NCBI GenBank assembly: GCA_016793635.1 | Contig: JAEUMD010000011.1 | Coordinates: forward strand, 124,001 to 188,000 | DNA: 64,000 nucleotides | Direction: 5' to 3' | Origin: Hyphomicrobiaceae bacterium | Lineage (GTDB): Bacteria > Pseudomonadota > Alphaproteobacteria > Rhizobiales > Hyphomicrobiaceae | In this document: positions 1 through 64,000 of the stretch, piece after piece | Layout: each line of letters begins with the position of its first letter | How positions within the stretch are numbered: the first letter of the stretch is position 1 | The notes under the pieces: model-generated | The model's database searches: none | What the model saw: the letters and a program-made list of their open reading frames with translations, nothing else | Told to the model about the DNA's origin: nothing | Made by a program: the position numbers and the translations under genes

Positions 1-198
1 CGCTGCCAGGCGTTCGCGCTGACCGGAGACGCCACGAACACCGATCCGGCCTGCTCACTTTCGCCGTTGCACGAGGAGTGGGCGAAGGTGGCCGAGGTTG
101 AAAGCCACCGCGAACCGCCGGAATTCATCTACCGCCGCGTCGGTAAATCCGGCGCCCAGGGAGGCCACTCGGATGGCGGGCAGCAGGAGAACGTGTAG
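1..198 (+). CDS. pqqE: PqqE (PqqA peptide cyclase), C-terminal 65 residues
   Basis: The window opens inside a gene whose last 65 codons read RCQAFALTGDATNTDPAC and continue to a TAG stop. This is the C-terminal SPASM-type end of PqqE, the radical SAM enzyme that links Glu and Tyr of the PqqA peptide in pyrroloquinoline quinone synthesis. The Cys residues of the RCQAF and DPAC segments are auxiliary iron-sulfur ligands in the family. The rest of the gene lies outside the window. PQQ is the cofactor of methanol dehydrogenases, which fits the cytochrome and C1 genes that follow. The identification rests on a short but very characteristic segment. Confidence 0.85.
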   Translation, partial: RCQAFALTGDATNTDPACSLSPLHEEWAKVAEVESHREPPEFIYRRVGKSGAQGGHSDGGQQENV

Positions 199-518
199 AG
201 CACTGCCCGATGCCGCTATTCGATCAGGGGGAACCGCGAGCGGTGTCCCGGATCGGTGAAGTCGCTCGCCCCCTTGACGTCCCGAACATCGTCATCCGAC
301 GGCTTGTGCGCGCGCATTTCCGAGCGGTCGGAGGGTGCTTTAGGCGATCTGCGACAGGAACATCTCCTACGAACCGGTTCATGGACGGTTCACGCCCGCC
401 ATGGTACCTGCACCAGTATGTCGCGGAACGGCAGGAACCGGTTGCCTCTGCAAGAGGCAGGGTCTATCCGTCTCTGCGATAGGGTGGTCTCAATAGTCCT
501 CAGGAGGAACGTTTTACA
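199..518. promoter_or_regulatory. pqqE to cytochrome c intergenic region
   Basis: About 320 bases without a convincing gene; the open frames here have no family-like sequence. Two copies of the palindrome AACCGGTT lie at 372-379 and 436-443. A small hairpin (TGCCTC, five-base loop, GAGGCA) lies at 443-459. A strong ribosome-binding site AGGAGG (502-507) precedes the cytochrome start. The region probably holds the cytochrome promoter; the palindromes are candidate operator sites only. Confidence 0.4.
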
Positions 519-884
519 ATGCGCAAGTGGGTTATGGCGGCGGCCGCTCTGGCTGCTCTTCCGTCTGTCGCATCGGCTCAGGACGCCGAGGCCGGCAAGG
601 CCGTGTTCAAGAAGTGCCTCGCCTGCCACGCGGTTGGCCCCGATGCCAAGAACAAGGTCGGCCCGGTCCTCAACGGGATCGTCGGCCGCAAGGCTGGCGC
701 CGTCGAAGGCTTCAACTACTCGGACGCGATGAAGGCCGCTGGCAAGACCTGGGACGAGGCGACGCTCGACGCCTACCTCGCCGATCCGAAGGGCTACATT
801 CCCGGCAACAAGATGGTGTTCGTCGGCGTCAAGGACGAGGCCGACCGCAAGAACCTCATCGCCTTCCTGAAAGACCAGAAGTGA
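519..884 (+). CDS. Periplasmic class I cytochrome c (c2/c550 type)
   Basis: A 121-residue precursor with a Sec signal peptide (about residues 1-20, cut after ASA) and one haem-binding motif CLACH (Cys33, Cys36, His37). Met99 in GNKMVF is the likely sixth iron ligand. The length and the PGNKM loop are typical of small soluble c2/c550 cytochromes that carry electrons from periplasmic dehydrogenases to the terminal oxidase. Next to pqqE and the C1 genes it could be the carrier that accepts electrons from the methanol dehydrogenase cytochrome (a cH-like role); that is inference. AGGAGG lies 11 bases upstream of the ATG and a terminator hairpin follows, so it is probably transcribed alone. Confidence 0.9.
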   Translation: MRKWVMAAAALAALPSVASAQDAEAGKAVFKKCLACHAVGPDAKNKVGPVLNGIVGRKAGAVEGFNYSDAMKAAGKTWDEATLDAYLADPKGYIPGNKMVFVGVKDEADRKNLIAFLKDQK

Positions 885-912
885 TCTCTCGGCCCATGGC
901 CTGAGACATCAG

Positions 913-943
913 CGGCGCTGCGGAACTCCGCAGCGCCGTTTCT
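913..943 (+). terminator. Terminator after cytochrome c gene
   Basis: An 11-bp GC-rich stem (913-923 with 928-938), a 4-base loop, then TTTCTGT. Position and shape fit a Rho-independent terminator for the cytochrome gene. Confidence 0.75.
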
Positions 944-999
944 GTATGCCGACGACACGGCAGATCGGAGCCCCGCTCGCCGTGCCCGCTGCCCGGAGA

Positions 1000-1494
1000 T
1001 CAATCGCCGAAAGGCTCGACACCAGTCCGGTCGGCGCGCCTCAGCCATTCCGCGACCGTCGCGCCTGATATGACGAGATCTGGCGCGATATCGGCAAGTG
1101 GCGCGAGCACGAAAGCGCGCTCGGTAATGCGCGGGTGCGGCAGCACCAGATCGGGCTCGTTCACCGCGCCGGCCTTGTGCACCAGCACGTCGAGATCGAT
1201 GACGCGGGGACCCCACTTCTCGGTGCGCACGCGCCCGAGTTGACGCTCCACCTCGAGGCAGCGCGCGAGCAAATCCGCAGGCCCGAGATCGGTTGCCACA
1301 CCGGCACACGCGTTGGCGAACCAGGGTTGATCCGTCTTACCCCACGGCGGCGTCTTGAAATCGCGGGAGCGCGCCTCGACGCGCACATCGCCCTGCTCTG
1401 TCAGCAGTTCGAGTGCCCGTGACATGTTGGCGCGGATGTCGCCGATATTGGAGCCGAGCGCGATGATCGCGTCGTAGGGGCTTGAAGCTGGCAT
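1000..1494 (-). CDS. folK: 2-amino-4-hydroxy-6-hydroxymethyl-dihydropteridine pyrophosphokinase
   Basis: 164 residues. It transfers pyrophosphate from ATP to 6-hydroxymethyl-7,8-dihydropterin, the activated pterin used for folate and, in this organism, presumably also for H4MPT. The family motifs are visible: IALGSNIGD at the N-terminus, the Pro/Trp loop region (KTPPWGKTDQPWF), and the signature segment KWGPRVIDLDVL followed by LPHPRITERAFVLAPL. The start MPASSPYD was chosen because the frame upstream of it is not family-like. It lies on the opposite strand to the cytochrome, downstream of a response regulator. C1 islands often carry pterin genes, so a role in H4MPT supply is plausible; folate supply alone would also explain it. 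Confidence 0.92.
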   Translation of the reverse strand: MPASSPYDAIIALGSNIGDIRANMSRALELLTEQGDVRVEARSRDFKTPPWGKTDQPWFANACAGVATDLGPADLLARCLEVERQLGRVRTEKWGPRVIDLDVLVHKAGAVNEPDLVLPHPRITERAFVLAPLADIAPDLVISGATVAEWLRRADRTGVEPFGD

Positions 1495-1598
1495 GAACAG
1501 GGTCCAGAGCGAGGGAGAGTCCGCCGACCGACTGGCCGAGGACCGTCGCATTCGGCGGCGTCGGTCGCATCGCGTGATGACCGGGAGGGGAGCGTCCA

Positions 1599-1784
1599 TC
1601 ATAGGGAGGCTGGCGGGCGCAGTCGAGCGCCGCGGTCAGTTGCGATCGTCGCGACGGAAGCCCCACGCGCCTCCATCGCGAGCGCGAAACGCAGGCGTGC
1701 CTCGGCTTCGGTGGCAACCATGGACACGGCAAGAATGGCACCGGCGGTCTGCCGGCGCGCTTGCAGATCAGACGGTGCGCTCAC
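1599..1784 (-). CDS. Small open frame, doubtful
   Basis: A 61-residue frame between the response regulator and folK, overlapping the 3' end of the regulator by 17 bases. The peptide (starting MSAPSDLQARRQT) has no recognisable family motif, signal peptide or membrane segment. It could be a translated small gene coupled to the regulator, or a chance frame in high-GC DNA. Only its position in an otherwise empty gap supports it. Confidence 0.2.
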   Translation of the reverse strand: MSAPSDLQARRQTAGAILAVSMVATEAEARLRFALAMEARGASVATIATDRGARLRPPASL

Positions 1785-2469
1785 CCGCTAGGCCTGCTTC
1801 CCCCGCGCTCCAACGCAGGGCAAGGAGCGCGCCGAAATCAAGTTTGGATACTTCGAGCACCGCCTGAGTTCGCGACGAGACGTTGAGCTTGCGCAACACC
1901 TCGCTGACATGCGCCTTCACGGTCGTCTCGCCGACCGCGAGCTCATGGGCGATCTGCTTGTTGAGAAGCCCCTGGCACAGCATTTCGAGAACGCGAAGTT
2001 GCGCACGGCTGAGCGACTGTACGCGTTTGGTGAGCTGCCTCAACTGCCCCTTCTCGGCAGCCGCGCCGCCGCTGGAAAGGTCTGTCGGCACTACGACATG
2101 GCCCTGCAGGGCACTCGAAACGGCGGAGACGAGGTCGTCTCGCGCAGTCGCCTTCGAAATAAATCCGGAAGCCCCGCACACCAGCGCTTTGTCCACCACC
2201 CCGGAACTCGCAAAGGCGGAAAGAACGACGATTGGCATTTTGGGGTAGCTGTGGCGAAGTTCTATGAGACCTTCGAACCCCTGCGTGTCCGGCAACCAGA
2301 GATCGAGCAGCGCCAAGTCGAAATCGCTGTTCTCGTTCAACAGGCCCTTCGCCTGCTCCAGTGAATCGGCGTGATGAATCTCGACCCCGCGGATCGCTCG
2401 CTCCAATACCGAATGGACGGCCTCGGCGAACATGGGATGGTCTTCTACGATCAACACCCGCGTATTCAT
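1768..2469 (-). CDS. LuxR/NarL-family response regulator (orphan)
   Basis: 233 residues: a receiver domain (about 1-120) and a C-terminal LuxR-type helix-turn-helix (about 165-225, with LSRAQLRVLEMLCQGLLNKQIAHEL). Asp56 in LALLDLWLPD is the expected phosphoacceptor, with the acidic pair near VEDHP at the N-terminus. The start MNTRVLIVEDHP matches the family; 20 further upstream codons do not. No histidine kinase gene is adjacent. Methylotrophs use NarL-type regulators such as FlhR and MxaB to control methanol and formaldehyde oxidation, and the position between pqqE/cytochrome and the H4MPT genes makes such a role reasonable but unproven. Confidence 0.85.
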   Translation of the reverse strand: MNTRVLIVEDHPMFAEAVHSVLERAIRGVEIHHADSLEQAKGLLNENSDFDLALLDLWLPDTQGFEGLIELRHSYPKMPIVVLSAFASSGVVDKALVCGASGFISKATARDDLVSAVSSALQGHVVVPTDLSSGGAAAEKGQLRQLTKRVQSLSRAQLRVLEMLCQGLLNKQIAHELAVGETTVKAHVSEVLRKLNVSSRTQAVLEVSKLDFGALLALRWSAGEAGLAGERTV

Positions 2470-2846
2470 GTCACCCGCTCCCGTTGCTCGCATGCGCCGA
2501 TCCGGGTGACCATGTCCCGGCAACCTCATGCAACAAAAGCAAGTGTCATTGTGCAGCGCAACAGGACTTTGGTGCGCGGCGATTTAGGAACCGCAGGCGC
2601 GAATTGCCGATGCTTTCGTGCGCGGTGACCTCGAAACCCCGTCGTCGGCGGCGCTGCTCATCCCGGCACCAAGCCAATTGATGCACGATAAAGCTCGCGG
2701 AGAGTGTTCACGTGAGGCGCGGTGCCCAAGACCCGCCGCGCCGCCAGCACGCCACGGCAACGAGCAGGTGGCGCTTTCGCGCTACGCCCAACCGATCGAA
2801 AGATTTCCTCGCGATCGCTTCCGATGGCAAACCGCGTCGCGCGTCG
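2470..2846. promoter_or_regulatory. Upstream region of the response regulator gene
   Basis: About 377 bases with no convincing gene. It lies downstream of the pterin dehydratase and upstream of the regulator, both on the minus strand. Directly before the regulator start there is an 8-bp inverted repeat, GTCACCCG (2470-2477) and CGGGTGAC (2503-2510). It overlaps the leader and could be an operator or an RNA hairpin. Nothing else was recognised. Confidence 0.3.
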
Positions 2847-3221
2847 TCAGTCGTACTTGATATAGGCGAAGCGCTGGTCACCCTGCGGGGTTCCCTCCAG
2901 TCCCTTGCCTTCGAGACCGGGCTGCCATTGCACCACCTCCTCGATCTTCTGTGCGAGAAGGAGATCCTTCATCGTGATGCCCTTGGCCGAATGCGTGACG
3001 AGGCGAACCTCCACCCAGGCGTACGACGCAGTGATATCGGGATGATGCCACGCCGCTTCCGCAAGGTGCCCGACGGTGTTAATCACCATCAGCGTCCCCT
3101 TCCAGCCACTCGTCTTGTATGTCCGCCGGAGCCAGCCATCGAGCAATGCCCATTGCGGGAGATTGGTTTCCAGCCAAGCCTTGACCTCGGCCTCCTCCAT
3201 CGGCTTTTCGCGCTCCGCCAT
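2847..3221 (-). CDS. phhB: Pterin-4a-carbinolamine dehydratase (PCD/DCoH family)
   Basis: 124 residues. The family dehydrates 4a-hydroxytetrahydrobiopterin. The signature is clear: WHHPDITASYAWVEVRLVTH holds the HHP catalytic histidines, and the fold-typical segment GLTxxD near the end is KGITMKDLLLAQKIEEV. The start was chosen at MAEREKPMEE because GGAGGAA lies just upstream; the longer frame is not conserved. It is divergent from beta-RFAP synthase and lies beside the H4MPT genes. PCD-like proteins occur in H4MPT gene islands of methylotrophs, so it may act on a pterin of that pathway rather than in phenylalanine hydroxylation (no phenylalanine hydroxylase gene is near). Confidence 0.88.
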   Translation of the reverse strand: MAEREKPMEEAEVKAWLETNLPQWALLDGWLRRTYKTSGWKGTLMVINTVGHLAEAAWHHPDITASYAWVEVRLVTHSAKGITMKDLLLAQKIEEVVQWQPGLEGKGLEGTPQGDQRFAYIKYD

Positions 3222-3376
3222 GGTAATGTTCCTCCGGCCTTCTTTTGCTTTCACTGTCACCGGCGCGATGTCACCCACCGGGAGCGCCTTGTCGTCCCGC
3301 CAACCTGAGCGAACCGCCGCCGTCACGCAACCCCCGAACCGACACCACGTCAGCAGACCCGAGGAATCCCTGCGCG

Positions 3377-4369
3377 ATGCGCATTCGAAGCGAGACACCG
3401 GCCGTTCGCGTCACCGCCCCCGCGCGTCTGCATCTCGGCTTTCTCGATCTCAACGGAGAGATTGGCCGGCGCTACGGTAGCATCGGGCTCGCCATCGCCG
3501 ATCCGGCGACTGAACTCGTCGTGCGCAAGATTTCAGCAGAGCCGGGCGCTGATACCGCCTCCGGCCCCGAGGCCGCGCGCGTTCTGCGGATATTGGGCCA
3601 GCTCGTCGTGGCGGGTGTCACCACCGGCAGCCACGCGGTCGAGATCGCGCGGGCGATACCAGCTCACGCGGGTCTCGGGTCGGGCACGCAGCTCGCCCTC
3701 GCCGTCGCGGGGGGATGCCTTGCCGCCTCGGGCGGCGCGAGTGAAGCGAATACCATTGGCGAGATCGCCGATCGCGGTCGGCGCTCGGCCATTGGCATCG
3801 CCGCCTTCCAGGGTGGAGGTTTCATCGTCGATGGCGGCAAGGGTGGAACCGGCCGGCCGCCACCCGTTCTGATGCAGCATCCGTTTCCTGCGAGCTGGCG
3901 CATCCTTCTCGCCCTCGATCCGGCGGCGAGCGGTGTCCACGGCGATCGCGAAACGCAGGCTTTCGCGGCACTCGAACCGATGCCCCGGGCCACGGCGGCG
4001 CATCTCGCCCATCTGGTTCTGATGCGTGCCGCACCGGCCCTTGTCGAAGAAGACCTTGCGCCATTCGGTGAGGCGATCACCGAGATCCAGCACATCGTCG
4101 GCGCCCATTTCGCGGCGGCCCAGGGCGGTAGCCCGTGGTCGAACACCAACGTCGGGGTGCTGATGCGCGCCATCGGCGCGGCCGGCGGCGTCGGCATCGG
4201 GCAAAGCTCTTGGGGTCCGACAGGGTTTGCATTCACGAACAGCGACGAACACGCTCGGCGTCTCTATCATTCCTTCGTAGGACAGGCTAAAGCGCTTGGG
4301 CTGGACCTGATGATTGTCGCCGGCCGCAACACCGGCGCCGCCATCGAAACCATCGCGCCCCACAAATAA
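3377..4369 (+). CDS. mptG: Beta-ribofuranosylaminobenzene 5'-phosphate (beta-RFAP) synthase
   Basis: 330 residues, the usual family length. The enzyme condenses 4-hydroxybenzoate or 4-aminobenzoate with PRPP, releasing CO2 and PPi, in the first committed step of (methano)pterin arm synthesis. It belongs to the GHMP-kinase fold: the N-terminal RVTAPARLHLGFLDL and the glycine-rich PAHAGLGSGTQLALA (about residues 95-109) are the typical motifs. The start MRIRSETPAV was preferred because GAGGAA lies just upstream and the 44 upstream codons look non-coding. It heads the plus-strand C1 cluster, 30 bases before mtdB. Confidence 0.93.
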   Translation: MRIRSETPAVRVTAPARLHLGFLDLNGEIGRRYGSIGLAIADPATELVVRKISAEPGADTASGPEAARVLRILGQLVVAGVTTGSHAVEIARAIPAHAGLGSGTQLALAVAGGCLAASGGASEANTIGEIADRGRRSAIGIAAFQGGGFIVDGGKGGTGRPPPVLMQHPFPASWRILLALDPAASGVHGDRETQAFAALEPMPRATAAHLAHLVLMRAAPALVEEDLAPFGEAITEIQHIVGAHFAAAQGGSPWSNTNVGVLMRAIGAAGGVGIGQSSWGPTGFAFTNSDEHARRLYHSFVGQAKALGLDLMIVAGRNTGAAIETIAPHK

Positions 4370-4399
4370 CGCCGAAACTGGCCAATAAAGGAGGAGAAC

Positions 4400-5302
4400 A
4401 TGGGCGAAACACCCACCCCGATTCTGCACATGCTGGACCCGAGCGAGCACGTCAGCCCCTTCGACGTGAACATGGCGGCGGATGCCGGCTTCAAGGTCAT
4501 CATCCCCTACACCCACGTCGAGCTGAAGAAGGTGACGGCGCTGGTGCAGGACGCGATCTTCTCACGTCCCCCCCATTACGGTCCGCAGACCGGCATCTTC
4601 ATCGGTGGCAAGGACGCCATCCTCGCGCTCGACATGATGCAGGCGGCGAAGGAAGCCCTGGTGCCGCCATTCGAGCTTTCCGTCTTCGCTGATCCGGCTG
4701 GCTCCTTCACCACCGCCGCAGCCATGGTGGCCTGCGTCGAGAAGGTGCTGCAGACCAAATTCGGACGCGGCTGGAAGGGCGTCAAAGTCGCCGTGTTCGG
4801 CGCTACCGGCGTCGTCGGCTTCGCCTCCTCCATCATCGCCGCCCTCGAGGGCGCCGACGTGCAGCTCGTCGCTCATCGCGGCGTCGATCGCGTCATCAAG
4901 TCGGCGGCCGTCTCGAAGGAGCGCTTCGGCGTCGACCTCGAGGCCGTGCCCGGCGAGACCGACGACCAGAAGCGCGACATCATCGCCAACGCCGAAGTGA
5001 TCTTCGCAGCGGCGGCGGCCGGCGTGCAGGTGGTCAACAAGGAGCACAAGGCGCTCGCCAAGAACCTGATGGTCATCGCCGACGTCAACGCGGTTCCCCC
5101 GCCGGGCGTCGAGGGCATGGAGCTGTTCATGAACGGCGACCCGCTGCCGGGGTGCAGCGCGCTGGGCGTCGGCCCGCTCGCCATCGGCGACGTAAAGTAC
5201 AAGACCGAATCCGGGCTCTTCAAACAGATGATCGCCTCGGACAAACCGGTCCACTTCGACTTCCGCGATGCGTTCAAGCTGGCGCGGACCATCGTCGGCT
5301 GA
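4400..5302 (+). CDS. mtdB: NAD(P)-dependent methylene-H4MPT dehydrogenase MtdB
   Basis: 300 residues. It oxidises methylene-H4MPT to methenyl-H4MPT with NAD+ or NADP+ in cytoplasmic formaldehyde oxidation. The N-terminal half ILHMLDPSEHVSPFDVNMA is the pterin-binding region of the MtdA/MtdB family, and the Rossmann nucleotide-binding loop is GATGVVGFASS (about 134-144). The C-terminal GVGPLAIGDVKYKTE is strongly conserved in MtdB. A strong AAAGGAGGAG ribosome site precedes the ATG. Its neighbours, beta-RFAP synthase upstream and mch two genes downstream, make MtdB rather than the H4F-linked MtdA the likely identity. Confidence 0.93.
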   Translation: MGETPTPILHMLDPSEHVSPFDVNMAADAGFKVIIPYTHVELKKVTALVQDAIFSRPPHYGPQTGIFIGGKDAILALDMMQAAKEALVPPFELSVFADPAGSFTTAAAMVACVEKVLQTKFGRGWKGVKVAVFGATGVVGFASSIIAALEGADVQLVAHRGVDRVIKSAAVSKERFGVDLEAVPGETDDQKRDIIANAEVIFAAAAAGVQVVNKEHKALAKNLMVIADVNAVPPPGVEGMELFMNGDPLPGCSALGVGPLAIGDVKYKTESGLFKQMIASDKPVHFDFRDAFKLARTIVG

Positions 5303-5312
5303 TCCGAACGTG

Positions 5313-5346
5313 GTGGCGGCCGAGGGTTTCGGACCCTGGCCGCCAC
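5313..5346 (+). terminator. Large hairpin between mtdB and the next gene
   Basis: GTGGCGGCC (5313-5321) pairs with GGCCGCCAC (5338-5346), and inside it AGGGT pairs with ACCCT around a TTCGG loop. No clean T-run follows, only TTCCCGGATCTCTTTC. It may be a partial terminator or a stem that stabilises the 3' end of the mtdB message and lowers expression of the genes after it. Confidence 0.5.
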
Positions 5347-5395
5347 TTCCCGGATCTCTTTCAACACACGCGATTGAAGCAAGGCCGGCCTGACC

Positions 5396-6526
5396 ATGAG
5401 TGCAGCGCAACAGGCGATCCTGATTGCGGGTTTCTCGGGACGCGCGCTCGCGGCTTCGGCGCGGCGCGCGGGCTTCCTGCCGTTGGTCGTCGACGGCTTC
5501 GGCGATAGCGACACGCGGGCGATCGCCGGGGAGGTGGACGTCGATTCCGAAGCGGTCGCCAATGGTTTCACAGCGGCGCGACTGTTTCCTGCGCTCGACG
5601 CACTTGCCCGTTTGTCCCCCCTGCCTATCGCTGGCCTCGTGCTCGGTGCGGGGTTCGAGGATACACCGCTCCTCGTCGCAAGCCTTGCTAGCCGTTACAC
5701 TCTGCTCGGCTGCCCGGCTTCGTCTGTCGCGGCGGCCAAGGATCCCAAACGCTTCTTTGGCCTGCTGACCGAGATCGGCATCGCTCATCCGGAGACGCGC
5801 GTCTCGGCACCGGCCGATGGCACCGGCTGGCTTTCGAAGCGTATCGGCGGCAGCGGCGGCAACCACATCGCCGTCTGCGGACGCAGCGTCTCGGGCCACA
5901 AAGATCGTTATTACCAGCGGCGCGTCACGGGCCCGGGGATCTCCATGCTCGGCGTGGTCAAGGGACGCCGCGCCGCGTTCGCGTTCACCCGCCAGTGGCC
6001 GTCGCCGATGCCTCGCCGCCCCTACCGCTTCGGTGGCGTGGCGGGTGCCATCGACCTCGACGCCGATCTCGAAGCGCGCCTCGTCGACATCGGCATCGAT
6101 CTCTCGGCCAGGCTCGGGCTCGCCGGTCTCGTCTCGTTCGACTTCCTGCTCGTCGGCGGCGTGCCCAATCTCATCGAGGTCAACCCGCGTCCTGGCGCAT
6201 CCCTCGACGTCCTCGACGATGACGGGGGCACACTGTTCGCCGCCCATGTCGCGGCCTGCCGCGGCGACGACCCGGTGGCGATCCTGTCACGAGGCTGGCG
6301 ACCGCGTCCGCGCGCCGCCGCCTATCTCTATGCAGACGCGGGCAACCTTACCATACCCGACATAGACTGGCCGGACTGGACCAGCGACCGTCCGGCCGCC
6401 GGTACGCACATTCCCCGATATTCTCCGGTCGCCACAGTGCACGCGACCGGCGAATTCGCCGAAGCGGCGGCGAAACTTGCCGATCAGCGCTTGGGCGACC
6501 TCGCCGTCATGCTCTATCCTTCATAA
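5396..6526 (+). CDS. ATP-grasp protein of the H4MPT/methylofuran island (OrfY position)
   Basis: 376 residues. The C-terminal part has the ATP-grasp signature, with the metal-binding stretch NLIEVNPRPGASLDVLD (about 257-273), and mid-protein SKRIGGSGGNHIAV as a probable ATP-binding loop. ATP-grasp enzymes ligate an acid to an amine or amino acid. The place between mtdB and mch corresponds to the uncharacterised OrfY of methylotroph H4MPT clusters. A role in amide-bond formation of H4MPT or methylofuran side chains (for example glutamylation) is inferred from fold and context only. The start has a weak ribosome site, perhaps explained by translation from the mtdB transcript. Confidence 0.75.
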   Translation: MSAAQQAILIAGFSGRALAASARRAGFLPLVVDGFGDSDTRAIAGEVDVDSEAVANGFTAARLFPALDALARLSPLPIAGLVLGAGFEDTPLLVASLASRYTLLGCPASSVAAAKDPKRFFGLLTEIGIAHPETRVSAPADGTGWLSKRIGGSGGNHIAVCGRSVSGHKDRYYQRRVTGPGISMLGVVKGRRAAFAFTRQWPSPMPRRPYRFGGVAGAIDLDADLEARLVDIGIDLSARLGLAGLVSFDFLLVGGVPNLIEVNPRPGASLDVLDDDGGTLFAAHVAACRGDDPVAILSRGWRPRPRAAAYLYADAGNLTIPDIDWPDWTSDRPAAGTHIPRYSPVATVHATGEFAEAAAKLADQRLGDLAVMLYPS

Positions 6527-6570
6527 CCGCTGCGTACAGATAACAAAAAAAGACCAAGGGAGACTCCCAG

Positions 6571-7557
6571 ATGAACATCGCCACACCGCCCGCCCGGAAC
6601 GGTCAAAGCGTCAGCGTGTCGGAACGCGCGGCGCGTCTCGTCGATAAAATCGTGGAGGACGCGGCCGCGCTGCGTTGCGTCGTGACCACGGGTGAAGCCG
6701 GCGAACGCCGGATCGACTGCGGCGCCGGCACACCGGGCGGCCTGGAAGCAGGACGCCGTCTCGCAGAGGTCTGCATGGGCGGGCTCGGAACCGTTTCGAT
6801 CACTCCGACATCGGGCATCGACCGCTGGCCGCTCGGTGTCGTCGTGCATTCGACCAATCCCGTCATCGCCTGCCTCGCAAGCCAGTATGCGGGCTGGACC
6901 ATCTCCGATCAGGACACCGGCTTCTTCGCGCTCGGCTCTGGCCCCGCGCGCGCGCTCTCCCGCGTCGAACAGCTCTTCGCCGAGCTCGAATATGTCGATG
7001 GCGCCAGCCGCACCGCGCTCGTCATCGAAGGCGACAAAGCTCCGCCCTCCGCTGTCGCCGCCAACGTGGCATCCGCCTGTGCCATCTCGCCCGGCGACCT
7101 CAGCATCCTGTTCGCGCCGACCGGAAGCCTCGCCGGTACGGTCCAGATCGCCGCGCGCGTGCTCGAGGTGGCGCTGCACAAGGCGCACGAGTTGCATTTC
7201 CCGCTCGGCGACATCGTCGATGGCTATGGCGTGGCGCCGATCGCGCCGCCGATACCGGACTTCATCAAGGCGATGGGTCGCACCAACGACGCCATCATCT
7301 ATGGCGGGCGCATCCAATTGTTCGTTCGCGGAGCCGACGATGCCGCGCAAGCCCTCGCCGAGAAGCTGCCGAGCCGCACATCGTCTGCCTATGGCCAGCC
7401 GTTTGCCGACATCTTCGCCGCGGTCAACGGAGACTTCTACAAGATCGATCCGTCGCTGTTCAGCCCGGCGCTCGTCACCGTCTCGAATCTGGATACCGGG
7501 CGCTCGTTCCAGGCCGGTTCGCTGGCGCCGGAGATCGTCGATGCCAGCTTCCGCTGA
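6571..7557 (+). CDS. mch: Methenyl-H4MPT cyclohydrolase
   Basis: 328 residues. It hydrolyses N5,N10-methenyl-H4MPT to N5-formyl-H4MPT, the step after MtdB. Conserved family segments include GGLEAGRRLAEVCMGGLG near residue 50-67, the WPLGVVVHSTNPVIACLASQYAGW block, and FALGSGPARALSR around 125. It is full length. It lies 44 bases after the ATP-grasp gene and 24 bases before the next, consistent with one operon from beta-RFAP synthase to the CitG-like gene. Confidence 0.95.
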   Translation: MNIATPPARNGQSVSVSERAARLVDKIVEDAAALRCVVTTGEAGERRIDCGAGTPGGLEAGRRLAEVCMGGLGTVSITPTSGIDRWPLGVVVHSTNPVIACLASQYAGWTISDQDTGFFALGSGPARALSRVEQLFAELEYVDGASRTALVIEGDKAPPSAVAANVASACAISPGDLSILFAPTGSLAGTVQIAARVLEVALHKAHELHFPLGDIVDGYGVAPIAPPIPDFIKAMGRTNDAIIYGGRIQLFVRGADDAAQALAEKLPSRTSSAYGQPFADIFAAVNGDFYKIDPSLFSPALVTVSNLDTGRSFQAGSLAPEIVDASFR

Positions 7558-7581
7558 CGGTCGCGGCCCCGGGACATCTCC

Positions 7582-8526
7582 ATGAACGAGACGCTGTTGC
7601 GGATGGGGACAGGGGTTCCCCTCGGCCGGTCGCCGCGCATCGCCCTTTTCGTCGAGGAGGGCGGCGGCGACTGGCACGCGCGCCAACTCAAGGCGGCCAT
7701 GGAGGAGCGCGGCGCGCGCGTCGTCGTCACCACACTCAAGGCCTGTGCGTTCGATACGCGCCTCGCCTCCGGCATTGACATCCCGGGATTCGATGGCCTC
7801 CTGCCCGACGGCGCGTTCGTTCGCTCGGTTTCGACCGGCAGTCTGGAGCAGATCACGCTTCGGCTCGGCATCCTGCATGCGTTGCGGGAATGCGGTGTCC
7901 GGGTGTGGAATGATGCCCGCGTGATCGAGCGCTGCGTCGACAAATCGACCGCCACGTTCCTGTTCCAGAAAGCTGGCCTGCCGGTGCCGCCGACGCGCGC
8001 GGCGGAAGGTATCGCGACGGCGCGGCGGTTCCTTGCGGAGATGGCGCATCCGATCGTCGTAAAGCCGCTGTTTGGCAGCCAGGGCAACGGCGTCACCCGC
8101 GTCGCAAACGAGAGCGAGCTGCCGCCAGCCGATGCGGTGGGCGACGTCTACTACACACAGCGCTACCTTCGCCGCACCGACGCGACGGAGTTCATGGACT
8201 GGCGCGTGTTCGTCTCGCGCGGCCGGGTGCTCGCCGCCATGGCCCGCGTTGGCGAGACGTGGATCACCAATATCCATCAGGGCGCGACGGCAACGGCGCT
8301 GGCAGACGACGCGGAACAGATGGAGCAGATGTCACTCAGGGCGGCGGCCGCCATCGGCGCCGATTATGCTGGTGTCGACCTGATCCGCGACGAGGCTGGC
8401 CGGCTGCTCGTGCTCGAAATCAACTCCAATCCGGCATGGAAGGGCCTGCAGAGCGTCACCACGGCGAATATCGCGGTATCTCTCGCCGAAGATTTCCTAT
8501 CCGCCCTCGCCGAGCCCGTCGCATGA
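7582..8526 (+). CDS. RimK-type ATP-grasp ligase (Orf5-like, MfnD/MptN-related)
   Basis: 314 residues with the RimK/MptN-type ATP-grasp domain. Visible motifs are VVKPLFGSQGNGVTRV (phosphate-binding loop, about 158-173), MDWRVFVSRGRV, and the C-terminal metal-binding VLEINSNPAWKGLQ (about 282-295). Relatives in methanogens are alpha- or gamma-glutamyl ligases, MptN on H4MPT and MfnD on tyramine in methanofuran. The order mch, this gene, CitG-like gene, fae is the mch-orf5-orf7-fae order known from methylotrophs. A ligase role in methylofuran or H4MPT assembly is likely; the exact substrate cannot be read from sequence. Its last codon and stop overlap the next start (ATGA). Confidence 0.82.
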   Translation: MNETLLRMGTGVPLGRSPRIALFVEEGGGDWHARQLKAAMEERGARVVVTTLKACAFDTRLASGIDIPGFDGLLPDGAFVRSVSTGSLEQITLRLGILHALRECGVRVWNDARVIERCVDKSTATFLFQKAGLPVPPTRAAEGIATARRFLAEMAHPIVVKPLFGSQGNGVTRVANESELPPADAVGDVYYTQRYLRRTDATEFMDWRVFVSRGRVLAAMARVGETWITNIHQGATATALADDAEQMEQMSLRAAAAIGADYAGVDLIRDEAGRLLVLEINSNPAWKGLQSVTTANIAVSLAEDFLSALAEPVA

Positions 8527-9428
8527 GCGCGTCGCGCACGCCGCTCGACCCGGATGCAATCGCTTCGGCATTCGTCGCCGCCTGCCGCGCCGAGCTCACT
8601 GCGTTGAAGCCCGGAAATGTCCACGTCCACGCCGCGGGCCATGGCATGGAGGTCGCGCACTTTCTGAACGCGGCCGACGCTGCCGCCGAGTTCGTCGCCG
8701 AGCCCGCCCTGTCATTCGGCATGCGCGTGCGCGCCGCTGTCGGCAACAGCATGGCGGCCGCCGGATGCAATACAAATCTCGGCATCATCCTGCTCTGCGT
8801 ACCGCTGGCGGCTGCCGCCATGCTCGATGCGGGCGAAGCCTCGCTGGCCGAGCGCATGGCGCACGTCCTCGGTGGCCTCGACTCCTCCGACGCCTATCAC
8901 GTCTTCGCCGCCATACGCGCCGCCAATCCGGGGGGGCTCGGTAGGAGCGAGACGGCGGACGTGGCGGCCCCGCCAGCGATCGGCCTCGTCGAGGCGATGC
9001 GTCTCGCCGCCGCCCGCGACCGCATCGCCGCCGCTTATGCGAACCGGTTCCGCGACCTGATCGAGGACCACATTCCAGATTTGCGCCGCATCGAAGCACG
9101 CGCCGGTGAGGCTGAGGGCGTCACGCGCGACGACATTGTCGCCACCCTCTACATGTCACTACTCTCTCGGTTTCCCGACAGCCATATCCGCCGCAAGTTC
9201 GGCTTCGAGGTGGCGTCCCACGTCCAGCGCCTGGCCCGCTCGGCGCGTCCCTCGTGGCACCCTCTGGTGCGCCCGCAAGCCTATCCTGCCTTGCTCGCAC
9301 TCGACACGCTGCTCAAGGAGAACGGGTGGAACCCCGGAACGAGCGCGGACTTTACCGTCGCTACACTCTTCGCATCCGACTTGGCGCAACGGGGCGGCTT
9401 TAGCCTCTTGTCTAACGTCGCGTCCTAG
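8523..9428 (+). CDS. CitG-like (triphosphoribosyl-dephospho-CoA synthase family) protein, Orf7 position
   Basis: 301 residues beginning at the ATGA overlap with the previous gene. It has CitG/MdcB family features: ELTALKPGNVHVHAAGHGM near residue 21-39, CNTNLGIILLCVPLAAA around 85-101 and LGGLDSSDAYHVFAAIRAANPGGLG. CitG transfers a triphosphoribosyl group from ATP to dephospho-CoA, but there is no citrate or malonate lyase here. In H4MPT clusters this gene (orf7) is presumed to make a phosphoribosyl intermediate or transfer for a cofactor; that is inference. It is translationally coupled to the ATP-grasp ligase, so the two proteins probably act in one pathway. Confidence 0.82.
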   Translation: MSASRTPLDPDAIASAFVAACRAELTALKPGNVHVHAAGHGMEVAHFLNAADAAAEFVAEPALSFGMRVRAAVGNSMAAAGCNTNLGIILLCVPLAAAAMLDAGEASLAERMAHVLGGLDSSDAYHVFAAIRAANPGGLGRSETADVAAPPAIGLVEAMRLAAARDRIAAAYANRFRDLIEDHIPDLRRIEARAGEAEGVTRDDIVATLYMSLLSRFPDSHIRRKFGFEVASHVQRLARSARPSWHPLVRPQAYPALLALDTLLKENGWNPGTSADFTVATLFASDLAQRGGFSLLSNVAS

Positions 9429-9440
9429 CGTTATTTAGCC

Positions 9441-9458
9441 GCGACGCACAAGCGTCGC
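9441..9458 (+). terminator. Small hairpin before fae
   Basis: GCGACGC, loop ACAA, GCGTCGC, 12 bases after the CitG-like stop and without a T-run. With 175 bases before the fae start, it suggests that fae has its own promoter downstream and that the upstream operon may end or pause here. Confidence 0.4.
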
Positions 9459-9603
9459 TATCTGGCGAACCGGATCGGTGATCAAAACACTCACCGTTCG
9501 CTGACAACTGGGATAGCTCGGGACCACAGGACGAGGCCACGGTGATGACCCCCAACGGTCAGGCCCGCCCTAGAGCTTTGGCATCAACGGAGGAAACCCA
9601 GGT

Positions 9604-10116
9604 ATGGCCAAGATCAATAAAGTCATGATTGGCGAGTCGCTGGTCGGCGATGGCAACGAGGTTGCCCACATCGACCTCATCATCGGACCGCGCGGCTCGG
9701 CTGCAGAAGTTGCGTTCTGCAACAGTCTGACGAACAACAAGGACGGCTTCACCTCGCTGCTCGCAGTGATCGCGCCGAACCTCGCCTGCAAGCCCAGCAC
9801 GATCCTCTACAACAAGGTAACCATCAAGGACGCGCGCCAGGCCGTTCAGATGTTCGGACCGGCCCAGTACGGCGTCGCCAAGGCCGTTCAGGACTCCGTC
9901 GCCGAGGGCGTGATCCCGGCCGACGAGGCTGACGACCTCTACATCTGCGTCGGCGTGTTCATCCACTGGGAAGCGGCCGACGACGCCAAGATCCAGGACT
10001 TCAACTATCGCGCGACCAAGGAAGCCATCGCCCGCGCCGTCACCGGCAAGCCGACGGCCGCCGAGGCGACCGCGCAGCGCAACTCGGCTTCGCACCCGTT
10101 CGCTGCCAAGTCTTGA
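9604..10116 (+). CDS. fae: Formaldehyde-activating enzyme
   Basis: 170 residues. Fae accelerates condensation of formaldehyde with H4MPT to methylene-H4MPT in the cytoplasm and is highly abundant in methylotrophs. Conserved blocks include [16 protein letters not shown] (His22 corresponds to the catalytic histidine usually called His17), [18 protein letters not shown] and [13 protein letters not shown]. The strong GGAGGAAA ribosome site and the separate leader fit high expression. It is the entry point for the MtdB-Mch route encoded just upstream. Confidence 0.97.
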
Positions 10117-10290
10117 AGCGGAAACCATCCTGGGCAGGATAGCAACAAAAACGCACCGCCTATGAAGGCGGGTCTGCTACAGCGATTGGGCCGCTTCTTC
10201 TCCGGACGCAGCAGCGGTTGAAACAAAAAGCCGCTCGCGACGGGGCTGGTGGGCGCTGACAACGCCCACCCATCATGGGCACGATAGAAA

Positions 10291-10998
10291 TCAAAGGCCG
10301 GCGACCCGCTCGAGGTCGCCGGCCTTGATCGTTCCAGAGTGAAGTGCTGTCGCGACGAGCACGGCCGAAGCCCCCGCACGGCCCAGTTCCAACAGGTCGC
10401 CCCCATCCCGCACGCCACCGGCCGCGACGATGCCGGACGTGGGTTTCGCCGCCTTGAGCTCGCGCACACGCTCGAGGTCTGGTCCTGCCTTCGCGCCGAC
10501 GGCGGCGAGCGTCATGGCGATCACCGTATCCGGCCACAGCGCGGGTGAATTCAGCAAGCCAGCCGGGCCGAGAAACCGATCGCCTTTGAAGTCGAGCGAG
10601 AGCATCCAGTCTCCGGGAGACATGGCACGCAAATCGTCCAGCGTGGCGATGCTGGTAAGCGTCTCCGAGCCGACGACCGGTGTGACGCCAGCCATCCGCG
10701 CCAACGCCGCGATGGTCGATACGCTCGCGCTGCCATCGTCGACCCAAAGCTCGATGCCGGCGATTTCGGATCGCAATGCGCAAATCGTATCGTGGTTGCG
10801 GCCCCGCCCCGCAATGCCGTCGAGATCGGCGATATAAAGCGCATCGAACGGAAAGAGGGCCAGCAGGCCGCGCGCCACGTCGAGCGGATCGGCACTTGCG
10901 CTGAGCGGCGTCTCGATCGCACGGTAGCTCTCACGGTTCCCACCCGTCGCGTGTACGACGACGCCAGCCTTGATATCGAGAACGGGTATGACGCGCAT
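10291..10998 (-). CDS. HisA/HisF-like TIM-barrel protein of the H4MPT island
   Basis: 235 residues, start MRVIPVLDIKAGVVVHA, which is the HisA-type N-terminus. The segment LYIADLDGIAGRG and the C-terminal phosphate-binding loops GIVAAGGVRDGGDL and GASAVLVATALHSG are typical of the HisA fold. It is not the histidine enzyme by context: no his genes are near, and HisA-like proteins of this kind are constant members of H4MPT gene islands. The function is unknown; an isomerase or phosphoribosyl-sugar step in cofactor synthesis is a guess. It converges on fae and shares a terminator with it. Confidence 0.8.
   Translation of the reverse strand: MRVIPVLDIKAGVVVHATGGNRESYRAIETPLSASADPLDVARGLLALFPFDALYIADLDGIAGRGRNHDTICALRSEIAGIELWVDDGSASVSTIAALARMAGVTPVVGSETLTSIATLDDLRAMSPGDWMLSLDFKGDRFLGPAGLLNSPALWPDTVIAMTLAAVGAKAGPDLERVRELKAAKPTSGIVAAGGVRDGGDLLELGRAGASAVLVATALHSGTIKAGDLERVAGL
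10294..10326. terminator. Bidirectional terminator overlapping a gene end
   Basis: An 11-bp perfect stem, GGCCGGCGACC (10296-10306) with GGTCGCCGGCC (10314-10324), flanked by AA and TT. It lies between convergent fae and the HisA-like gene, and the stem is formed by the last codons of the HisA-like gene (residues AGDLERVAGL). On the minus strand it is followed by TTTGATTTC, on the plus strand by TTGAT. It can stop transcription from both sides. Confidence 0.65.
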
Positions 10999-11052
10999 GG
11001 CCTGCGACCAGTCCTTGTGATTTGAGACACCGAAGGCTTTCCGGCGTGGAGC

Positions 11053-11058
11053 TATAAT
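11053..11058 (+). promoter_or_regulatory. Possible -10 element
   Basis: A perfect TATAAT lies about 100 bases before the ASKHA gene start in the 161-base divergent gap. No good -35 hexamer is seen at 16-18 bases, so it is only a candidate. Confidence 0.25.
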
Positions 11059-11159
11059 CCAGCGGTCAAGGGAAAAGCGAGCCCGCAAGGCGCGGCACGC
11101 GCCTGGCAACAAACCGGCGGCGGCCCGTACACGGGCGGCCCCACAGCGCGAGGCACGGC

Positions 11160-12182
11160 ATGGCGGTTATCGCAGGACTGGACGTCGGCGGCGCGCATCT
11201 CAAGGTCGCGTTGGTGGAGGATGGCCGGGTTCGCGCGGTCGAACAGTTCCTCTGCCCGTTGTGGCAAGGCCTCGATAAGCTCGACGCGGCCTTCGCCGCC
11301 GCGCGCCCGTTGCTCGCACGCGCGGACCGCTGTGCCGTGACGATGACGGGCGAGCTTTCCGACCTCTTCGAGACGCGCGAAGCAGGTGTCGCAACACTCG
11401 TCGACCGTATCGGCGACACGCTCGGAAGCGAAGTCTCTTTCTGGCTCGGCAGCCGTGGCATGGGCCGAGCCGGCGACGCACTCGCTCATCCCGCCGACGT
11501 CGGCTCGACCAATTTCCTCGCAACTGCGTCGGTCGTCGCGCGGCAACACCGAGAAGCGGTCCTGCTCGATCTCGGCTCGACGACGGCCGACATCGTGCCC
11601 GTGTCCGGCCACAAACCAGCGGCGTGCGGGTTGACGGATTGGGAGCGCCAGCGCACGGGCGAACTCGTCTACACCGGCTTCACGCGAACGGCCGTCATGG
11701 GTGTCGCGAACCGCGTGCCATTCAAAGGCGAATGGACGACGCTCGCCCGCGAATACCTCGCGACCATGGCCGACGTGCGCCGTATCCTCGGCGAACTCGA
11801 CGAGCGCTGCGACCTCCACGCGACGGCCGACGGGCGGGGAAAGAGCGTCAAGGAAAGCGTGGCGCGCTTTGCCCGCATGCTCGGCCGCGAGGCGGCAGAC
11901 GGCGATCTCGCCGACTGGCAGGCGGCGGCACGCACCGTCGCCGAACTGCAGATGCGCTCGATCCATGATGGCCTGTTGCTGGTTCTCTCGCGAACTCCGG
12001 AGGCCGCGCGCGGGCCGCTGGTCGCGGCGGGTATCGGAGCCGAAGTCGCTGCGGCCGTTGCCCTGCGCGCCGGCATGGACCCATTGACGTTCGGCGAGAT
12101 GATCGGAGCGCAAGAGGAAGTGCGGCGCGCGGCAACCCATTCGGCGCCCGCCGTCGCCGTCGCGCTTCTCGCAACGACGTGA
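11160..12182 (+). CDS. H4MPT-linked C1 pathway protein of the ASKHA/hydantoinase-A-like family (MfnF-like)
   Basis: 340 residues. The N-terminal VIAGLDVGGAHLKVALVEDG is an ASKHA nucleotide-binding phosphate loop, and a second phosphate loop VLLDLGSTTADIVPV lies near residue 138-152. This is the family regularly found with H4MPT-linked C1 transfer. In methanogens I recall a member, MfnF, joining the furan pyrophosphate to gamma-glutamyltyramine in methanofuran synthesis. With mfnB and an amino-acid-kinase gene nearby, a methylofuran condensing role is a reasonable hypothesis. It is transcribed away from the HisA-like gene. Confidence 0.78.
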   Translation: MAVIAGLDVGGAHLKVALVEDGRVRAVEQFLCPLWQGLDKLDAAFAAARPLLARADRCAVTMTGELSDLFETREAGVATLVDRIGDTLGSEVSFWLGSRGMGRAGDALAHPADVGSTNFLATASVVARQHREAVLLDLGSTTADIVPVSGHKPAACGLTDWERQRTGELVYTGFTRTAVMGVANRVPFKGEWTTLAREYLATMADVRRILGELDERCDLHATADGRGKSVKESVARFARMLGREAADGDLADWQAAARTVAELQMRSIHDGLLLVLSRTPEAARGPLVAAGIGAEVAAAVALRAGMDPLTFGEMIGAQEEVRRAATHSAPAVAVALLATT

Positions 12183-12278
12183 CGTCACGCTGCCCGGCTG
12201 TCGCGAAACGATCGAGGTGATGGGAACACCAACCGATCGACGCCCGCTCTACCCGGCCGTTGGCAAGCTGGCGCGGGC

Positions 12279-12863
12279 TCACATCTTGCGGGCCGCCGAT
12301 GTCTCTCCACGCCGCCACGCTTCGACGCGCTCCATCAGCCAGCCCCATGCTTCGAGCTCGTGTTCGCCGGCGGTCTTGTCGATGGAAATCCGCAGGTAGG
12401 CGATTTCGCTGTCCAGCTTTTCGGGCGGCAGCATGTGGAGGCGCGTGACGAGAACCGCCGCCTCGATCACGGCCGCCTGAGCGCGGTTGAAGCCGCGCCA
12501 CGGCCGTTCGTTGTGTACTCCATCCACGCGGCAGATGAAGCGCGGGCGTTGCGGGTCGTCCTCCCGCTCCTCGACCGTCATGTCCCAGGTGCTGAGCGCT
12601 TCGCGCAGGGCGGCACGGCGGCCGTCGTCACGGGCGACAAGCGGCCAGTCGCGACGCCCCGTGACGCAGCCCGCGAAAACGCGCACGTCGTCGATGTGGT
12701 TCGCTACCGCCAAGCCCGAGGCGAGCAGATTGTCCAGCGTGCGCGAAGGCCGGAACGGCGCGACGATCCACCGGTCTCCCCTTTGGATCAGCCCGAGCGG
12801 CGCGATGTGAACGTTGCCCGTGGCATCGACGGTGGTGACGATCGTCTCGGCGATATATGGCAT
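12279..12863 (-). CDS. DUF447 family protein (flavin-reductase-like split barrel)
   Basis: 194 residues starting MPYIAETIVTTVDATGNVHIAPLG. The start is 13 bases after the upstream stop with GGAG before it. The segment HIAPLGLIQRGDRWIVAPFRPSRTLDNL resembles the FMN-binding split barrel of flavin reductase-like proteins, and GFNRAQAAVIEAAVLVTRLHMLP is conserved in DUF447. Members occur almost only in organisms with H4MPT or methanofuran. No activity is known to me. It is the last gene of the minus-strand cofactor operon. Confidence 0.75.
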   Translation of the reverse strand: MPYIAETIVTTVDATGNVHIAPLGLIQRGDRWIVAPFRPSRTLDNLLASGLAVANHIDDVRVFAGCVTGRRDWPLVARDDGRRAALREALSTWDMTVEEREDDPQRPRFICRVDGVHNERPWRGFNRAQAAVIEAAVLVTRLHMLPPEKLDSEIAYLRISIDKTAGEHELEAWGWLMERVEAWRRGETSAARKM

Positions 12864-12876
12864 CGCGCCCGCTCCA

Positions 12877-14373
12877 TCAGCTCTTGTCGCCATCGGCCGG
12901 CGGCGACACGCCCTCGACCGACGCCGCTTCGTCCGCGCCTGCATCCGCCGCCGCACGCTCGGCCTCTCGCCTCAGTGCCGCCTCCCGCGCCTTCTCCTTC
13001 AACGTCGCGCCCTCGACCGCATGCCGGGAGAGGTCTTCAGCGCGCTTGTCGGCGGCGGCGCCCCAATCGAGCGATTGGTCCTGTACGTAACGCTTGCCGA
13101 GCAGGTGGGCCATCTCTGCCTTGGCCAGTTCATAGCCGAGGTAGAACGCATGCGCCGCATCATCGCCGACGGCGAGCTTGGGAAAGAGCCCGAAGGGCTC
13201 GCCCGAGACGAGATGCCGGTCGCGATTGAAGATGTGAACGCCATCCGTGCCCACCGCGATTCTGTAGTTGAGGTCGCGCACCGCATTGGCGCTCTCGGCG
13301 ATCTCCTCGGGCGATTGGGGATATGGGATGAGGTCGTGAAGCGAAAGAAGCCCGCCGCCGTAGCCCTTCGGCAGCGCGCCGTCCTCCTTGGCGCGGAACA
13401 TCAAACGGCGGGCGGCATCGTGCTCCTCAACCGTACGTCGCGTGTGCGGCGAGACCTGAACGATGAGGACGTTGCGGATCGAAAGCTCCGAGCAGATGCC
13501 GGCGAGCAGCGCCGTGACACCCTGGCTGTCTGCGTCCGTCAGCTCGGTGAGATTGCCGGTTCCCATCAAGATCTCGACATGGGGGCGGAGGCGCCGCAGC
13601 TCCGCGTATCGCTCGAGCGAGGCCGTAAATCCGAAATGAATAGGGTCGAGCACGGGATCGGCGATATGCGCCATGCCACGGGCTTCAGCCGCGTCGATTG
13701 CGCGGAGCAGGGACGGAAGATCCCCGTGCGGGCGCGGAACCAGGATCGGCACGCACGCCGTTCCAACGATGGCGTCTAGGCTCGTCTCGTCGAGGCTCAA
13801 AACGTAGTCGGCACCGGCGCGTGCCGCGCGTTGCAGTTCGGCGACGTCGCCGCTGTCGGCGCTGACGGTCATACCCTCCGCCTTGAGCCGGCGCACAACC
13901 TCTTCGAGATGCGGAAACGGCGTGTCGGGCTGGCAACCGATGTCGATCACGTCGGCGCCCGCGGCCCGGTGCCGGCGCGCGCGGGCCACCAACTCGTCGA
14001 CGCCCAGGGCTGGAGCCTCGACGATCTCGGCGAAAATTCTCAAGTCGTGGCGCGTCAAGTCCGGCGGCTTGCCGCCCCGGCCGAGGTATTGCGGCAGATC
14101 CACGATCTCATCGGGGCCGCGTTCAAACGGCACGCCGTAATGCGCCCCGAGGCTTCCAAGATCCATGCGCGAGCGACCCGGCACAATGACGCGATCGACG
14201 CCCTCGATGCGCGGAATACGGTTGCGGATGATCGCTTCCGTCATCAGCGCCGCCACCTTGATGCCAATGTTGGCGATGCGCCAGGACCCGGCCGGCAAGC
14301 CAGCCTCGGCGAGCGTCGTTCCCAGGCGGGCCTCGGCCAGCCGACCGGTCAGAAATAAAAGCGTTTCCGCCAT
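12877..14373 (-). CDS. Dihydropteroate-synthase-like protein (DUF6513 type)
   Basis: 498 residues starting MAETLLFLTGRLAEARL after GAGGTGGAG. The centre holds the pterin-binding TIM-barrel motif GADVIDIGCQPDTPFPHLEEVVRRLKAEG, equivalent to the DHPS GADIIDIGGxST segment. The C-terminal part has YRIAVGTDGVHIFNRD, then an Ala/Glu-rich tail. In H4MPT makers a DHPS-like enzyme is expected to couple hydroxymethyl-dihydropterin pyrophosphate to the ribofuranosylaniline phosphate made by beta-RFAP synthase. This gene is the best candidate in the window for that step, but the assignment is inference. It is longer than ordinary FolP (about 280 residues). Confidence 0.8.
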   Translation of the reverse strand: MAETLLFLTGRLAEARLGTTLAEAGLPAGSWRIANIGIKVAALMTEAIIRNRIPRIEGVDRVIVPGRSRMDLGSLGAHYGVPFERGPDEIVDLPQYLGRGGKPPDLTRHDLRIFAEIVEAPALGVDELVARARRHRAAGADVIDIGCQPDTPFPHLEEVVRRLKAEGMTVSADSGDVAELQRAARAGADYVLSLDETSLDAIVGTACVPILVPRPHGDLPSLLRAIDAAEARGMAHIADPVLDPIHFGFTASLERYAELRRLRPHVEILMGTGNLTELTDADSQGVTALLAGICSELSIRNVLIVQVSPHTRRTVEEHDAARRLMFRAKEDGALPKGYGGGLLSLHDLIPYPQSPEEIAESANAVRDLNYRIAVGTDGVHIFNRDRHLVSGEPFGLFPKLAVGDDAAHAFYLGYELAKAEMAHLLGKRYVQDQSLDWGAAADKRAEDLSRHAVEGATLKEKAREAALRREAERAAADAGADEAASVEGVSPPADGDKS

Positions 14374-14443
14374 GAACTCCACCTCGAGCGGAAATTGCGA
14401 GTGGCCGACGCGCTGGCCGTCGTCGGGCGGCCGCGCGACGGCG

Positions 14444-15166
14444 CTACTGGCGCGGTGGCGAGGGCGTTGCCGGCGGCGCGCGGCGGGAGATGCGGCGGGG
14501 GCGGATGTCGCGCTGCGCGGGCCGGCGGGCCTTGCCGGAAACCGGTGCCGTCGCGCAGCAGATCTCGGCCAGCTCGCGCTCCTCCCCCGGACCGATGATG
14601 CGGAACGAGATGTCGGCACGCGCGACGATGTTGGCGAACTCCGGATCGACAACACCCTCGGCGGCAAGCGCGGCCGCCGCCGCCCCCGTACCGACACGGC
14701 GCGACTTGACCAGTACGACCGCCTGGAATCCGAGCCTCTCGGCGAGTCGGGCCGCGAGCCCGTCCGACGTGATGGACCAGTTCTCGGGGATCGCGCTGTC
14801 GGTCGCACACATCCGTGTCGGCAGCCAGATCGGGATGACATTGGCGCGCAGCGATTTGCGGATCTCGGCGATGGTCTCGACCGCGACGAAGCGGCTCTGC
14901 AGATCCTCGATCAAAAGCCCCGTCTGATGCATGGCGAGCAGCGCCATGGCATGCGCCGTCCGGTCGGAAACCTCGTGGCGGCTCTGGGCCTTGCGCACTT
15001 CATCCGCGAACCCCCCGCCGCCCGGCACGATGACGATGCCGCGCCGTGAGCGCGCGAGCGTGGACGCGATGCCGGCGAGACGGCCGCCGCTCAGCAGCGA
15101 GCCGCCGATCTTGACGACCAGCGGTTCGGGCCTCAGGCGCTCGCGGCTGTCAACGAAGGCGGTCAC
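14444..15166 (-). CDS. Amino-acid-kinase-fold protein (MfnE-like candidate)
   Basis: 240 residues with a GTG start. The N-terminal LVVKIGGSLLSGGRL and VIVPGGGGFADEVRK are the phosphate- and ATP-binding signatures of the amino acid kinase fold (uridylate, acetylglutamate and aspartate kinases); SDGLAARLAERLGFQAVVLVKS is the second typical block. The last 30 residues are Arg/Pro-rich and probably disordered. It overlaps folB by 17 bases. MfnE of methanogens, which pyrophosphorylates the aminomethylfuran phosphate, belongs to the same fold; with mfnB two genes upstream this is the favoured role. Another small kinase of the pathway is possible. Confidence 0.72.
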   Translation of the reverse strand: MTAFVDSRERLRPEPLVVKIGGSLLSGGRLAGIASTLARSRRGIVIVPGGGGFADEVRKAQSRHEVSDRTAHAMALLAMHQTGLLIEDLQSRFVAVETIAEIRKSLRANVIPIWLPTRMCATDSAIPENWSITSDGLAARLAERLGFQAVVLVKSRRVGTGAAAAALAAEGVVDPEFANIVARADISFRIIGPGEERELAEICCATAPVSGKARRPAQRDIRPRRISRRAPPATPSPPRQ

Positions 15167-15584
15167 TTTGCCTCTCGCGTCTCAAGGGACGAACGATCTC
15201 CACACCGACTGCGGCCGGGCCACGCTCGAGCTTCTCGATACGAACGCGGACCGTTGCGATGCGCGTGTCGGCGAGGCACCGCTCGGCGATCCGCTCGGCT
15301 AGCGTCTCGACCAGGTTGATATGCCCCTCGTCGACGATTGCCCGGATGATCTTCAATATATCGTCGTAAGAAGGCACTTCGGCAATCTCATCGTGCAGCG
15401 CGGCGCCGGAGGCCACCACCTCGGCCTCGACGCTGAAGCCGACGCGCTGCGTGATGCCCTGCTCCTCGGCGTAAACGCCGATATGAACGGGAAGCACCCA
15501 ATCGCGAATGAAGATCCTGTCGCGCGGCGTTTCCTCGATCGCCCGCTGCATCGCGCGTCCGGCAAGTACCGCCATCTCCGCCAT
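15150..15584 (-). CDS. folB: Dihydroneopterin aldolase
   Basis: 144 residues from MAEMAV; AGGAG lies upstream of that ATG. A start eight codons earlier is possible. FolB splits 7,8-dihydroneopterin to 6-hydroxymethyl-dihydropterin and glycolaldehyde. Motifs: DRIFIRDWVLPVHIGVYAEEQ at the N-terminus (Glu of the EEQ active site), VPSYDDILKIIRAIV with the conserved Tyr, and HINLVETLAERIAERCL. The C-terminal VRVRIEKLERGPAAVGVEIVR includes the catalytic Lys. Its place between mfnB and the DHPS-like gene suggests it feeds pterin into H4MPT. Confidence 0.92.
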   Translation of the reverse strand: MAEMAVLAGRAMQRAIEETPRDRIFIRDWVLPVHIGVYAEEQGITQRVGFSVEAEVVASGAALHDEIAEVPSYDDILKIIRAIVDEGHINLVETLAERIAERCLADTRIATVRVRIEKLERGPAAVGVEIVRPLRRERQSDRLR

Positions 15585-15680
15585 CGTGCGTGTCTCCTGC
15601 ACCTGCATTGCGCGGTGCCACGTTCTTCTCGTTGCTTGACCGCAGCCATCGCCCGGCCGTCCCGCATGCCCGCCGCCGCG

Positions 15681-16445
15681 CTATTCGGCAGCACAACACC
15701 CGTCGCCGCCGGAAAGTTCGCGACGCACCGCGGCGATCGCCGCCGCATCGATCTCCCCGCCGCGCTGGCCGTCACGGCAGAGAGCGCCGCGAAAGCCGAC
15801 GATGTCGGGAGAGAACCGCAAGACCCTTGGGATGTGCCAGAGACGCAGCGCGCCCGCAAGGCCCATCCAGATACGCGCCTGCCGAGCAGTAAACACAAAG
15901 CGCTCGATCATGCCCTCGTCGATGACGTCGAGCAGCGCCCCGGCGGACTTGTCGGCCGTGTCGAGCATGACGCCGCAGAAGCCTGCCCCGGGCAGGTGCG
16001 CAAGCAGCGAAAGGTCCAGCGGCGTGTCGGCGAGCATTACCAGCACACGCCGTCCATGCGCTGCCGGGTTGCGCGCGAGGGCCGCGAACAACGCCTGCGG
16101 ATCGCCCGGCGAAAATAACCCGATCTTGACGATATCGACGCTCGCGGCCATCGCCTCGCAGCGCTCGACGATGCCGTGGACGTCGTCGGCAGACACATCG
16201 CCGATGGTGGCGCTGAGCGGAATGGAGGCCGGCACGACATCGCGGATCTGCCGGAGCACGTCGAGAGCGACGGCGCCTAGCGCTCCGTGCGCGGGTTCCT
16301 TCGCATCGACGATATCGGCGCCGCCGGCGACAGCGACCGCCGCCTCGGCCGCCGAGCGCACGCTGGCGAGCAGCCGCGGACGGCTGCCGGCTGTTGTCAG
16401 CAACCCGGCGGGGGGCATGTGGAAAGATGAAGCGGGAGGGCTCAC
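15681..16445 (-). CDS. mfnB: (5-formylfuran-3-yl)methyl phosphate synthase
   Basis: 254 residues with a GTG start that overlaps the stop of the ABC ATPase gene (GTGA). The family makes the furan ring of methanofuran from two glyceraldehyde-3-phosphate molecules. The expected lysines are present: Lys49 in GGADIVDAKEPAHGALG (Schiff base), the Lys of VDIVKIGLFS (about 108) and the Lys of LDTADKSAGALLD. In bacteria the product goes to methylofuran, the carrier of the formyltransferase/hydrolase complex. This gene shows that the organism makes its own methylofuran. The coupling to a transporter is unusual. Confidence 0.9.
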   Translation of the reverse strand: MSPPASSFHMPPAGLLTTAGSRPRLLASVRSAAEAAVAVAGGADIVDAKEPAHGALGAVALDVLRQIRDVVPASIPLSATIGDVSADDVHGIVERCEAMAASVDIVKIGLFSPGDPQALFAALARNPAAHGRRVLVMLADTPLDLSLLAHLPGAGFCGVMLDTADKSAGALLDVIDEGMIERFVFTARQARIWMGLAGALRLWHIPRVLRFSPDIVGFRGALCRDGQRGGEIDAAAIAAVRRELSGGDGCCAAE

Positions 16446-17161
16446 GTCGTGCCGAAGATCCTGCGTTGCGCGGCGACGACCGCGTCGCGGTTCAAGCGCT
16501 CGTCGCGCGACAACCGGACCTCGGCATCGCCGAGCACTGTCGCAGGCGTCCCGCCCATGCGCAAGATGCGCGTGGCGAGCGTCACCGCCTCGAGGCGGTC
16601 GTGCGTCACGAACAGCACCGTCGTCGAGCGGCTGGCGCAGAGATCGATGAGAAGCTGGCGCAGAGCCTGCGCCGTCGGATCGTCGAGAGACACGAACGGC
16701 TCATCCATCAGCAGCACGCTCGGCTCGATGATGAAACCTCGGGCCAGCGCGGCCCGCCGCTGCATGCCGAGCGAGAGACGTTCGGGATAGGCGTCTGCGG
16801 CGTCCTCTAGCCCGACGCGCGCCAGCATTTCAGGGATCCGCGCGTTGCGGGCATCTCCATCGGGCAGCGCCAGGGCGATGTTCTCGCGAACCGTGCGCCA
16901 CGGCAGCAGGCGCGGGCTCTGGAACACGTAGGTGACTTCCTGGCCGGGTGGGTCGAACGCGACGTCACCGTCGAAATCCTTGTCGAGGCCGGCGACGATG
17001 TTCAGCAGCGTGGACTTGCCGCAGCCCGAAGGCCCGGTCAGCACCACGAACGAGCCGCGCTCGATGCCGACATCGATCTGACCGAGCACCGGCTGGCGGG
17101 CTCGTCCCGCCACCGCCGGCCACGTCTTCTCCGTGATCGATATCCGCAGCACTTCGCTCAT
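16442..17161 (-). CDS. ABC transporter ATPase (NitT/TauT type)
   Basis: 239 residues from MSEVLRIS, chosen for the ATGA overlap with the permease stop. Walker A is GPSGCGKST, the Q-loop VFQSPRLLPWRTV, the signature LSLGMQRR (Gly-Met-Gln in place of GGQ), Walker B VLLMDEP and the switch VTHD. The LLPWRTV motif after the Q-loop marks the nitrate/taurine/sulfonate/pyrimidine importer family. It powers the adjacent permease and overlaps mfnB at the other end. Confidence 0.88.
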   Translation of the reverse strand: MSEVLRISITEKTWPAVAGRARQPVLGQIDVGIERGSFVVLTGPSGCGKSTLLNIVAGLDKDFDGDVAFDPPGQEVTYVFQSPRLLPWRTVRENIALALPDGDARNARIPEMLARVGLEDAADAYPERLSLGMQRRAALARGFIIEPSVLLMDEPFVSLDDPTAQALRQLLIDLCASRSTTVLFVTHDRLEAVTLATRILRMGGTPATVLGDAEVRLSRDERLNRDAVVAAQRRIFGTT

Positions 17162-17904
17162 CTGCGCCACCTGTTGGCGCGCGCCTCGAGCGGTTGCAGC
17201 AGGCCGATCTCGATGATCTGCACGACGATGATGAAGGCCACCGCATAGGCGAGAATCATCGGCACATCGAAAAGCTGGAAGGCGACGTGAAGCTGATGGC
17301 CGACACCATTCGAACGGCCGAGCAGCTCCACCACGAGAACGATCTTCCAGACCAGCGACAGCCCGGAGCGAGCCGAGGCGGCGAAGAACGGTGCCATCTG
17401 CGGCAACGTCACGTGGCGCAGCGTCTTCCAGAACCCGAACCGGTACATCACTGCCATTTCGGAGAGATCGCGCGAGAGGCTGCGCGCGCCCTCCCGCACT
17501 GTCACCGCGACGTTAGGGATCTTGTTGATTGCGACAGCGATGATGGCGGCGGTCTCGGTCAGGCCGAACCACACGTAGCAGAGAATGATGACGACCAGCG
17601 CCGGCAGGTTGAGGAAGAAGATGAGCCAGCTGTCGAAGAACAGATCCGCCGACTTGAGGCGACCGAGCAACAAACCGATCGTCGAGCCGATTGCCATGGC
17701 GATGAAGAAGCTGACGACGACGCGGGCGAGCGTGGCGCCGACGTGGTGCAGCAGGGCCCCCGTCTTGAGCTCTGCCTGGAGCGTCGCGAGTACTACGAGC
17801 GGCGACGGGAACGAGCGGCTTTCGGCCACATAGGCCGAAAATTGCCAAATCACGATCAGCGCCGCGAGCGAAGCGACAGACGCGCCGAGACGCGAGCGCC
17901 ACAT
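17158..17904 (-). CDS. ABC transporter permease (NitT/TauT type)
   Basis: 248 residues from MWRSRLGASVASL, after GAGGTGGAG. Six or so hydrophobic segments are visible, with the EAA loop region REGARSLSRDLSEMAVMYRFGFWKTLRHVTLPQMAPFF typical of SsuC/TauC permeases. The segment AINKIPNVAVTVREG is close to the TauC pattern. It forms the membrane channel of the importer encoded by its two neighbours. Confidence 0.87.
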   Translation of the reverse strand: MWRSRLGASVASLAALIVIWQFSAYVAESRSFPSPLVVLATLQAELKTGALLHHVGATLARVVVSFFIAMAIGSTIGLLLGRLKSADLFFDSWLIFFLNLPALVVIILCYVWFGLTETAAIIAVAINKIPNVAVTVREGARSLSRDLSEMAVMYRFGFWKTLRHVTLPQMAPFFAASARSGLSLVWKIVLVVELLGRSNGVGHQLHVAFQLFDVPMILAYAVAFIIVVQIIEIGLLQPLEARANRWRR

Positions 17905-17938
17905 CGCTCCACCTCGCACTGTTATCCTCTCCCTGCGG

Positions 17939-18937
17939 CTATTGCTTGTCGCGAGCGCCATCGAACAACTTCGCATCGAACTTGGTACCGCCGACGAGCT
18001 CCTTCTCACCCAGCTCGACCAGCAGGTTGAATAGACGTTCGGCCGCCTCCGTCTGGGCCGCTCCCCAGGGCTTCGGAATCCCCGAGCGGTAGTAGGCCTT
18101 GAGCGCGAAGAACTCCGCGTCCGACGTCGCGCGCATCGCCGGACGCAGGCGCTCGAACGCCGCGTCCGATGTCGCGAGAACGTCCGACCCCGCCTCGACG
18201 GCCGCGAAGAACGCCTTGAGCTCGGCTGCCTTGGTGCGTTCCGTCTCCTCCTTCCAGATGAACCCGACGAGTGGCGGCGGGGGCTCGATGGCGAGCTTCG
18301 ACATCATTTCGTCGGCGGTGAGGAGCGGCCTGAAACCCGCGCCCTCGAGTCGCGCGGCGTAGGTCCAGAAGTTGAGGCAGGCATCGATCCGCCCGTTGCG
18401 CAATTCCTCGGCGACGAGGGGCGCAGCGGCGAAAACAGGCTGGGTGATGTCGGCGATGTCGCGCCCGAGCTCCTTGCGCGAATAAGCCCGTAGCAAGATC
18501 CACGTTTTGTCGATCGCCGAGCCGGCGACGCCGATGCGCTTGCCCTCGAGATCGGCGAGCGTCTTGGCACCATCCTTCGGCACCATCAACGCACCGAGCG
18601 TTCCGGAGAACGGCCGGAAGCGGAGCGCTTGGCCGAGCGAGCGCTGGCGCATGGCCCATGTCCAATCACTGACCATCACGTCGACCTCGTCGGCGAGCAA
18701 CGCGATCGGTCCGGCCTGGTTGGTTGCCACCTCGAACGGCTCGATCCGAACGCCCGCCTTCTCGGCGAGCTTCTCGGCCGCGATTGTATCGAGAAGCCAT
18801 GCGAGCGAGCCGAACTTGAGCGTCGCCACCTTGAGTGTGCCGGCGGGAGAGGCTGCCGCGAGCGCCCGCAACGGCAGCACCCCGAGTGTCGCGGCACCCG
18901 CCATTGCCTCCAGCAGGCGGCGTCGGTCGAGTGTCAT
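17939..18937 (-). CDS. ABC transporter substrate-binding protein (NMT1/TauA-like)
   Basis: 332 residues, start at the ATGA overlap with the DUF3280-like gene. The N-terminus LDRRRLLEAMAGAATLGVLPLRALAAA is a signal with a twin-Arg-like RRRLL motif and could be Tat-dependent. The mature protein has NMT1/SsuA features: LKFGSLAWLLDTIAAEKL, LLADEVDVMVSDWTWAMRQR and LEGKRIGVAGSAIDKTWILLRAY. The ligand is unknown; the family binds sulfonates, nitrate, thiamine pyrimidines and aromatic acids. The operon context points to something needed for C1 metabolism or its cofactors. Confidence 0.85.
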   Translation of the reverse strand: MTLDRRRLLEAMAGAATLGVLPLRALAAASPAGTLKVATLKFGSLAWLLDTIAAEKLAEKAGVRIEPFEVATNQAGPIALLADEVDVMVSDWTWAMRQRSLGQALRFRPFSGTLGALMVPKDGAKTLADLEGKRIGVAGSAIDKTWILLRAYSRKELGRDIADITQPVFAAAPLVAEELRNGRIDACLNFWTYAARLEGAGFRPLLTADEMMSKLAIEPPPPLVGFIWKEETERTKAAELKAFFAAVEAGSDVLATSDAAFERLRPAMRATSDAEFFALKAYYRSGIPKPWGAAQTEAAERLFNLLVELGEKELVGGTKFDAKLFDGARDKQ

Positions 18938-19494
18938 TGCGTGGCCCCCTTGGCGGCGAATAGCTGGCGCTCGGCGAGGTACCTGACGCCCCGCAGCCAA
19001 GCCTCGTCGGTGCTGCCCTGCACCGTCGTCGACATGATGGCCTCGAGTTTCTGCGCCTCGACATCGCGGAGGTAGAGCTTGAAGTTGAACAGCAGGTCCG
19101 AGAGCTTCTCGACGGTCGCGACGATGGCCTTCGTCGCACCGGCCGACCGAGCGATATCGTCCTCACAACCGTTGCACTGGCTGATCGGGCGCTTCGCCTC
19201 GATCTCGGCGGCGACGGCGGCGCTTGGGACGATCTCGTAGCGGCCATCCTTGGCGATGCGCGCGGCAAGATCGCCCGTGATCGTTTTAAGGCGATCCGTC
19301 TCCGCCTGCGAGGGACCGGTCGGCAGTCCACCCGGCGCATCATAACCATAAGCGGCTGGTCCTGCCGTCGCGTCGATCAGCTCGAACGGAAACAGCATCA
19401 GCTTCGCCGCTGCGCTTGCCGGCGCGGCCAACGCGAGCGCCAGAGGCGCGGCGAGGAGCATGCCGAGCACGAGCATGACGCAGACTCTGCGCAA
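18934..19494 (-). CDS. Secreted DUF3280/DUF2380-like protein
   Basis: 186 residues with a TTG start; GGGAGGA lies 5 bases upstream, and an ATG six codons later is an alternative. It has a signal peptide (about 1-29, VLGMLLAAPLALALAAPASAAA) followed by KLMLFPFELIDATAG, typical of this domain family, and a CNGC motif near residue 110 (SQCNGCEDDIARSAGATKAIV). Function unknown. It is the first gene of the minus-strand transporter and cofactor run. The DUF name is from memory; signal peptide and Cys pair are what is seen. Confidence 0.7.
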   Translation of the reverse strand: MRRVCVMLVLGMLLAAPLALALAAPASAAAKLMLFPFELIDATAGPAAYGYDAPGGLPTGPSQAETDRLKTITGDLAARIAKDGRYEIVPSAAVAAEIEAKRPISQCNGCEDDIARSAGATKAIVATVEKLSDLLFNFKLYLRDVEAQKLEAIMSTTVQGSTDEAWLRGVRYLAERQLFAAKGATQ

Positions 19495-19891
19495 TCGTTC
19501 CTCCCGATCGTTATTCTTGCGGACATCGACGGCGAACCGCCTTGTCCGTTTCGGCTCGCACCGTGCTCGTAACGTTGCTTGGCGTCAACGGCGAAGGGCG
19601 CGCTGCTGAAACGGTCCCGTCCCAAGCCGCCCGACACTCCCAATCGACGCCGAACACCACAATAGCCGGCCCCTTGTTCTATATCGTTGCACCGCCCGTC
19701 GATCGAAACCGCTCCGACATCACGTCGATGTGATCCCGGCCAGCCAACCGCCACCACCGTCGCGTCACGTTCGGCTGCGTCTTCGCGCTTGTTCTCCGAC
19801 GAAACGTAACTATGTTACAGCCAACCGTGGGACCGGCCGTAAGCCGGCTGATACACGCGGGCGAGGGAACGACCGGGCAGGAGACGTAGGG
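19495..19891. promoter_or_regulatory. Divergent promoter region between cofactor and Lut-like clusters
   Basis: About 397 bases between divergently read operons. No gene was recognised. An inverted repeat GTAAC-TAT-GTTAC lies at 19806-19818, about 75 bases before the plus-strand start, in a locally AT-richer stretch. The segment must hold promoters for both directions; the repeat is a candidate operator. Confidence 0.4.
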
Positions 19892-21202
19892 ATGGCGGCA
19901 ATCGCAGGCCAGCCGGCTTTGATCTGGCAAAAGGCGTTTGCAAGCGGTGCTGCATCGCGCGCTGCTGGTGTTCTGCGCCGTGCGATTTTCGCCGTGCTCG
20001 CGCTGCCGTTTGCCACCGTCGCGCCCGCCCTTGCCCAAGGCCCAGCCACCGGTGCTGCCACCGCCACCGCGGCCAAGTCGATTACCATTCTGATGGTACG
20101 CGAACTCCGTGATCGACTTCCGCCGCTGTCGCTGCTCGATCAGCCGCCGAAGGACGACGGCATCGCCGGCGCCAAGCTTGCCATCGACGACAACAACACG
20201 ACGGGGCGGTTCCTCAATCAGAGCTTCACGCTCGCAACTCTCGAAAACGCAGATCCCTCGGCTCTCGTCGCCGCGGCTAAAGGCGAGGTAGAAAAGGGCG
20301 CGACGGGATTCATCGTCGCTGACGTTGCACCCGACACCCTCCTCCAGCTCTCCGATGCGATTGCCGGCAAGGATGCCGTGATCTTCAACGCCAGCGCGCC
20401 CGACGAGCGCCTGCGCGAGGAAGCGTGCCGCGCCAACGTCAAGCATACCGCGCCGTCCCACGCGATGCTTGCGGATGGCCTCGCTCAATATCTCGCCGTC
20501 AAGCGCTGGCGCCGCTGGCTGCTCGTCGTCGGCACGCAGCCCGACGACGCCTTGTTCGCCGACGCCCTCCGCCGCGCGGCCAAGCGTTTCGGCCACAAGA
20601 TCGTCGAGGAGCGCATCTTCAAGTACGAGGTCGGCAGCCGCCGCGCCGATGGTGGCTTCGAGCAAATCCAGCAGCAGATTCCATCGTTTCTCCAAGGCGC
20701 CGCCGATCACGATATCGTGCTCGTGTCCGATCCGGGCAGCCTGTTCTCCGATTACTTCCCCTACCGTACCTGGGAGGCTCGCCCGGTCGCCGGTTCGGCT
20801 GGGCTCTACGCGACGAGCTGGCACCCCGCCGTCGAGCTGTGGGGCGGCACGCAGTTCCAGAACCGCTTCAAACGGCTCGCCGGCCGCAACATGCGCCCGC
20901 TCGATTACAACGTCTGGATGGCGGTGCGATCCGTCGGCGAGGCCGCGACGCGGCGGCGCTCCGGCGATACGAAGGAGCTGATCGCCTATATGCGGCTTCC
21001 CGAATTCGAACTCGCCGCATTCAAAGGCCGCAAGCTGACCTACCGTGATTGGAACGGCCAGCTCCGCCAGCCGATCCTCGTCACCACCGACAAGTTGCAT
21101 GTCACCGTATCGCCGCAGCCCGAATTCCTCCACCAGTTCAGCGAGCTCGACACGCTCGGCATCGACAAGCCGGAAACCAAGTGTGCCGCCTACACCAAAT
21201 GA
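19892..21202 (+). CDS. lutA: Periplasmic binding protein of the PQQ-dehydrogenase-associated ABC system (LutA-like)
   Basis: 436 residues from MAAIAGQPAL. A signal region ends near AVLALPFATVAPALAQ. The mature protein has the type I periplasmic-binding fold seen in branched-chain amino acid binders: ITILMVRELRDRLPPLSLLDQPPKDDGIAGAKLAIDDNN begins it. The gene order binding protein, beta-propeller, ATPase, permease, exported protein is that of the PQQ-alcohol-dehydrogenase-associated ABC system, known in Methylobacterium as lut and needed for lanthanide use. The ligand is therefore probably a lanthanide or its chelate; this is inference from family and order. No TonB receptor (lutH) or lanmodulin gene is in the window. 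Confidence 0.78.
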   Translation: MAAIAGQPALIWQKAFASGAASRAAGVLRRAIFAVLALPFATVAPALAQGPATGAATATAAKSITILMVRELRDRLPPLSLLDQPPKDDGIAGAKLAIDDNNTTGRFLNQSFTLATLENADPSALVAAAKGEVEKGATGFIVADVAPDTLLQLSDAIAGKDAVIFNASAPDERLREEACRANVKHTAPSHAMLADGLAQYLAVKRWRRWLLVVGTQPDDALFADALRRAAKRFGHKIVEERIFKYEVGSRRADGGFEQIQQQIPSFLQGAADHDIVLVSDPGSLFSDYFPYRTWEARPVAGSAGLYATSWHPAVELWGGTQFQNRFKRLAGRNMRPLDYNVWMAVRSVGEAATRRRSGDTKELIAYMRLPEFELAAFKGRKLTYRDWNGQLRQPILVTTDKLHVTVSPQPEFLHQFSELDTLGIDKPETKCAAYTK

Positions 21203-21263
21203 AGGTCCGCCCCGTTCGGGAGAGGGCCTGACCAAGAATGAGAGCAGCCGGGAGAGCCGCCGC

Positions 21264-22250
21264 ATGAGACGTTCGCTGTCATCGCTCGCAACCGCCACCG
21301 CACTAGTCTGCGCGGCAGGCTTCGCGGCACCCTCGGCGCAGGCCTACACCGTGTTCGTCACCAACGAGAAGGAGAACACGGTCTCGGTGATCGACAGCGA
21401 AAAGCTGGAGGTCGTCGGTACCATCAAGGTCGGCGCGCGCCCGCGCGGCGTCACGCTGTCCAAGGACCTGAAGTGGTTACTCGTCTGTGCCAGCGACGAC
21501 AACGCCGTGCAGGTCTATGATTCCAAGACCTATCAGCTCGTCAAGACACTGCCGTCGGGACCGGACCCGGAGTTGCTCGCATTCCACCCCTCGGGCAACC
21601 CGCTCTACATCGCCAACGAGGACGACAACCTCGTCACCGTGGTCGACCCCGAGGCTGGAAAGGTACTGGCCGAGATTCCCGTTGGCGTCGAGCCCGAGGG
21701 CATGGGCATCAGTCCGGACGGCAAAGTGCTGGTGAACACGTCCGAGACCACCAACATGGCGCATTTCATCGACACCTCCACACACCAGATCTTCGACAAC
21801 GTCCTGGTTGATACGCGTCCGCGCGTGGCCGAGTTCACCCACGATGGTACTCAGGTCTGGGTAAGCTCGGAGATTGGTGGCAACGTCACCGTGCTCGACG
21901 CGGCGAACCGCAAGCAGCTCGCCAAGATCAAGTTCGAGATCCAGGGCATTACGCCGGATGCGATCCAGCCTGTCGGCGTGCGTCACACCAAGGACGGCCG
22001 GTGGACATTCGTGGCGCTCGGACCCGCGAACCGCGTCGCAATCATCGATTCCAAGACGTTTCAGGTGGTCAAGTACGTGCTCGTCGGCCAGCGCGTCTGG
22101 CAACTCGCACTCACTCCCGACGACAAGCTGCTCTTCACCACCAACGGCACCTCCAACGACGTCACCGCCATCGACGTCGAGAAGCAGCGCGCGGTGAAAT
22201 CACTCAAGGTCGGGCGCTATCCGTGGGGCGTGGTGGTCGCGCCATTCTGA
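21264..22250 (+). CDS. PQQ-associated YVTN beta-propeller protein (LutD position)
   Basis: 328 residues from MRRSLSSLATAT, with a signal peptide cut near AQA (about 28). The rest is a run of about seven YVTN-type repeats, for example YTVFVTNEKENTVSVIDSEKL, YIANEDDNLVTVVD and FTTNGTSNDVTAIDVEKQ, giving a seven-bladed propeller in the periplasm. This is the beta-propeller constantly found beside PQQ-dependent dehydrogenase transport genes. A role in metal or dehydrogenase handling is likely but undefined. It lies 40 bases before the ATPase gene. Confidence 0.85.
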   Translation: MRRSLSSLATATALVCAAGFAAPSAQAYTVFVTNEKENTVSVIDSEKLEVVGTIKVGARPRGVTLSKDLKWLLVCASDDNAVQVYDSKTYQLVKTLPSGPDPELLAFHPSGNPLYIANEDDNLVTVVDPEAGKVLAEIPVGVEPEGMGISPDGKVLVNTSETTNMAHFIDTSTHQIFDNVLVDTRPRVAEFTHDGTQVWVSSEIGGNVTVLDAANRKQLAKIKFEIQGITPDAIQPVGVRHTKDGRWTFVALGPANRVAIIDSKTFQVVKYVLVGQRVWQLALTPDDKLLFTTNGTSNDVTAIDVEKQRAVKSLKVGRYPWGVVVAPF

Positions 22251-22289
22251 GGCCGGCACCGCGAGCCACCCTTCCAACACGGTGAACCG

Positions 22290-23066
22290 ATGAGCGATAC
22301 GAGCCACACCACAGCAACCGCGCCGCCGGCGCTGAGCGTCACAGGCGTGAGCCACAGCTTCGGCGAGAAGCGGGTACTCGATAACGTGTCGCTCGATGTT
22401 CCTCGCGGCAGTTTTACCGTGCTGCTCGGATTGAATGGCGCGGGAAAGTCGACACTGTTCGCGCTCATCACGCGCCTTTACGACAACGTCTCCGGCGAGA
22501 TCCGCATCCTCGGTCACGACGTGCGCCGGGCCCCGACGCTCGCGCTTCAGCGCCTCGGCGTTGTTTTCCAAAGCCGCACGCTCGATACCGACCTCACGTT
22601 GATGCAGAACCTGCGCTATCACGCGGCACTTCACGGCATTGGCGCCGGTGAGGCGCGGAGGCGCTGCCAGGATGCACTCGAAACCGTGGCGCTGGCGGAT
22701 CGGGCGGGAGAGCGTGTGCGCAGCCTCTCGGGCGGCCAGGCTCGCCGTGTCGAGATCGCGCGCTCGCTGTTGCACCGCCCCGCGCTTCTGCTCCTCGACG
22801 AGCCGACCGTCGGGCTCGACATCGGGTCACGCGAGAGCGTTCTCTCGATCGTCCGTGGTCTCGTCTCGGCACGTGGGCTCGGCGTCCTATGGGCGACTCA
22901 TCTGATCGACGAGATCGTGCCCACCGACGACATCGTGCTGCTGCACAAGGGCCGCGTGCTGTTCACGGGGTCCGTGCCCGGCATGCTCGCGGCGGCGGGC
23001 GCCGACGATATGCGCCAGGCGTTCCGCGTGATGACCGGCACCAATGTGGAGACCGAGGCCGCATGA
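22290..23066 (+). CDS. lutE: ABC transporter ATPase of the PQQ-associated system (LutE-like)
   Basis: 258 residues. Walker A is GLNGAGKST (about 48-56), the Q-loop VVFQSRTLD, the signature LSGGQARRVEIA, Walker B LLLLDEP and the switch ATHL. The NGAGKST form and the QSRTLD motif fit the ABC-2 exporter-like ATPases (NodI/DrrA type) typical of this cluster. It overlaps the permease gene by four bases (ATGA). It should energise the permease, with the LutA-like protein as periplasmic partner. Confidence 0.85.
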   Translation: MSDTSHTTATAPPALSVTGVSHSFGEKRVLDNVSLDVPRGSFTVLLGLNGAGKSTLFALITRLYDNVSGEIRILGHDVRRAPTLALQRLGVVFQSRTLDTDLTLMQNLRYHAALHGIGAGEARRRCQDALETVALADRAGERVRSLSGGQARRVEIARSLLHRPALLLLDEPTVGLDIGSRESVLSIVRGLVSARGLGVLWATHLIDEIVPTDDIVLLHKGRVLFTGSVPGMLAAAGADDMRQAFRVMTGTNVETEAA

Positions 23067-23941
23067 CCACCGACACCGTCATGGCCACGCGCGATGCGCC
23101 GGGCGTCGCCGATACGATTTCCCGCCCTGGCTTGGGAGCCTACTTCGTCTGCTTCCGCGGAATCGTCTGGCGCGAGGTGCTGCGTTTCCTGCATCAGCGC
23201 GAGCGCTTTCTTTCCGCCCTCGTGCGCCCCCTCGTCTGGCTGTTCATATTCGCCGCGGGCTTCCGCCAGGTTCTCGGTGTCTCGATCATCCCGCCCTATG
23301 AATCCTATGTGCTCTACGAGGTGTTCGTAACGCCGGGCCTCGTCGGCATGATCCAGCTGTTCAACGCCATGCAATCGTCGCTGTCGATGGTCTATGACCG
23401 CGAGACCGGTGCCATGCGCACGCTACTCGTCAGTCCGTTTCCGCGCACGTTCCTGCTCTCCTCAAAGCTGATCGGCGGCGTCGCGGTCTCCATCCTCCAG
23501 GTCTATGTGTTCCTCGGCATCGCCTACTTCTGGGAGATCGAGCCGCCGATGCTCGGCTATCTCACGGTGCTGCCGGCGTTGATCCTATCCGGGCTCATGC
23601 TCGGCTCGCTCGCACTCTTCATGTCGTCGGTCATCCGCCAGCTCGAGAACTTCGCTGGTGTGATGAACTTCGTCATCTTCCCGATGTTCTTCGCATCGTC
23701 CGCGCTCTATCCGCTGTGGCGCATCCGTGAATCGAGCCCGCTGCTCTACGAGATCTGCCGCCTCAACCCGTTCACCCACGCCGTCGAGCTCATCCGTTTC
23801 GCGCTCTATGGACAGATCGACTGGACGTCACTCGCGATCGTGATCGGCTGCACCGTGCTGTTCCTCGGCGCGGCCGTGTTCGCCTACAATCCATCGAAGG
23901 GCCTGATCGCTCGCCGCGGCGGCCCGGGAGGTTCCGCATGA
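23063..23941 (+). CDS. lutF: ABC-2 type permease of the PQQ-associated system (LutF-like)
   Basis: 292 residues from MTTDTVMATRD. Six hydrophobic segments of the ABC-2 family are visible, including LVRPLVWLFIFAAGFRQVLG, the conserved MVYDRETGAMRTLLVSPFPRTFLLSSKL loop and the RLNPFTHAVELIRFALYGQ signature near the end. Combining an ABC-2 permease with a type I binding protein is peculiar to this system. ATGA overlaps at both ends show tight translational coupling. Confidence 0.85.
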   Translation: MTTDTVMATRDAPGVADTISRPGLGAYFVCFRGIVWREVLRFLHQRERFLSALVRPLVWLFIFAAGFRQVLGVSIIPPYESYVLYEVFVTPGLVGMIQLFNAMQSSLSMVYDRETGAMRTLLVSPFPRTFLLSSKLIGGVAVSILQVYVFLGIAYFWEIEPPMLGYLTVLPALILSGLMLGSLALFMSSVIRQLENFAGVMNFVIFPMFFASSALYPLWRIRESSPLLYEICRLNPFTHAVELIRFALYGQIDWTSLAIVIGCTVLFLGAAVFAYNPSKGLIARRGGPGGSA

Positions 23942-24693
23942 CGTTTGCCTTCGCACACTTGTCCAGCCGAACAACGCCGATTGATCCGAAGGCTGGGCGC
24001 CGTGGGCCCGGCAAGGTTTCCATGGCGCTGATTGCGGGCGCCGCCCTCTGCGTTTCAGTGTTGAGCACCAGCCTCGCCATGGCGCAGGGCACGACGTCAC
24101 CCGGAGATACTCCGCCCGCTGCCGTCGCCGCGACCGATGCCGCCAATCCCGACTGGCCGTGCGTGCAACACAAGCAGCCGGTGCTGACGGCGGCGCAGAT
24201 GTGGGACGGTCCCGCGATCGCGAGCGAGGGTCAGCGTTCCGACGATGCGGCGATCCGCAAGCTCGTCAAGGTCACCACGAGCCGGCGAATCGAAATGACG
24301 GAGATTTCGGCCGAGCTGAAGCAATTCGCCGAGAATATTGCCGAGGCCGAGCGGGACGCCAAGCTGACAGAGCTGTTCGCTGCGGTTCTTGCCGAGATCA
24401 ACACCCAACGAGGAACGATTCTCAGCGGCATCGAGCGGTTCCAGAGGCGGCAGGTCGCGCGCGCCAAGAAGCTCGAGGAAGAAGGCATCGCGCTCGCCGA
24501 TCTCCAGCGCAAGGCCGAGGGCGACGGCGCCCTGGCCGAACAAGTCAACGACGCCCAGCAGCGCTACGATTGGGATGCGCGCGTGTTCCAGGAGCGGCAG
24601 AGGAACGTGCCGATTGCCTGCGAGATCCCGGTGATTGTGGAGAGCCGCGCATTCGAGCTGGCGCAGGCGATTCGCGGACTCATGAAGAACTGA
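23938..24693 (+). CDS. Exported coiled-coil protein of the PQQ-associated cluster (LutG position)
   Basis: 251 residues. A signal-like segment (about 28-49, MALIAGAALCVSVLSTSLAMAQ) leads to a mature protein with NPDWPCVQHKQPVLTAAQMWDGP, then a long helical Glu/Ala/Arg-rich stretch likely to form coiled coil, and a second Cys in VPIACEIPVIVE. The two cysteines may form a disulfide. No known domain was recognised. It is the last gene of the overlapping cluster and occupies the place of the exported protein that follows the permease in methylotroph lut clusters. Confidence 0.7.
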   Translation: MTFAFAHLSSRTTPIDPKAGRRGPGKVSMALIAGAALCVSVLSTSLAMAQGTTSPGDTPPAAVAATDAANPDWPCVQHKQPVLTAAQMWDGPAIASEGQRSDDAAIRKLVKVTTSRRIEMTEISAELKQFAENIAEAERDAKLTELFAAVLAEINTQRGTILSGIERFQRRQVARAKKLEEEGIALADLQRKAEGDGALAEQVNDAQQRYDWDARVFQERQRNVPIACEIPVIVESRAFELAQAIRGLMKN

Positions 24694-24790
24694 GCTTCGA
24701 CGACATCGATGCCCGACTCTCCATGGGAGGGCAGCATGGCGCTGGCTCGGTGACATCCACCTGCGGCCCGCATCAGGCGTCGCGGCCGGT

Positions 24791-25156
24791 TCAGAAAGGC
24801 CCCTTGAAGATGAAGGCGGCGCCGAGCGCGATCAGCACGAAACCGACCAGGTGATTGAGCGTAAACGGCTCCTTCAGATAGAGCACTGAGAACCCGGCGA
24901 AGACGACCAGCGTCGTCACCTCCTGGATGGTTTTCAGCTCAGCGCCAGTGAAGACGCTCGATCCGATGCGATTCGCAGGAACGGCGAGGCAATACTCGAA
25001 AAAGGCGATGCCCCAGCTCGCCAGCACGACCAGCCATAGCGGCGCCGATTTGTAGTTGAGATGGCCGTACCAGGCGAACGTCATGAAGACGTTGGAGAGC
25101 CCGAGCAGCACGAAGGGCACATACGGCACGATCGAGCTCGGCAGCGTTGGCAGCAT
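24791..25156 (-). CDS. DUF486 / DMT-like small membrane protein
   Basis: 121 residues from MLPTLPSSIVPY, with four hydrophobic segments (VPFVLLGLSNVFMTFAWYGHL, LWLVVLASWGIAFFEYCLAVP, LVVFAGFSVLYL and LVGFVLIALGAAFIF). The pattern AWYGHL, FFEYCLAVPANRIG and IQEVTTLVVFAGFSVLYLKE is characteristic of the DUF486 family, related to small multidrug-resistance/DMT proteins. Substrate unknown. It stands alone, converging on the Lut-like cluster. Confidence 0.88.
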   Translation of the reverse strand: MLPTLPSSIVPYVPFVLLGLSNVFMTFAWYGHLNYKSAPLWLVVLASWGIAFFEYCLAVPANRIGSSVFTGAELKTIQEVTTLVVFAGFSVLYLKEPFTLNHLVGFVLIALGAAFIFKGPF

Positions 25157-25320
25157 TGTCTTTCCCCGGTAAAGGCGCAGCACGCCGCGGGGGATCCGTG
25201 GCTTCGTCCGGATCGGCAATGTCCCGAATCTACGGCATCCACCACCAGGGCAACATCCGACCGCAGGGAATCGCGATAGCGGTCCAGCGGCGCAAAGAAC
25301 ACGCGCGGCGCATGCTCCTC

Positions 25321-25363
25321 AAAAAAAGCGAAGGCCCCGGCGCGGATCGCACCGGGGCCTTCG
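25321..25363 (-). terminator. Strong terminator after ialB
   Basis: On the minus strand CGAAGGCCCCGG pairs with CCGGGGCCTTCG (12 bp, 11-base loop), followed by GCTTTTTTT. This is a textbook Rho-independent terminator 20 bases after the ialB stop. Confidence 0.9.
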
Positions 25364-25383
25364 GCCGTCGTGAGACGACAGGC

Positions 25384-26244
25384 TTACTTCTTCTTGTCGG
25401 CGCCGGCAGCAGCCGCGTTGGCAGCACCCGGAGGCGGATCGAGGAGCTTCGCGGCCTCCTGCTTGGCCTTCTGCTCTTCCTTCATCTTCTCGACCATCTG
25501 CGCCTGACGCTGGCGGATCTGCTGCATGAGCTGACCACGCGCCTGAGCGTACTTCTCGTTATCGACGGGTGCGCCCTCGAAGGCGGCCTTGAAGCCCTCG
25601 AGCGGAACCGGGAAGCCGATCGGCTGCGCGGCGGCGTTGAGCGCCAGAACCATGATGCCGCCACCGGCCTTCATCGTATCGATGAACGCACCATCGGCCT
25701 CGACCTCGGCCGTGCAGCCAGCCGGGTGGCACAGCGAATACTTGAGCTCGAGCGGCTTCAGCGCCTTCTCGTCGATCTTCTCGTTCTTCGCAGCCTTGTC
25801 CCACTGATCCTTCGTGTAGACGGCGGCGCGCACGCCCGGCGGGATCGCCATTCCGAGCGGAACCATGATCATCAGGCTCTTCTTGTCCTGCCCTTCGACC
25901 TCGCGGATCGCGGCCGATACGAGAACCATGCCCGTGTTGCCGTCGAGGCGCTCATGGTGGGTCAGGCAGATGCTCTTCTCGTCCTTGACCTCTTTGTCGC
26001 CTTCCTTCTTGACCATCGCGGCCTTCTCGCAGAGCTTCACCCACGCGCTCTGCTTGTCGCCAGCGGCAGCCGCCGCCTTGCCGTCACCCTTGGCGGCCTC
26101 GGTCTTCGCAGCCGGTTTCGCCGGTGCTGCATCCTTCTTCTGGGCGAACGCAGGCGACGCGGCCAATGCCACAGCCAGCGCCACCGAAACCGACCTCAAC
26201 GCCACCACGCTCCGTGCGGAGCCAATCGAGACCATGTCGAACAT
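25384..26244 (-). CDS. Invasion-associated locus B (IalB) family periplasmic protein
   Basis: 286 residues. A signal peptide (about 1-34, ending SPAFAQ) is followed by an Ala/Lys-rich linker (35-65) and the IalB domain. Family blocks include WVKLCEKA, CLTHHERLDGNTGMVLVSAA, LMIMVPLGMAIPPGVRAAVY, SLCHPAGCTAEVEADGAFID and GGIMVLALNAAAQPIGFPVPLEGF. The C-terminal 60 residues are a Gln/Lys-rich helix. IalB-like proteins are widespread in free-living Hyphomicrobiales, where they are cell-envelope proteins of unknown role; the virulence name should not be taken literally. Confidence 0.88.
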   Translation of the reverse strand: MFDMVSIGSARSVVALRSVSVALAVALAASPAFAQKKDAAPAKPAAKTEAAKGDGKAAAAAGDKQSAWVKLCEKAAMVKKEGDKEVKDEKSICLTHHERLDGNTGMVLVSAAIREVEGQDKKSLMIMVPLGMAIPPGVRAAVYTKDQWDKAAKNEKIDEKALKPLELKYSLCHPAGCTAEVEADGAFIDTMKAGGGIMVLALNAAAQPIGFPVPLEGFKAAFEGAPVDNEKYAQARGQLMQQIRQRQAQMVEKMKEEQKAKQEAAKLLDPPPGAANAAAAGADKKK

Positions 26245-26488
26245 CTAGATCTGGACCTCTTGTTGAAGGCTGATCGGGCCAGCCCTTCCCCTCTCGAAAA
26301 TGCCGCGCAACCCAGTCCGCAAGCGGGGTTTCGGCGCTTCTCGGCAAACCCATGAGCGGGGCACTAAGGCTCGGATTGCGGCAATCCCGTGGCCACAATT
26401 ACCGTCTAGGCGGTTACCCACATGGATGCCATATCCACGTGGCAAACCCGCAACGTCGGAGAAGCGGGTGAACAACGGGACGCGGATC

Positions 26489-28375
26489 ATGGACCGGTGT
26501 GCAGAAACAACGACTTCGCGGCGCGCGGTGGCATGCCGGGCGGAGCGTTTTCCCGCTGCCACGCGGCTCTCCGCCGCGCTGCTTCTCTTTGTGCTGCTGG
26601 CTTGCCGCGCCATCGCTGCGCCGGTCGCGGCAGAATCCCCCGGCGGCCAGCGTCTGCACGCCATCGCCATGCACGGTGACGCCGAGGAGCCTGCCGGCTA
26701 CACACATTTCCGCTACGCCGATGCCGCAGCGCCGAAGGGCGGGCGCATCGTGCTCGGCGTGGCCGGTAGTTTCGACAGCCTGAAGCCGCTGATCGTTCGC
26801 GGCAACCCCGCCGCCGGCATGCGCGAGTATGTCCATGAGACGCTGTTGGCCCGCAGCCTCGACGAGCCCTTCTCCCTTTACGGCCTCCTCGCCGAGACGG
26901 TCGAGCTGCCCGAAGATCGCCGTTCGATCACCTTCCATCTGAACCCCGCGGCCCGCTTTTCGGATGGCCAGCCCGTGACCGCGGACGACGTGATTTTCTC
27001 CTGGCAGGTGCTGCGCGATAAAGGCCGGCCCAATCACCGCGCCTATTATTCGAAAGTGACCTCGGCGGAACGACTCTCCGAACGCTCGGTCCGCTTTCTG
27101 CTGGACGACAGCGGCGACCGGGAGCTGCCGCTGATCCTCGGCCTGATGCCGGTGTTGGCCAAGCACGCCACGGACGCGGAAACTTTCGAGCAAACCTCGC
27201 TCTTGCCGCCGGTCGGCTCCGGGCCCTACCGGGTCGGCCGCGTCGACGCAGGACGCAGCGTCAGCTACGTCCGCAACCCCGACTATTGGGGTCGCGACCT
27301 TCCCGCCAACCGTGGCCGCTTCAACTTCGACGAGGTGCGTTTCGAATATTTCCGCGACGGTGCCGCGATGTTCGAGGCGTTCAAGGCCGGCGACATCGGC
27401 TTCTGGCTCGAGGAAGACCCGGCACGTTGGGCCGGCGGCTACGGAGTTCCCGCCGTCCGTGACGGGCGGATCGTCAAGGCGGAGCTCGACATCGGCCTTC
27501 CCGCCGGCATGACGGCACTCGCGTTCAATACACGGCGCGACGTTTTCAAGGACGCGCGCGTCCGACGCGCGCTCATCGAGCTGTTCGATTTCGAGTGGGT
27601 GAACCGCAACCTCTACCACGGGCTCTACAGCCGCACGGAAAGCTACTTCCAGCGCTCCTACCTTTCCGCTCACGCTCGCCCCGCCGATGACCGCGAACGA
27701 GCGTTGCTCGCACCTTTCAAGGAGGCGGTGCGCGACGACGTGATGGAGGGGCGCCATGCGATGCCCAAGTCCGACGGGACCGGCTCCGACCGCAATCACC
27801 TGCGCGCCGCCTTCGACCTACTCAAGGAAGCGGGATATGGCCTCGAGGGCACGCGCATGATCGAGAAGGCGAGCGGCCGGCAGCTTTCCTTCGAAGTCCT
27901 GGCGACGTCGACCGCTCAAGAACGGCTCCTCGGGGGCTTCGTTTCGACCCTGTCGCGGCTCGGCATCGAGGGACGAATCCGCGTCGTCGATAGTGCCCAG
28001 TACCAATCGCGCCTCAACGACTACGACTTCGACATGATCCAGGCCACGTGGCCCTCGTCGCTCTCGCCCGGCAACGAACAGATCTTCCGATGGGATTCAC
28101 GCATGGCGACGACACCCGGAACGTACAATTGGGCAGGCGTCGCCAACCCGGCCGCCGACGCCATGATCGCCGCCATGCTGGCGGCTCACGACAAGGAGAG
28201 TTTCGTTTCGGCGACCCGCGCGCTCGATCGCGTGCTGATCTCGGGCGACTACGTGATCCCCCTGTTCCACTTGCCCCGCCAGTGGATCGCGCACTGGAGC
28301 GACTACGGATACCCGCCAAAGACACCGCTCTTCGGCTACAATATCGATCTGTGGTGGCAGAAGCCCGGACCGTGA
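26489..28375 (+). CDS. Peptide ABC transporter substrate-binding protein (family 5, YejA-like), orphan
   Basis: 628 residues from MDRCAETTTS; a GTG seven codons earlier has a better ribosome site and is an alternative. Signal peptide LSAALLLFVLLACRAIAAP. The family 5 domain is clear: HFRYADAAAPKGGRIVLG, FHLNPAARFSDGQPVTADDVIFSW, GSGPYRVGRVDAGRSVSYVRNPDYWG, and LFDFEWVNRNLYHGLYSRTESYFQRS, which is typical of the YejA/microcin C subgroup. No permease or ATPase genes are adjacent, so it must use a transporter encoded elsewhere. The acyl-CoA synthetase follows after 28 bases. Confidence 0.88.
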   Translation: MDRCAETTTSRRAVACRAERFPAATRLSAALLLFVLLACRAIAAPVAAESPGGQRLHAIAMHGDAEEPAGYTHFRYADAAAPKGGRIVLGVAGSFDSLKPLIVRGNPAAGMREYVHETLLARSLDEPFSLYGLLAETVELPEDRRSITFHLNPAARFSDGQPVTADDVIFSWQVLRDKGRPNHRAYYSKVTSAERLSERSVRFLLDDSGDRELPLILGLMPVLAKHATDAETFEQTSLLPPVGSGPYRVGRVDAGRSVSYVRNPDYWGRDLPANRGRFNFDEVRFEYFRDGAAMFEAFKAGDIGFWLEEDPARWAGGYGVPAVRDGRIVKAELDIGLPAGMTALAFNTRRDVFKDARVRRALIELFDFEWVNRNLYHGLYSRTESYFQRSYLSAHARPADDRERALLAPFKEAVRDDVMEGRHAMPKSDGTGSDRNHLRAAFDLLKEAGYGLEGTRMIEKASGRQLSFEVLATSTAQERLLGGFVSTLSRLGIEGRIRVVDSAQYQSRLNDYDFDMIQATWPSSLSPGNEQIFRWDSRMATTPGTYNWAGVANPAADAMIAAMLAAHDKESFVSATRALDRVLISGDYVIPLFHLPRQWIAHWSDYGYPPKTPLFGYNIDLWWQKPGP

Positions 28376-28403
28376 GTGGCGGCGGGCAGCGACGGGGGCA
28401 GCC

Positions 28404-29960
28404 TTGAACGACAAGAACGTGCCGGGCAACGACGCTCCGCCGCCCGTGTTCAATATGGCGGAGTACGTGGTCGGCCGCGCCGCACGGGCGACGCCCGACC
28501 GTCTGGCCCTCGTGGTCTACGACGATGCCCTCGCCGGCACGCCGCACGAGACATTCACGTTCGCCGAAGTCGAGCAGGCGGTCCTCAATATTGCCGGTGG
28601 ATTTGAGCGGCTAGGCCTCGTTACCGGCGACCGCGTGCTCGTCCGCCTCGACAATACGAGCGCTTATGCATTCACGTTTTTCGGGGCCATCGCCGCGGGA
28701 CTCGTGCCGCTTGCAACCTCGACTCACCTTTCAGAGCCCGAGGCGGCGTTTCTCGTCGCCGACAGCGGCGCAAGGGCCATAGCGCTCGCGACCCACCTGC
28801 CGAGCCCCGCTGGAGATGCCCTCGTGATCGGCGCCGGGGACATCGCGCGCATGATCTCGGATGGACCGCGCGGAGCCTACCGGCAAACCCGCGCCGACGA
28901 TCCCGCCTACATGGTCTACACCTCGGGAACGACGGCGAACCCGAAGGGCGTCGTGCATGCCCAGCGCGCAGCCTGGGGTCGGCGGCCGATGTATCAGGGT
29001 TGGTACGGCATCAGCGCCGATGACCGGATGCTGCATGCCGGCGCTTTCAACTGGACTTTCACCCTCGGCACCGGCCTCACCGATCCGTGGGCCAACGGCG
29101 CCACGTCGATCATCTACACCGGAACGCGCGACAGTGCGCTGTGGCCCGGCCTCATCCGCCGTTCGGGAGCGACGCTGTTCGCGGCGGTACCCGGCGTCTA
29201 CCGGCAGATCCTCAAGTATGCCGATCCTGCCGAGCTCGCCGATCTCTCAGCGCTGCGCCACGGCCTGACGGCTGGAGAGACCGCACCGGAAGACCTGTTC
29301 GCCGACTGGTGCAGGGCAACCGGCCGCGAGATCTACGAGGCGCTCGGAATGAGTGAAATATCGACGTACCTGTCGAGCGCGCCGGGCGTGCCGCGCCGAG
29401 CGGGCACGGTTGGCCGGGTACAGCCGGGCCGGCGTATCGCCATCCTGCCCGAAGACGGCGGAACCTCTCCCATGCCGGCCGGTGAGCCGGGACTTCTCGC
29501 CGTGCACCGCAGCGACCCCGGCCTGATGCTCGGGTACTGGAACCGCGCCGACGAGGAAGCGGAGGTCTACCGCGGTGAGTGGTTCGTCGGCGGCGATCTC
29601 GCATCGATGGATGCAGAGGGTTACGTGACGCATCACGGCCGTGCGAACGACATCATGAAGGCGCTGGGGTATCGCGTCGCGCCACAGGAAGTGGAGGCCG
29701 TGCTCGCCCGCCATCCGCAGGTCGCGGAGGTGGCCTGCGCCGAGCGTCGCGTTCGTGCCGACGTCTCCGTGATCGCCGCCTATGTCGTGGCGAAGGACCC
29801 GGCACACCCGCCCGCTCCAGACGCGCTGACGACATTCGCGGCGCAGCACCTCGCCCCTTACAAGTGCCCGCGCGAGGTCATCTTCGTCGCCGCTCTACCG
29901 CGAACGGCCAACGGCAAGGTCCAGCGGCGCCAGCTCACGGAAACAATCTCGGAAAAATAG
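28404..29960 (+). CDS. Acyl-CoA/aryl-CoA synthetase (AMP-forming, benzoate-CoA ligase-like)
   Basis: 518 residues with a TTG start; an ATG 17 codons later is an alternative. It activates a carboxylic acid to its CoA thioester through an acyl-adenylate. Motifs: the phosphate loop VYTSGTTANPKGVVHAQRA (about 172-190), YEALGMSEIS, the hinge region GRANDIMKALGYRVAPQEVE, and the catalytic Lys in NGKVQRRQL near the C-terminus. The pattern resembles benzoate-CoA ligase and medium-chain synthetases; the substrate is not clear. A terminator-like hairpin follows. Confidence 0.85.
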   Translation: MNDKNVPGNDAPPPVFNMAEYVVGRAARATPDRLALVVYDDALAGTPHETFTFAEVEQAVLNIAGGFERLGLVTGDRVLVRLDNTSAYAFTFFGAIAAGLVPLATSTHLSEPEAAFLVADSGARAIALATHLPSPAGDALVIGAGDIARMISDGPRGAYRQTRADDPAYMVYTSGTTANPKGVVHAQRAAWGRRPMYQGWYGISADDRMLHAGAFNWTFTLGTGLTDPWANGATSIIYTGTRDSALWPGLIRRSGATLFAAVPGVYRQILKYADPAELADLSALRHGLTAGETAPEDLFADWCRATGREIYEALGMSEISTYLSSAPGVPRRAGTVGRVQPGRRIAILPEDGGTSPMPAGEPGLLAVHRSDPGLMLGYWNRADEEAEVYRGEWFVGGDLASMDAEGYVTHHGRANDIMKALGYRVAPQEVEAVLARHPQVAEVACAERRVRADVSVIAAYVVAKDPAHPPAPDALTTFAAQHLAPYKCPREVIFVAALPRTANGKVQRRQLTETISEK

Positions 29961-29994
29961 ATCGCAACGCCGGAATTGAGAGAAAAAGAAGCGA

Positions 29995-30037
29995 AGGGGT
30001 CGCGCTTGCCGCCTTTTCCGGCAGAAACGCAACCCCT
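29995..30037 (+). terminator. Terminator-like structure after the acyl-CoA synthetase
   Basis: An outer stem AGGGGT/ACCCCT (29995-30000 with 30032-30037) encloses an inner stem TGCCG/CGGCA, followed by CGCATTTTGC. A plausible terminator 34 bases after the stop. Confidence 0.5.
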
Positions 30038-30118
30038 CGCATTTTGCATGAGATCGATCGAAACGATCGAATTCGACCTATCTGCCAAAAATTGAAATGG
30101 CAGATCCGGTATTTGGCT

Positions 30119-30262
30119 TCAGCTACCGCTCAGGCTGAGCTCGCACGAAATGCGATCAGCGAAGCTGCCCTTCTCACAATGGATATTCACAGGGGCGGCC
30201 GAGGCCGCGACCGATGAAAGGAGAGTGATGGAAGCAGCGACGCTCGCGAGGATGATACGCAT
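30119..30262 (-). CDS. Small secreted peptide, 47 residues
   Basis: A short gene starting MRIILASVAASITLLSSVAA, with a textbook signal peptide (about 1-22, SVAASA-AP) and a 25-residue mature part containing two cysteines (Cys29 in NIHCEK and Cys41 in RISCEL), which could form one disulfide. GGAG lies 7 bases before the ATG. A hairpin, ATCTGCCA/TGGCAGAT at 30080-30105, follows the stop. It stands alone in a non-coding gap of lower GC. No family was recognised. The signal peptide, ribosome site and downstream hairpin together support a real gene. Confidence 0.55.
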   Translation of the reverse strand: MRIILASVAASITLLSSVAASAAPVNIHCEKGSFADRISCELSLSGS

Positions 30263-30685
30263 GGGGGTTCTCCATTGTTACACTCCAAATTGGAGCGTTG
30301 TTTGACTTCTTGTCCGGCTCGGCGCGTTGCGCTTGGCCGATGAATGGAGATTAACAGCGCCAGCGGCATTTTTTGAAATCAAGACACGCTCACAACCATG
30401 CACATGGACGGGCGTTTTTGTGAACTTGCTATTTATTGGCGTGATCACGAGCCATCGCCACTCGACTGAAAACGGGTCAAAACAACAAGCAATACGGATG
30501 CTTTTGAAGCATGCAATAGTGTGATCGGCAATTGCACGATCGAAATGTAACGTTTTTAAATTCGCCGCATTGTAGAAGGTTGCCGCCCCGCACGCACCGG
30601 AGCCCGCGGTGAGACTCGATGGGCGGCTCGGCGCAGGATACAGGGCGGACGTATCCCTCCGATGCCGCGAGCGTCGCTGCGCTCG
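30263..30685. other. AT-richer intergenic segment
   Basis: About 420 bases, clearly lower in GC than the surroundings, especially 30360-30570. The minus-strand leader of the small peptide includes a palindrome CTCCAA-A-TTGGAG (30283-30295). A hairpin ATGCTT/AAGCAT lies near 30500. No convincing coding frame, tRNA or transposon end was seen. It may hold a promoter, a small RNA or decayed foreign DNA. Confidence 0.35.
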
Positions 30686-31063
30686 TCACAAACTGTCGTT
30701 CATCTCGCGAATTCGCCGCGCCATTTGCGCCATGACAGCGAGTGCGAACTCCGGCGCGCCACGCACCAGTTTCACAAACATCACACGGTCGACGGCGACC
30801 AACTCGCTCTGCTCGGCGGCCTTGGCGCTGGCGCTGCGCGGATCGCCGTCGATCAGCGCCATCTCGCCGAAGATGCCGCCCGGACCGACGCGGTCCAGCA
30901 CCTCGCCATACGCGATGATCTCGATGTTTCCCGACAGCACGACATACATGGCCCTGGCCTCGTCGCCGGCGGCGAAGATCGGCTCGCCCGCCGCGTACGT
31001 CTCGATCGGCAGCCCGAGGCGCACAAGCTCGTTGAAATCGAACTCCGCCGCTGCACGCACCAT
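30686..31063 (-). CDS. Cyclic nucleotide-binding domain protein
   Basis: 125 residues, one cNMP-binding domain and nothing else. The beta-roll YAAGEPIFAAGDEARAMYVVLSGNIEII and the phosphate-binding cassette FGEMALIDGDPRSASAKA are intact, including the Arg that contacts the cyclic phosphate. No helix-turn-helix follows, unlike CRP/FNR. GGAGG precedes the start. It may be a free-standing nucleotide sensor that acts on a partner protein. It is not obviously part of the RND operon, which ends with its own terminator before it. Confidence 0.85.
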   Translation of the reverse strand: MVRAAAEFDFNELVRLGLPIETYAAGEPIFAAGDEARAMYVVLSGNIEIIAYGEVLDRVGPGGIFGEMALIDGDPRSASAKAAEQSELVAVDRVMFVKLVRGAPEFALAVMAQMARRIREMNDSL

Positions 31064-31198
31064 CTTGGCCTCCGGCTCTTGCGATCAATTTGCGCGGACG
31101 AGCCTAACTGTGCCGCCACCTGCTGACAATCGCGAGGCGCAGGCCCTGTGTCGCCCGCCGACCTAGCCCCACGGCCAGACGCGGTGTCCGAGCCCAAC

Positions 31199-31229
31199 GA
31201 AAAGGAGCGCGGGTTGCGCCCGCGCTCCT
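31199..31229 (-). terminator. Terminator of the RND efflux operon
   Basis: An 11-bp perfect stem AGGAGCGCGGG/CCCGCGCTCCT with a 5-base loop. In the minus direction it runs into TTTTCG. It lies 39 bases after the RND transporter stop. Confidence 0.85.
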
Positions 31230-31267
31230 CAACTCAACCGATCCTGTAACACGGGCGAGGGCCCGTT

Positions 31268-34200
31268 TCAGTGTGCTGCCGTCTCACCCGGCACCTCGTC
31301 GAGCGCCACGCCGTCGTCGCGCAACACGACGTAGATCGCAGGGATCACAAGCACCGTCAGCAGCGTCGACGAGACGAGGCCGAACAGGAGCGAGATCGCG
31401 AGGCCCTGGAAGATCGGGTCGCTCAGGATTGTCGCCGCGCCGATCATTGCCGCCAGCGCCGTCAGCAGGATCGGCTTGAAGCGGATGGCGCCCGCCTCGA
31501 GCAGCGTCGATCGGAGCGACTGGCCCGGCCGCCGCCCGTGACGGATGAAGTCGACGAGCAGGATCGAATTGCGCACGATGATGCCCGCGAGCGCGATGAA
31601 GCCGATCATCGAAGTTGCCGAGAACGGCGCGCCGAAGATCCAATGACCGAACATGATGCCGATGAGCGTCAACGGCACGGGCGTCAGGATGACGAGTGGC
31701 AGCGCGAAGGACCCGAACTGAGCGACGACGAGGAAGTAGATGCCGAGGATCGCCACCGCGAACGCGCCGCCCATGTCGCGGAACGTCACGTAGGTCACCT
31801 CCCACTCACCGTCCCACAGCAGCTTCGGCGTCGAATCGTCCACCGGCTGCCCATGGTACAGGATCTCCGGCTTCTTCAGGCCGCCCCAGTCCGCCTTCTC
31901 GATGGCATCGGCGACGGCGAACATGCCGTAGATCGGCGCCTCGAACTGACCGGCCATGTCGCCGAGCACCATCTCGGCCGGGCGACCGTTGTGACGGAAC
32001 ACCGGGTACGAGGCCCGCTCGCGCGTCACCTTCACGACGTCACCGAGCTCGACGATCGACCGATTGCCCGGCAGCGCGTTCGCGGGGACGGGCGTAGCGA
32101 GTGTATGCTGGCCGAGCGTCTTGGTGCTCTTCGGCAGCGCCACGGCGATCTCGATCGGGTGGCGCTGCTCGCCGCGCTGCGAATATCCGACGGGCGTACC
32201 CTTCAGATAGGCCTGCACGGTGTCGTAGACGTCGCTCTCCTCGACCTTGTGGAACTCGAGATTGTCCTGATCGATGGCGATACGGACGCGCTCGCTCGGC
32301 CGGCCATAGCTGTCGTCGACGTCGACGATGTAGGGCACCGACTTGAAAGCTTCCTTCACCTTCTCCGCCACCTGCCGGCGCGTCTCGGGATCGGGCCCGT
32401 AGATCTCCGCTAACAGCGTCGAGAGCACCGGCGGTCCGGGCGGCACCTCCACAACTTTCACGGACGTCCCCTCCGGCGCCTCGATACCGGCGAGACGCGC
32501 GCGCACGTCGAGCGCGATCTCGTGACTGGTGCGCGAGCGCTCTTCCTTGGACGAGAGGTTAACCTGCAGATCGCCGAGCTCGGGCGAAGACCGCAGGTAG
32601 TAGTGCCGCACGAGCCCGTTGAAGTTGAACGGAGCCGCCGTGCCAGCATAGGCCTCGATCGAGTGCAGCTCCGGCAGCGAAGCGATGCGTTCCGCTGCGA
32701 TGCGCAGCACCCGGTCCGTCTGCTCCAGCGTCGAGCCTTCCGGTAGATCGACGACCACCTGCAGCTCGGACTTGTTGTCGAACGGCAGCAACTTCACCGT
32801 CACGGACTTGGTCGCGAACAGGACCAGCGACAGCAGTGTGGCGCCGCCGACGGCCATCAGGAAGCGCCAAGACGAACGCTTCGTCGCAAGGATGGGGCGA
32901 GCCGCCTTGACGTACAGTCGGCCGAGCACGCCGCCGTCGTCATGGCCACCATGACCGCCATGTCCACCCGCGTGAACCTTGCCGATGCGCACCATCAGCC
33001 ATGGCGTCAGGATCACGGCGACGAAGAACGAGAAGATCATCGCGGCAGAGGCGTTCGCTGGGATCGGGCTCATGTACGGCCCCATCAGCCCGGAGACGAA
33101 CAGCATCGGCAACAGCGCGGCGACCACCGTCAGCGTGGCGATGATGGTCGGATTGCCGACCTCTGCGACCGCCTCGACGGCACCCTGCACCTTCGAGCGC
33201 CCGTCACCCATGCCCCAGTGGCGCGCGATGTTCTCGATCACGACGATGGCGTCGTCGACGAGAATGCCGATGGCGAAGATCAACGCGAAAAGACTGACGC
33301 GATTGATCGTGTAGCCCATGATGTAGGACGCGAACAGCGTCAGCAGGATGGTGGTCGGGATGACCACCAGCACCACCGCGCCCTCGCGCCAGCCGATCAC
33401 AAGCCAGATCAGGACGACGATGGAGATCGTCGCGAGACCGAGATGGAACAGCAGCTCGTTCGCCTTCTCGTCGGCCGTATGGCCGTAGTTGCGCGTCACC
33501 TCGACCTTGATGTCGTCGGGAATGATACGACCCTTGAGCTGATCGAGGCGCGCGATCACGGCTTCCGAGATGACGACCGCGTTGGCACCTGCGCGCTTGG
33601 CGACGGCGACGGAGACGGTCGGCACCTGCAAGATGCCGGTGACGCGACGCTCGTTCGCCTTGGGCGGCTCTTCATAGGTGGCCGTGTCGAGCTTCGGCTC
33701 CATGTGCCAGGCGCGACTCTCGAGCGGCTTTGAATCGACAACGACCTTGGCCACGTCACGCACGTAGACCGGACGGCCGTCGCGCGTCGTCATCAGCAAC
33801 AGCCCGATGTCGGGAATGCCCTTCAGCGTCTGGCCGGCGACGACCGGGACCGACTGGTTCGCCTCGCGAACGGTTCCGGCGAGAAACGCGCGGTTCGCCT
33901 CCTTCACCTTGCCGATCAACTGCGCGAGCGTGACACCGTAGAGTGCGAGGCGCTCGGGATCGGGCTCGATGCGGATCTGGTCCGGGCGTCCGCCAGCAAG
34001 ATACGTCAATCCGACGTTCTCGAGTTTGGCGAGTTCAACGCGCACGTCGTCCGCGAGATGATAGAGACGGCTGTCCGTCCAGCTCTGCGCAAACTCCGCC
34101 TTGGGCGACAGCGTCGCGACGACGATCGCCACGTCGTCGATGCCGCGTCCGACGATCAGAGGCTCGGGAATGCCGACAGGGATGCGGTCGTAGTTGGCGC

Positions 34201-34585
34201 GGACCTTGTCGTGCACGCGCAGAATGGCGTTGTCCGCCTCGGTACCGACGAGGAACCGCGCGGTGACGACGACGCGGTCATCCACCGTCTGGCTGTAGAC
34301 GTGTTCGACGCCGTTGATCGACTTGACGATGGTCTCGAGCGGTTCCGTCACCAGGCGCACCGCGTCCTCGGCCTTGAGGCCGTCGGCGTTGACCATGATG
34401 TCGACGAGCGGAACCGATATCTGCGGTTCCTCCTCGCGCGGCAGCGAGACGAGGGCGATGAGGCCGAGCGCGATCGACGCGAGCAGCAGGAGCGGCGTCA
34501 GAGGCGAGCCGATGAAGGCGCGCGTCAGCCGGCCGGAAAGGCCGAGGTTCGGCTCACCGGAAGGAGACTGATGGGATTGGCTCAT
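31268..34585 (-). CDS. RND efflux transporter, inner-membrane subunit (HAE1-like)
   Basis: 1105 residues, full length for AcrB-type pumps: a first membrane helix (about 28-48), a periplasmic domain, a membrane bundle with the proton-relay pair in IFAIGILVDDAIVVIENIARH, then a duplicated second half ending in LLFGLVSSTLLTVLVIPAIYVVL. The double Asp (VDDA) favours organic-substrate pumps over heavy-metal pumps. An unusual Gly/His-rich run, HAGGHGGHGGHDDGG, lies in the cytoplasmic linker between the halves at about residue 540. It overlaps the membrane fusion gene by four bases. No outer-membrane channel gene is adjacent. Confidence 0.9.
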   Translation of the reverse strand: MSQSHQSPSGEPNLGLSGRLTRAFIGSPLTPLLLLASIALGLIALVSLPREEEPQISVPLVDIMVNADGLKAEDAVRLVTEPLETIVKSINGVEHVYSQTVDDRVVVTARFLVGTEADNAILRVHDKVRANYDRIPVGIPEPLIVGRGIDDVAIVVATLSPKAEFAQSWTDSRLYHLADDVRVELAKLENVGLTYLAGGRPDQIRIEPDPERLALYGVTLAQLIGKVKEANRAFLAGTVREANQSVPVVAGQTLKGIPDIGLLLMTTRDGRPVYVRDVAKVVVDSKPLESRAWHMEPKLDTATYEEPPKANERRVTGILQVPTVSVAVAKRAGANAVVISEAVIARLDQLKGRIIPDDIKVEVTRNYGHTADEKANELLFHLGLATISIVVLIWLVIGWREGAVVLVVIPTTILLTLFASYIMGYTINRVSLFALIFAIGILVDDAIVVIENIARHWGMGDGRSKVQGAVEAVAEVGNPTIIATLTVVAALLPMLFVSGLMGPYMSPIPANASAAMIFSFFVAVILTPWLMVRIGKVHAGGHGGHGGHDDGGVLGRLYVKAARPILATKRSSWRFLMAVGGATLLSLVLFATKSVTVKLLPFDNKSELQVVVDLPEGSTLEQTDRVLRIAAERIASLPELHSIEAYAGTAAPFNFNGLVRHYYLRSSPELGDLQVNLSSKEERSRTSHEIALDVRARLAGIEAPEGTSVKVVEVPPGPPVLSTLLAEIYGPDPETRRQVAEKVKEAFKSVPYIVDVDDSYGRPSERVRIAIDQDNLEFHKVEESDVYDTVQAYLKGTPVGYSQRGEQRHPIEIAVALPKSTKTLGQHTLATPVPANALPGNRSIVELGDVVKVTRERASYPVFRHNGRPAEMVLGDMAGQFEAPIYGMFAVADAIEKADWGGLKKPEILYHGQPVDDSTPKLLWDGEWEVTYVTFRDMGGAFAVAILGIYFLVVAQFGSFALPLVILTPVPLTLIGIMFGHWIFGAPFSATSMIGFIALAGIIVRNSILLVDFIRHGRRPGQSLRSTLLEAGAIRFKPILLTALAAMIGAATILSDPIFQGLAISLLFGLVSSTLLTVLVIPAIYVVLRDDGVALDEVPGETAAH

Positions 34586-35646
34586 GGCTTCAGGATCTCG
34601 TCACCGGGGTTCAGGCCGCCGAGCACCTCGATGCCGGTGCTGCCATCCTTGAGCTCGACGGGCTGACCGAGCTGCACCACGACCTCCGAAACGTCGCCGC
34701 CCTTGCGCGACACGCGCACGAAGTCGTAGCCGTAGCGCGTCGTGACGTAGGCGCGCGGAATGACGATGCCGCTGCGCATGCCGCCCGAGATGTAGACGAG
34801 CACGCGCTCGCCGACGAAGAAATCGCCGAGACCTTCGACATTGGCGTCGGCGATCACCCGGCCGGACTGGAGTTCGGGATAGACCTGCCCGATCTCGCCC
34901 TTGACGAGTTTCTGCTCGCCCGCGTTGAGGCTTCTCGCGCCGAGACGGATCACATCGCCCTTGCGCACGAAGCGCGCATGGCGCTCGGGCAGCTCGAGGC
35001 GCAGCACGTAGGCATTGGCGGCGATGGTGGCGAGGCTCTCACCCGGCAGGACAACCGAGCCGATGGTGACGGGCACCAGCAGAACGCGGCCGTTGGCGGG
35101 CGCCAGCACCTCTCCCTCCTCGACCTGCCGGCGCACGACATCGCGCTCGGCCGTGGCCGACTTCAACTGGTTGGTGACGACCTCGAGCTGAGTGCGCAGC
35201 TCATCCACCTTCGCCTTGGGCGTGAAACCGCGCTTGATCAGCTCCTCCTGGCGTCCAAGCTCCCGCTCGGTGTTGTCGCGCTGTGCTGAAAGACCGGCGA
35301 TCTGGGCGTCGAGTGCCTTGAGCTTCAGGGCGAGCTTCTGGTCGGCGATGATGGCGATGACCTTGCCGGTGTCGACCTCGCTACCCTCGTCCACCATCAG
35401 CGAGGCCACCGTGCCGCCGATACGGGCGCGGGCCTCGATGCGGTCGGTCGAGCGCACGGTTGCATAGACCGACTTCAGATCCTCGATCTCGGAGGTCTCC
35501 ACCTTGTAGGGCGCCTGCGACGAAGCGGCGACGGCGGGCGCCGCCGTGGCCAGCGGCATAGTCGCCGCGGCGGGCGCTGCGGCAGCCAAGGCCGCGCCTC
35601 CAGTGACTGCAAGAAATGTCAATATTTTCCGCATGTTCATCATCAT
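34582..35646 (-). CDS. RND efflux periplasmic adaptor (membrane fusion protein)
   Basis: 354 residues from MMMNMRKILTF; a start 9 codons upstream is possible. A signal segment (about 5-33) precedes a beta-barrel/lipoyl-like hairpin: RIEARARIGGTVASLMVDEGSEVDTGKVIAIIAD begins the biotinyl-lipoyl half, a coiled coil (about 95-165, LDAQIAGLSAQRDNTERELGRQEELI) follows, then EGEVLAPANGRVLLVPVTIGSVVLPGE closes it. It links the RND pump to an outer-membrane channel. The two genes form an operon with the adaptor first. Confidence 0.88.
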   Translation of the reverse strand: MMMNMRKILTFLAVTGGAALAAAAPAAATMPLATAAPAVAASSQAPYKVETSEIEDLKSVYATVRSTDRIEARARIGGTVASLMVDEGSEVDTGKVIAIIADQKLALKLKALDAQIAGLSAQRDNTERELGRQEELIKRGFTPKAKVDELRTQLEVVTNQLKSATAERDVVRRQVEEGEVLAPANGRVLLVPVTIGSVVLPGESLATIAANAYVLRLELPERHARFVRKGDVIRLGARSLNAGEQKLVKGEIGQVYPELQSGRVIADANVEGLGDFFVGERVLVYISGGMRSGIVIPRAYVTTRYGYDFVRVSRKGGDVSEVVVQLGQPVELKDGSTGIEVLGGLNPGDEILKP

Positions 35647-35946
35647 CTTTCGTCCGGTGTCCGGCGCCGGCACATGATCCCGGCAGCTCTCTTGGTATCG
35701 GAGGTACCATGATCGTGAATCGGCGGTCGGTGATCCGGGTCACGTTTCTTTCGCAACTGCGAAATGACGCCCTTTAACCCTGAAGGGTCCGGCGTTAGCC
35801 CCAGTCGCAGTCTGCTCTCATTGACTGGCACTGCAATGAGGAGTTGCAGTTCGAACCCCATTCTATCCACATTCGCGAGACCGCCGTTCCGCCGCAGCGC
35901 TTCGCGCGACCATGCAGGCGGACAGCGAGACTGGAACACTGAGGCC
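35647..35946. promoter_or_regulatory. Divergent region before RND operon and methyltransferase
   Basis: About 300 bases between divergent genes. It contains hairpins TTTCGC-AACT-GCGAAA (35749-35764) and ACCCT-GA-AGGGT (35777-35788), the second nested in a weaker ACGCC/GGCGT pair. No regulator gene is adjacent. These repeats are candidates for operator sites of the efflux operon. Confidence 0.35.
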
Positions 35947-36663
35947 ATGAGGCAAGCCCCCTCGACAACGAACGATTGTTCGAGCCTGCTTGATCGCCTG
36001 CCTTTGCACCGTCACGAGGTCAAGGCGATGGGGCGGGTCTGGCGGATCGACGCCGTGCGCGATCATTCCGCGTTACTCGGCGTTGCCGGCGACCTCACCG
36101 AATTCCCGTTCGGCCTGCTGCTCTGGGAATCGTCCCTCGCTCTCGCAGACCGGCTCGGCACCGAGACTGGCAAGTTGAATGGAGCCGAAACCCTGGAGAT
36201 CGGTGCAGGTGCGGGCCTCGCCGGGCTTGCCGCTGCTGCGGCGGGGGCCCGCGTGGTGCAGACCGATCATTCCGCAGAAGCGATCGCGCTCTGCCGGCGC
36301 AACGCCGACCTCAATCGCATCGACGGCGTATCGCTGGCGCAGTCCGACTGGCGCGACTGGCATGATGCGCGGCGCTATGACCTCATCATCGGCGCCGACG
36401 TCCTTTACGAGCGGGAAACCCACACACTCGTCAGGGAGATCCTCTCACGCAACCTCGCCCCATCGGGCCGCGCCATCCTCGCCGATCCCCGCCGTCTCGA
36501 CACGCCGGCCTTCCTTGCGTCCCTTCGCGCCGAGGGGTGGCATATCGGGATGGAGAGCCTCGAGGTGCCGGCCATCGTTCCTGTGCGTCCGGGGCAGTCT
36601 GTCACCATCGACCTCTTCACGATCCGCAATCCCCGCACCCCGGTCTCCCCAAGAACGGCCTGA
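35947..36663 (+). CDS. SAM-dependent methyltransferase (METTL/PrmA-like)
   Basis: 238 residues from MRQAPSTTND. SAM-binding motif I is ETLEIGAGAGLAGLAAAAAGA (about 81-101), motif II ARVVQTDHS, and the post-motif YDLIIGADVLYERETH is the DVLYE pattern of the methyltransferase-16 group, which methylates lysines of proteins, as METTL21-type enzymes do. N-terminal FPFGLLLWESSLALADRL is also typical (WxxxLxLA). Substrate unknown. It converges on hflX. Confidence 0.82.
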   Translation: MRQAPSTTNDCSSLLDRLPLHRHEVKAMGRVWRIDAVRDHSALLGVAGDLTEFPFGLLLWESSLALADRLGTETGKLNGAETLEIGAGAGLAGLAAAAAGARVVQTDHSAEAIALCRRNADLNRIDGVSLAQSDWRDWHDARRYDLIIGADVLYERETHTLVREILSRNLAPSGRAILADPRRLDTPAFLASLRAEGWHIGMESLEVPAIVPVRPGQSVTIDLFTIRNPRTPVSPRTA

Positions 36664-36673
36664 CGGCGGCGCC

Positions 36674-38074
36674 TCAAGAGGTGCGTTGCGCTAACCGCGC
36701 TTCGAGGCGACCTCTCTTTTCGGGTGTCAGGCGCACCGTCATCACGCTGTCACCCGCGTCGGTCTGCCGGTCGGCGATCACGTCTGCGTTCTGGTGCAAC
36801 CATGCCCTGAGACGGCCGTCGGCAGCGGCGACCGTCAGCGTTATCACCTCATCGCCCGTCCCGAGACGTGAATCGATGGCCGAGAGCAGGCGATCGATCC
36901 CGTCCCCTGTCAGGGCCGAAACCAGCACCGGCTTCTGCTCGCGCCAGCGCGCCGAATTGTCGACATCCTCCCTCACCTCAGCGGAAAGCCGGTCGGACTT
37001 GTTCCAGACCTCGAGAATGTGGTTCTCGGCCGGTGTCAGGTCGATGCCGAGGCTCGCGAGCACGGCTTCGACGTCGGCGGCTTGCGCCTCGGTCTCGGAG
37101 TGCGAGATGTCGCGGACATGCAGAATGAGGTCGGCGCCGATGACCTCCTCGAGCGTCGCTCGGAAGGCAGCAACCAGCATCGTCGGAAGATCGGAGATGA
37201 AGCCGACCGTATCGGACAGGATGATGCGCCGCCCGCTCGGCAGCCGCACTTCGCGCATGGTCGGGTCGAGCGTGGCGAAGACCTGGTCCATCGCCAGCAC
37301 GCCCGCCCCGGTGACACGATTGAAAAGCGTTGATTTGCCAGCGTTGGTGTAGCCGACGATAGCGACCACGGGATACGGCACCTTGCGCCGCCCGGCGCGG
37401 TGCAACTCGCGCGTCTTGACCACCTGCTCGAGCTCGCGGCGGATGGCGTCGATGCGCTCTTGCAGCATGCGGCGGTCGAGCTCGATCTGCGCTTCGCCGG
37501 GACCGCCGAGAAAGCCGGAGCCGCCGCGCTGGCGCTCGAGATGGGTCCAGGCACGGACGAGCCGGCCCTTCTGGTAGGAGAGGTGCGCCAGTTCGACTTG
37601 AAGGCGGCCCTCACGTGTGCGTGCGCGGGCACCGAAGATCTCGAGGATCAGGCCCGTGCGGTCGAGGACCTTCGTCTTCCAGGCCTTTTCGAGATTGCGT
37701 TGCTGGACCGGGGTGACGGCGTGATCGACGATGACAAGCGCGATCTGCTCGTCGGCGACGAGTTTGGCCAGTTCCTCGACCTTACCGGAGCCGAACAGCG
37801 TCGCGGGCTTCGGGCTCGGCACGGCCACGATCATGCCGCGCACGACGTCGAGCGCGATGGCCTCCGCGAGGCCGACCGATTCGGCGAGCCTGTCCTCCGG
37901 CGAATGAAGCGACGCGCGCTGGCGTGGAACGGCGGTGCGTGACGCCGCCATCACGTCGCCGGGGCGACCCGGCACGGCTTCTCCGGCGGCGGGCACTGCG
38001 GCGGCGGTTGGGGTAGCCGGCGAGAGCGAGGCGCGGCGAGCTGGCAGCACGGGAACGAGCACGAGCGCGCGCAC
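36674..38074 (-). CDS. hflX: GTPase HflX
   Basis: 466 residues with a GTG start; no ATG exists in the open frame back towards hfq, although the frame extends some 30 codons further. HflX is a ribosome-splitting GTPase. The N-terminal nucleotide-binding domain includes TLFGSGKVEELAKLV, then the helical RQRGGSGFLGGPGEAQIELDRR linker, and the G domain: G1 GYTNAGKSTLFN, G3 LSDTVGFISDLP, G4 VWNKSD, G5 VSAL. The order hfq-hflX is standard for alphaproteobacteria. Confidence 0.93.
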   Translation of the reverse strand: MRALVLVPVLPARRASLSPATPTAAAVPAAGEAVPGRPGDVMAASRTAVPRQRASLHSPEDRLAESVGLAEAIALDVVRGMIVAVPSPKPATLFGSGKVEELAKLVADEQIALVIVDHAVTPVQQRNLEKAWKTKVLDRTGLILEIFGARARTREGRLQVELAHLSYQKGRLVRAWTHLERQRGGSGFLGGPGEAQIELDRRMLQERIDAIRRELEQVVKTRELHRAGRRKVPYPVVAIVGYTNAGKSTLFNRVTGAGVLAMDQVFATLDPTMREVRLPSGRRIILSDTVGFISDLPTMLVAAFRATLEEVIGADLILHVRDISHSETEAQAADVEAVLASLGIDLTPAENHILEVWNKSDRLSAEVREDVDNSARWREQKPVLVSALTGDGIDRLLSAIDSRLGTGDEVITLTVAAADGRLRAWLHQNADVIADRQTDAGDSVMTVRLTPEKRGRLEARLAQRTS

Positions 38075-38177
38075 GGGCGAGGGCGTCCGCTCTATCCCGA
38101 GGGCCGCTTTCGCCTTGCGCTTTTCCGCTTGGCCTTCGTCTCCGGCGTCGCTGTCTATCGCGTCGTCTCCAGGGCCA

Positions 38178-38426
38178 CTACGAGCCGTCAGCCGGATCGC
38201 TGTCCATCAGATGTACCGGCTGACCCGGCATGATGGTCGAGATCGCATGCTTATAGACCAGCTGGGAATGCCCGTCACGACGTAGCAGGACACAGAAATT
38301 GTCGAACCACGTCACGATGCCTTGGAGCTTTACACCGTTGATAAGGAAAATCGTCAGCGGGGTCTTGTTCTTGCGAACGTGGTTTAGGAATGTGTCCTGG
38401 AGGCTTTGAACCCTGTCTGCCGCCAT
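38178..38426 (-). CDS. hfq: RNA chaperone Hfq
   Basis: 82 residues from [19 protein letters not shown], after AAGGGTGGAA. The Sm1 motif [21 protein letters not shown] and Sm2 motif [12 protein letters not shown] (with YKHA) are intact. Hfq hexamers pair small RNAs with messages and, in alphaproteobacteria, also influence nitrogen regulation, fitting the nearby ntr genes. It is 103 bases before hflX. Confidence 0.97.
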
Positions 38427-38638
38427 CGTTTTTTTCCACCCTTGTTCATTTTCTCCCAGCCGACGCAGAAGTGGCCGGGGCTGGCGCGGCACTGCGCTTC
38501 CAGCCCGGCACGAATCCATACTGCAGCGTGTCCGGTGGTTCGAGACTAGCCTTTTACGGCGAGGAAAAGCAAAGGCAAACGCTTCTGAGACGCTAGGCAT
38601 TACGACGCAGACGAAGGTCAAATGCGAGCAATTTCACC

Positions 38639-39499
38639 CTAATCTAGCTGGCCAGCGCCGTGAAATTTTGCGCGCAGACGCAGCGCGATAGGACCGGGTT
38701 GCCCGTTCCCGACAACCCTTCCGTCGACCTGCACCACCGGCATGACCGTATTTGTCGCAGACGTGATAAATGCCTCACGAGCGAGCACCACCTCTGCCGG
38801 CCGGAACGGACGGAAAACAACCTCCAGCCCCTCCTCCTCGATCAAGTCGAGCAGCGACGCCCTCGTTACGCCCGCAAGAATGGCATTGTCGGCCCTCCGG
38901 GTAACGAGCCGCCCCTCCCCGTCGATGATCCAGGCGTTGCTTGACGATCCTTCCGTGACGAACCCCTCACGGTCGACCAGCCAGGCTTCGCTGGCCCCCT
39001 CGCGGTGGGCCGCGGTCTTGGCGAGGCAGGCTGGTAGCAGCATCACCGTCTTGATATCGCAGCGCCCCCAGCGGAGGTCCGACATGGTCTTGATGGCAAT
39101 GCCGCGGGCCGCCTGTGCCTCCTGTGCCGCGCGCGAGATCGAGCGGGCGATACAGACGACGGTCGGCTCGGTCTCGCCGGGATCTGGAAACGGAAAATCC
39201 CGCGGTGCCGCTCCCCGCGTCACCTGCAGATAGACCGAACCGTTGCGGACGAGGTTGCGCCGCTCCGTCTCACGCATGACGAGGTCCAGTGCCCGGTCGG
39301 ACCGTGCGAGTTCGAGTTCGATCTCGCCGAGCGAGCGGCGCAGGCGCGCCAGATGGCGGTCGAGATCGACGAGCCGGCCCTTGTAGACCTCGCACACCTC
39401 ATAGATCGCGTCGGCGAACTGGAAGCCCCGGTCCTCGACATGCACCGCTGCCCGCGCGTAGGGGACGTAGCGGCCGTTGACGTAGACGATGCGAGACAT
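38639..39499 (-). CDS. dat: D-amino-acid transaminase (class IV PLP enzyme)
   Basis: 286 residues from MSRIVYVNGRYVP. Class IV aminotransferase features: VEDRGFQFADAIYEVCEVY, the catalytic Lys in WGRCDIKTVMLLPACLAK (about 147-164), EAWLVDREGFVTEGSSSNAWII and NAILAGVTRASLLDL. D-alanine transaminase and aminodeoxychorismate lyase share this fold; the position between trkA and hfq is that of the gene annotated dat in alphaproteobacteria. Aminodeoxychorismate lyase would make 4-aminobenzoate for folate and H4MPT, so the alternative matters here. Confidence 0.85.
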   Translation of the reverse strand: MSRIVYVNGRYVPYARAAVHVEDRGFQFADAIYEVCEVYKGRLVDLDRHLARLRRSLGEIELELARSDRALDLVMRETERRNLVRNGSVYLQVTRGAAPRDFPFPDPGETEPTVVCIARSISRAAQEAQAARGIAIKTMSDLRWGRCDIKTVMLLPACLAKTAAHREGASEAWLVDREGFVTEGSSSNAWIIDGEGRLVTRRADNAILAGVTRASLLDLIEEEGLEVVFRPFRPAEVVLAREAFITSATNTVMPVVQVDGRVVGNGQPGPIALRLRAKFHGAGQLD

Positions 39500-39649
39500 G
39501 GAAGCTCCGTCGCTGTGATCGTAACGCGCCCGACTGGGGCCTCTTTCCAATGCGGATATCGAGCCCGCACCCAAAAGCCCGAATTCGAACGTGCTAGCGG
39601 CGACTCGTGACGGCTCGCGCCTACGTGTCGAACAAAGTGCGATGACTCT

Positions 39650-41026
39650 CTAGAAATAGTCCGGGCTGACGCGGAACATCTGTTCGACCTCGCGCACGTG
39701 GTCGGCCCGCGCGAACAGCACCACGCGATCCTTGATTTCGAGCTCCGTCGCCCCCGTCGGCACCAGCACCTTGCCGTTGCGGAGAATCGAACCGAAGCGA
39801 ATACCCTCCGAGTGCTTGTAGTCGCGCAGTGGGCGGCCGAGAATGGGCGCCGTCTCCAGCACCTCCGCCTCGATCAGTTCGCCGGCTCCGTTGTGGACAG
39901 AATGAACGCCGCGGATGCGGCCGCGACGCACGTGCTGGAGAACGCGGCTGACGGTGATCGCTTTCGGATTCACCTGCGCGTCGATGCCGAGCGACCGCAC
40001 CATGCCGGCGTAGTTTGCGCTGTTGATGAGCGCGAGATTGGAACGGCAGCCAAGCTGCTTGGCGAGGGCCGCGGTGAGCAGGTTCACTTGATCGTCGTTG
40101 GTGACGGCGATGAGGATGTCAGAGGTGTTGGCCTCCGCCTCGCGCAGCATATCCTCGGAAAGCGCCGAGCCGTGCAGAACGACAGTGCGTTCGAGCGATT
40201 CCGCGATCTGCATGGCGCGCGCGCGCGAAACCTCGAGCACTTTGACGCGGATGTTGGGCTCGGCCAGTTCGAGCTGGCGCGCGATATAGAAGCCGATGTT
40301 GCCGCCGCCGGCGATGACGATGCGGCGGGCCCTCGCCTCCTCGTGACCGAAAATCTGGAGCGTGCGCGTTACCTGCTCGGTCGGCGTGATGACGTAAGCC
40401 TCGTCCCCCGCTTCGAGGAGATCCTTGCCATGCGGCACGAACAGCCGACCTTTGCGCACGATCGCGGCGGTGACGGTCGGCAGATCGGGAAACAGCTGGG
40501 CGAGCTGCGACAGGGGCGTGTCGAGCACCGGGCAGTCGGTCCCGCAGGTGATCCCGAGGCAGGCGATGCGCCCATCGGCGAAACTGACGGTATCGAAGGC
40601 GCCCGGCAATTGCAGGCGCCGGATGATCATGTTGCCGACCTCGATCTCGGGCGAGATGATGTAGTCGATCGGCAGGCCATCGCGTCCGAACAGCTTGGTC
40701 CAGGACTGCTCGAGGTAAGTCTGGCTGCGGACACGGGCGATCTTCATCGGAATGTCGAACAGGGTGTGCGCAACCTGGCACGCCACCATGTTGACCTCGT
40801 CGTGAAGCGTCACCGCGATCAGCATGTCGGCGTCACCCGCGCCGGCGCGTTCCAGCACGTCGGGGTGGGCGGCGTTGCCGTGAACCGCCCGCACCTCGAG
40901 CATATCGTTGGCGCGCTGGACGAGATCGGCGCTCGCGTCGATGATCGACACGCTGTTGCCCTCGGTGGACAAGCGCTCGGCGATGCCGGTGCCAACCTGT
41001 CCCGCGCCGCAGATGATGACGTTCAT
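39650..41026 (-). CDS. trkA: Trk potassium uptake protein TrkA
   Basis: 458 residues, two RCK_N/RCK_C units. The first NAD-binding loop is IICGAGQVGTGIAERL at the N-terminus, the second VIAGGGNIGFYIARQLE at about residue 232. TrkA is the cytoplasmic regulatory subunit of the Trk potassium channel. It starts 8 bases after ntrX stops, as in many alphaproteobacteria where ntrX and trkA are co-transcribed. Confidence 0.95.
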   Translation of the reverse strand: MNVIICGAGQVGTGIAERLSTEGNSVSIIDASADLVQRANDMLEVRAVHGNAAHPDVLERAGAGDADMLIAVTLHDEVNMVACQVAHTLFDIPMKIARVRSQTYLEQSWTKLFGRDGLPIDYIISPEIEVGNMIIRRLQLPGAFDTVSFADGRIACLGITCGTDCPVLDTPLSQLAQLFPDLPTVTAAIVRKGRLFVPHGKDLLEAGDEAYVITPTEQVTRTLQIFGHEEARARRIVIAGGGNIGFYIARQLELAEPNIRVKVLEVSRARAMQIAESLERTVVLHGSALSEDMLREAEANTSDILIAVTNDDQVNLLTAALAKQLGCRSNLALINSANYAGMVRSLGIDAQVNPKAITVSRVLQHVRRGRIRGVHSVHNGAGELIEAEVLETAPILGRPLRDYKHSEGIRFGSILRNGKVLVPTGATELEIKDRVVLFARADHVREVEQMFRVSPDYF

Positions 41027-41034
41027 GTGTTACC

Positions 41035-42435
41035 TCAAGCGGGGACTACCCCGCCGCCGCCGCGATGCTCGGAGGAGACGCCGAGGGCGCGTAGCTTGCG
41101 ATGCAGCGCCGACCGCTCCATACCGACGAACTCGGCCGTGCGCGAGATGTTTCCGCCGAAACGGTTGATCTGAGCCAGCAGGTATTCGCGCTCGAAGATT
41201 TCGCGAGCTTCGCGCAGAGGCAGGCTCATCAGATGCTCGGCGCCGCCGTTCACGGGCAGCGGAACGTTCGAGCCGATCTCGTCGGGCAGCATGTCGGCGG
41301 TAATCATCGCCCCCGGCTCGCCACCGGCGAGAATCATCAGGCGCTCGATGTTGTTGCGAAGCTCGCGCACGTTGCCGGGCCAATCGTGCGCTTGCAGCAC
41401 GGCGATGGCATCCTCGCCGATGCGTCGTGGTGCGAGGCCCGACGCCTGCGCCACCTGATTGACGAAGAACTCGATGAGCTGCGGGATGTCGTCACGCCGC
41501 TCGGCGAGGCTCGGCACGCGCAACGGCACCACGTTAAGGCGGTGGTAGAGGTCCTCGCGGAACCGCCCCTCCTGCATCTCGCGCTCAAGGTCGCGGCTGG
41601 TGGACGAGATGATGCGCACGTCGACGGCAACCTTCTGCGTGCCGCCGAGGCGAAGGAACTTCTGCTCGACGAGCACGCGCAACACCTTGCCTTGCGTCTC
41701 GAGGGGCATGTCCGCCACTTCGTCGATATAAAGCGTGCCGCCATGCGCCTCCTCGAGCGCGCCGACCTTGCGCGGCGTGCCGGCACGATCCTCCATGCCG
41801 AACATTTCCTCCTCGACGCGGTCCGGCGCCATCGCCGCCGCATTGAGCACGACGAAGGGACCGTCCTTGCGGGCCGAACGCATATGGATGACGCGCGCCG
41901 CGAGTTCCTTGCCGGTGCCTGACGCGCCGCGGATCAAGATGCGACTGTTGGTCGGCGCGACGCGATCGATGCTCGAGCGCAGGTGGTTGATCGCGGCGGA
42001 TTGGCCGATCATCTCCGTCGTCACGGTCGAGCGTTCACGCAGCTCCCGCACCTCGCGGCGAAGCTGCTGCGCTTCGAGCGCGCGTAGCGCCACCAGGATG
42101 AGGCGGTCCGCCTTGAACGGCTTCTCGATGTAGTCGTAGGCGCCGCGCCGGATAGCTGTCACCGCGGTCTCGATGTTGCCGTGACCCGAGATGATGACGA
42201 CGGGAAGGTCCGGATAGGTTGCCTTGATGGCCGAGAGAACCTCGAGGCCATCGAGCCGGCTGCCCTGAAGCCAGATGTCGAGAATGACGAGATGCGGACG
42301 GCGATCCTCGATCGCACGCAGCGCCTCGTCGCTGTCACGGGCGAGGCGTGTCTTGTGTCCCTCGTCTTCGAGGATGCCGGCCACGAGCTCCCGGATGTCT
42401 GCCTCGTCGTCGACGATCAGAATATCTGCCGCCAT
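41035..42435 (-). CDS. ntrX: Nitrogen-related response regulator NtrX
   Basis: 466 residues: receiver (about 1-120, phospho-Asp in HLVILDIWLQGS near 53), an AAA+ domain with Walker A GASGTGKE and Walker B GGTLYIDEV, and a C-terminal Fis-type helix-turn-helix (NRFGGNISRTAEFVGMERSALHRKLRALG). The AAA+ domain lacks the GAFTGA loop that contacts sigma-54: the corresponding stretch reads FGMEDRAGTPRKVGALEEA. This is the normal alphaproteobacterial NtrX state, suggesting it acts with sigma-70. NtrY upstream is its kinase. Confidence 0.95.
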   Translation of the reverse strand: MAADILIVDDEADIRELVAGILEDEGHKTRLARDSDEALRAIEDRRPHLVILDIWLQGSRLDGLEVLSAIKATYPDLPVVIISGHGNIETAVTAIRRGAYDYIEKPFKADRLILVALRALEAQQLRREVRELRERSTVTTEMIGQSAAINHLRSSIDRVAPTNSRILIRGASGTGKELAARVIHMRSARKDGPFVVLNAAAMAPDRVEEEMFGMEDRAGTPRKVGALEEAHGGTLYIDEVADMPLETQGKVLRVLVEQKFLRLGGTQKVAVDVRIISSTSRDLEREMQEGRFREDLYHRLNVVPLRVPSLAERRDDIPQLIEFFVNQVAQASGLAPRRIGEDAIAVLQAHDWPGNVRELRNNIERLMILAGGEPGAMITADMLPDEIGSNVPLPVNGGAEHLMSLPLREAREIFEREYLLAQINRFGGNISRTAEFVGMERSALHRKLRALGVSSEHRGGGGVVPA

Positions 42436-42496
42436 TGAACCCGTCCTCCTCGCTCAAGTCATGGCGCCGCGTGCCGGCGCACTCAACGTTGTCGGC

Positions 42497-44815
42497 TCAA
42501 CCGCTGACGCGGCCTGCCGCGGAAACCCTCATGCGCTCTTCGCCGTGCGCTTCAGCCGGCGCGCCGCCAGCGCTGGTGGTGGTGATCGGCAACACCATGC
42601 GCACACGTGCGCCGTGCTTGCGCCCTTCTGCCGGTGGCGCGTCGTCGAGCAGCAGCGTGCCGCCATGCTGCTCTGTGATCTTCTGCACCATGGCGAGGCC
42701 GAGACCGGTGCCCTTGTGACCCTTCGTTGTCACGTAAGGCTCGAGCAGCCGCATGCGGTTCTGCTTCGGGAAGCCCGGACCGTTGTCAATCACCTCGATG
42801 GTGGCGCGCCCCCCTTCGACCGAAAGCCGCGTCTCGACCATGCCTTTCCAGCCGGGCTCCGAAGCACACTGCTCGGCCGCCTGCTCGACAGCTTCGGTGG
42901 CATTCTTCACCAGATTCGTCACCGCCTGCGAGATCAGCCGGCGGTCGAAGCTTCCTACCAAGGCGGAGTCGGGAAGGGTCGTGCGGTATTCGACGTTGGG
43001 ATGGCCCTCGCGGAACAGCAGCGCCGGCTCCTGCACCGCCTGGCGCAGATCGACATCCGCCATTTCGGGCTTCGGCATGCGCGCGAACGAGGCGAACTCG
43101 TCGACCATCGCCTTGAGGTCCCCAACCTGACGCACGATTGTATCGGTCAGCTTGTCGAAGGTCTCGCGATCGTTCTGGATCGACGCGCCGTACTTGCGCT
43201 TGAGGCGCTCGGCCGAGAGTTGTATCGGCGTCAGCGGATTCTTGATCTCGTGGGCGATGCGGCGCGCGACATCGGCCCAGGCGCTCGTCCTCTGCGCCGA
43301 GACGAGTTCGGTGATGTCGTCGAACGTGACGACCGTGCCGACGTCGGCGCCACCCGCCTTCTCGTCGGTGATGCGGACCGCGAATGTTCGCTCGTCACCG
43401 GCGACATCGACCGTCACCTGTGCCGGATTGCGGCTCGTCTTGTGCGGCTCGGCGGCGCGCGCATCGAGCACAGGTGCGAAGGCCGGCACCGCATTGCGCA
43501 GGAGCTTGCCGACGAGCTCGTTCTCGGGAACGCCGAGCAGCGCCTCGGCGGCGCGGCTGGCAAGCTCGATGCGCCCGCTGCTGTCGAGGCCGATGACACC
43601 CGCCGAAACGCCGGAGAGCACAGCCTCCATGAAGCGGCGGCGCTCGAGCAATTGCTCGTTCGCCGTCATCAGGGCATCGCGCTGGTGCTTCAATTCACGC
43701 GTCATCGTGTTGAATGTCGCCGACAAGCGGCGGAGGTCGCCTTCGCCGCGCTTCTCGGGCAACTGCACATTGAGATTGCCGGTCGAAACCTCCGATGCGG
43801 CGCCGATGAGCCGGCGGATCGGAGCGACGAAACGGCCGGCGAACCAGAGGCCCGCCCAGATCGCCGCCAGCAACGCCGTCATCGAGATCATCAGGTACAT
43901 GAGCGCGTGCGCCCACTTGAGATTGCCGCGCGAGCGCCGGAGCTGGTTGTACTCGGCCACGTTTTGCTCGGTCCGCTGGAGGTGGCCGAGCACGTCCGGG
44001 CTCACACGGCGGCTGACGTAGAGATACCAACCGGGGAAGCTCTGCAACTTGCCCATCGCCGTGATGCGAACGTCTTCCATCGAGATCGACAGCGGCACCT
44101 GCCCGGCGCGCACCTCGTCGAGTGCCGCCCGCGTCGGTTGGGCGAACGGAAGTCGAGCATCCTCGACGGCCGCGATCACGGGCTTGCCGCGGTCGTCGAT
44201 GATGAAGGCAGCGGGCAGATCGCGCAGACCGGCTTGGGCGATGACGAGGCGCCGGAGCTGCTCATGGTCGCCAGATACCACCGGTGCGGCGGAATCGAGA
44301 TCGCGCGCCATATTGAGCAGGTCGTTGCGGATCACCTGCCCGTGCTCTTCCACGTACGCTTCGGCGACCCCGCGCGAATCCGCGATGAGCTCGCGCACGC
44401 GACCGGAGAACCAGCCGTCGAGCGATCGGGAGAAGGTCACCGTAGCGGCCACCGCCAGCAGTAGCGCCGGCAACGCCGCCACCAGTGAGAACAACGCGAC
44501 GATGCGGATGTGAAGCCGGGCGCCGGCGCTCTTGGCGCGCCAGGCCCGCCATAGCCCCACGATCTGCCAGGTGATGACGCCGATCATCGCCAGGATCAGC
44601 GCGACATTGGCGAACAGCGCGCTCCACACCACCCCGCCGCTCGGCGCGATCGGGGTGAGGCCGGTCAGGATCAGATAGGTGGCCAGGGCGGAGACGAGCG
44701 AGAGAACGACCACAACGAGGCCGACCCAGAACGAGCGCTCACTCGGATCCAAATGGGGCATGCGCGACCGGCCACCATCGGGCGTTGTTGCGCCCACTCC
44801 CTCTGCCCATGTCAT
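42497..44815 (-). CDS. ntrY: Nitrogen-related sensor histidine kinase NtrY
   Basis: 772 residues. Membrane helices near 30-50, 62-84 and 105-127 and one at about 308-330 flank a periplasmic region. Then HAMP (about 330-385), PAS (about 400-510), HisKA with the phosphorylated His in [17 protein letters not shown] (about residue 520) and HATPase with NLVKNATEAV, DNGPGFP and GTGLGLAMV. It phosphorylates NtrX and is linked to nitrogen and envelope regulation. A 295-base gap separates it from ntrC, so it likely has its own promoter. Confidence 0.95.
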   Translation of the reverse strand: MTWAEGVGATTPDGGRSRMPHLDPSERSFWVGLVVVVLSLVSALATYLILTGLTPIAPSGGVVWSALFANVALILAMIGVITWQIVGLWRAWRAKSAGARLHIRIVALFSLVAALPALLLAVAATVTFSRSLDGWFSGRVRELIADSRGVAEAYVEEHGQVIRNDLLNMARDLDSAAPVVSGDHEQLRRLVIAQAGLRDLPAAFIIDDRGKPVIAAVEDARLPFAQPTRAALDEVRAGQVPLSISMEDVRITAMGKLQSFPGWYLYVSRRVSPDVLGHLQRTEQNVAEYNQLRRSRGNLKWAHALMYLMISMTALLAAIWAGLWFAGRFVAPIRRLIGAASEVSTGNLNVQLPEKRGEGDLRRLSATFNTMTRELKHQRDALMTANEQLLERRRFMEAVLSGVSAGVIGLDSSGRIELASRAAEALLGVPENELVGKLLRNAVPAFAPVLDARAAEPHKTSRNPAQVTVDVAGDERTFAVRITDEKAGGADVGTVVTFDDITELVSAQRTSAWADVARRIAHEIKNPLTPIQLSAERLKRKYGASIQNDRETFDKLTDTIVRQVGDLKAMVDEFASFARMPKPEMADVDLRQAVQEPALLFREGHPNVEYRTTLPDSALVGSFDRRLISQAVTNLVKNATEAVEQAAEQCASEPGWKGMVETRLSVEGGRATIEVIDNGPGFPKQNRMRLLEPYVTTKGHKGTGLGLAMVQKITEQHGGTLLLDDAPPAEGRKHGARVRMVLPITTTSAGGAPAEAHGEERMRVSAAGRVSG

Positions 44816-44900
44816 CGATCAAGCTCATCCACAGTGGTGCCGGTCGACAGCGCCCGCGAACCCGGCACGACAAACCTTTGAAATTTCACTGGTTCGTCAG

Positions 44901-44951
44901 CAGATGCGAGCGCCGGTCCCCGGACCGGCAGCGTCAGGCGAGACGCATCTG
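44901..44951 (-). promoter_or_regulatory. Nested inverted repeat in the ntrC-ntrY gap
   Basis: The 295-base gap 44816-45110 holds no gene. An outer perfect stem CAGATGCG (44901-44908) with CGCATCTG (44944-44951) encloses GCCGGTCC-CC-GGACCGGC (44912-44929) and a short GCGTC/GACGC pair (44931-44946). No T-run follows. It could be an attenuator, an operator or part of a small RNA in front of ntrY. Confidence 0.45.
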
Positions 44952-45110
44952 CCGCAGTGGCGCGGAGCAGGCACATTAGGACATCCCAACTGTGACATTT
45001 TCGCGACATGCACAACGAGTAGCGCCGCAGCCACACCGCGTCAAGAAAACATACCGCTTGACCGGACGATTAGGACCGTTGCGAGCGGCGCTGGCGAGGA
45101 CGCCACCGCA

Positions 45111-46556
45111 TCAGGGCGAGGGTGTGCGGTAGACGCGAATATTGAGCGCCTTGATGCGAGCCCTGAGCGTGTTCCTGTTGAGCCCGAGCAGTTCCGCCGC
45201 ACGGATCTGGTTACCCCGCGTGGCAGCGAGGGCGGCGGCGAGGAGCGGCTGCTCCACCTGCCGGATAATGCGGTCGTAGAGGCCAGGCGGGGGCAGGTTC
45301 GATCCGAAGCTCGTGAAGTAACCGCCGAGATACCGCTCGACCATTTCGGAGAGGTCACGCCCGTCGCCAGTCTGCTCCGGCGCGGGCGCGGGGGCCTGCT
45401 CGGCCAGCTCCTGTTCGACGATCTGCCCGGTCAGCGTGTCCTGGGGATGCAGGGCGACGAGGCGGCGCACGAAGTTCTCAAGCTCGCGGATGTTGCCCGG
45501 CCACGTGTACGACTTCAGCCGGTCGATGGCGGCCGTCTCGATCGACTTCTGACCGAGTCCCTCGCGGGCGGCGATGCGCAGGAAATGGCGCACGAGATCG
45601 CCGATGTCGTCCAGGCGCTCGCGCAACGGCGGTATGCGCACCGGGACGACGTTGAGGCGGTAGAACAGATCCTCGCGGAACAGGCCCTGCGCGATCTGTG
45701 CCTTCAGATCGCGGTGGGTCGCCGCGATGATGCGGACGTTGGTCTTGATCGGCGTGCGTCCGCCGACCGTCGTATATTCGCCCTGCTGAAGCACGCGCAG
45801 CAGCCGCGTCTGCGCCTCGAGCGGCATGTCGCCGATCTCGTCGAGGAAGAGCGTTCCCCCCTCCGCCTGCTCGAATCGTCCCTGGGTTCGAACCTGCGCG
45901 CCTGTGAACGCACCCTTCTCGTGACCAAAGAGCTCGCTCTCGATCAGCTCACGCGGGATCGCCGCCATATTGAGCGCGACGAAGGGGCCGGTCCTCCGCT
46001 TGCCGTAGTCGTGCAGCACACGCGCAACCAGCTCCTTGCCGGTACCGCTCTCGCCCGTGATCATCACGGTGAGATCGGTCTGCGTCAGTCGCGCCAGCGC
46101 ACGATAGATTTCCTGCATCGCTGGCGAGCGGCCGATCAGCGGCAGCTCCTCGCCATCGGCCTCGGCCTGTGCGCGCTGCGGCCGGCGCCCCGGCTCGGCA
46201 AGCGCGCGGCCGACGACGGAGACCAGCTCCGTCAGGTCGAATGGCTTCGGCAGATATTCATAAGCGCCCTTCTCCGCCGCCGTCAGCGCCGTCATCAGCG
46301 TGTTCTGCGCGCTCATGACGATGATGGGCAGCTCGGGCCGCAGCTTCTTGATGCGCGGTATGAGGTCGAAGGCGTTCTCGTCGGGCATCACGACGTCGGT
46401 GATGACGACATCGCCCTCGCCCTGACTCACCCATCTCCAAAGCGTCGCTGCGTTACCGGTCGCGCGCGGGGCATATCCCGCGCGGGCCAGCGCCTGGTTC
46501 AACACCGTGCGGATCGCGGTGTCGTCGTCGGCGATCAGAATCGTGCCTCGCGCCAT
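45111..46556 (-). CDS. ntrC: Nitrogen regulation response regulator NtrC (NR-I)
   Basis: 481 residues: receiver with phospho-Asp in [15 protein letters not shown] (about 54), sigma-54 AAA+ domain with Walker A GESGTGKE, an intact GAFTGA loop ([14 protein letters not shown], about residue 213), Walker [14 protein letters not shown], and a C-terminal helix-turn-helix [21 protein letters not shown]. It activates sigma-54 promoters under nitrogen limitation and is phosphorylated by NtrB just upstream. Confidence 0.96.
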
Positions 46557-46572
46557 TTGTCGTGCCTCCGCG

Positions 46573-47937
46573 TCAGTACGGCTTGGGCGTTCGGTGCGCG
46601 CCCTGCTGCATCGGCAGGAGCACGCGGAAGATGGTCTTGGTGGGTTCGCTGTCGCATTCGATGATGCCGCCGTGATCGCCGATGATCTTGGCGACGAGAG
46701 CGAGGCCGAGGCCCGTCCCCGACGGCTTCGTCGTCACGAACGGATCGAAGATCTGGCCTTTCAGATGGTCCGGAACGCCGGGGCCGTTATCTTCGATCTG
46801 GATCATCAGCGGCAGCGAGATCCGCGCGTCGGTGCCAGGAACGGACAGGCGCATGCCGGGGCGAAAGCCCGTTTGAATGATGATGCGGCCGTTGTCGTTG
46901 TCGCCGATCGCCTCGACGGCGTTCTTGAACAGGTTGAGGAACGCCTGCACCAACTTGTCGCGACTGCCCGGAACAGGAGGAAGCGAAGGATCGTAGTCCT
47001 CGACGAAGCGGATATGGCGGCCGGCGCCCGAGTGCATCAAGCGGCGCACGTGATCGAGTACGTCGTGGATATTGATCGGCTCCACTTGCAGCGGACGCTC
47101 GTCACCGAACACTTCCATGCGATCGACGAGGTCGCGAATGCGGTCCGTCTCGGCGCAGATGAGCTGCGCCAGCGCACGGTCCTCGTCTGTCACGACGGGC
47201 TCCAGCAACTGCGCGGCGCCGCGGATGCCGGAAAGTGGATTCTTGATCTCGTGAGCCAGCACCGCGGCCATGCCCGAAACCGAGCGCGCCGCCGCGCGGT
47301 GCGTCATCTGGCGTTCGATCATCAGCGCCATCGAGCGCTGCTGGAGCATCAGGAACACGTAGCTCGGCCGATCCGGTATCGGCCCGCCGTAAACGTCGAC
47401 GAGCTTCGGCCCTGAGAATTTCGGCGTGACGATCTCGACACCGTACTCGTTGAAGGTGGCGCCTGTCGTTCGCACCTGCTCGACGAGTGCGAGCAGCGGG
47501 CAACCGAAGGCGACGACCTCGTCGAGCCGCTGGCGCTTCAACATCGTTTGGCCGGTCGAGGTGAACACTTCCGCCGCAGCGTTCGCGTAGACGACGCGGT
47601 TGCTCTCGTCGAGAACCAGGATCGCGTGCGGTAAGACCGCGAGCAGCAGGTCGTGTTCGATCGGGCGCCGGGCAGGTACGGCAGCGTGAGTCGCCCCCAC
47701 CGCCTCGGCGACACCCGTTCCAGCGTCGACGACGATCGCGCGCGCCGCAGCTCCCTCCGAGATGCCTGGGCGCGTCGGCCGGCCGGCAGAGCGCACTTGA
47801 GACGCGGTCGCCGCAGCTTTTCCCGACCCTCCGGCGTCAGCACTCTTGCCCGCAGGCTTGGGCCGCTCGGCGGCTCGCGACGGCGGCGCTGCCTTGCCGG
47901 ACTTGCTCGACCCGCTCTTCTTCCCCGGCGATTTCAT
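46573..47937 (-). CDS. ntrB: Nitrogen regulation sensor kinase NtrB (NR-II)
   Basis: 454 residues starting at the ATGA overlap with dusB. About 95 N-terminal residues are Lys/Ser/Ala-rich and low-complexity ([20 protein letters not shown]), longer than usual for NtrB. The PAS domain follows (about 100-210, [27 protein letters not shown]), then HisKA with [22 protein letters not shown] (His at about 228) and HATPase with [23 protein letters not shown] and GTGLGLALV. It is cytoplasmic and acts with PII protein on NtrC. Confidence 0.94.
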
Positions 47938-49007
47938 GCTGCCGCCTCGCCCATACCGGCATCCCCGTAGGCATCCGCCAATCCCGCGAGCACACGCTCG
48001 GCGACGTCGTCGGTGCAAAGCCGGCGGCGCCATCCCTTGAGCCGCTCGCCCTGAAGCCCAGCGCTCTCGAGGTACCAACCGATGTGCTTACGTGCGTTTC
48101 TGAGCCCGAGATCGCGCCCGTAGTGCTCGAGCATCGAGGTGACGTGCTCGATGGCGATGTCGCGTTGAACGTCCAGATCGGGCGGACCAGGGTCGCGCCC
48201 GTTGGAAAGAGTCGCTGCGATCCGCCCGGGCAACCACGGAGCACCGTAAGCGCCCCGCCCGACCATCACGCCATCGGCACCGGACTGCTCCAGCGCCCTG
48301 CCCGCCTCGGCCGGGTTGGTGATGTCGCCGTTGACGATCACGGGCACTGAAACGGCGTCCGCGACCGAGCGTACCGCGCGCCAGTCCGCCGAACCCTTGA
48401 AGAAATCCGAGCGGGTGCGCCCGTGAATGGTGACCAGCCGGACACCGGCCGCTTCGGCGCGGCGAGCGATGTCTGGCGCGTTGAGGCAGTTGCGATCCCA
48501 GCCGAGACGCATCTTGAGCGTAACGGGGACAGATACGGCCCCGACCACCGCCTCAATCAGCGAGAGTGCATGGTCCGGCTCGCGCATCAGCGCACTGCCC
48601 GAAAGCTTGCCCGTCACTTCCTTGGCCGGGCAGCCCATGTTGATATCGACGACCTCGGCGCCCATGTCCGCGGCGATACGCGCACCCTCACTCATCCAGC
48701 GCGCCTCACGGCCCGCGATCTGCACTGCGAACGGGCGCAACTCCCGCCCGGTGATCCGTCGCAGGACATCGCGTCGCTCGGTCACGAGCGCCTCACTGGC
48801 AACCATTTCTGAGACGACGAGACCAGCCCCCAGCCGGTGGGCAAGGCGCCGGAAGGGCAGATCCGAGACGCCTGACATGGGAGCGAGCGCGACCGGGTTG
48901 GCGAGCACCGACTGGCCGAGCGCAAGCCCCCGCTGCCGCGCGGCATGCCGGCCGGCGGCCCGAGCCGACGCTGGCGCGCCTTCGGCCAAATAATCCTTGC
49001 TGCTCAT
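47934..49007 (-). CDS. dusB: tRNA-dihydrouridine synthase (NifR3/DusB family)
   Basis: 357 residues from MSSKDYLAEG. It reduces uridines in the tRNA D-loop using FMN. Motifs: LAPMSGVSDLPFRRLAHRLGAGLVVSEM, the catalytic Cys in VVDINMGCPAKEVTGKLSGSAL, RLGWD, VTIHGRTRSDFFKGSADW and GADGVMVGRGAYG. The gene is the classical nifR3 upstream of ntrBC and is co-transcribed with them (four-base overlap with ntrB). Confidence 0.95.
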   Translation of the reverse strand: MSSKDYLAEGAPASARAAGRHAARQRGLALGQSVLANPVALAPMSGVSDLPFRRLAHRLGAGLVVSEMVASEALVTERRDVLRRITGRELRPFAVQIAGREARWMSEGARIAADMGAEVVDINMGCPAKEVTGKLSGSALMREPDHALSLIEAVVGAVSVPVTLKMRLGWDRNCLNAPDIARRAEAAGVRLVTIHGRTRSDFFKGSADWRAVRSVADAVSVPVIVNGDITNPAEAGRALEQSGADGVMVGRGAYGAPWLPGRIAATLSNGRDPGPPDLDVQRDIAIEHVTSMLEHYGRDLGLRNARKHIGWYLESAGLQGERLKGWRRRLCTDDVAERVLAGLADAYGDAGMGEAAA

Positions 49008-49119
49008 TTCTTGTGCATTATTTTGTTTGCCACTCAATTGGGCAAGATAGGGGCGTTCGCCCGCTCTCGCAAGTGCGTTCATCGTTTCGGGCGCATTGTC
49101 GCGATCCTCGCCCTCCGTT

Positions 49120-50370
49120 ATGCACCGCTTGAGAGCTTCCGCCCCCGCACTGACCGGAGATCGAGCAACCTTGACGACCGCCGCACTGATCGTCGCAGCT
49201 GGCCGCGGCTCCCGTGCCGCCCGCCCGGGCGACCCGCCAAAGCAATATGCCCTGCTCGCGGGCACGCCGCTGCTGCGGCGAACCATCGATGCGTTTGTCG
49301 GGCACCCGGACATCGATCTCGTCCAGGTCGTCATTCATCCCGACGACACCGATGCCTATTTCGCCAGCGCACCGGATACGTCCCGCATTCTCCCACCCGT
49401 TACCGGTGGAGCCACGCGGCAGTCGTCCGTACTGTGCGGGCTCGAGGCGCTCGCCGCGTTGCCTCGTGACGTACGACCGGAGCGCGTCCTCATTCACGAC
49501 GCCGCACGCCCGTTCGTACCGGACGCAACCATTACCGCCGTCGTCCGCGCGCTCGACCGCGCCGCCGGTGCGCTAGCCGCCGTCGCTCTCTCCGATACTT
49601 TGAAGCGTGCGTCAGCCGGTCTTCACGTGGCCGAGACCATCCCGCGCGCCGGCCTTTGGCGGGCCCAGACGCCGCAGGGTTTTCATCTCGATGCGATCCT
49701 CGCCGCGCACCGCAAGGCGGCGACGCAGGGGCTTGACGACTTCACCGACGACGCCGCCATCGGAGAATGGGCCGGCCTCGGCGTTGCGATCGTCGAGGAC
49801 AGCACACGCAATCTCAAGATCACCACCATCGACGACCTCGAAGCCGCGGAGCGCCTGATGACGAGCCGAGCGAACATGCCGCCTCTTCTCGAGCCGCGGA
49901 TCGGCACGGGTTTCGATGTGCACCGCTTTACCGCAGGCGATCACGTCTGGCTCTGTGGCGTGCGCATACCTCATACGCATGCCCTCGATGGGCATTCCGA
50001 TGCCGATGTCGGCCTGCACGCCCTGACGGATGCGCTTCTCGGCGCGATTGGCGACGGCGACATCGGCCAACATTTCCCGCCGAGTGATCCGAAGTGGAAG
50101 GGTGCTGCTTCACATCTCTTCCTCGCCGACGCGAGACGGCGGGTCGAGGAACGGGGCGGGCGCATTGCCAACGTCGATGTGACGCTGCTGTGCGAGGCGC
50201 CCCGCATCGGGCCGCACCGCGTCGCGATGCAGCAGACCATCGCCGAAATCCTCGGCATCGATACCGCTCGTGTCGGCGTCAAGGCGACGACGACCGAGCA
50301 GCTCGGCTTTACCGGGCGGCGCGAAGGAATCGCCGCGATGGCGAACGCGCTCGTGCTGCTGCCAATCTAG
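49120..50370 (+). CDS. ispDF: Bifunctional IspD/IspF enzyme of the MEP pathway
   Basis: 416 residues from the ATG of MHRLRASAPAL; a TTG 17 codons later (LTTAALIVAAGRGSR) is an alternative. The N-terminal domain is 2-C-methylerythritol 4-phosphate cytidylyltransferase (AAGRGSRAARPGDPPKQYALL, LIHDAARPFV, LWRAQTPQGF). The C-terminal domain is MECDP synthase (RIGTGFDVHRF, HSDADVGLHALTDALLGAIGDGDIGQHFPPSDPKW, with DVH metal ligands). The fusion is common in alphaproteobacteria and joins steps 2 and 5 of isoprenoid precursor synthesis. It is divergent from dusB. Confidence 0.95.
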   Translation: MHRLRASAPALTGDRATLTTAALIVAAGRGSRAARPGDPPKQYALLAGTPLLRRTIDAFVGHPDIDLVQVVIHPDDTDAYFASAPDTSRILPPVTGGATRQSSVLCGLEALAALPRDVRPERVLIHDAARPFVPDATITAVVRALDRAAGALAAVALSDTLKRASAGLHVAETIPRAGLWRAQTPQGFHLDAILAAHRKAATQGLDDFTDDAAIGEWAGLGVAIVEDSTRNLKITTIDDLEAAERLMTSRANMPPLLEPRIGTGFDVHRFTAGDHVWLCGVRIPHTHALDGHSDADVGLHALTDALLGAIGDGDIGQHFPPSDPKWKGAASHLFLADARRRVEERGGRIANVDVTLLCEAPRIGPHRVAMQQTIAEILGIDTARVGVKATTTEQLGFTGRREGIAAMANALVLLPI

Positions 50371-50559
50371 GATTCGTCTCTAAGCAATGCCCTTGGCGAC
50401 GTACCGCCTCCGAGACAGCGGCTCACGGGTTGCGCCCGCAAGTTGCGAATTGCTCACGCCGTCGCCCAACCGACACACCCGGCGCGTTGACCGGCCTGCC
50501 AGAATCGCGGCAGAAAAACGGCGCGTGGTTGTATGATCACGAGCGCTGCGGGGGATGCT

Positions 50560-51048
50560 ATGGACGTGATGAACACTACACTCGAACGGCCTGTTGTTGA
50601 CGCTCAGAGCATCAGCGACATCGCCGAGACCACCGCAGCGACGTGCCTTGCGACACGTGTGCGCCAGCTTTCGCGCATCATCACGCGCGTTTACGACGAT
50701 GCCTTGCGCCCACTCGGCATCACCGGCAGCCAATACACGCTGCTCGCACAGCTGGCATCCCGCGACGGCATCACCGCTGTCGAGATCGGCACCGATCTCG
50801 ACATCGAGAAGTCGACGCTGTCGCGCAACCTGAAGCGTCTTCTGGCTCTCGGCCATCTTATCATGGATCCGCCGGCCGGCAGGCGTGGACGCGGCCTTCA
50901 CCTGACGCCCAAGGGTCAGGCCGTTCTGAAAGACGCATACCCCATCTGGATGGATGCGCAGCGTCGCACCATCGCCGTGATGGGTCCCGAGAGCCGCACG
51001 GTTCTCGATGGTCTGCTCGATCAGGCTGAGAAACTTGTCGCAGCCTGA
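50560..51048 (+). CDS. MarR-family transcriptional regulator
   Basis: 162 residues from MDVMNTTLE; an ATG nine codons upstream is possible. The winged helix-turn-helix runs from LGITGSQYTLLAQLASRDGITAVEIGTDLDIEKSTLSRNLKRLLALGHL to the wing DPPAGRRGRGLHLTPKG. The C-terminal helix completes the dimer interface. Ligand and targets unknown. A strong terminator follows, so it is expressed alone. Confidence 0.88.
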   Translation: MDVMNTTLERPVVDAQSISDIAETTAATCLATRVRQLSRIITRVYDDALRPLGITGSQYTLLAQLASRDGITAVEIGTDLDIEKSTLSRNLKRLLALGHLIMDPPAGRRGRGLHLTPKGQAVLKDAYPIWMDAQRRTIAVMGPESRTVLDGLLDQAEKLVAA

Positions 51049-51139
51049 TCCTGCTGTAGCGTGAAGGACTGTTGCTCCGTCGAGCCGAGTTCAACTCTAT
51101 CGACGGGCTGAATGGTTCCTGTCGCATTCACTCTCTCTC

Positions 51140-51181
51140 GAGCCGGCATGCTCTGCCCAGCATGCCGGCTCTCTCATTTTT
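51140..51181 (+). terminator. Strong terminator after marR
   Basis: A 13-bp perfect stem GAGCCGGCATGCT/AGCATGCCGGCTC with a 6-base loop, followed by TCTCATTTTT. A clear Rho-independent terminator about 90 bases after the marR stop. Confidence 0.9.
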
Positions 51182-51185
51182 GATT

Positions 51186-51320
51186 GGCGCGTGGCCGCCC
51201 TGTGCCAACCCCACGCGCTTGGCTGGCGCGTGGCCGCCCTGTGCCAACCCCACGCGCTTGGCTGGCGCGCAGCCGCCCTGTGCCGACCCTACGCGGCTTG
51301 ACTGGCGCTCAGCTGCGTGG
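51186..51320. repeat. 39-bp direct tandem repeat, each unit a hairpin
   Basis: Two identical 39-base units (51186-51224, 51225-51263), a diverged third (51264-51303) and a partial fourth run head to tail. Each full unit has inverted arms GCGCGTGG and CCACGCGC around a 16-base loop. The gap 51049-51394 is otherwise without a convincing gene. In one frame the array reads as 13-residue repeats (GAWPPCANPTRLA), but no credible start or family supports translation. Confidence 0.8.
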
Positions 51321-51394
51321 ACGCTGCGCGCAACTCTCGCCACAGCGTTCGACGCCGTCTACCATGTGGCGCGCATCACGCGAGGTAAGCTCAC

Positions 51395-51886
51395 ATGTTC
51401 GACGAGGACTTGCGCAACGAAGCGGAGCAATTGCTGGCTCGCCTGCGCGAGAAGGGAGTGAAGGTCGCGACCGCCGAGAGTTGCACCGGCGGATTGATCG
51501 CAGCATTGTTGACCGAGATTCCCGGCTCCTCCGACGTGGTCGAGCGCGGCTTCGTCACATACTCGAATGAAGCCAAGAGCGAGAGCATCGGTGTCGATCC
51601 CGCACTCATCGCAACCCATGGTGCGGTCAGCGCCGAGGTGGCCCGGGCGATGGCAAGGGGCGCACTACGGCATTCGCGCGCGGACCTGGCGGTGGCGGTG
51701 ACCGGAGTCGCGGGCCCCGGTGGCGGCACGACGGCAAAGCCCGTTGGGCTCGTTCACCTCGCAGCGACCCGGCGGGACGGCGGTATCCTGGGAAGCGAGT
51801 TACGTCTCGGCGACATCGGACGCGGACAGGTTCGCATCGCTTCGGTGCGAGAAGCCTTGCGGCTATTGGCCAGGATCGCGCCCTGA
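51395..51886 (+). CDS. pncC: Nicotinamide-nucleotide amidase (CinA C-terminal domain)
   Basis: 163 residues; the stand-alone C-terminal CinA domain. It deamidates nicotinamide mononucleotide to nicotinate mononucleotide in NAD recycling. Motifs: VKVATAESCTGGLIAALLTEIPGSSDVVERGFVTYSN (with the ESCTGG catalytic Ser region), AVTGVAGPGGGTTAKPVGLVHLA. GAGGTAA precedes the start. It converges with the COQ10-like gene, ending 9 bases before it. Confidence 0.93.
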   Translation: MFDEDLRNEAEQLLARLREKGVKVATAESCTGGLIAALLTEIPGSSDVVERGFVTYSNEAKSESIGVDPALIATHGAVSAEVARAMARGALRHSRADLAVAVTGVAGPGGGTTAKPVGLVHLAATRRDGGILGSELRLGDIGRGQVRIASVREALRLLARIAP

Positions 51887-51895
51887 CGGAGAGGT

Positions 51896-52357
51896 TCAGA
51901 CCGCCGGCCCCTTGTAGACCTGACGCGCGCGATCCTCGAATGCGGCAGCGAACTTGCGGAACGCCTTGTCGAACACCGCCCCCATGACGAGCCCCAGCAT
52001 CGCGGATCGGAACTCGTAGTCGATCCAGAAGCCGATTTCCGATCCGTTGTCGCGCGGCACGAAACGCCAGCGGTTGTCGAGGTGATGGAACGGCCCATCG
52101 AGATACGACACGTCGATGCGCATCGGCTCGGCGGAAGGTTGCAGCACCACGCGGGTCGTAAAGCTCTCGCGGATCGCCTTGTACCCGATCGCCATCGTCG
52201 CAACGAGCGTCGTCACGCCATCGACCTCGCTGCGCGAACGCACGTGCAGGCTCTCGCACATGGGCACGAATTGCGGATAGCTATCAACATCCGCCACGAC
52301 CGCGAACATCTGCTCGGCCGAAAAAGGCACACGTCGCGTCGTCTCGAAACGCGGCAT
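51896..52357 (-). CDS. COQ10/RatA-type START domain protein
   Basis: 153 residues from MPRFETTRRVPFSAEQMFAVVADVDSYPQFVPMC, the classical N-terminus of the COQ10/RatA family. Later segments YLDGPFHHLDNRWRFVP and IDYEFRSAMLGLVMGAVFDKAFRKFAAAFEDRA complete the steroidogenic-acute-regulatory-like barrel. Eukaryotic COQ10 binds ubiquinone; the bacterial role is a likely lipid or quinone chaperone. It starts 4 bases after lipA ends, and this pairing is usual in alphaproteobacteria. Confidence 0.92.
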   Translation of the reverse strand: MPRFETTRRVPFSAEQMFAVVADVDSYPQFVPMCESLHVRSRSEVDGVTTLVATMAIGYKAIRESFTTRVVLQPSAEPMRIDVSYLDGPFHHLDNRWRFVPRDNGSEIGFWIDYEFRSAMLGLVMGAVFDKAFRKFAAAFEDRARQVYKGPAV

Positions 52358-52361
52358 CGGT

Positions 52362-53342
52362 TCAATGCCCGAGGCTCGCCAGCCGCGCCGCGCGCAGCTT
52401 CGCGAAGTCCTCGCCCGCATGATAGCTCGATCGCGTCAGCGGCGTCGCCGACACCAGCAGAAAGCCCTTGGCATAGGCCGTCGTCTCGTACCCCTTGAAC
52501 TCCTCGGGATCGACGTACCTCATCACCTCCGCGTGCTTGCGCGAGGGTTGCAGGTATTGCCCGATGGTGAGGAAATCGACATCGGCCGACCTCAAGTCGT
52601 CCATCAGTTGCAGCACCTCGTCGCGGCGCTCACCGAGCCCCACCATGATGCCGGACTTCGTGAACATCGAAGGGTCGATCTCCTTCACGCGCTGGAGCAG
52701 ACGCAGCGAATGGAAGTAGCGCGCGCCGGGGCGGATCTTGAGATAGAGGCCGGGTACCGTCTCGAGATTGTGATTGAACACGTCCGGCCGTGCCGCGACG
52801 ACAACTTCGAGTGCGCCCGGCTTCCTCAGGAAATCCGGTGTCAGCACCTCGATCGTCGTCGCCGGTGTCGCGGCGCGAATGGCACGGATCGTCTCGGCGA
52901 AATGTCGTGCACCACCGTCGTCGAGATCGTCACGATCGACGGACGTGATGACGACGTGCTCGAGGCCGAGCTTGGCGACGGCATCGGCGACTCGTGCCGG
53001 CTCAGCGGTGTCGAGCGCGTCGGGCAGGCCGGTGCGAACGTTGCAGAATGCACAAGCGCGCGTGCACGTATCGCCCATGATCATCATGGTGGCGTGGCGC
53101 TTGGTCCAACACTCGCCGATGTTCGGGCAGCCCGCCTCCTCGCAGACGGTATTCAGGCCGTTCTCGCGGACGATCCGGCGCGTCTCGCCATATTCCCCGC
53201 TCGACGGCGCGCGAACACGTATCCAATCCGGCTTGCGCTTGACCGGCGTGTCCGGCCGGTTCGCCTTCTCGGGATGGCGCGGTTTCTCGGCTCGGGGCCG
53301 CTCAGGCGCCCCGCCCGATACCGTGTCCAGGATCTTCACCAT
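52362..53342 (-). CDS. lipA: Lipoyl synthase
   Basis: 326 residues. This radical SAM enzyme inserts two sulfurs into octanoyl groups on lipoyl domains. Both iron-sulfur sites are intact: [12 protein letters not shown] (auxiliary cluster, about 67-78) and CTRACAFC (radical SAM, about 93-100), with the closing RSSYHAGE near the C-terminus supplying the Ser ligand. It is needed to modify the lipoyl domains of pyruvate dehydrogenase encoded 3-8 kb away. Confidence 0.97.
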
Positions 53343-53481
53343 GACGCGCCCTTTCCCGTCCGGCGGCCATCGTGCCCCGGCTTGTGCGAGACGCTATACG
53401 TGGAGCAGGCGGCGGGCGCACGCAAGACCGACGGTGGGCGCGCCCATCCGTTGGGACCACATGCACTCCGGACGCGCAGCT

Positions 53482-53754
53482 TCAGCGCGCTACGAGACGG
53501 GCGATGACGATGACGATCAGGGCGCCGACCGTCGAGACGAGAATCTGGTTGCCCCACGCGCCGAGATTGATGGGTAGGCTCAGCAGCCCCATCTGCACCA
53601 TCGCACCGCCGAGAATAGCGCCGATGATGCCGACCACGGCGTTGCGGATGAGCCCGCCGCCACCGAGCAGCAGACCGGCCAACCAGCCAGCGATCAGGCC
53701 GTTGATGACCATGATCACCCAGGGGTTCTGCAGATAGGCGAGTACCTGATCCAT
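53482..53754 (-). CDS. GlsB/YeaQ/YmgE-type membrane protein (copy 1)
   Basis: 90 residues from MDQVLAYLQNPWVIM. Three hydrophobic segments with the family pattern LIAGWLAGLLLGGGGLIRNAVVGIIGAILGG. These transglycosylase-associated proteins are short Gly-rich inner-membrane proteins, often stress-induced; their biochemical role is unknown. A paralogue lies 65 bases upstream on the same strand. Confidence 0.88.
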   Translation of the reverse strand: MDQVLAYLQNPWVIMVINGLIAGWLAGLLLGGGGLIRNAVVGIIGAILGGAMVQMGLLSLPINLGAWGNQILVSTVGALIVIVIARLVAR

Positions 53755-53819
53755 GGCGTCCGCTTGCCTCCCGTTATTGCCTCGCGGGCGCTGATCCGTG
53801 CGCTGCCCGCCGGCGCAGT

Positions 53820-54074
53820 CTACGCGATCAGACGTGCCAGCAATACGACGACGATGGCGCCGATGGTCGCCGTCACGACTTGGCTGGCGAGCGGATTGCG
53901 GATGCCGAGATTGACGCCGAGCGCATTGAGCAGGAGGCCGCCGACGAACGCTCCGACCACGCCGCTCACCAGATACTGGATCAATCCGCCGCCACCGACC
54001 AGGATCGAGGCGAGCCAACCGGCAACGATACCGATCAGCGCCAATACCACGAGGGCGCGCGTATCAGCTTTCAT
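53820..54074 (-). CDS. GlsB/YeaQ/YmgE-type membrane protein (copy 2)
   Basis: 84 residues from MKADTRALVVLALIG. The same pattern as its neighbour: IVAGWLASILVGGGGLIQYLVSGVVGAFVGGLLLNALGVNLG. The two share GW-LA-L-GGGGLI and a C-terminal ATIGAIVVVLLARL, so they arose by tandem duplication and then diverged. They are probably in one transcript, this copy first. Confidence 0.85.
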   Translation of the reverse strand: MKADTRALVVLALIGIVAGWLASILVGGGGLIQYLVSGVVGAFVGGLLLNALGVNLGIRNPLASQVVTATIGAIVVVLLARLIA

Positions 54075-54256
54075 GGACAGATCTCCTTGCCTGCACCGCG
54101 TCGACAGACCGCGCCTTGGTAGACACCGGTATCGGCGGGGAGCCGAACGGTATCCGACCGCCGGCTTGGGACGCGGCAAGATTCTGCCGAGTCGCGCACC
54201 GCCGTCCAGGCGGAAATGGCGCCCGGCGCGACGGCGTCAGCCGAATGGCGCAACGA

Positions 54257-54550
54257 TCAGAGGTGGCAGCGGGCGCCGAGATACTGGGCGAGCAGCGCGT
54301 TGTACCGGTCGACCTCTTCCTTCTGCCCGGGCGGCAGCTTCTTGCCGGCACCTGCAGCTTCGATCCGCGAGGGCACGCCGCGAGCGTCGAGTTTGTCGAG
54401 CTCGGCGCGGACATCCTTGCAGGACTTGCCCGACGGCAATGATCCAGCGCCGGGATCGCCACCGCTCGTACCCCCGGCGCAACCGGCCAGGAGAAGGGAA
54501 GCCAAAACGGCAAACGTGCCAGCAAGGCGGCTCGACGACGTCAGCGCCAT
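54257..54550 (-). CDS. Small lipoprotein with GxPxRIE motif (copy 1)
   Basis: 97 residues from MALTSSSRLAGTF; signal peptide with lipobox LLLAGC at about 19-24. The mature part has SCKDVRAELDKLDARGVPSRIEAAGAGKKLPP, then a helix and a C-terminal ARC. It is alignable with the lipoprotein encoded just upstream on the same strand: Cys, L-K/R-G-x-P-x-RIE, GK, and RC at matching places. No known family was recognised. Two cysteines besides the lipobox suggest a disulfide. Confidence 0.75.
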   Translation of the reverse strand: MALTSSSRLAGTFAVLASLLLAGCAGGTSGGDPGAGSLPSGKSCKDVRAELDKLDARGVPSRIEAAGAGKKLPPGQKEEVDRYNALLAQYLGARCHL

Positions 54551-54640
54551 GAATTCACCCCGTGCTCGAAATTGTGCATGGTTGCCTTTCATCACAGCTC
54601 CCGCCGGCATGCAAGACCATCCCCTTTCGGTGTTGCACGG

Positions 54641-54674
54641 ATGACGCAGCGCAGCATAACAAATGCTGCGTCAT
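54641..54674. promoter_or_regulatory. 10-bp inverted repeat between the lipoprotein genes
   Basis: ATGACGCAGC (54641-54650) and GCTGCGTCAT (54665-54674) are exact reverse complements, 14 bases apart, upstream of lipoprotein copy 1 and beyond the terminator of copy 2. No T-run follows, so an operator or leader hairpin is more likely than a terminator. Confidence 0.5.
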
Positions 54675-54704
54675 TGCAGCGGCTTGACAGGATCAAGGGC
54701 ATAG

Positions 54705-54732
54705 AAAAGGGCCGCGCAGCGCGACCCTTTTC
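54705..54732 (-). terminator. Terminator after lipoprotein copy 2
   Basis: On the minus strand AAAAGGG and CGCG pair with CGCG and CCCTTTT around a short loop; the arm itself supplies the T-run. It lies 33 bases after the stop and should act mainly on the upstream lipoprotein gene. Confidence 0.7.
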
Positions 54733-54764
54733 CGTATCAGGCAAGGTCCCACGACACGTGAGAA

Positions 54765-55226
54765 TTACTGCGCAACCGGTTTCGATGCCGCCGTCTTCGT
54801 GGAGGCCTTGGCGACCGTCTGCGTCGCCGTGGCGGGCACTGCGGTCGCCGGAGCCGGCGAAGCCGCCGCTGCTGCCTGCGACGGAGCGAGCTTCGAGCAG
54901 CGCACCTGGAACTCGGCGTTGGCCTTGTCGAGTTCGGTCATCTTCGCGAGCGAGTCGCGCTTGACGCTAGCCGTCGAGCCCTTGCCCGTGGTCGCCACCT
55001 TTTCGATGCGCGCCGGCGTGCCTTCCTTACGGAGCTGGTCGATCTTCGACATCAGCGCGAAGCACTGCGGATCGACCTTCGGCGCCGCCGCCACCTGCGC
55101 CGCAGGCGCATCCGGCACCGACGCCGTCGTCAGGCTGCCGGCCAGCAGGCCACCGTCATTCGCGCAACCGGCGGTCAGCCCGGCGAGCAGGATCGCCGTC
55201 GAGGCGGCGAGGAATCGGAACGTCAT
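54765..55226 (-). CDS. Small lipoprotein with GxPxRIE motif (copy 2)
   Basis: 153 residues from MTFRFLAASTAILLAGLTAGCAND; lipobox LTAGC. After a low-complexity linker comes QCFALMSKIDQLRKEGTPARIEKVATTGKG, matching copy 1, then a helix ending in FQVRC and a 40-residue Ala/Thr/Pro-rich tail. Function unknown. Sharing of the GxPxRIE core and both flanking cysteines with the neighbour shows a tandem duplication. Confidence 0.78.
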   Translation of the reverse strand: MTFRFLAASTAILLAGLTAGCANDGGLLAGSLTTASVPDAPAAQVAAAPKVDPQCFALMSKIDQLRKEGTPARIEKVATTGKGSTASVKRDSLAKMTELDKANAEFQVRCSKLAPSQAAAAASPAPATAVPATATQTVAKASTKTAASKPVAQ

Positions 55227-55435
55227 GCGAAACCCCCTATCAATCTCCCGTACTCGAGTAGACGTAAGCGCACCCGAGTTGTCGATCCTATTAGTGGGCG
55301 AGTCGCCTAGGCAGCAAGCAGCGGTACGAGCGATTACGGTTGATGAGTGCAAGGCGGCCACGCATTTCGCGAGCCGGCTGTGGAAACACACATGCCGAAA
55401 TCCGTGAATTGCCTGGCCAGCCGTTGGATGGGCAC

Positions 55436-56836
55436 TCAAACCAGCATCCGCAGCGGATCCTCGATCAGGGCTTTGAAGGCCGCGAGGAACTCCGCCCCCG
55501 TTGCTCCATCGACCGCCCTGTGATCGCACGACAGCGAGCAGCTCATCACCGTTCCAACCTCGATCCGCCCATCCACGACAACCGGACGTTGCTCCGCCGC
55601 CCCGACCGCGAGGATGGTCGCATGCGGCGGGTTGATGACGGCATCGAAATCCCGCACCCCCATCATCCCGAGATTAGAGATGGCCGTGGCACCCCCTTGG
55701 TACTCGTGCGGCGCGAGGCGCCGCCGGCGGGCGCGCTCGGCGAGTGACGCGAGCTCGTCGGAAATCTCCGAGAGCGACTTGAGCTCGGCATGACGGATCA
55801 CCGGGGTGACGAGCCCGCCTTCGATAGCCACGGCGACACCGACGTCCGAAGACTTGTGCCGCAGCATCGCCTCCTCGGTCCAGGTGACGTTGGCGTCCGG
55901 CACCTGTTGCAGCGCGAGAGCCAGCGCCTTTACCAAGAAATCCGTGACGGTCAGCGCCAGTGCCCTGCCGCCACGGCCCGGCGGACCACCGTTCATACGC
56001 GCCCGCGCACGCTGCACCTCCTCCATCCGGCAATCGATCCGCAAGTAGAAGTGCGGCACCGTGCTTTTTGAATACTGGAGACGTTCGGCGATTGCCCGGC
56101 GCATCGCATCGTGCGGCACGGCTTCGTAGCTCGCCGGATCATAAAGGCGGCGGATGGCTGCGTCGGTGAAATCGCCAGCGACGTCCTTCGCAATCGGTTT
56201 CGTCGCTGCCCCCGCTGCGGGGCGCAAGGCACCCTGCTCCAGCGTCGCCAGCGATCGCCCAGCGCCGTCCGCGAGAGGCAATGACGGCTCCCCGAGAACT
56301 TTCTCCCGCTTTTCCGTCGCCATTCCACCTGAAATGTCCGCGGCGGCGGCTCGCGCGCGCCACGCTACGATGTCACGTTTGACGATGCGGCCGTCTGGGC
56401 CGCTGCCGGCGATCGCCGCAAGATCGAGCCGGGCTTCGCGGGCCATGCGGCGCGCCAACGGTGATGCTCGCACGCGACCAGACACGCGGCGGCTTTGCCC
56501 CGCTTCTACCTCCGCTCCGCGCACCGGTGTCATGACGCCCACTCGACCAGGGCGAACAGGGGCTGGGGCTGCTTCGGCGGCTGCCTTCGTGGCAGCGCGG
56601 GCGACGATGGTGGCGATCGGCGTATCGACCGCGACATCATCGCTCCCTGCCGCAACGAGAAGCTCGCCGATTTGGCCGGCGTCGACAGCCTCGACTTCCA
56701 TCGTCGCCGTCGCCGTCTCGACCTCGGCAATGACGTCACCCGGCTCGACGCGGTCCCCCGCCGCCACGAGCCAGCGCGTCAGCTTGCCCGTCTCCATGCG
56801 CGGCGACAGCGCCGGCATCAGCACGTGGATCGGCAT
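55436..56836 (-). CDS. pdhC: Pyruvate dehydrogenase E2 (dihydrolipoyl acetyltransferase) lacking the lipoyl-lysine
   Basis: 466 residues from MPIHVLMPALSPRMETGKL. Domains: lipoyl-like (about 1-78), a linker, the E1/E3-binding domain (ASPLARRMAREARLDLAAIAGSGPDGRIVKRD, about 150-183), and the acyltransferase core with the catalytic SCDHRAVDGATGAEFL near the end. The lipoyl domain reads EVETATATMEVEA where the family has [11 protein letters not shown]: residue 42 is Ala and residue 43 is Thr, so the lysine that carries lipoate is absent. The codons are plainly ACG GCG ACG. The catalytic core looks intact, so the protein is probably functional as core and binding scaffold. Two membrane-protein genes and a DUF5076 gene separate it from pdhB. 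Confidence 0.9.
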   Translation of the reverse strand: MPIHVLMPALSPRMETGKLTRWLVAAGDRVEPGDVIAEVETATATMEVEAVDAGQIGELLVAAGSDDVAVDTPIATIVARAATKAAAEAAPAPVRPGRVGVMTPVRGAEVEAGQSRRVSGRVRASPLARRMAREARLDLAAIAGSGPDGRIVKRDIVAWRARAAAADISGGMATEKREKVLGEPSLPLADGAGRSLATLEQGALRPAAGAATKPIAKDVAGDFTDAAIRRLYDPASYEAVPHDAMRRAIAERLQYSKSTVPHFYLRIDCRMEEVQRARARMNGGPPGRGGRALALTVTDFLVKALALALQQVPDANVTWTEEAMLRHKSSDVGVAVAIEGGLVTPVIRHAELKSLSEISDELASLAERARRRRLAPHEYQGGATAISNLGMMGVRDFDAVINPPHATILAVGAAEQRPVVVDGRIEVGTVMSCSLSCDHRAVDGATGAEFLAAFKALIEDPLRMLV

Positions 56837-56844
56837 CGGTATCC

Positions 56845-57276
56845 TCAGGGCGCGGGGGGATGATCGGGCGTCGGCCAGCGATAGACGAATGTGAGGAAGA
56901 ACAGCGCGAGATAGACCGCGATAGCTACCGCCCAACCGATGCCGACACCGATCTCTTGCTGCGTGATGCCGGCGACGTGCAAACCCGGTATCGGGTTACG
57001 CAGATCCTGCAACGGTACGATCGGTCGCTCGATGCGGTCCCATGCCGCGAACAGTCCGTCTTGCAACCGGCCGACCACGGTCGCAGTGCCACCGAGGAAA
57101 ACCAGGCCGATCGACAGCAATCCGAACGCGACCACCCTCAACATCATCGGTGCGCGGCCGAGAAAGAAGTACAGCGCGGCGACGTAGCCCGAGATGATGG
57201 CGAAGAACAGCGAGAAGACCGTCAATACGGCAGCGATGGCGTTGAACAGGTTCTGCAGGATGTCCGTCTCGTTCAT
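56845..57276 (-). CDS. Uncharacterised membrane protein inside the pdh operon
   Basis: 143 residues from MNETDILQNLFN. Three hydrophobic segments: AAVLTVFSLFFAIISGYVAALYFFLG, VVAFGLLSIGLVFLGG and GIGWAVAIAVYLALFFLTFVYRW. No recognised family. It starts between DUF5076 and pdhC and stops 8 bases before the E2 start, so it is likely co-transcribed with pdh genes. A direct tie to pyruvate metabolism is not shown. Confidence 0.65.
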   Translation of the reverse strand: MNETDILQNLFNAIAAVLTVFSLFFAIISGYVAALYFFLGRAPMMLRVVAFGLLSIGLVFLGGTATVVGRLQDGLFAAWDRIERPIVPLQDLRNPIPGLHVAGITQQEIGVGIGWAVAIAVYLALFFLTFVYRWPTPDHPPAP

Positions 57277-57355
57277 GACCTTCCACACTCCAATCGCTCG
57301 AGCCCTCGTCCGCGCGCCTTGGGCCTCATGCCTCAGCCCCTGAACAACGCAGGCC

Positions 57356-57703
57356 TCAATGCGCGGTCCGCCCCTTGATCCGGCCGCTGCGCTGCGCCGA
57401 TGCTTCGCTCTCCGCGGCAGAACGGGTGAAAGCTTCCGTCATTGCCGCGAGGGCCTGCTGGCGTGGCATCTGGCCGTCGAGTTCGACGGCGTCGGCAATG
57501 TGATGGGCGATGTCGCCAAGCATGCGCCCCCACTCAGAGACGTCGTGGCTGAAAGTCTCGGAATGAAAGATGACATGCAGCGCGCCGTCCGCTACCCAGA
57601 CGCGCATCACCTCGACGGAGCTGCTCGCATCGTGCACGCCATCGGGTAACTCGAGCTCCTGCAATACGAGATCGGCCGGCTCGGTCGGATCATTGTCGTC
57701 CAT
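57356..57703 (-). CDS. DUF5076 family protein
   Basis: 115 residues, acidic and soluble. The pattern LELPDGVHDASSSVEVMRVWVADGALHVIFHSETFSHDVSEWGRMLGDIAHHIADAV fits DUF5076, a small family common beside alphaproteobacterial pdh genes. Its start overlaps the previous gene by 14 bases. Function unknown. Confidence 0.75.
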   Translation of the reverse strand: MDDNDPTEPADLVLQELELPDGVHDASSSVEVMRVWVADGALHVIFHSETFSHDVSEWGRMLGDIAHHIADAVELDGQMPRQQALAAMTEAFTRSAAESEASAQRSGRIKGRTAH

Positions 57704-58067
57704 GGATCATCTCCCGCTTGCGCGCCTGCGGCCGGACCAGGCCTGGCCCCCGAAAGAAGGGCACGACGAAGATCCGGAAGAGAAATGCGGTAAGCCACAA
57801 CACCGGCACCACGAACGGGGCCGCAGGGTGACGCCAGTTGACGTCGACGCGGCGGCGGCCATCGAAGCGCAAGACCTTGCTCAGCGTTATCGCCGCCAAA
57901 TCATGCATGGCCCAGAACGGGGCGCACAACAGCAGCGGGAGCGCGTACAGCGAGCCGCGCCGCAGCAGGCCCGCAAGCAGCTCCCATCGCGTGCGCGGCT
58001 GCCAATCCGGCGCAATACCGGGCCGCAATGCGGCGGTCGAGGCCGTGGTGCGGCGACGTTCACGCAT
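57690..58067 (-). CDS. Uncharacterised membrane protein after pdhB
   Basis: 125 residues from [10 protein letters not shown], starting 8 bases inside the 3' end of pdhB. It is Arg-rich at the N-terminus, with hydrophobic stretches [25 protein letters not shown] and [22 protein letters not shown]. No family recognised. Translational coupling to pdhB is evident from the overlap. Confidence 0.65.
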
Positions 58068-59460
58068 AGCAGACCTTCCGCACCGCCTTGACGACGTCTT
58101 CGACACTCGGCAGCGCCAGCTTTTCGAGGTTCGCCGCGTAAGGCATTGGCACGTCCGCGCCCGTCACCTTCGCCGGCGGAGCGTCGAGATCGTCGAATGC
58201 GTCGATGGCGACCCGCGCGCAGATCTCCGAACCGATCGAGCAGACCGGCCAAGCTTCCTCGACCGTCACGAGGCGGTTGGTGCGCGCCACCGATGCCAGG
58301 ATCGTATCCATGTCGATCGGGCGCAGCGACCTGAGGTCGATCACCTCCGCCTCGATGCCGTCGGCGGCGAGGATGTCGGCCGCTTTGAGCGCATAGGTCA
58401 TGCCGCGCAGAAACGAGACGATGGTGACGTCACTCCCGGGGCGCGCGATGCGCGCCTTTCCGATGGGAACGAGGATGTCGTCGCCCACGGGCACAGGTCC
58501 CGATGCCGAATACATCATCTCGTTCTCGAGCATCAGCACGGGATTGCGATCGCGGATAGCGGCTTTGAGCAATCCCTTGGCGTCGGCGGGCGTCGACGGT
58601 GCCACGACCTTCAAGCCCGGAACGTGCGCATACCAGGCAGAGTAGCACTGCGAGTGCTGCGCGGCGACCCGGGCGGCGGCACCATTGGCGCCGCGGAACA
58701 CGATCGGGACGTCGATCTGGCCGCCGGACATGTAGCGCGTCTTTGCCGCCGAATTGACGATCTGGTCGATCGCCTGCATGGCGAAGTTCCACGTCATGAA
58801 CTCGACGACGGGCTTGAGCCCGGCGAGCGCCGCGCCGATGCCGATGCCCGCAAAGCCCTGCTCGGTGATGGGGGTGTCGATGACGCGGCGCGGGCCGAAT
58901 TCCTCGAGCAACCCCTGGCTCACCTTGTAGGCCCCATGATACTGCGCCACCTCCTCGCCGATGAGTAAGACGTCGGGGTCGCGCCGCATCTCTTCCGCCA
59001 TGGCGTCGCGCAACGCCTCGCGGATCGTCTGCGTGACGCTCGCCGTGGGTGCTGATGGCGCGGCGGCTTTGGAAATGGCGGCGGTTGATGTTCCGGCGAC
59101 GGCAGTCTCGTGCGCCGACTTTACTTCAGGCACTTGCTCGAGTGGTGCCGATGGCAGGATCGCCGGAACCGGAGATGGTGCAGGCACCACCGTCGGCGAG
59201 GTCGGCGCGATACCGTCGGCGACGTCGATCGTCGCGATCGGCGTGTTGACCTTGACGCCGGGCGTGCCCGCCGCGACGAGAATGCGCGCGAGGGTTCCTT
59301 CCTCTGCGGCCTCGATCTCCATCGTCGCCTTGTCGGTCTCGATCTCGGCAATGACGTCGCCGGCCTTCACGCTCGCGCCCTCCGCGACGAGCCAACGCGC
59401 GAGCGTGCCCTCATCCATGGTCGGCGACAGCGCGGGCATGAGGATCTCGGTCGATGTCAT
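58060..59460 (-). CDS. pdhB: Pyruvate dehydrogenase E1 beta with N-terminal lipoyl domain
   Basis: 466 residues: a lipoyl domain (about 1-78) with the intact site [13 protein letters not shown] (Lys44), a Pro/Ala-rich linker (about 80-140), then the transketolase-type E1 beta ([88 protein letters not shown]). It forms the E1 heterotetramer with PdhA and decarboxylates pyruvate. E1 beta with a lipoyl domain is known in alphaproteobacteria; here it carries the only intact lipoylation site seen in the operon. Confidence 0.95.
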
Positions 59461-59535
59461 TTCGGGGCGCGTCCGTGGATTGCGGCGATGGTCGCGGAAT
59501 ACATGGCGGGGAGTTGTCGGCTCACAGCATGCCCC

Positions 59536-60561
59536 TCAAGCCAGAACGTCGGTGGTGAGTTCGCCCGGGTCTGGCTCCGGATCGTCCTGGGCAAAGGCTG
59601 CCGCCGCATTGACGATGGCGCGAACCTCCTTGTCGACGGCCTTGAGTTCGTCCTCGCCAACCCCGGCCTCGACCAGACGCACGCGCACCTGAGTGATCGC
59701 GTCATGATGCTCGCGCATTTCGGCGACCTCCTCCTTGGTGCGATATTTGGCCGGGTCCGACATCGAGTGGCCGCGGTAGCGATAAGTCATCATTTCGAGA
59801 ATGAACGGACCGTTGCCCGCTCGCGTCCATGCGCTGGCGAGGCGCCCCGCCTCACGCACCGCGCGGACGTCCATGCCGTCGACCTGCCAGCCGGGGATCG
59901 CGAACGACTGGCCGCGCTGGGAAAGGTTCGTCGTCGCCGAGGAGCGCTCGATCGCGGTGCCCATGGCGTAGCGGTTGTTCTCGATCACGAACACGACCGG
60001 GAGCCGCCAGAGCTCGGCCATGTTGAAGGCTTCATACACTTGGCCCTGGTTAGCCGCGCCGTCACCGAAATAGCACCACGTAACGGCACCATTGCCGCGA
60101 TACGAATTGGCGAAGGCCAGTCCAGCCCCGAGCGGCACCGAAGCGCCGACGATGCCATGCCCACCGAAGAAGCCCGCCTCCTTCGAGAACATGTGCATGG
60201 AGCCGCCCTTGCCCTTGGAGTAGCCGCTCCGGCGCCCCATCAACTCCGCCATCACGCGGCCGGCATCCATCCCAGAGGCCAGCATCTGGCCATGGTCGCG
60301 GTAGGTCGCGATCACTTGATCGCCTGGCAGGGCCGCCATGGTGAGCCCAGTCACGACGGCTTCCTGTCCGATATAGAGGTGGCAGAATCCGCCGATGAAC
60401 CCCATGCCATAGAGCTGGCCGGCCTTTTCTTCGAAGCGGCGGATCAGCAGCATGTCGCGATAGGCCGCCATATCCTCCTCGCGGCTGAAGGCGGGCGGCG
60501 TCACGGGCTGCTCGGGCAGCGGCGCGGCGGGTGGCCGCGCGGCGCGGATGTGATCGGGCAT
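59536..60561 (-). CDS. pdhA: Pyruvate dehydrogenase E1 alpha
   Basis: 341 residues from MPDHIRAARPP. Thiamine diphosphate motif GDGAANQGQVYEAFNMAELWRLPVVFVIENN (about 164-194), the preceding GHGIVGASVPLGAGLAFA, and the phosphorylation-loop-like TYRYRGHSMSDPAKYRTKEEV. The N-terminal LLIRRFEEKAGQLYGMGFIGGFCHLYIGQEA is the family signature. First of the pdh genes, 75 bases before pdhB. Confidence 0.96.
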   Translation of the reverse strand: MPDHIRAARPPAAPLPEQPVTPPAFSREEDMAAYRDMLLIRRFEEKAGQLYGMGFIGGFCHLYIGQEAVVTGLTMAALPGDQVIATYRDHGQMLASGMDAGRVMAELMGRRSGYSKGKGGSMHMFSKEAGFFGGHGIVGASVPLGAGLAFANSYRGNGAVTWCYFGDGAANQGQVYEAFNMAELWRLPVVFVIENNRYAMGTAIERSSATTNLSQRGQSFAIPGWQVDGMDVRAVREAGRLASAWTRAGNGPFILEMMTYRYRGHSMSDPAKYRTKEEVAEMREHHDAITQVRVRLVEAGVGEDELKAVDKEVRAIVNAAAAFAQDDPEPDPGELTTDVLA

Positions 60562-60730
60562 CGGGCTCGCGTCTCGGTATCTTCGGGCCGCGGCAGGGCG
60601 GCACGCGAGCCTATACCAGGGGAACGGCAGCGCCAACGGTCAGAGGGGAATGCAGCCGGCTCGGACGCCCTAGGTGCGCTCAGTTGCACGGGAGCCGTGT
60701 TGCGCAGCCATCGAAGCTGTAAAGCGCACC

Positions 60731-61057
60731 CTAACGTCCGAGGGCAACGCGGTCATCGGGATGCACAAATCCGAGGACGTCGCGGGCAATCTCTTCGACG
60801 ATGTCGGGATGGGGCCGCTCGGGATAGAGCAGCGCCACGTCGCGCTGCAGCATCGCACGCACGGTCTCGAGTCCCTTGATCTCGAACTCCAGGGCTGCGG
60901 AGCGGGAGATCAGGCTAGTTCGGGTCTCGAGACCGTGCCTGCCATGGATCGCATGATAGGTGAAGTATCCCGTTAGCCCCAGGCAGCTAAGCAACACCAG
61001 GATTAGCCTGGGCCGGGTACGCCGATCATGGTTGGGTGTTTTACGCAGCACTGTCAT
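60731..61057 (-). CDS. ftsB: Septum formation initiator FtsB/DivIC family
   Basis: 108 residues from MTVLRKTPNHDRRTRPRL. One membrane helix (about 21-38, LILVLLSCLGLTGYFTYHAI), then a GRHGLETRTSLISRSAALEFEIKGLETVRAMLQRDVALL coiled coil, as in DivIC/FtsB proteins of the division complex. The order eno-ftsB-pdhA is standard in alphaproteobacteria, although here caspase and membrane-protein genes intervene before eno. Confidence 0.88.
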   Translation of the reverse strand: MTVLRKTPNHDRRTRPRLILVLLSCLGLTGYFTYHAIHGRHGLETRTSLISRSAALEFEIKGLETVRAMLQRDVALLYPERPHPDIVEEIARDVLGFVHPDDRVALGR

Positions 61058-61217
61058 TCGGGTGTTCGACTTGGAACAGGGATAGAGATAGCGCAACGTC
61101 CTTAAGACGCGGTAAAGCCATGTTCCGGTCGCAGAAGTTTTCTTCAATCGGATCGATCGGGGTCGGTCTCGGCCGATCCCTTTCCGCTCGACCAGCCCGC
61201 AGCCGCCGAGACCCGGG

Positions 61218-62954
61218 ATGCCCTTGAAATCGATCCTCGCAGCATTTCTCACCCTTCTCGCCCTCGCCGGAAGCGCCGCGGCCGAGAAGCGCGTCGCCCT
61301 CGTCGTCGGTAACGGCGCCTATGTCCACGCGCCGGCGCTCCCCAACCCGCTCAACGACGCGCGCGACGTCTCGGCAGCCCTGAAAGCCACGGGCTTCGAC
61401 GTGGTCGAGGCGCTCGATGCCGACAAAGCCAAGCTCGACGCGGCGCTGCGATCTTTTGCGGACAAGCTCGGCAACGCCGATGTCGCGCTGTTCTTCTACG
61501 CCGGGCATGGCCTTCAACTCGGGTTGCAGAATTACCTGGTGCCCATCGATGCCCAGCTCGAGCGCGAGCGCGACCTCGAGTTCGAGGCCGTTAAGCTCGA
61601 CTTTGTGATGCGGCAGATGGAAATCGACCGCGACGGCAAGACGACGATCGTCATTCTCGATGCCTGCCGCGACAACCCGCTAGCCCGGAACCTGGCGCGC
61701 TCGATGGGCACGCGCTCTGTTTCGATCGGCCGCGGCCTTGCTGCCGCTGCGACGGGACTCGGCACCTTCATCGCCTATGCGACGCAGCCCGGCAACGTCG
61801 CTCTCGACGGCGCTGGCCGCAACTCGCCGTTCACCACGGCGCTCGTGAAACACATGCGCGAGAAGGGCCGCAACCTTCCCGCGACCATGATCGAGGTACG
61901 CAAGGACGTCGTCGCGGCGACGAACGGTGCGCAGGTGCCGTGGGATCATTCGGCACTGACGGGCGAGTTCTACTTCGTGCCGGTCGAACTTGCATCGGCA
62001 CCGGCAAGAGGCAGCGTGACACCAGCCCCGGCCGCCTCGTCCGACGACATTACCGCGCTGAAAGAGCGCCTCGCCCGTCTCGAAGCCGAGGCGAAGACCC
62101 GCGACGCGGCCCCGGCGACCGGCTCGATGATGAGCGCGGACGGCATCCGTCTGGCCGAACTGCGCGCCCGCGCCGCGAACGTCGACGACCTGGTGAAAGA
62201 TCTGCAGAAGCGCTTGATGGACGCGCGTCGAGAGGAAGGCCGGGCCGCCAATTCGGAAGAGCGGATGAAACTGCTGCGGCGCTCGGGCGAGATCCAGATG
62301 GAGTGGACCCGGCGGGGTCTCGACCTGAAAAAGCTGCGCGACGAAATCGCCACGCTCGAAGGCAAGGCCGCGCCCTCCGGCGCCAACGCCGAAGACAAGG
62401 TGGCAGCAATTCCTCCGGTGACCCCGGCGCCCGATCCCAATGCCAGCGCGGCGAGCTTCGATGCCAGTGAGAACGTGCGCATCGATGGCACCGTGATCCG
62501 CACGTTCAAGGCACCGAGCCCAGACGCTTGCCGTAACGCCTGCGCCGACGAGGCCCGGTGTGTCGGCTACCAGCATGGCCGCAAGATTGGCGTCATGGGG
62601 CAGTGCGAGATGTTCTCCAAGATCGACAGCCGCCACGAGGATTCGAAGTGGCGCAGCGGCGTGCGCAAATCCGCTGGAGCAGGCGGAGCGAAGCTCGGCA
62701 CGCCATCGCGAACGAAGCAGGGCTTCGCCTTCTTCGAAAACGTCATGGCGGTCGGGAAGATGATCAAGTCCGCTGAAGCCGACGGCGCCGATAGTTGCAT
62801 GGTCGTCTGCCGCAACACCGCGGGCTGCACGGCGGCGGTCTTCTCTCAGCTCTCGCCCCAATCGAAAGCGTCGTGCATCGCTTTCGAATCGATCGAGAAG
62901 ACCTCGCCCCACCTGCTCAGCGGCTCGTCGGTGGTGATGCTGCGCCAACACTGA
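61218..62954 (+). CDS. Secreted caspase-family protein with PAN-like C-terminal region
   Basis: 578 residues. Signal peptide 1-22 (LTLLALAGSAAAEK). The caspase-like domain (about 23-245) has the dyad His in VALFFYAGHGLQL and Cys in VILDACRDNPLARN, followed by LGTFIAYATQPGNVALDGAGRNSPFTTALVKHM. A coiled coil follows (about 275-385). The last 165 residues hold two Cys-rich units (SPDACRNACADEARCVGYQHG and ADSCMVVCRNTAGCTAAVFS) resembling PAN/Apple domains. Caspase-PAN proteins occur in Hyphomicrobiales; substrates are unknown. It is divergent from ftsB. Confidence 0.85.
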   Translation: MPLKSILAAFLTLLALAGSAAAEKRVALVVGNGAYVHAPALPNPLNDARDVSAALKATGFDVVEALDADKAKLDAALRSFADKLGNADVALFFYAGHGLQLGLQNYLVPIDAQLERERDLEFEAVKLDFVMRQMEIDRDGKTTIVILDACRDNPLARNLARSMGTRSVSIGRGLAAAATGLGTFIAYATQPGNVALDGAGRNSPFTTALVKHMREKGRNLPATMIEVRKDVVAATNGAQVPWDHSALTGEFYFVPVELASAPARGSVTPAPAASSDDITALKERLARLEAEAKTRDAAPATGSMMSADGIRLAELRARAANVDDLVKDLQKRLMDARREEGRAANSEERMKLLRRSGEIQMEWTRRGLDLKKLRDEIATLEGKAAPSGANAEDKVAAIPPVTPAPDPNASAASFDASENVRIDGTVIRTFKAPSPDACRNACADEARCVGYQHGRKIGVMGQCEMFSKIDSRHEDSKWRSGVRKSAGAGGAKLGTPSRTKQGFAFFENVMAVGKMIKSAEADGADSCMVVCRNTAGCTAAVFSQLSPQSKASCIAFESIEKTSPHLLSGSSVVMLRQH

Positions 62955-63023
62955 TTCTTCGATTCCGCCGGAAAGCGGCGCTTTCAGTCTCCGCGCGTGC
63001 TTGTCTGTCAATTGACCCGACTG

Positions 63024-63383
63024 TCAAACGTTGCCGAGCTGGCCCAGCGCCCAACTACTCGCCATCGTCAGCGCGATCGCTGCCGCCATGACGACCGGCC
63101 AGCTGAGGCGGCTCGAATGCCAAGCCCCCAGGCCGCCGATCAGAAGGCTGCCGCCAAGGATACCGAGCGGACCGCCGAACAGAAATGCGGTAAAAGCCGC
63201 GCCCTGCAACGCCTCGCCGGCGACGGGACCACTTTTCCAAATCATCAGCGCGCCCATGACGAAGACACCGGCGAGGAAGCTCAACGGCGCGGCGGCCAAA
63301 GCGAGCAACGCACCAACCGCCAACCCGCGCCAACGCGAAGACTTCGACGGACCACGGTCAATCAATCCACTCACCTTCGGCAT
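63024..63383 (-). CDS. Small membrane protein (copy 1)
   Basis: 119 residues from MPKVSGLIDRGPS. Three to four hydrophobic segments, including ALLALAAAPLSFLAGVFVMGALM, FTAFLFGGPLGILGGSLLIGGLGAW and WPVVMAAAIALTMASSWAL. Unknown function. It resembles the next gene in the GGP-L/I-G segment and in the Trp-Pro-Val at the start of the last helix. Confidence 0.65.
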   Translation of the reverse strand: MPKVSGLIDRGPSKSSRWRGLAVGALLALAAAPLSFLAGVFVMGALMIWKSGPVAGEALQGAAFTAFLFGGPLGILGGSLLIGGLGAWHSSRLSWPVVMAAAIALTMASSWALGQLGNV

Positions 63384-63406
63384 CCGAGAGGCGCGAAGTT
63401 CCTGCC

Positions 63407-63730
63407 TCAATGCGTCGTCATGAAATGCAGCGCCCAGGCGCCGCACGCCGCGATGCCGAGAAGGATGATCCCGGCCACGGGCCATGTCAGGTGCTGCGCC
63501 AATCGCTGCAAGAGCCAGAACGTGAATGCCGTGCCCAGCACGAGGCCTATTGGGCCACCGATGAATATGGCCGAGTAGGCATCCGCAATCCGGCCCTCTG
63601 CGCTGCTCAACGGCCCGGTCACGGCGCGCCAAAGATGGATGCTTCCGGCCCCGAGGAAATACCACAACGGTGCGGCGGCAACAGCAGCGAGGCCACCGAA
63701 GAGATATCGTTGGTCCGCGACCGATGCCAT
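63407..63730 (-). CDS. Small membrane protein (copy 2)
   Basis: 107 residues from MASVADQRYLFGG. Hydrophobic segments LAAVAAAPLWYFLGAGSIHLW, YSAIFIGGPIGLVLGTAFTFWLLQ and LTWPVAGIILLGIAACGAWAL. It is related to the downstream gene by layout and by the FIGGPIG / LTWPV signatures, so the two look like a tandem duplicate. No family recognised. It follows the eno end by about 190 bases. Confidence 0.65.
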   Translation of the reverse strand: MASVADQRYLFGGLAAVAAAPLWYFLGAGSIHLWRAVTGPLSSAEGRIADAYSAIFIGGPIGLVLGTAFTFWLLQRLAQHLTWPVAGIILLGIAACGAWALHFMTTH

Positions 63731-63922
63731 ACGTCACGCGCTCCAGAAGCCGCCGCTCGATACGTAGGACGACCACTGCAGATCGCCATGAAAAAGCGGG
63801 TGCATTGTGTCCGGCTGGCGAGAAATGATCCGCACGGCTGGCATCAAAACACTTGCGGCGCCGGCATCGACGCAATCGCCGAGGCCGACGCCGCAAATGA
63901 CGTGATTACGAGGCTCCGCCGA

Positions 63923-64000
63923 TCAGGCAATGCCGCGGATGATGCCGCGTCCGGCGAACTTCGCCACGTCACCCAGCTCGCCTTCGATGCGGATGAGCTG
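63923..64000 (-). CDS. eno: Enolase, C-terminal 25 residues
   Basis: The window ends inside a minus-strand gene whose last codons read QLIRIEGELGDVAKFAGRG then IIRGIA and stop. This is the conserved C-terminus of enolase (phosphopyruvate hydratase; family pattern NQLLRIEEELG...AGR). Enolase upstream of ftsB and pdhA is the usual alphaproteobacterial order, supporting the call despite the short sequence. Confidence 0.85.
   Translation of the reverse strand, partial: QLIRIEGELGDVAKFAGRGIIRGIA

Follow-up and report, generated by a model that had tools for sequence, protein, structure and literature searches.

Textbooks explain active-site coupling in the 2-oxo acid dehydrogenases by the swinging arm that E2 bears, and the pdh locus of this Hyphomicrobiaceae bacterium raises the question of how a pyruvate dehydrogenase (PDH) might work when the lysine for this arm is missing from E2 and present on E1beta. 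The window, the whole stretch of 64,000 nucleotides that was analysed, carries this locus on the minus strand, where pdhA and pdhB come first, followed by three small ORFs (one of them for a DUF5076 protein), pdhC, four more small ORFs and finally lipA. The pdhA gene (59536..60561) encodes E1alpha with an intact ThDP motif (GDG...ENN), and pdhB (58060..59460) encodes E1beta with an N-terminal lipoyl domain, recognised by Pfam and by alignment. Between pdhB and pdhC lie an ORF at 57690..58076 without a Pfam match, the DUF5076 gene (57356..57703; PF16826) and a small membrane-protein-like ORF (56845..57276), also without a Pfam match and 99% identical to its counterpart in the sister species G003. 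A pattern search revealed a DUF5076-like ORF at the pdh loci of G001, G002, G003, G022, G038 and G060 as well, and with the same pattern none at those of G010, G012 and G204. Downstream of pdhC, the lipoyl synthase gene lipA (52362..53342) was named from a sequence motif that also adjoins most pdh loci of relatives among the loci fetched whole, and no lpd is present among the ORFs between positions 50000 and 62000 of the window.

The pdhC gene (55436..56836 including the stop) encodes an E2 of 466 amino acids, composed of a Lys-less lipoyl domain, an E3-binding domain (PSBD) and a catalytic domain with an intact DHRxxDG motif, and the His motif of E1beta is likewise intact. Its lipoyl domain, MPIHVLMPALSPRMETGKLTRWLVAAGDRVEPGDVIAEVETATATMEVEA..., contains ETATATMEVEA, with A42-T43 where D42-K43 is expected, due to a GCG codon (Ala replacing Asp) at 56711-56713 and an ACG codon (Thr, where relatives have Lys) at 56708..56710. 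An earlier note on this DNA had claimed that PdhC lost its lipoyl-lysine, that the loop holds no other lysine and that PdhB retains an intact site. Codon reading bears out all three, since the only other lysine of the domain, K18, lies outside the hairpin, and the lipoyl-lysine codon of PdhB is AAG (59329..59331). The PF00364 model still matches the lipoyl domain of PdhC with 54 bits. In G003 the PdhC is 89% identical and has the same ETATATMEV, so that the threonine is indeed common to the two sister species. Elsewhere, Asp-Lys occupies the E2 site in all named alphaproteobacterial loci that were retained (the best 80 of 536), in a scan biased by having TMEVEAVD among its patterns; a stricter site pattern matched 56 of these 80 and the remaining 24 were read directly. 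In our alignment, ETDKATMEV is found in 39 of the 45 E2 rows with a lipoyl match and DKAT is kept in 50 of 54 E1beta rows, with 21 further rows lacking a lipoyl match because the E2 is lipoyl-less, because the frame is truncated where a contig or locus ends or, for G304, because the lipoyl domain lies in a different frame.

Comparison of the window genome (G000) with G003, based on trimmed frames and a dS of about 0.3-0.56 for pdhABC, revealed purifying selection throughout the operon. The dN/dS is 0.033 for pdhA. Within PdhB it is 0 for the lipoyl domain, where all 8 changes are synonymous, and 0.049 for the E1 part; within PdhC it is 0.055 for the Lys-less lipoyl domain (3 nonsynonymous, 16 synonymous) and 0.051 for the catalytic domain. 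The linkers have 0.26-0.37. All these values come from one species pair, with few changes in the lipoyl domains. Values of 0.055 and 0.051 imply that the Lys-less domain is constrained as much as the catalytic domain. A cruder count over whole, untrimmed frames gave 0.14-0.15 for G000 and G003 and 0.17-0.27 for two canonical species pairs. A plain pseudogene in G000 and G003 is ruled out by the low dN/dS, and no stops, frameshifts or dN/dS near 1 were found in the window pdh genes.

On balance, we favour the reading that the window PdhABC is a working PDH whose only arm sits on E1beta. As far as sequence permits a mechanism to be drawn, this would be a second PDH beside AceEF, with an E2 that can no longer be lipoylated. 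Within the E1 heterotetramer, the lipoyl-lysine of PdhB would receive the acetyl group from ThDP, as known chemistry suggests; the acetylated E1beta arm would then reach the active site of E2, which is intact, and be reoxidised by E3 on the PSBD of E2. Though inert in this scheme, the E2 lipoyl domain might persist in folded form, perhaps to dock E1 or to help assembly.

The proposal that E1beta carries the only intact site holds for the operon and fails for the genome, where intact sites are also found in AceF, the Lpd adjoining it, two SucB proteins and a further PdhC. The G000 assembly (26 contigs, completeness 95%, contamination 3.46%) contains five E2-type proteins, namely the window PdhC, AceF on contig C4, one SucB each on C6 and C25, and a PdhC on C26. 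AceF adjoins AceE and an Lpd bearing a lipoyl domain, which does not belong to the window operon; the lipoyl motifs of AceF and this Lpd are intact, as are those of both SucB proteins. AceE shares 86% identity with its counterpart in G001, a member of the same genus, and for this reason C4 was taken as native. With native AceE, AceF and Lpd and their intact lipoyl sites on another contig, the window PdhABC is not the only route of the cell and may hence be dispensable. An intact second pdhC, which the earlier note had named as grounds against its reading, is formally present on C26, beside lpd and a pdhB cut by the contig start, but this contig is probably foreign, because it has a second rimO (over the cut-off on C17 and C26) and because the best matches for its PdhC, PdhB and Lpd (L131, L126 and L140, respectively) all lie outside the sampled family genomes (L131 is labelled Hyphomicrobiales only and L126 Rhizobiales only). 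On the same evidence its pdhBC-lpd is unlikely to be native. Alternatively, C26 may have been acquired by the window organism, since its tetranucleotide composition does not set it apart from the window. As for the remaining E2-type genes, SucA and SucB on C6 are 84% and 77% identical to those of G001 and thus of the genus type, while the sucAB pair on C25 matches at about 60%, unlike the genus type. Taken by themselves, C25 and C26 (L021, L019), with a second sucAB, a second rimO and a pdhBC-lpd unlike those of the genus, are probably contaminant contigs.

The E1beta-only arrangement, as predicted from gene content, recurs in Hyphomicrobiales relatives, since lineages without any E2 lipoyl domain keep an intact E1beta lipoyl site. 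In genus g8 of the same family, all 8 genomes of the family sample have a lipoyl-less E2 with the catalytic His intact, which starts shortly before the PSBD (some of these short frames carry unrelated upstream sequence), and E1beta reads ETDKATMEV in all 7 whose PdhB N-terminus lies on the contig. In the Methyloceanibacter-like group g55, a lipoyl-less E2 with intact His is found in 7 of 9 genomes among the matches listed for the order sample, a survey of 397 genomes drawn with only the best rows taken, in which lipoyl-less E2s may be undercounted. The other two g55 genomes are G454, with a normal E2, and G304 (L211, 7027-8756), in which the E2 lipoyl domain and catalytic part lie in different frames, which may be a real frameshift or an assembly indel. 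A normal E2 was also observed in G443 (L225) of the order sample. Altogether, the E1beta lipoyl-lysine is intact in 14 of 15 lipoyl-less genomes, these 14 being the ones with the PdhB N-terminus on the contig. A lipoyl query returned the PdhB domain alone in 14 of 16 loci, two domains in G304 and none in G079, where PdhB is cut. In the lipoyl-less E2s of G204 and G010, the two scanned, PSBD and catalytic domain are the sole Pfam matches. One lipoyl-less g55 genome, G371, is imperfectly assembled at this locus, as judged by a stop close to the end of E2 and a part of E1beta that is out of frame.

A PF00198 search of 14 lipoyl-less genomes (all but G079) revealed just two E2s in 12 of them, PdhC and a second one called SucB-like from its frame and score, and three each in G057 and G083. 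In G204, the PF00364 hits comprise PdhB and the SucB-like frame, a frame the size of a BCCP, another the size of a carboxylase, and one further weak match; GcvH presumably falls outside this model. AceE over the cut-off is absent in 7 of the 8 g8 genomes, and none of the 18 genomes searched for a homodimeric PFOR, of which 12 are lipoyl-less, has one over the cut-off; G001 shows a sub-cut-off PFOR match in pieces. In a tree of E1alpha and E1beta, g8 (7 rows, 100/99) and g55 (9 rows, 100/98) form separate clades; G454 is the basal branch of g55, and G304 is placed next to G465. This topology implies at least two deletions, perhaps three. The g55 complexes lacking the domain may themselves be unusual, because GEG replaces GDG in the E1alpha ThDP motif of all 9 g55 loci read (L207-L215), including that of G454. 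The E1beta linker shows no clear lengthening in rows that lost the E2 domain compared with rows that kept it (13 vs 27, p 0.048), being longer in g55 and not in g8, and in the window clade it is no longer than in canonical relatives.

The chief rival to an E1beta-armed PDH is that the window locus is caught in early decay after AceEF took over, with the E2 lysine lost first, followed by the E1beta lysine, the E2 His and the ThDP motif, and finally pdhC itself. We consider this less likely for the window, though serious, because near relatives lost both lysines and the catalytic His. In G001, which possesses AceE, E1beta has lost the lysine (ESASATMEV) and the ThDP motif, and PdhC is taken to be missing because the only two E2 matches of this genome are SucB-like and AceF-like. 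In G002, of the same genus, both lysines are lost (E1beta STGTTTMEI, E2 ETENETIEI) and the E2 His is changed to Arg. Within g20, G022 (with AceE) has lost both as well (AAGSSTLEV and ETATATMEV) together with a His-to-Gln change in E2, and G060, read on two contigs, has EADRSTMEI in E1beta (Lys to Arg), ETETATMEI in E2 and again Gln for His. In G042 (g25, with AceE), a PdhB match is absent in the genome and an E2-like ORF lacks both the lipoyl-lysine and the catalytic His. This lone E2-like gene stands at an eno-lipA locus (L102, 3059-4495) with an open frame and is a possible pseudoenzyme. At the level of the family, AceE appears to have largely replaced PdhABC: it passes the cut-off in 50 of the 99 genomes in the family sample, and a PdhB orthologue (at least 56% identity to window PdhB, our own threshold, with the next matches at 52% or less) occurs in 7 of the 50 AceE-positive and 31 of the 49 other genomes (Fisher p 4e-7, for genomes that are not independent and in several cases incomplete).

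The frames read in these decayed relatives are open, and several observations set G000 and G003 apart from them. Apart from the two substituted residues, all other motifs of the pair are intact and dN/dS is low at the dS given above, with no interrupted frame. In the E1alpha and E1beta tree the pair sits on a stem of 0.14 with tips of 0.01-0.025, whereas the degenerate relatives have branches of 0.51, 0.62 and 0.64, and G001 one of 2.11 (drawn as 1.64); several forks near these relatives are open and their long branches may mislead, and G042, with neither gene at its locus, stands outside this tree. Furthermore, AceE was not found in G002, G003 and G060, whose assemblies are 94, 94 and 54% complete, so that a link to AceE is at most putative for these three. 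In G003, an assembly of 450 contigs, the single further E2 match is a 72-residue piece at a contig start.

A mixed complex in which the lipoyl domains of AceF would act in trans on the E2 core, as is the case for Corynebacterium OdhA with its lipoyl group supplied in trans, is improbable. G000 does encode an AceF whose site is intact, and a lipoyl group acting in trans has a precedent (PMC10415282), but the PdhB lipoyl domain shows no amino-acid change between G000 and G003, and 12 lipoyl-less genomes have no AceF-like E2 that could serve in this way. We give as little credence to a repurposing of PdhABC for another 2-oxo acid or for a structural or regulatory assembly: frames do stay open in relatives without Lys and His, and G042 retains an E2-like ORF in a genome that lacks a PdhB match, but the E1 and E2 motifs in the window are those of the other PDH rows and E1alpha is 71-77% identical to that of canonical relatives. 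Finally, a sequencing or assembly error behind Thr43, conceivable for a somewhat contaminated draft in 26 contigs, is ruled out because the independently assembled G003 shares these residues while differing synonymously in the codons that follow, which also answers the concern of the earlier note about base calls.

For a working PDH armed through E1beta, the observation is stronger than first stated, since whole-domain loss recurs in relatives, and weaker, because of the native AceEF in the window cell: the substitution is real, shared by the sister species and held under purifying selection, while the dependence of the cell on the E1beta arm does not follow.

Comparable rearrangements are known from other bacteria. 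Like that of the window, the PDH of Zymomonas mobilis has an E1 heterotetramer whose beta subunit bears a lipoyl domain; the Zymomonas E2 also keeps a lipoyl domain, whereas in the window the E2 site is dead and in g8 and g55 the E2 domain is gone. The PDH of Mycoplasma hyopneumoniae, reportedly the subject of Matic et al. in 2003, likewise has a lipoyl domain on a subunit other than E2, but there the arm is on E3 and in the window on E1beta (PdhB). PMC7873978 places the Mycoplasma domain on PdhD (E3), and for Zymomonas it cites a 1999 title with the domain on E1beta while its own text says E1alpha. The actinobacterial OdhA of the mixed PDH-ODH complex depends on a lipoyl group supplied in trans (PMC10415282), and shares with the window an E2 catalytic domain reliant on the lipoyl group of another protein. 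It differs in that its E1 and E2 are fused and rely on the E2 of another complex, whereas in the window E1 is split into alpha and beta subunits with the ThDP motif present, E1 and E2 are separate genes without an OdhA-type fusion, and the carrier would be the E1beta of the operon itself. Relocated lipoyl domains have precedent in the E3-borne domain of Mycoplasma and in OdhA. No report of a PDH with its sole lipoyl domain on E1beta was found in open-licence titles and abstract openings, which is weak evidence of novelty.

In the order as a whole, Hyphomicrobiales PDH has probably moved its sole arm from E2 to E1beta repeatedly, by deletion in g8, by deletion once or twice in g55 and by point mutation in the window clade, and E2 would in each case be reduced to an acetyltransferase and E3-binding core that depends on arms anchored on E1. 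Within the family, complexes grade from intact ones through those with an armless E2 to those that have lost both arms and the His, and a PDH with all its arms on E1, if true, would test whether coupling needs an arm anchored in the core.
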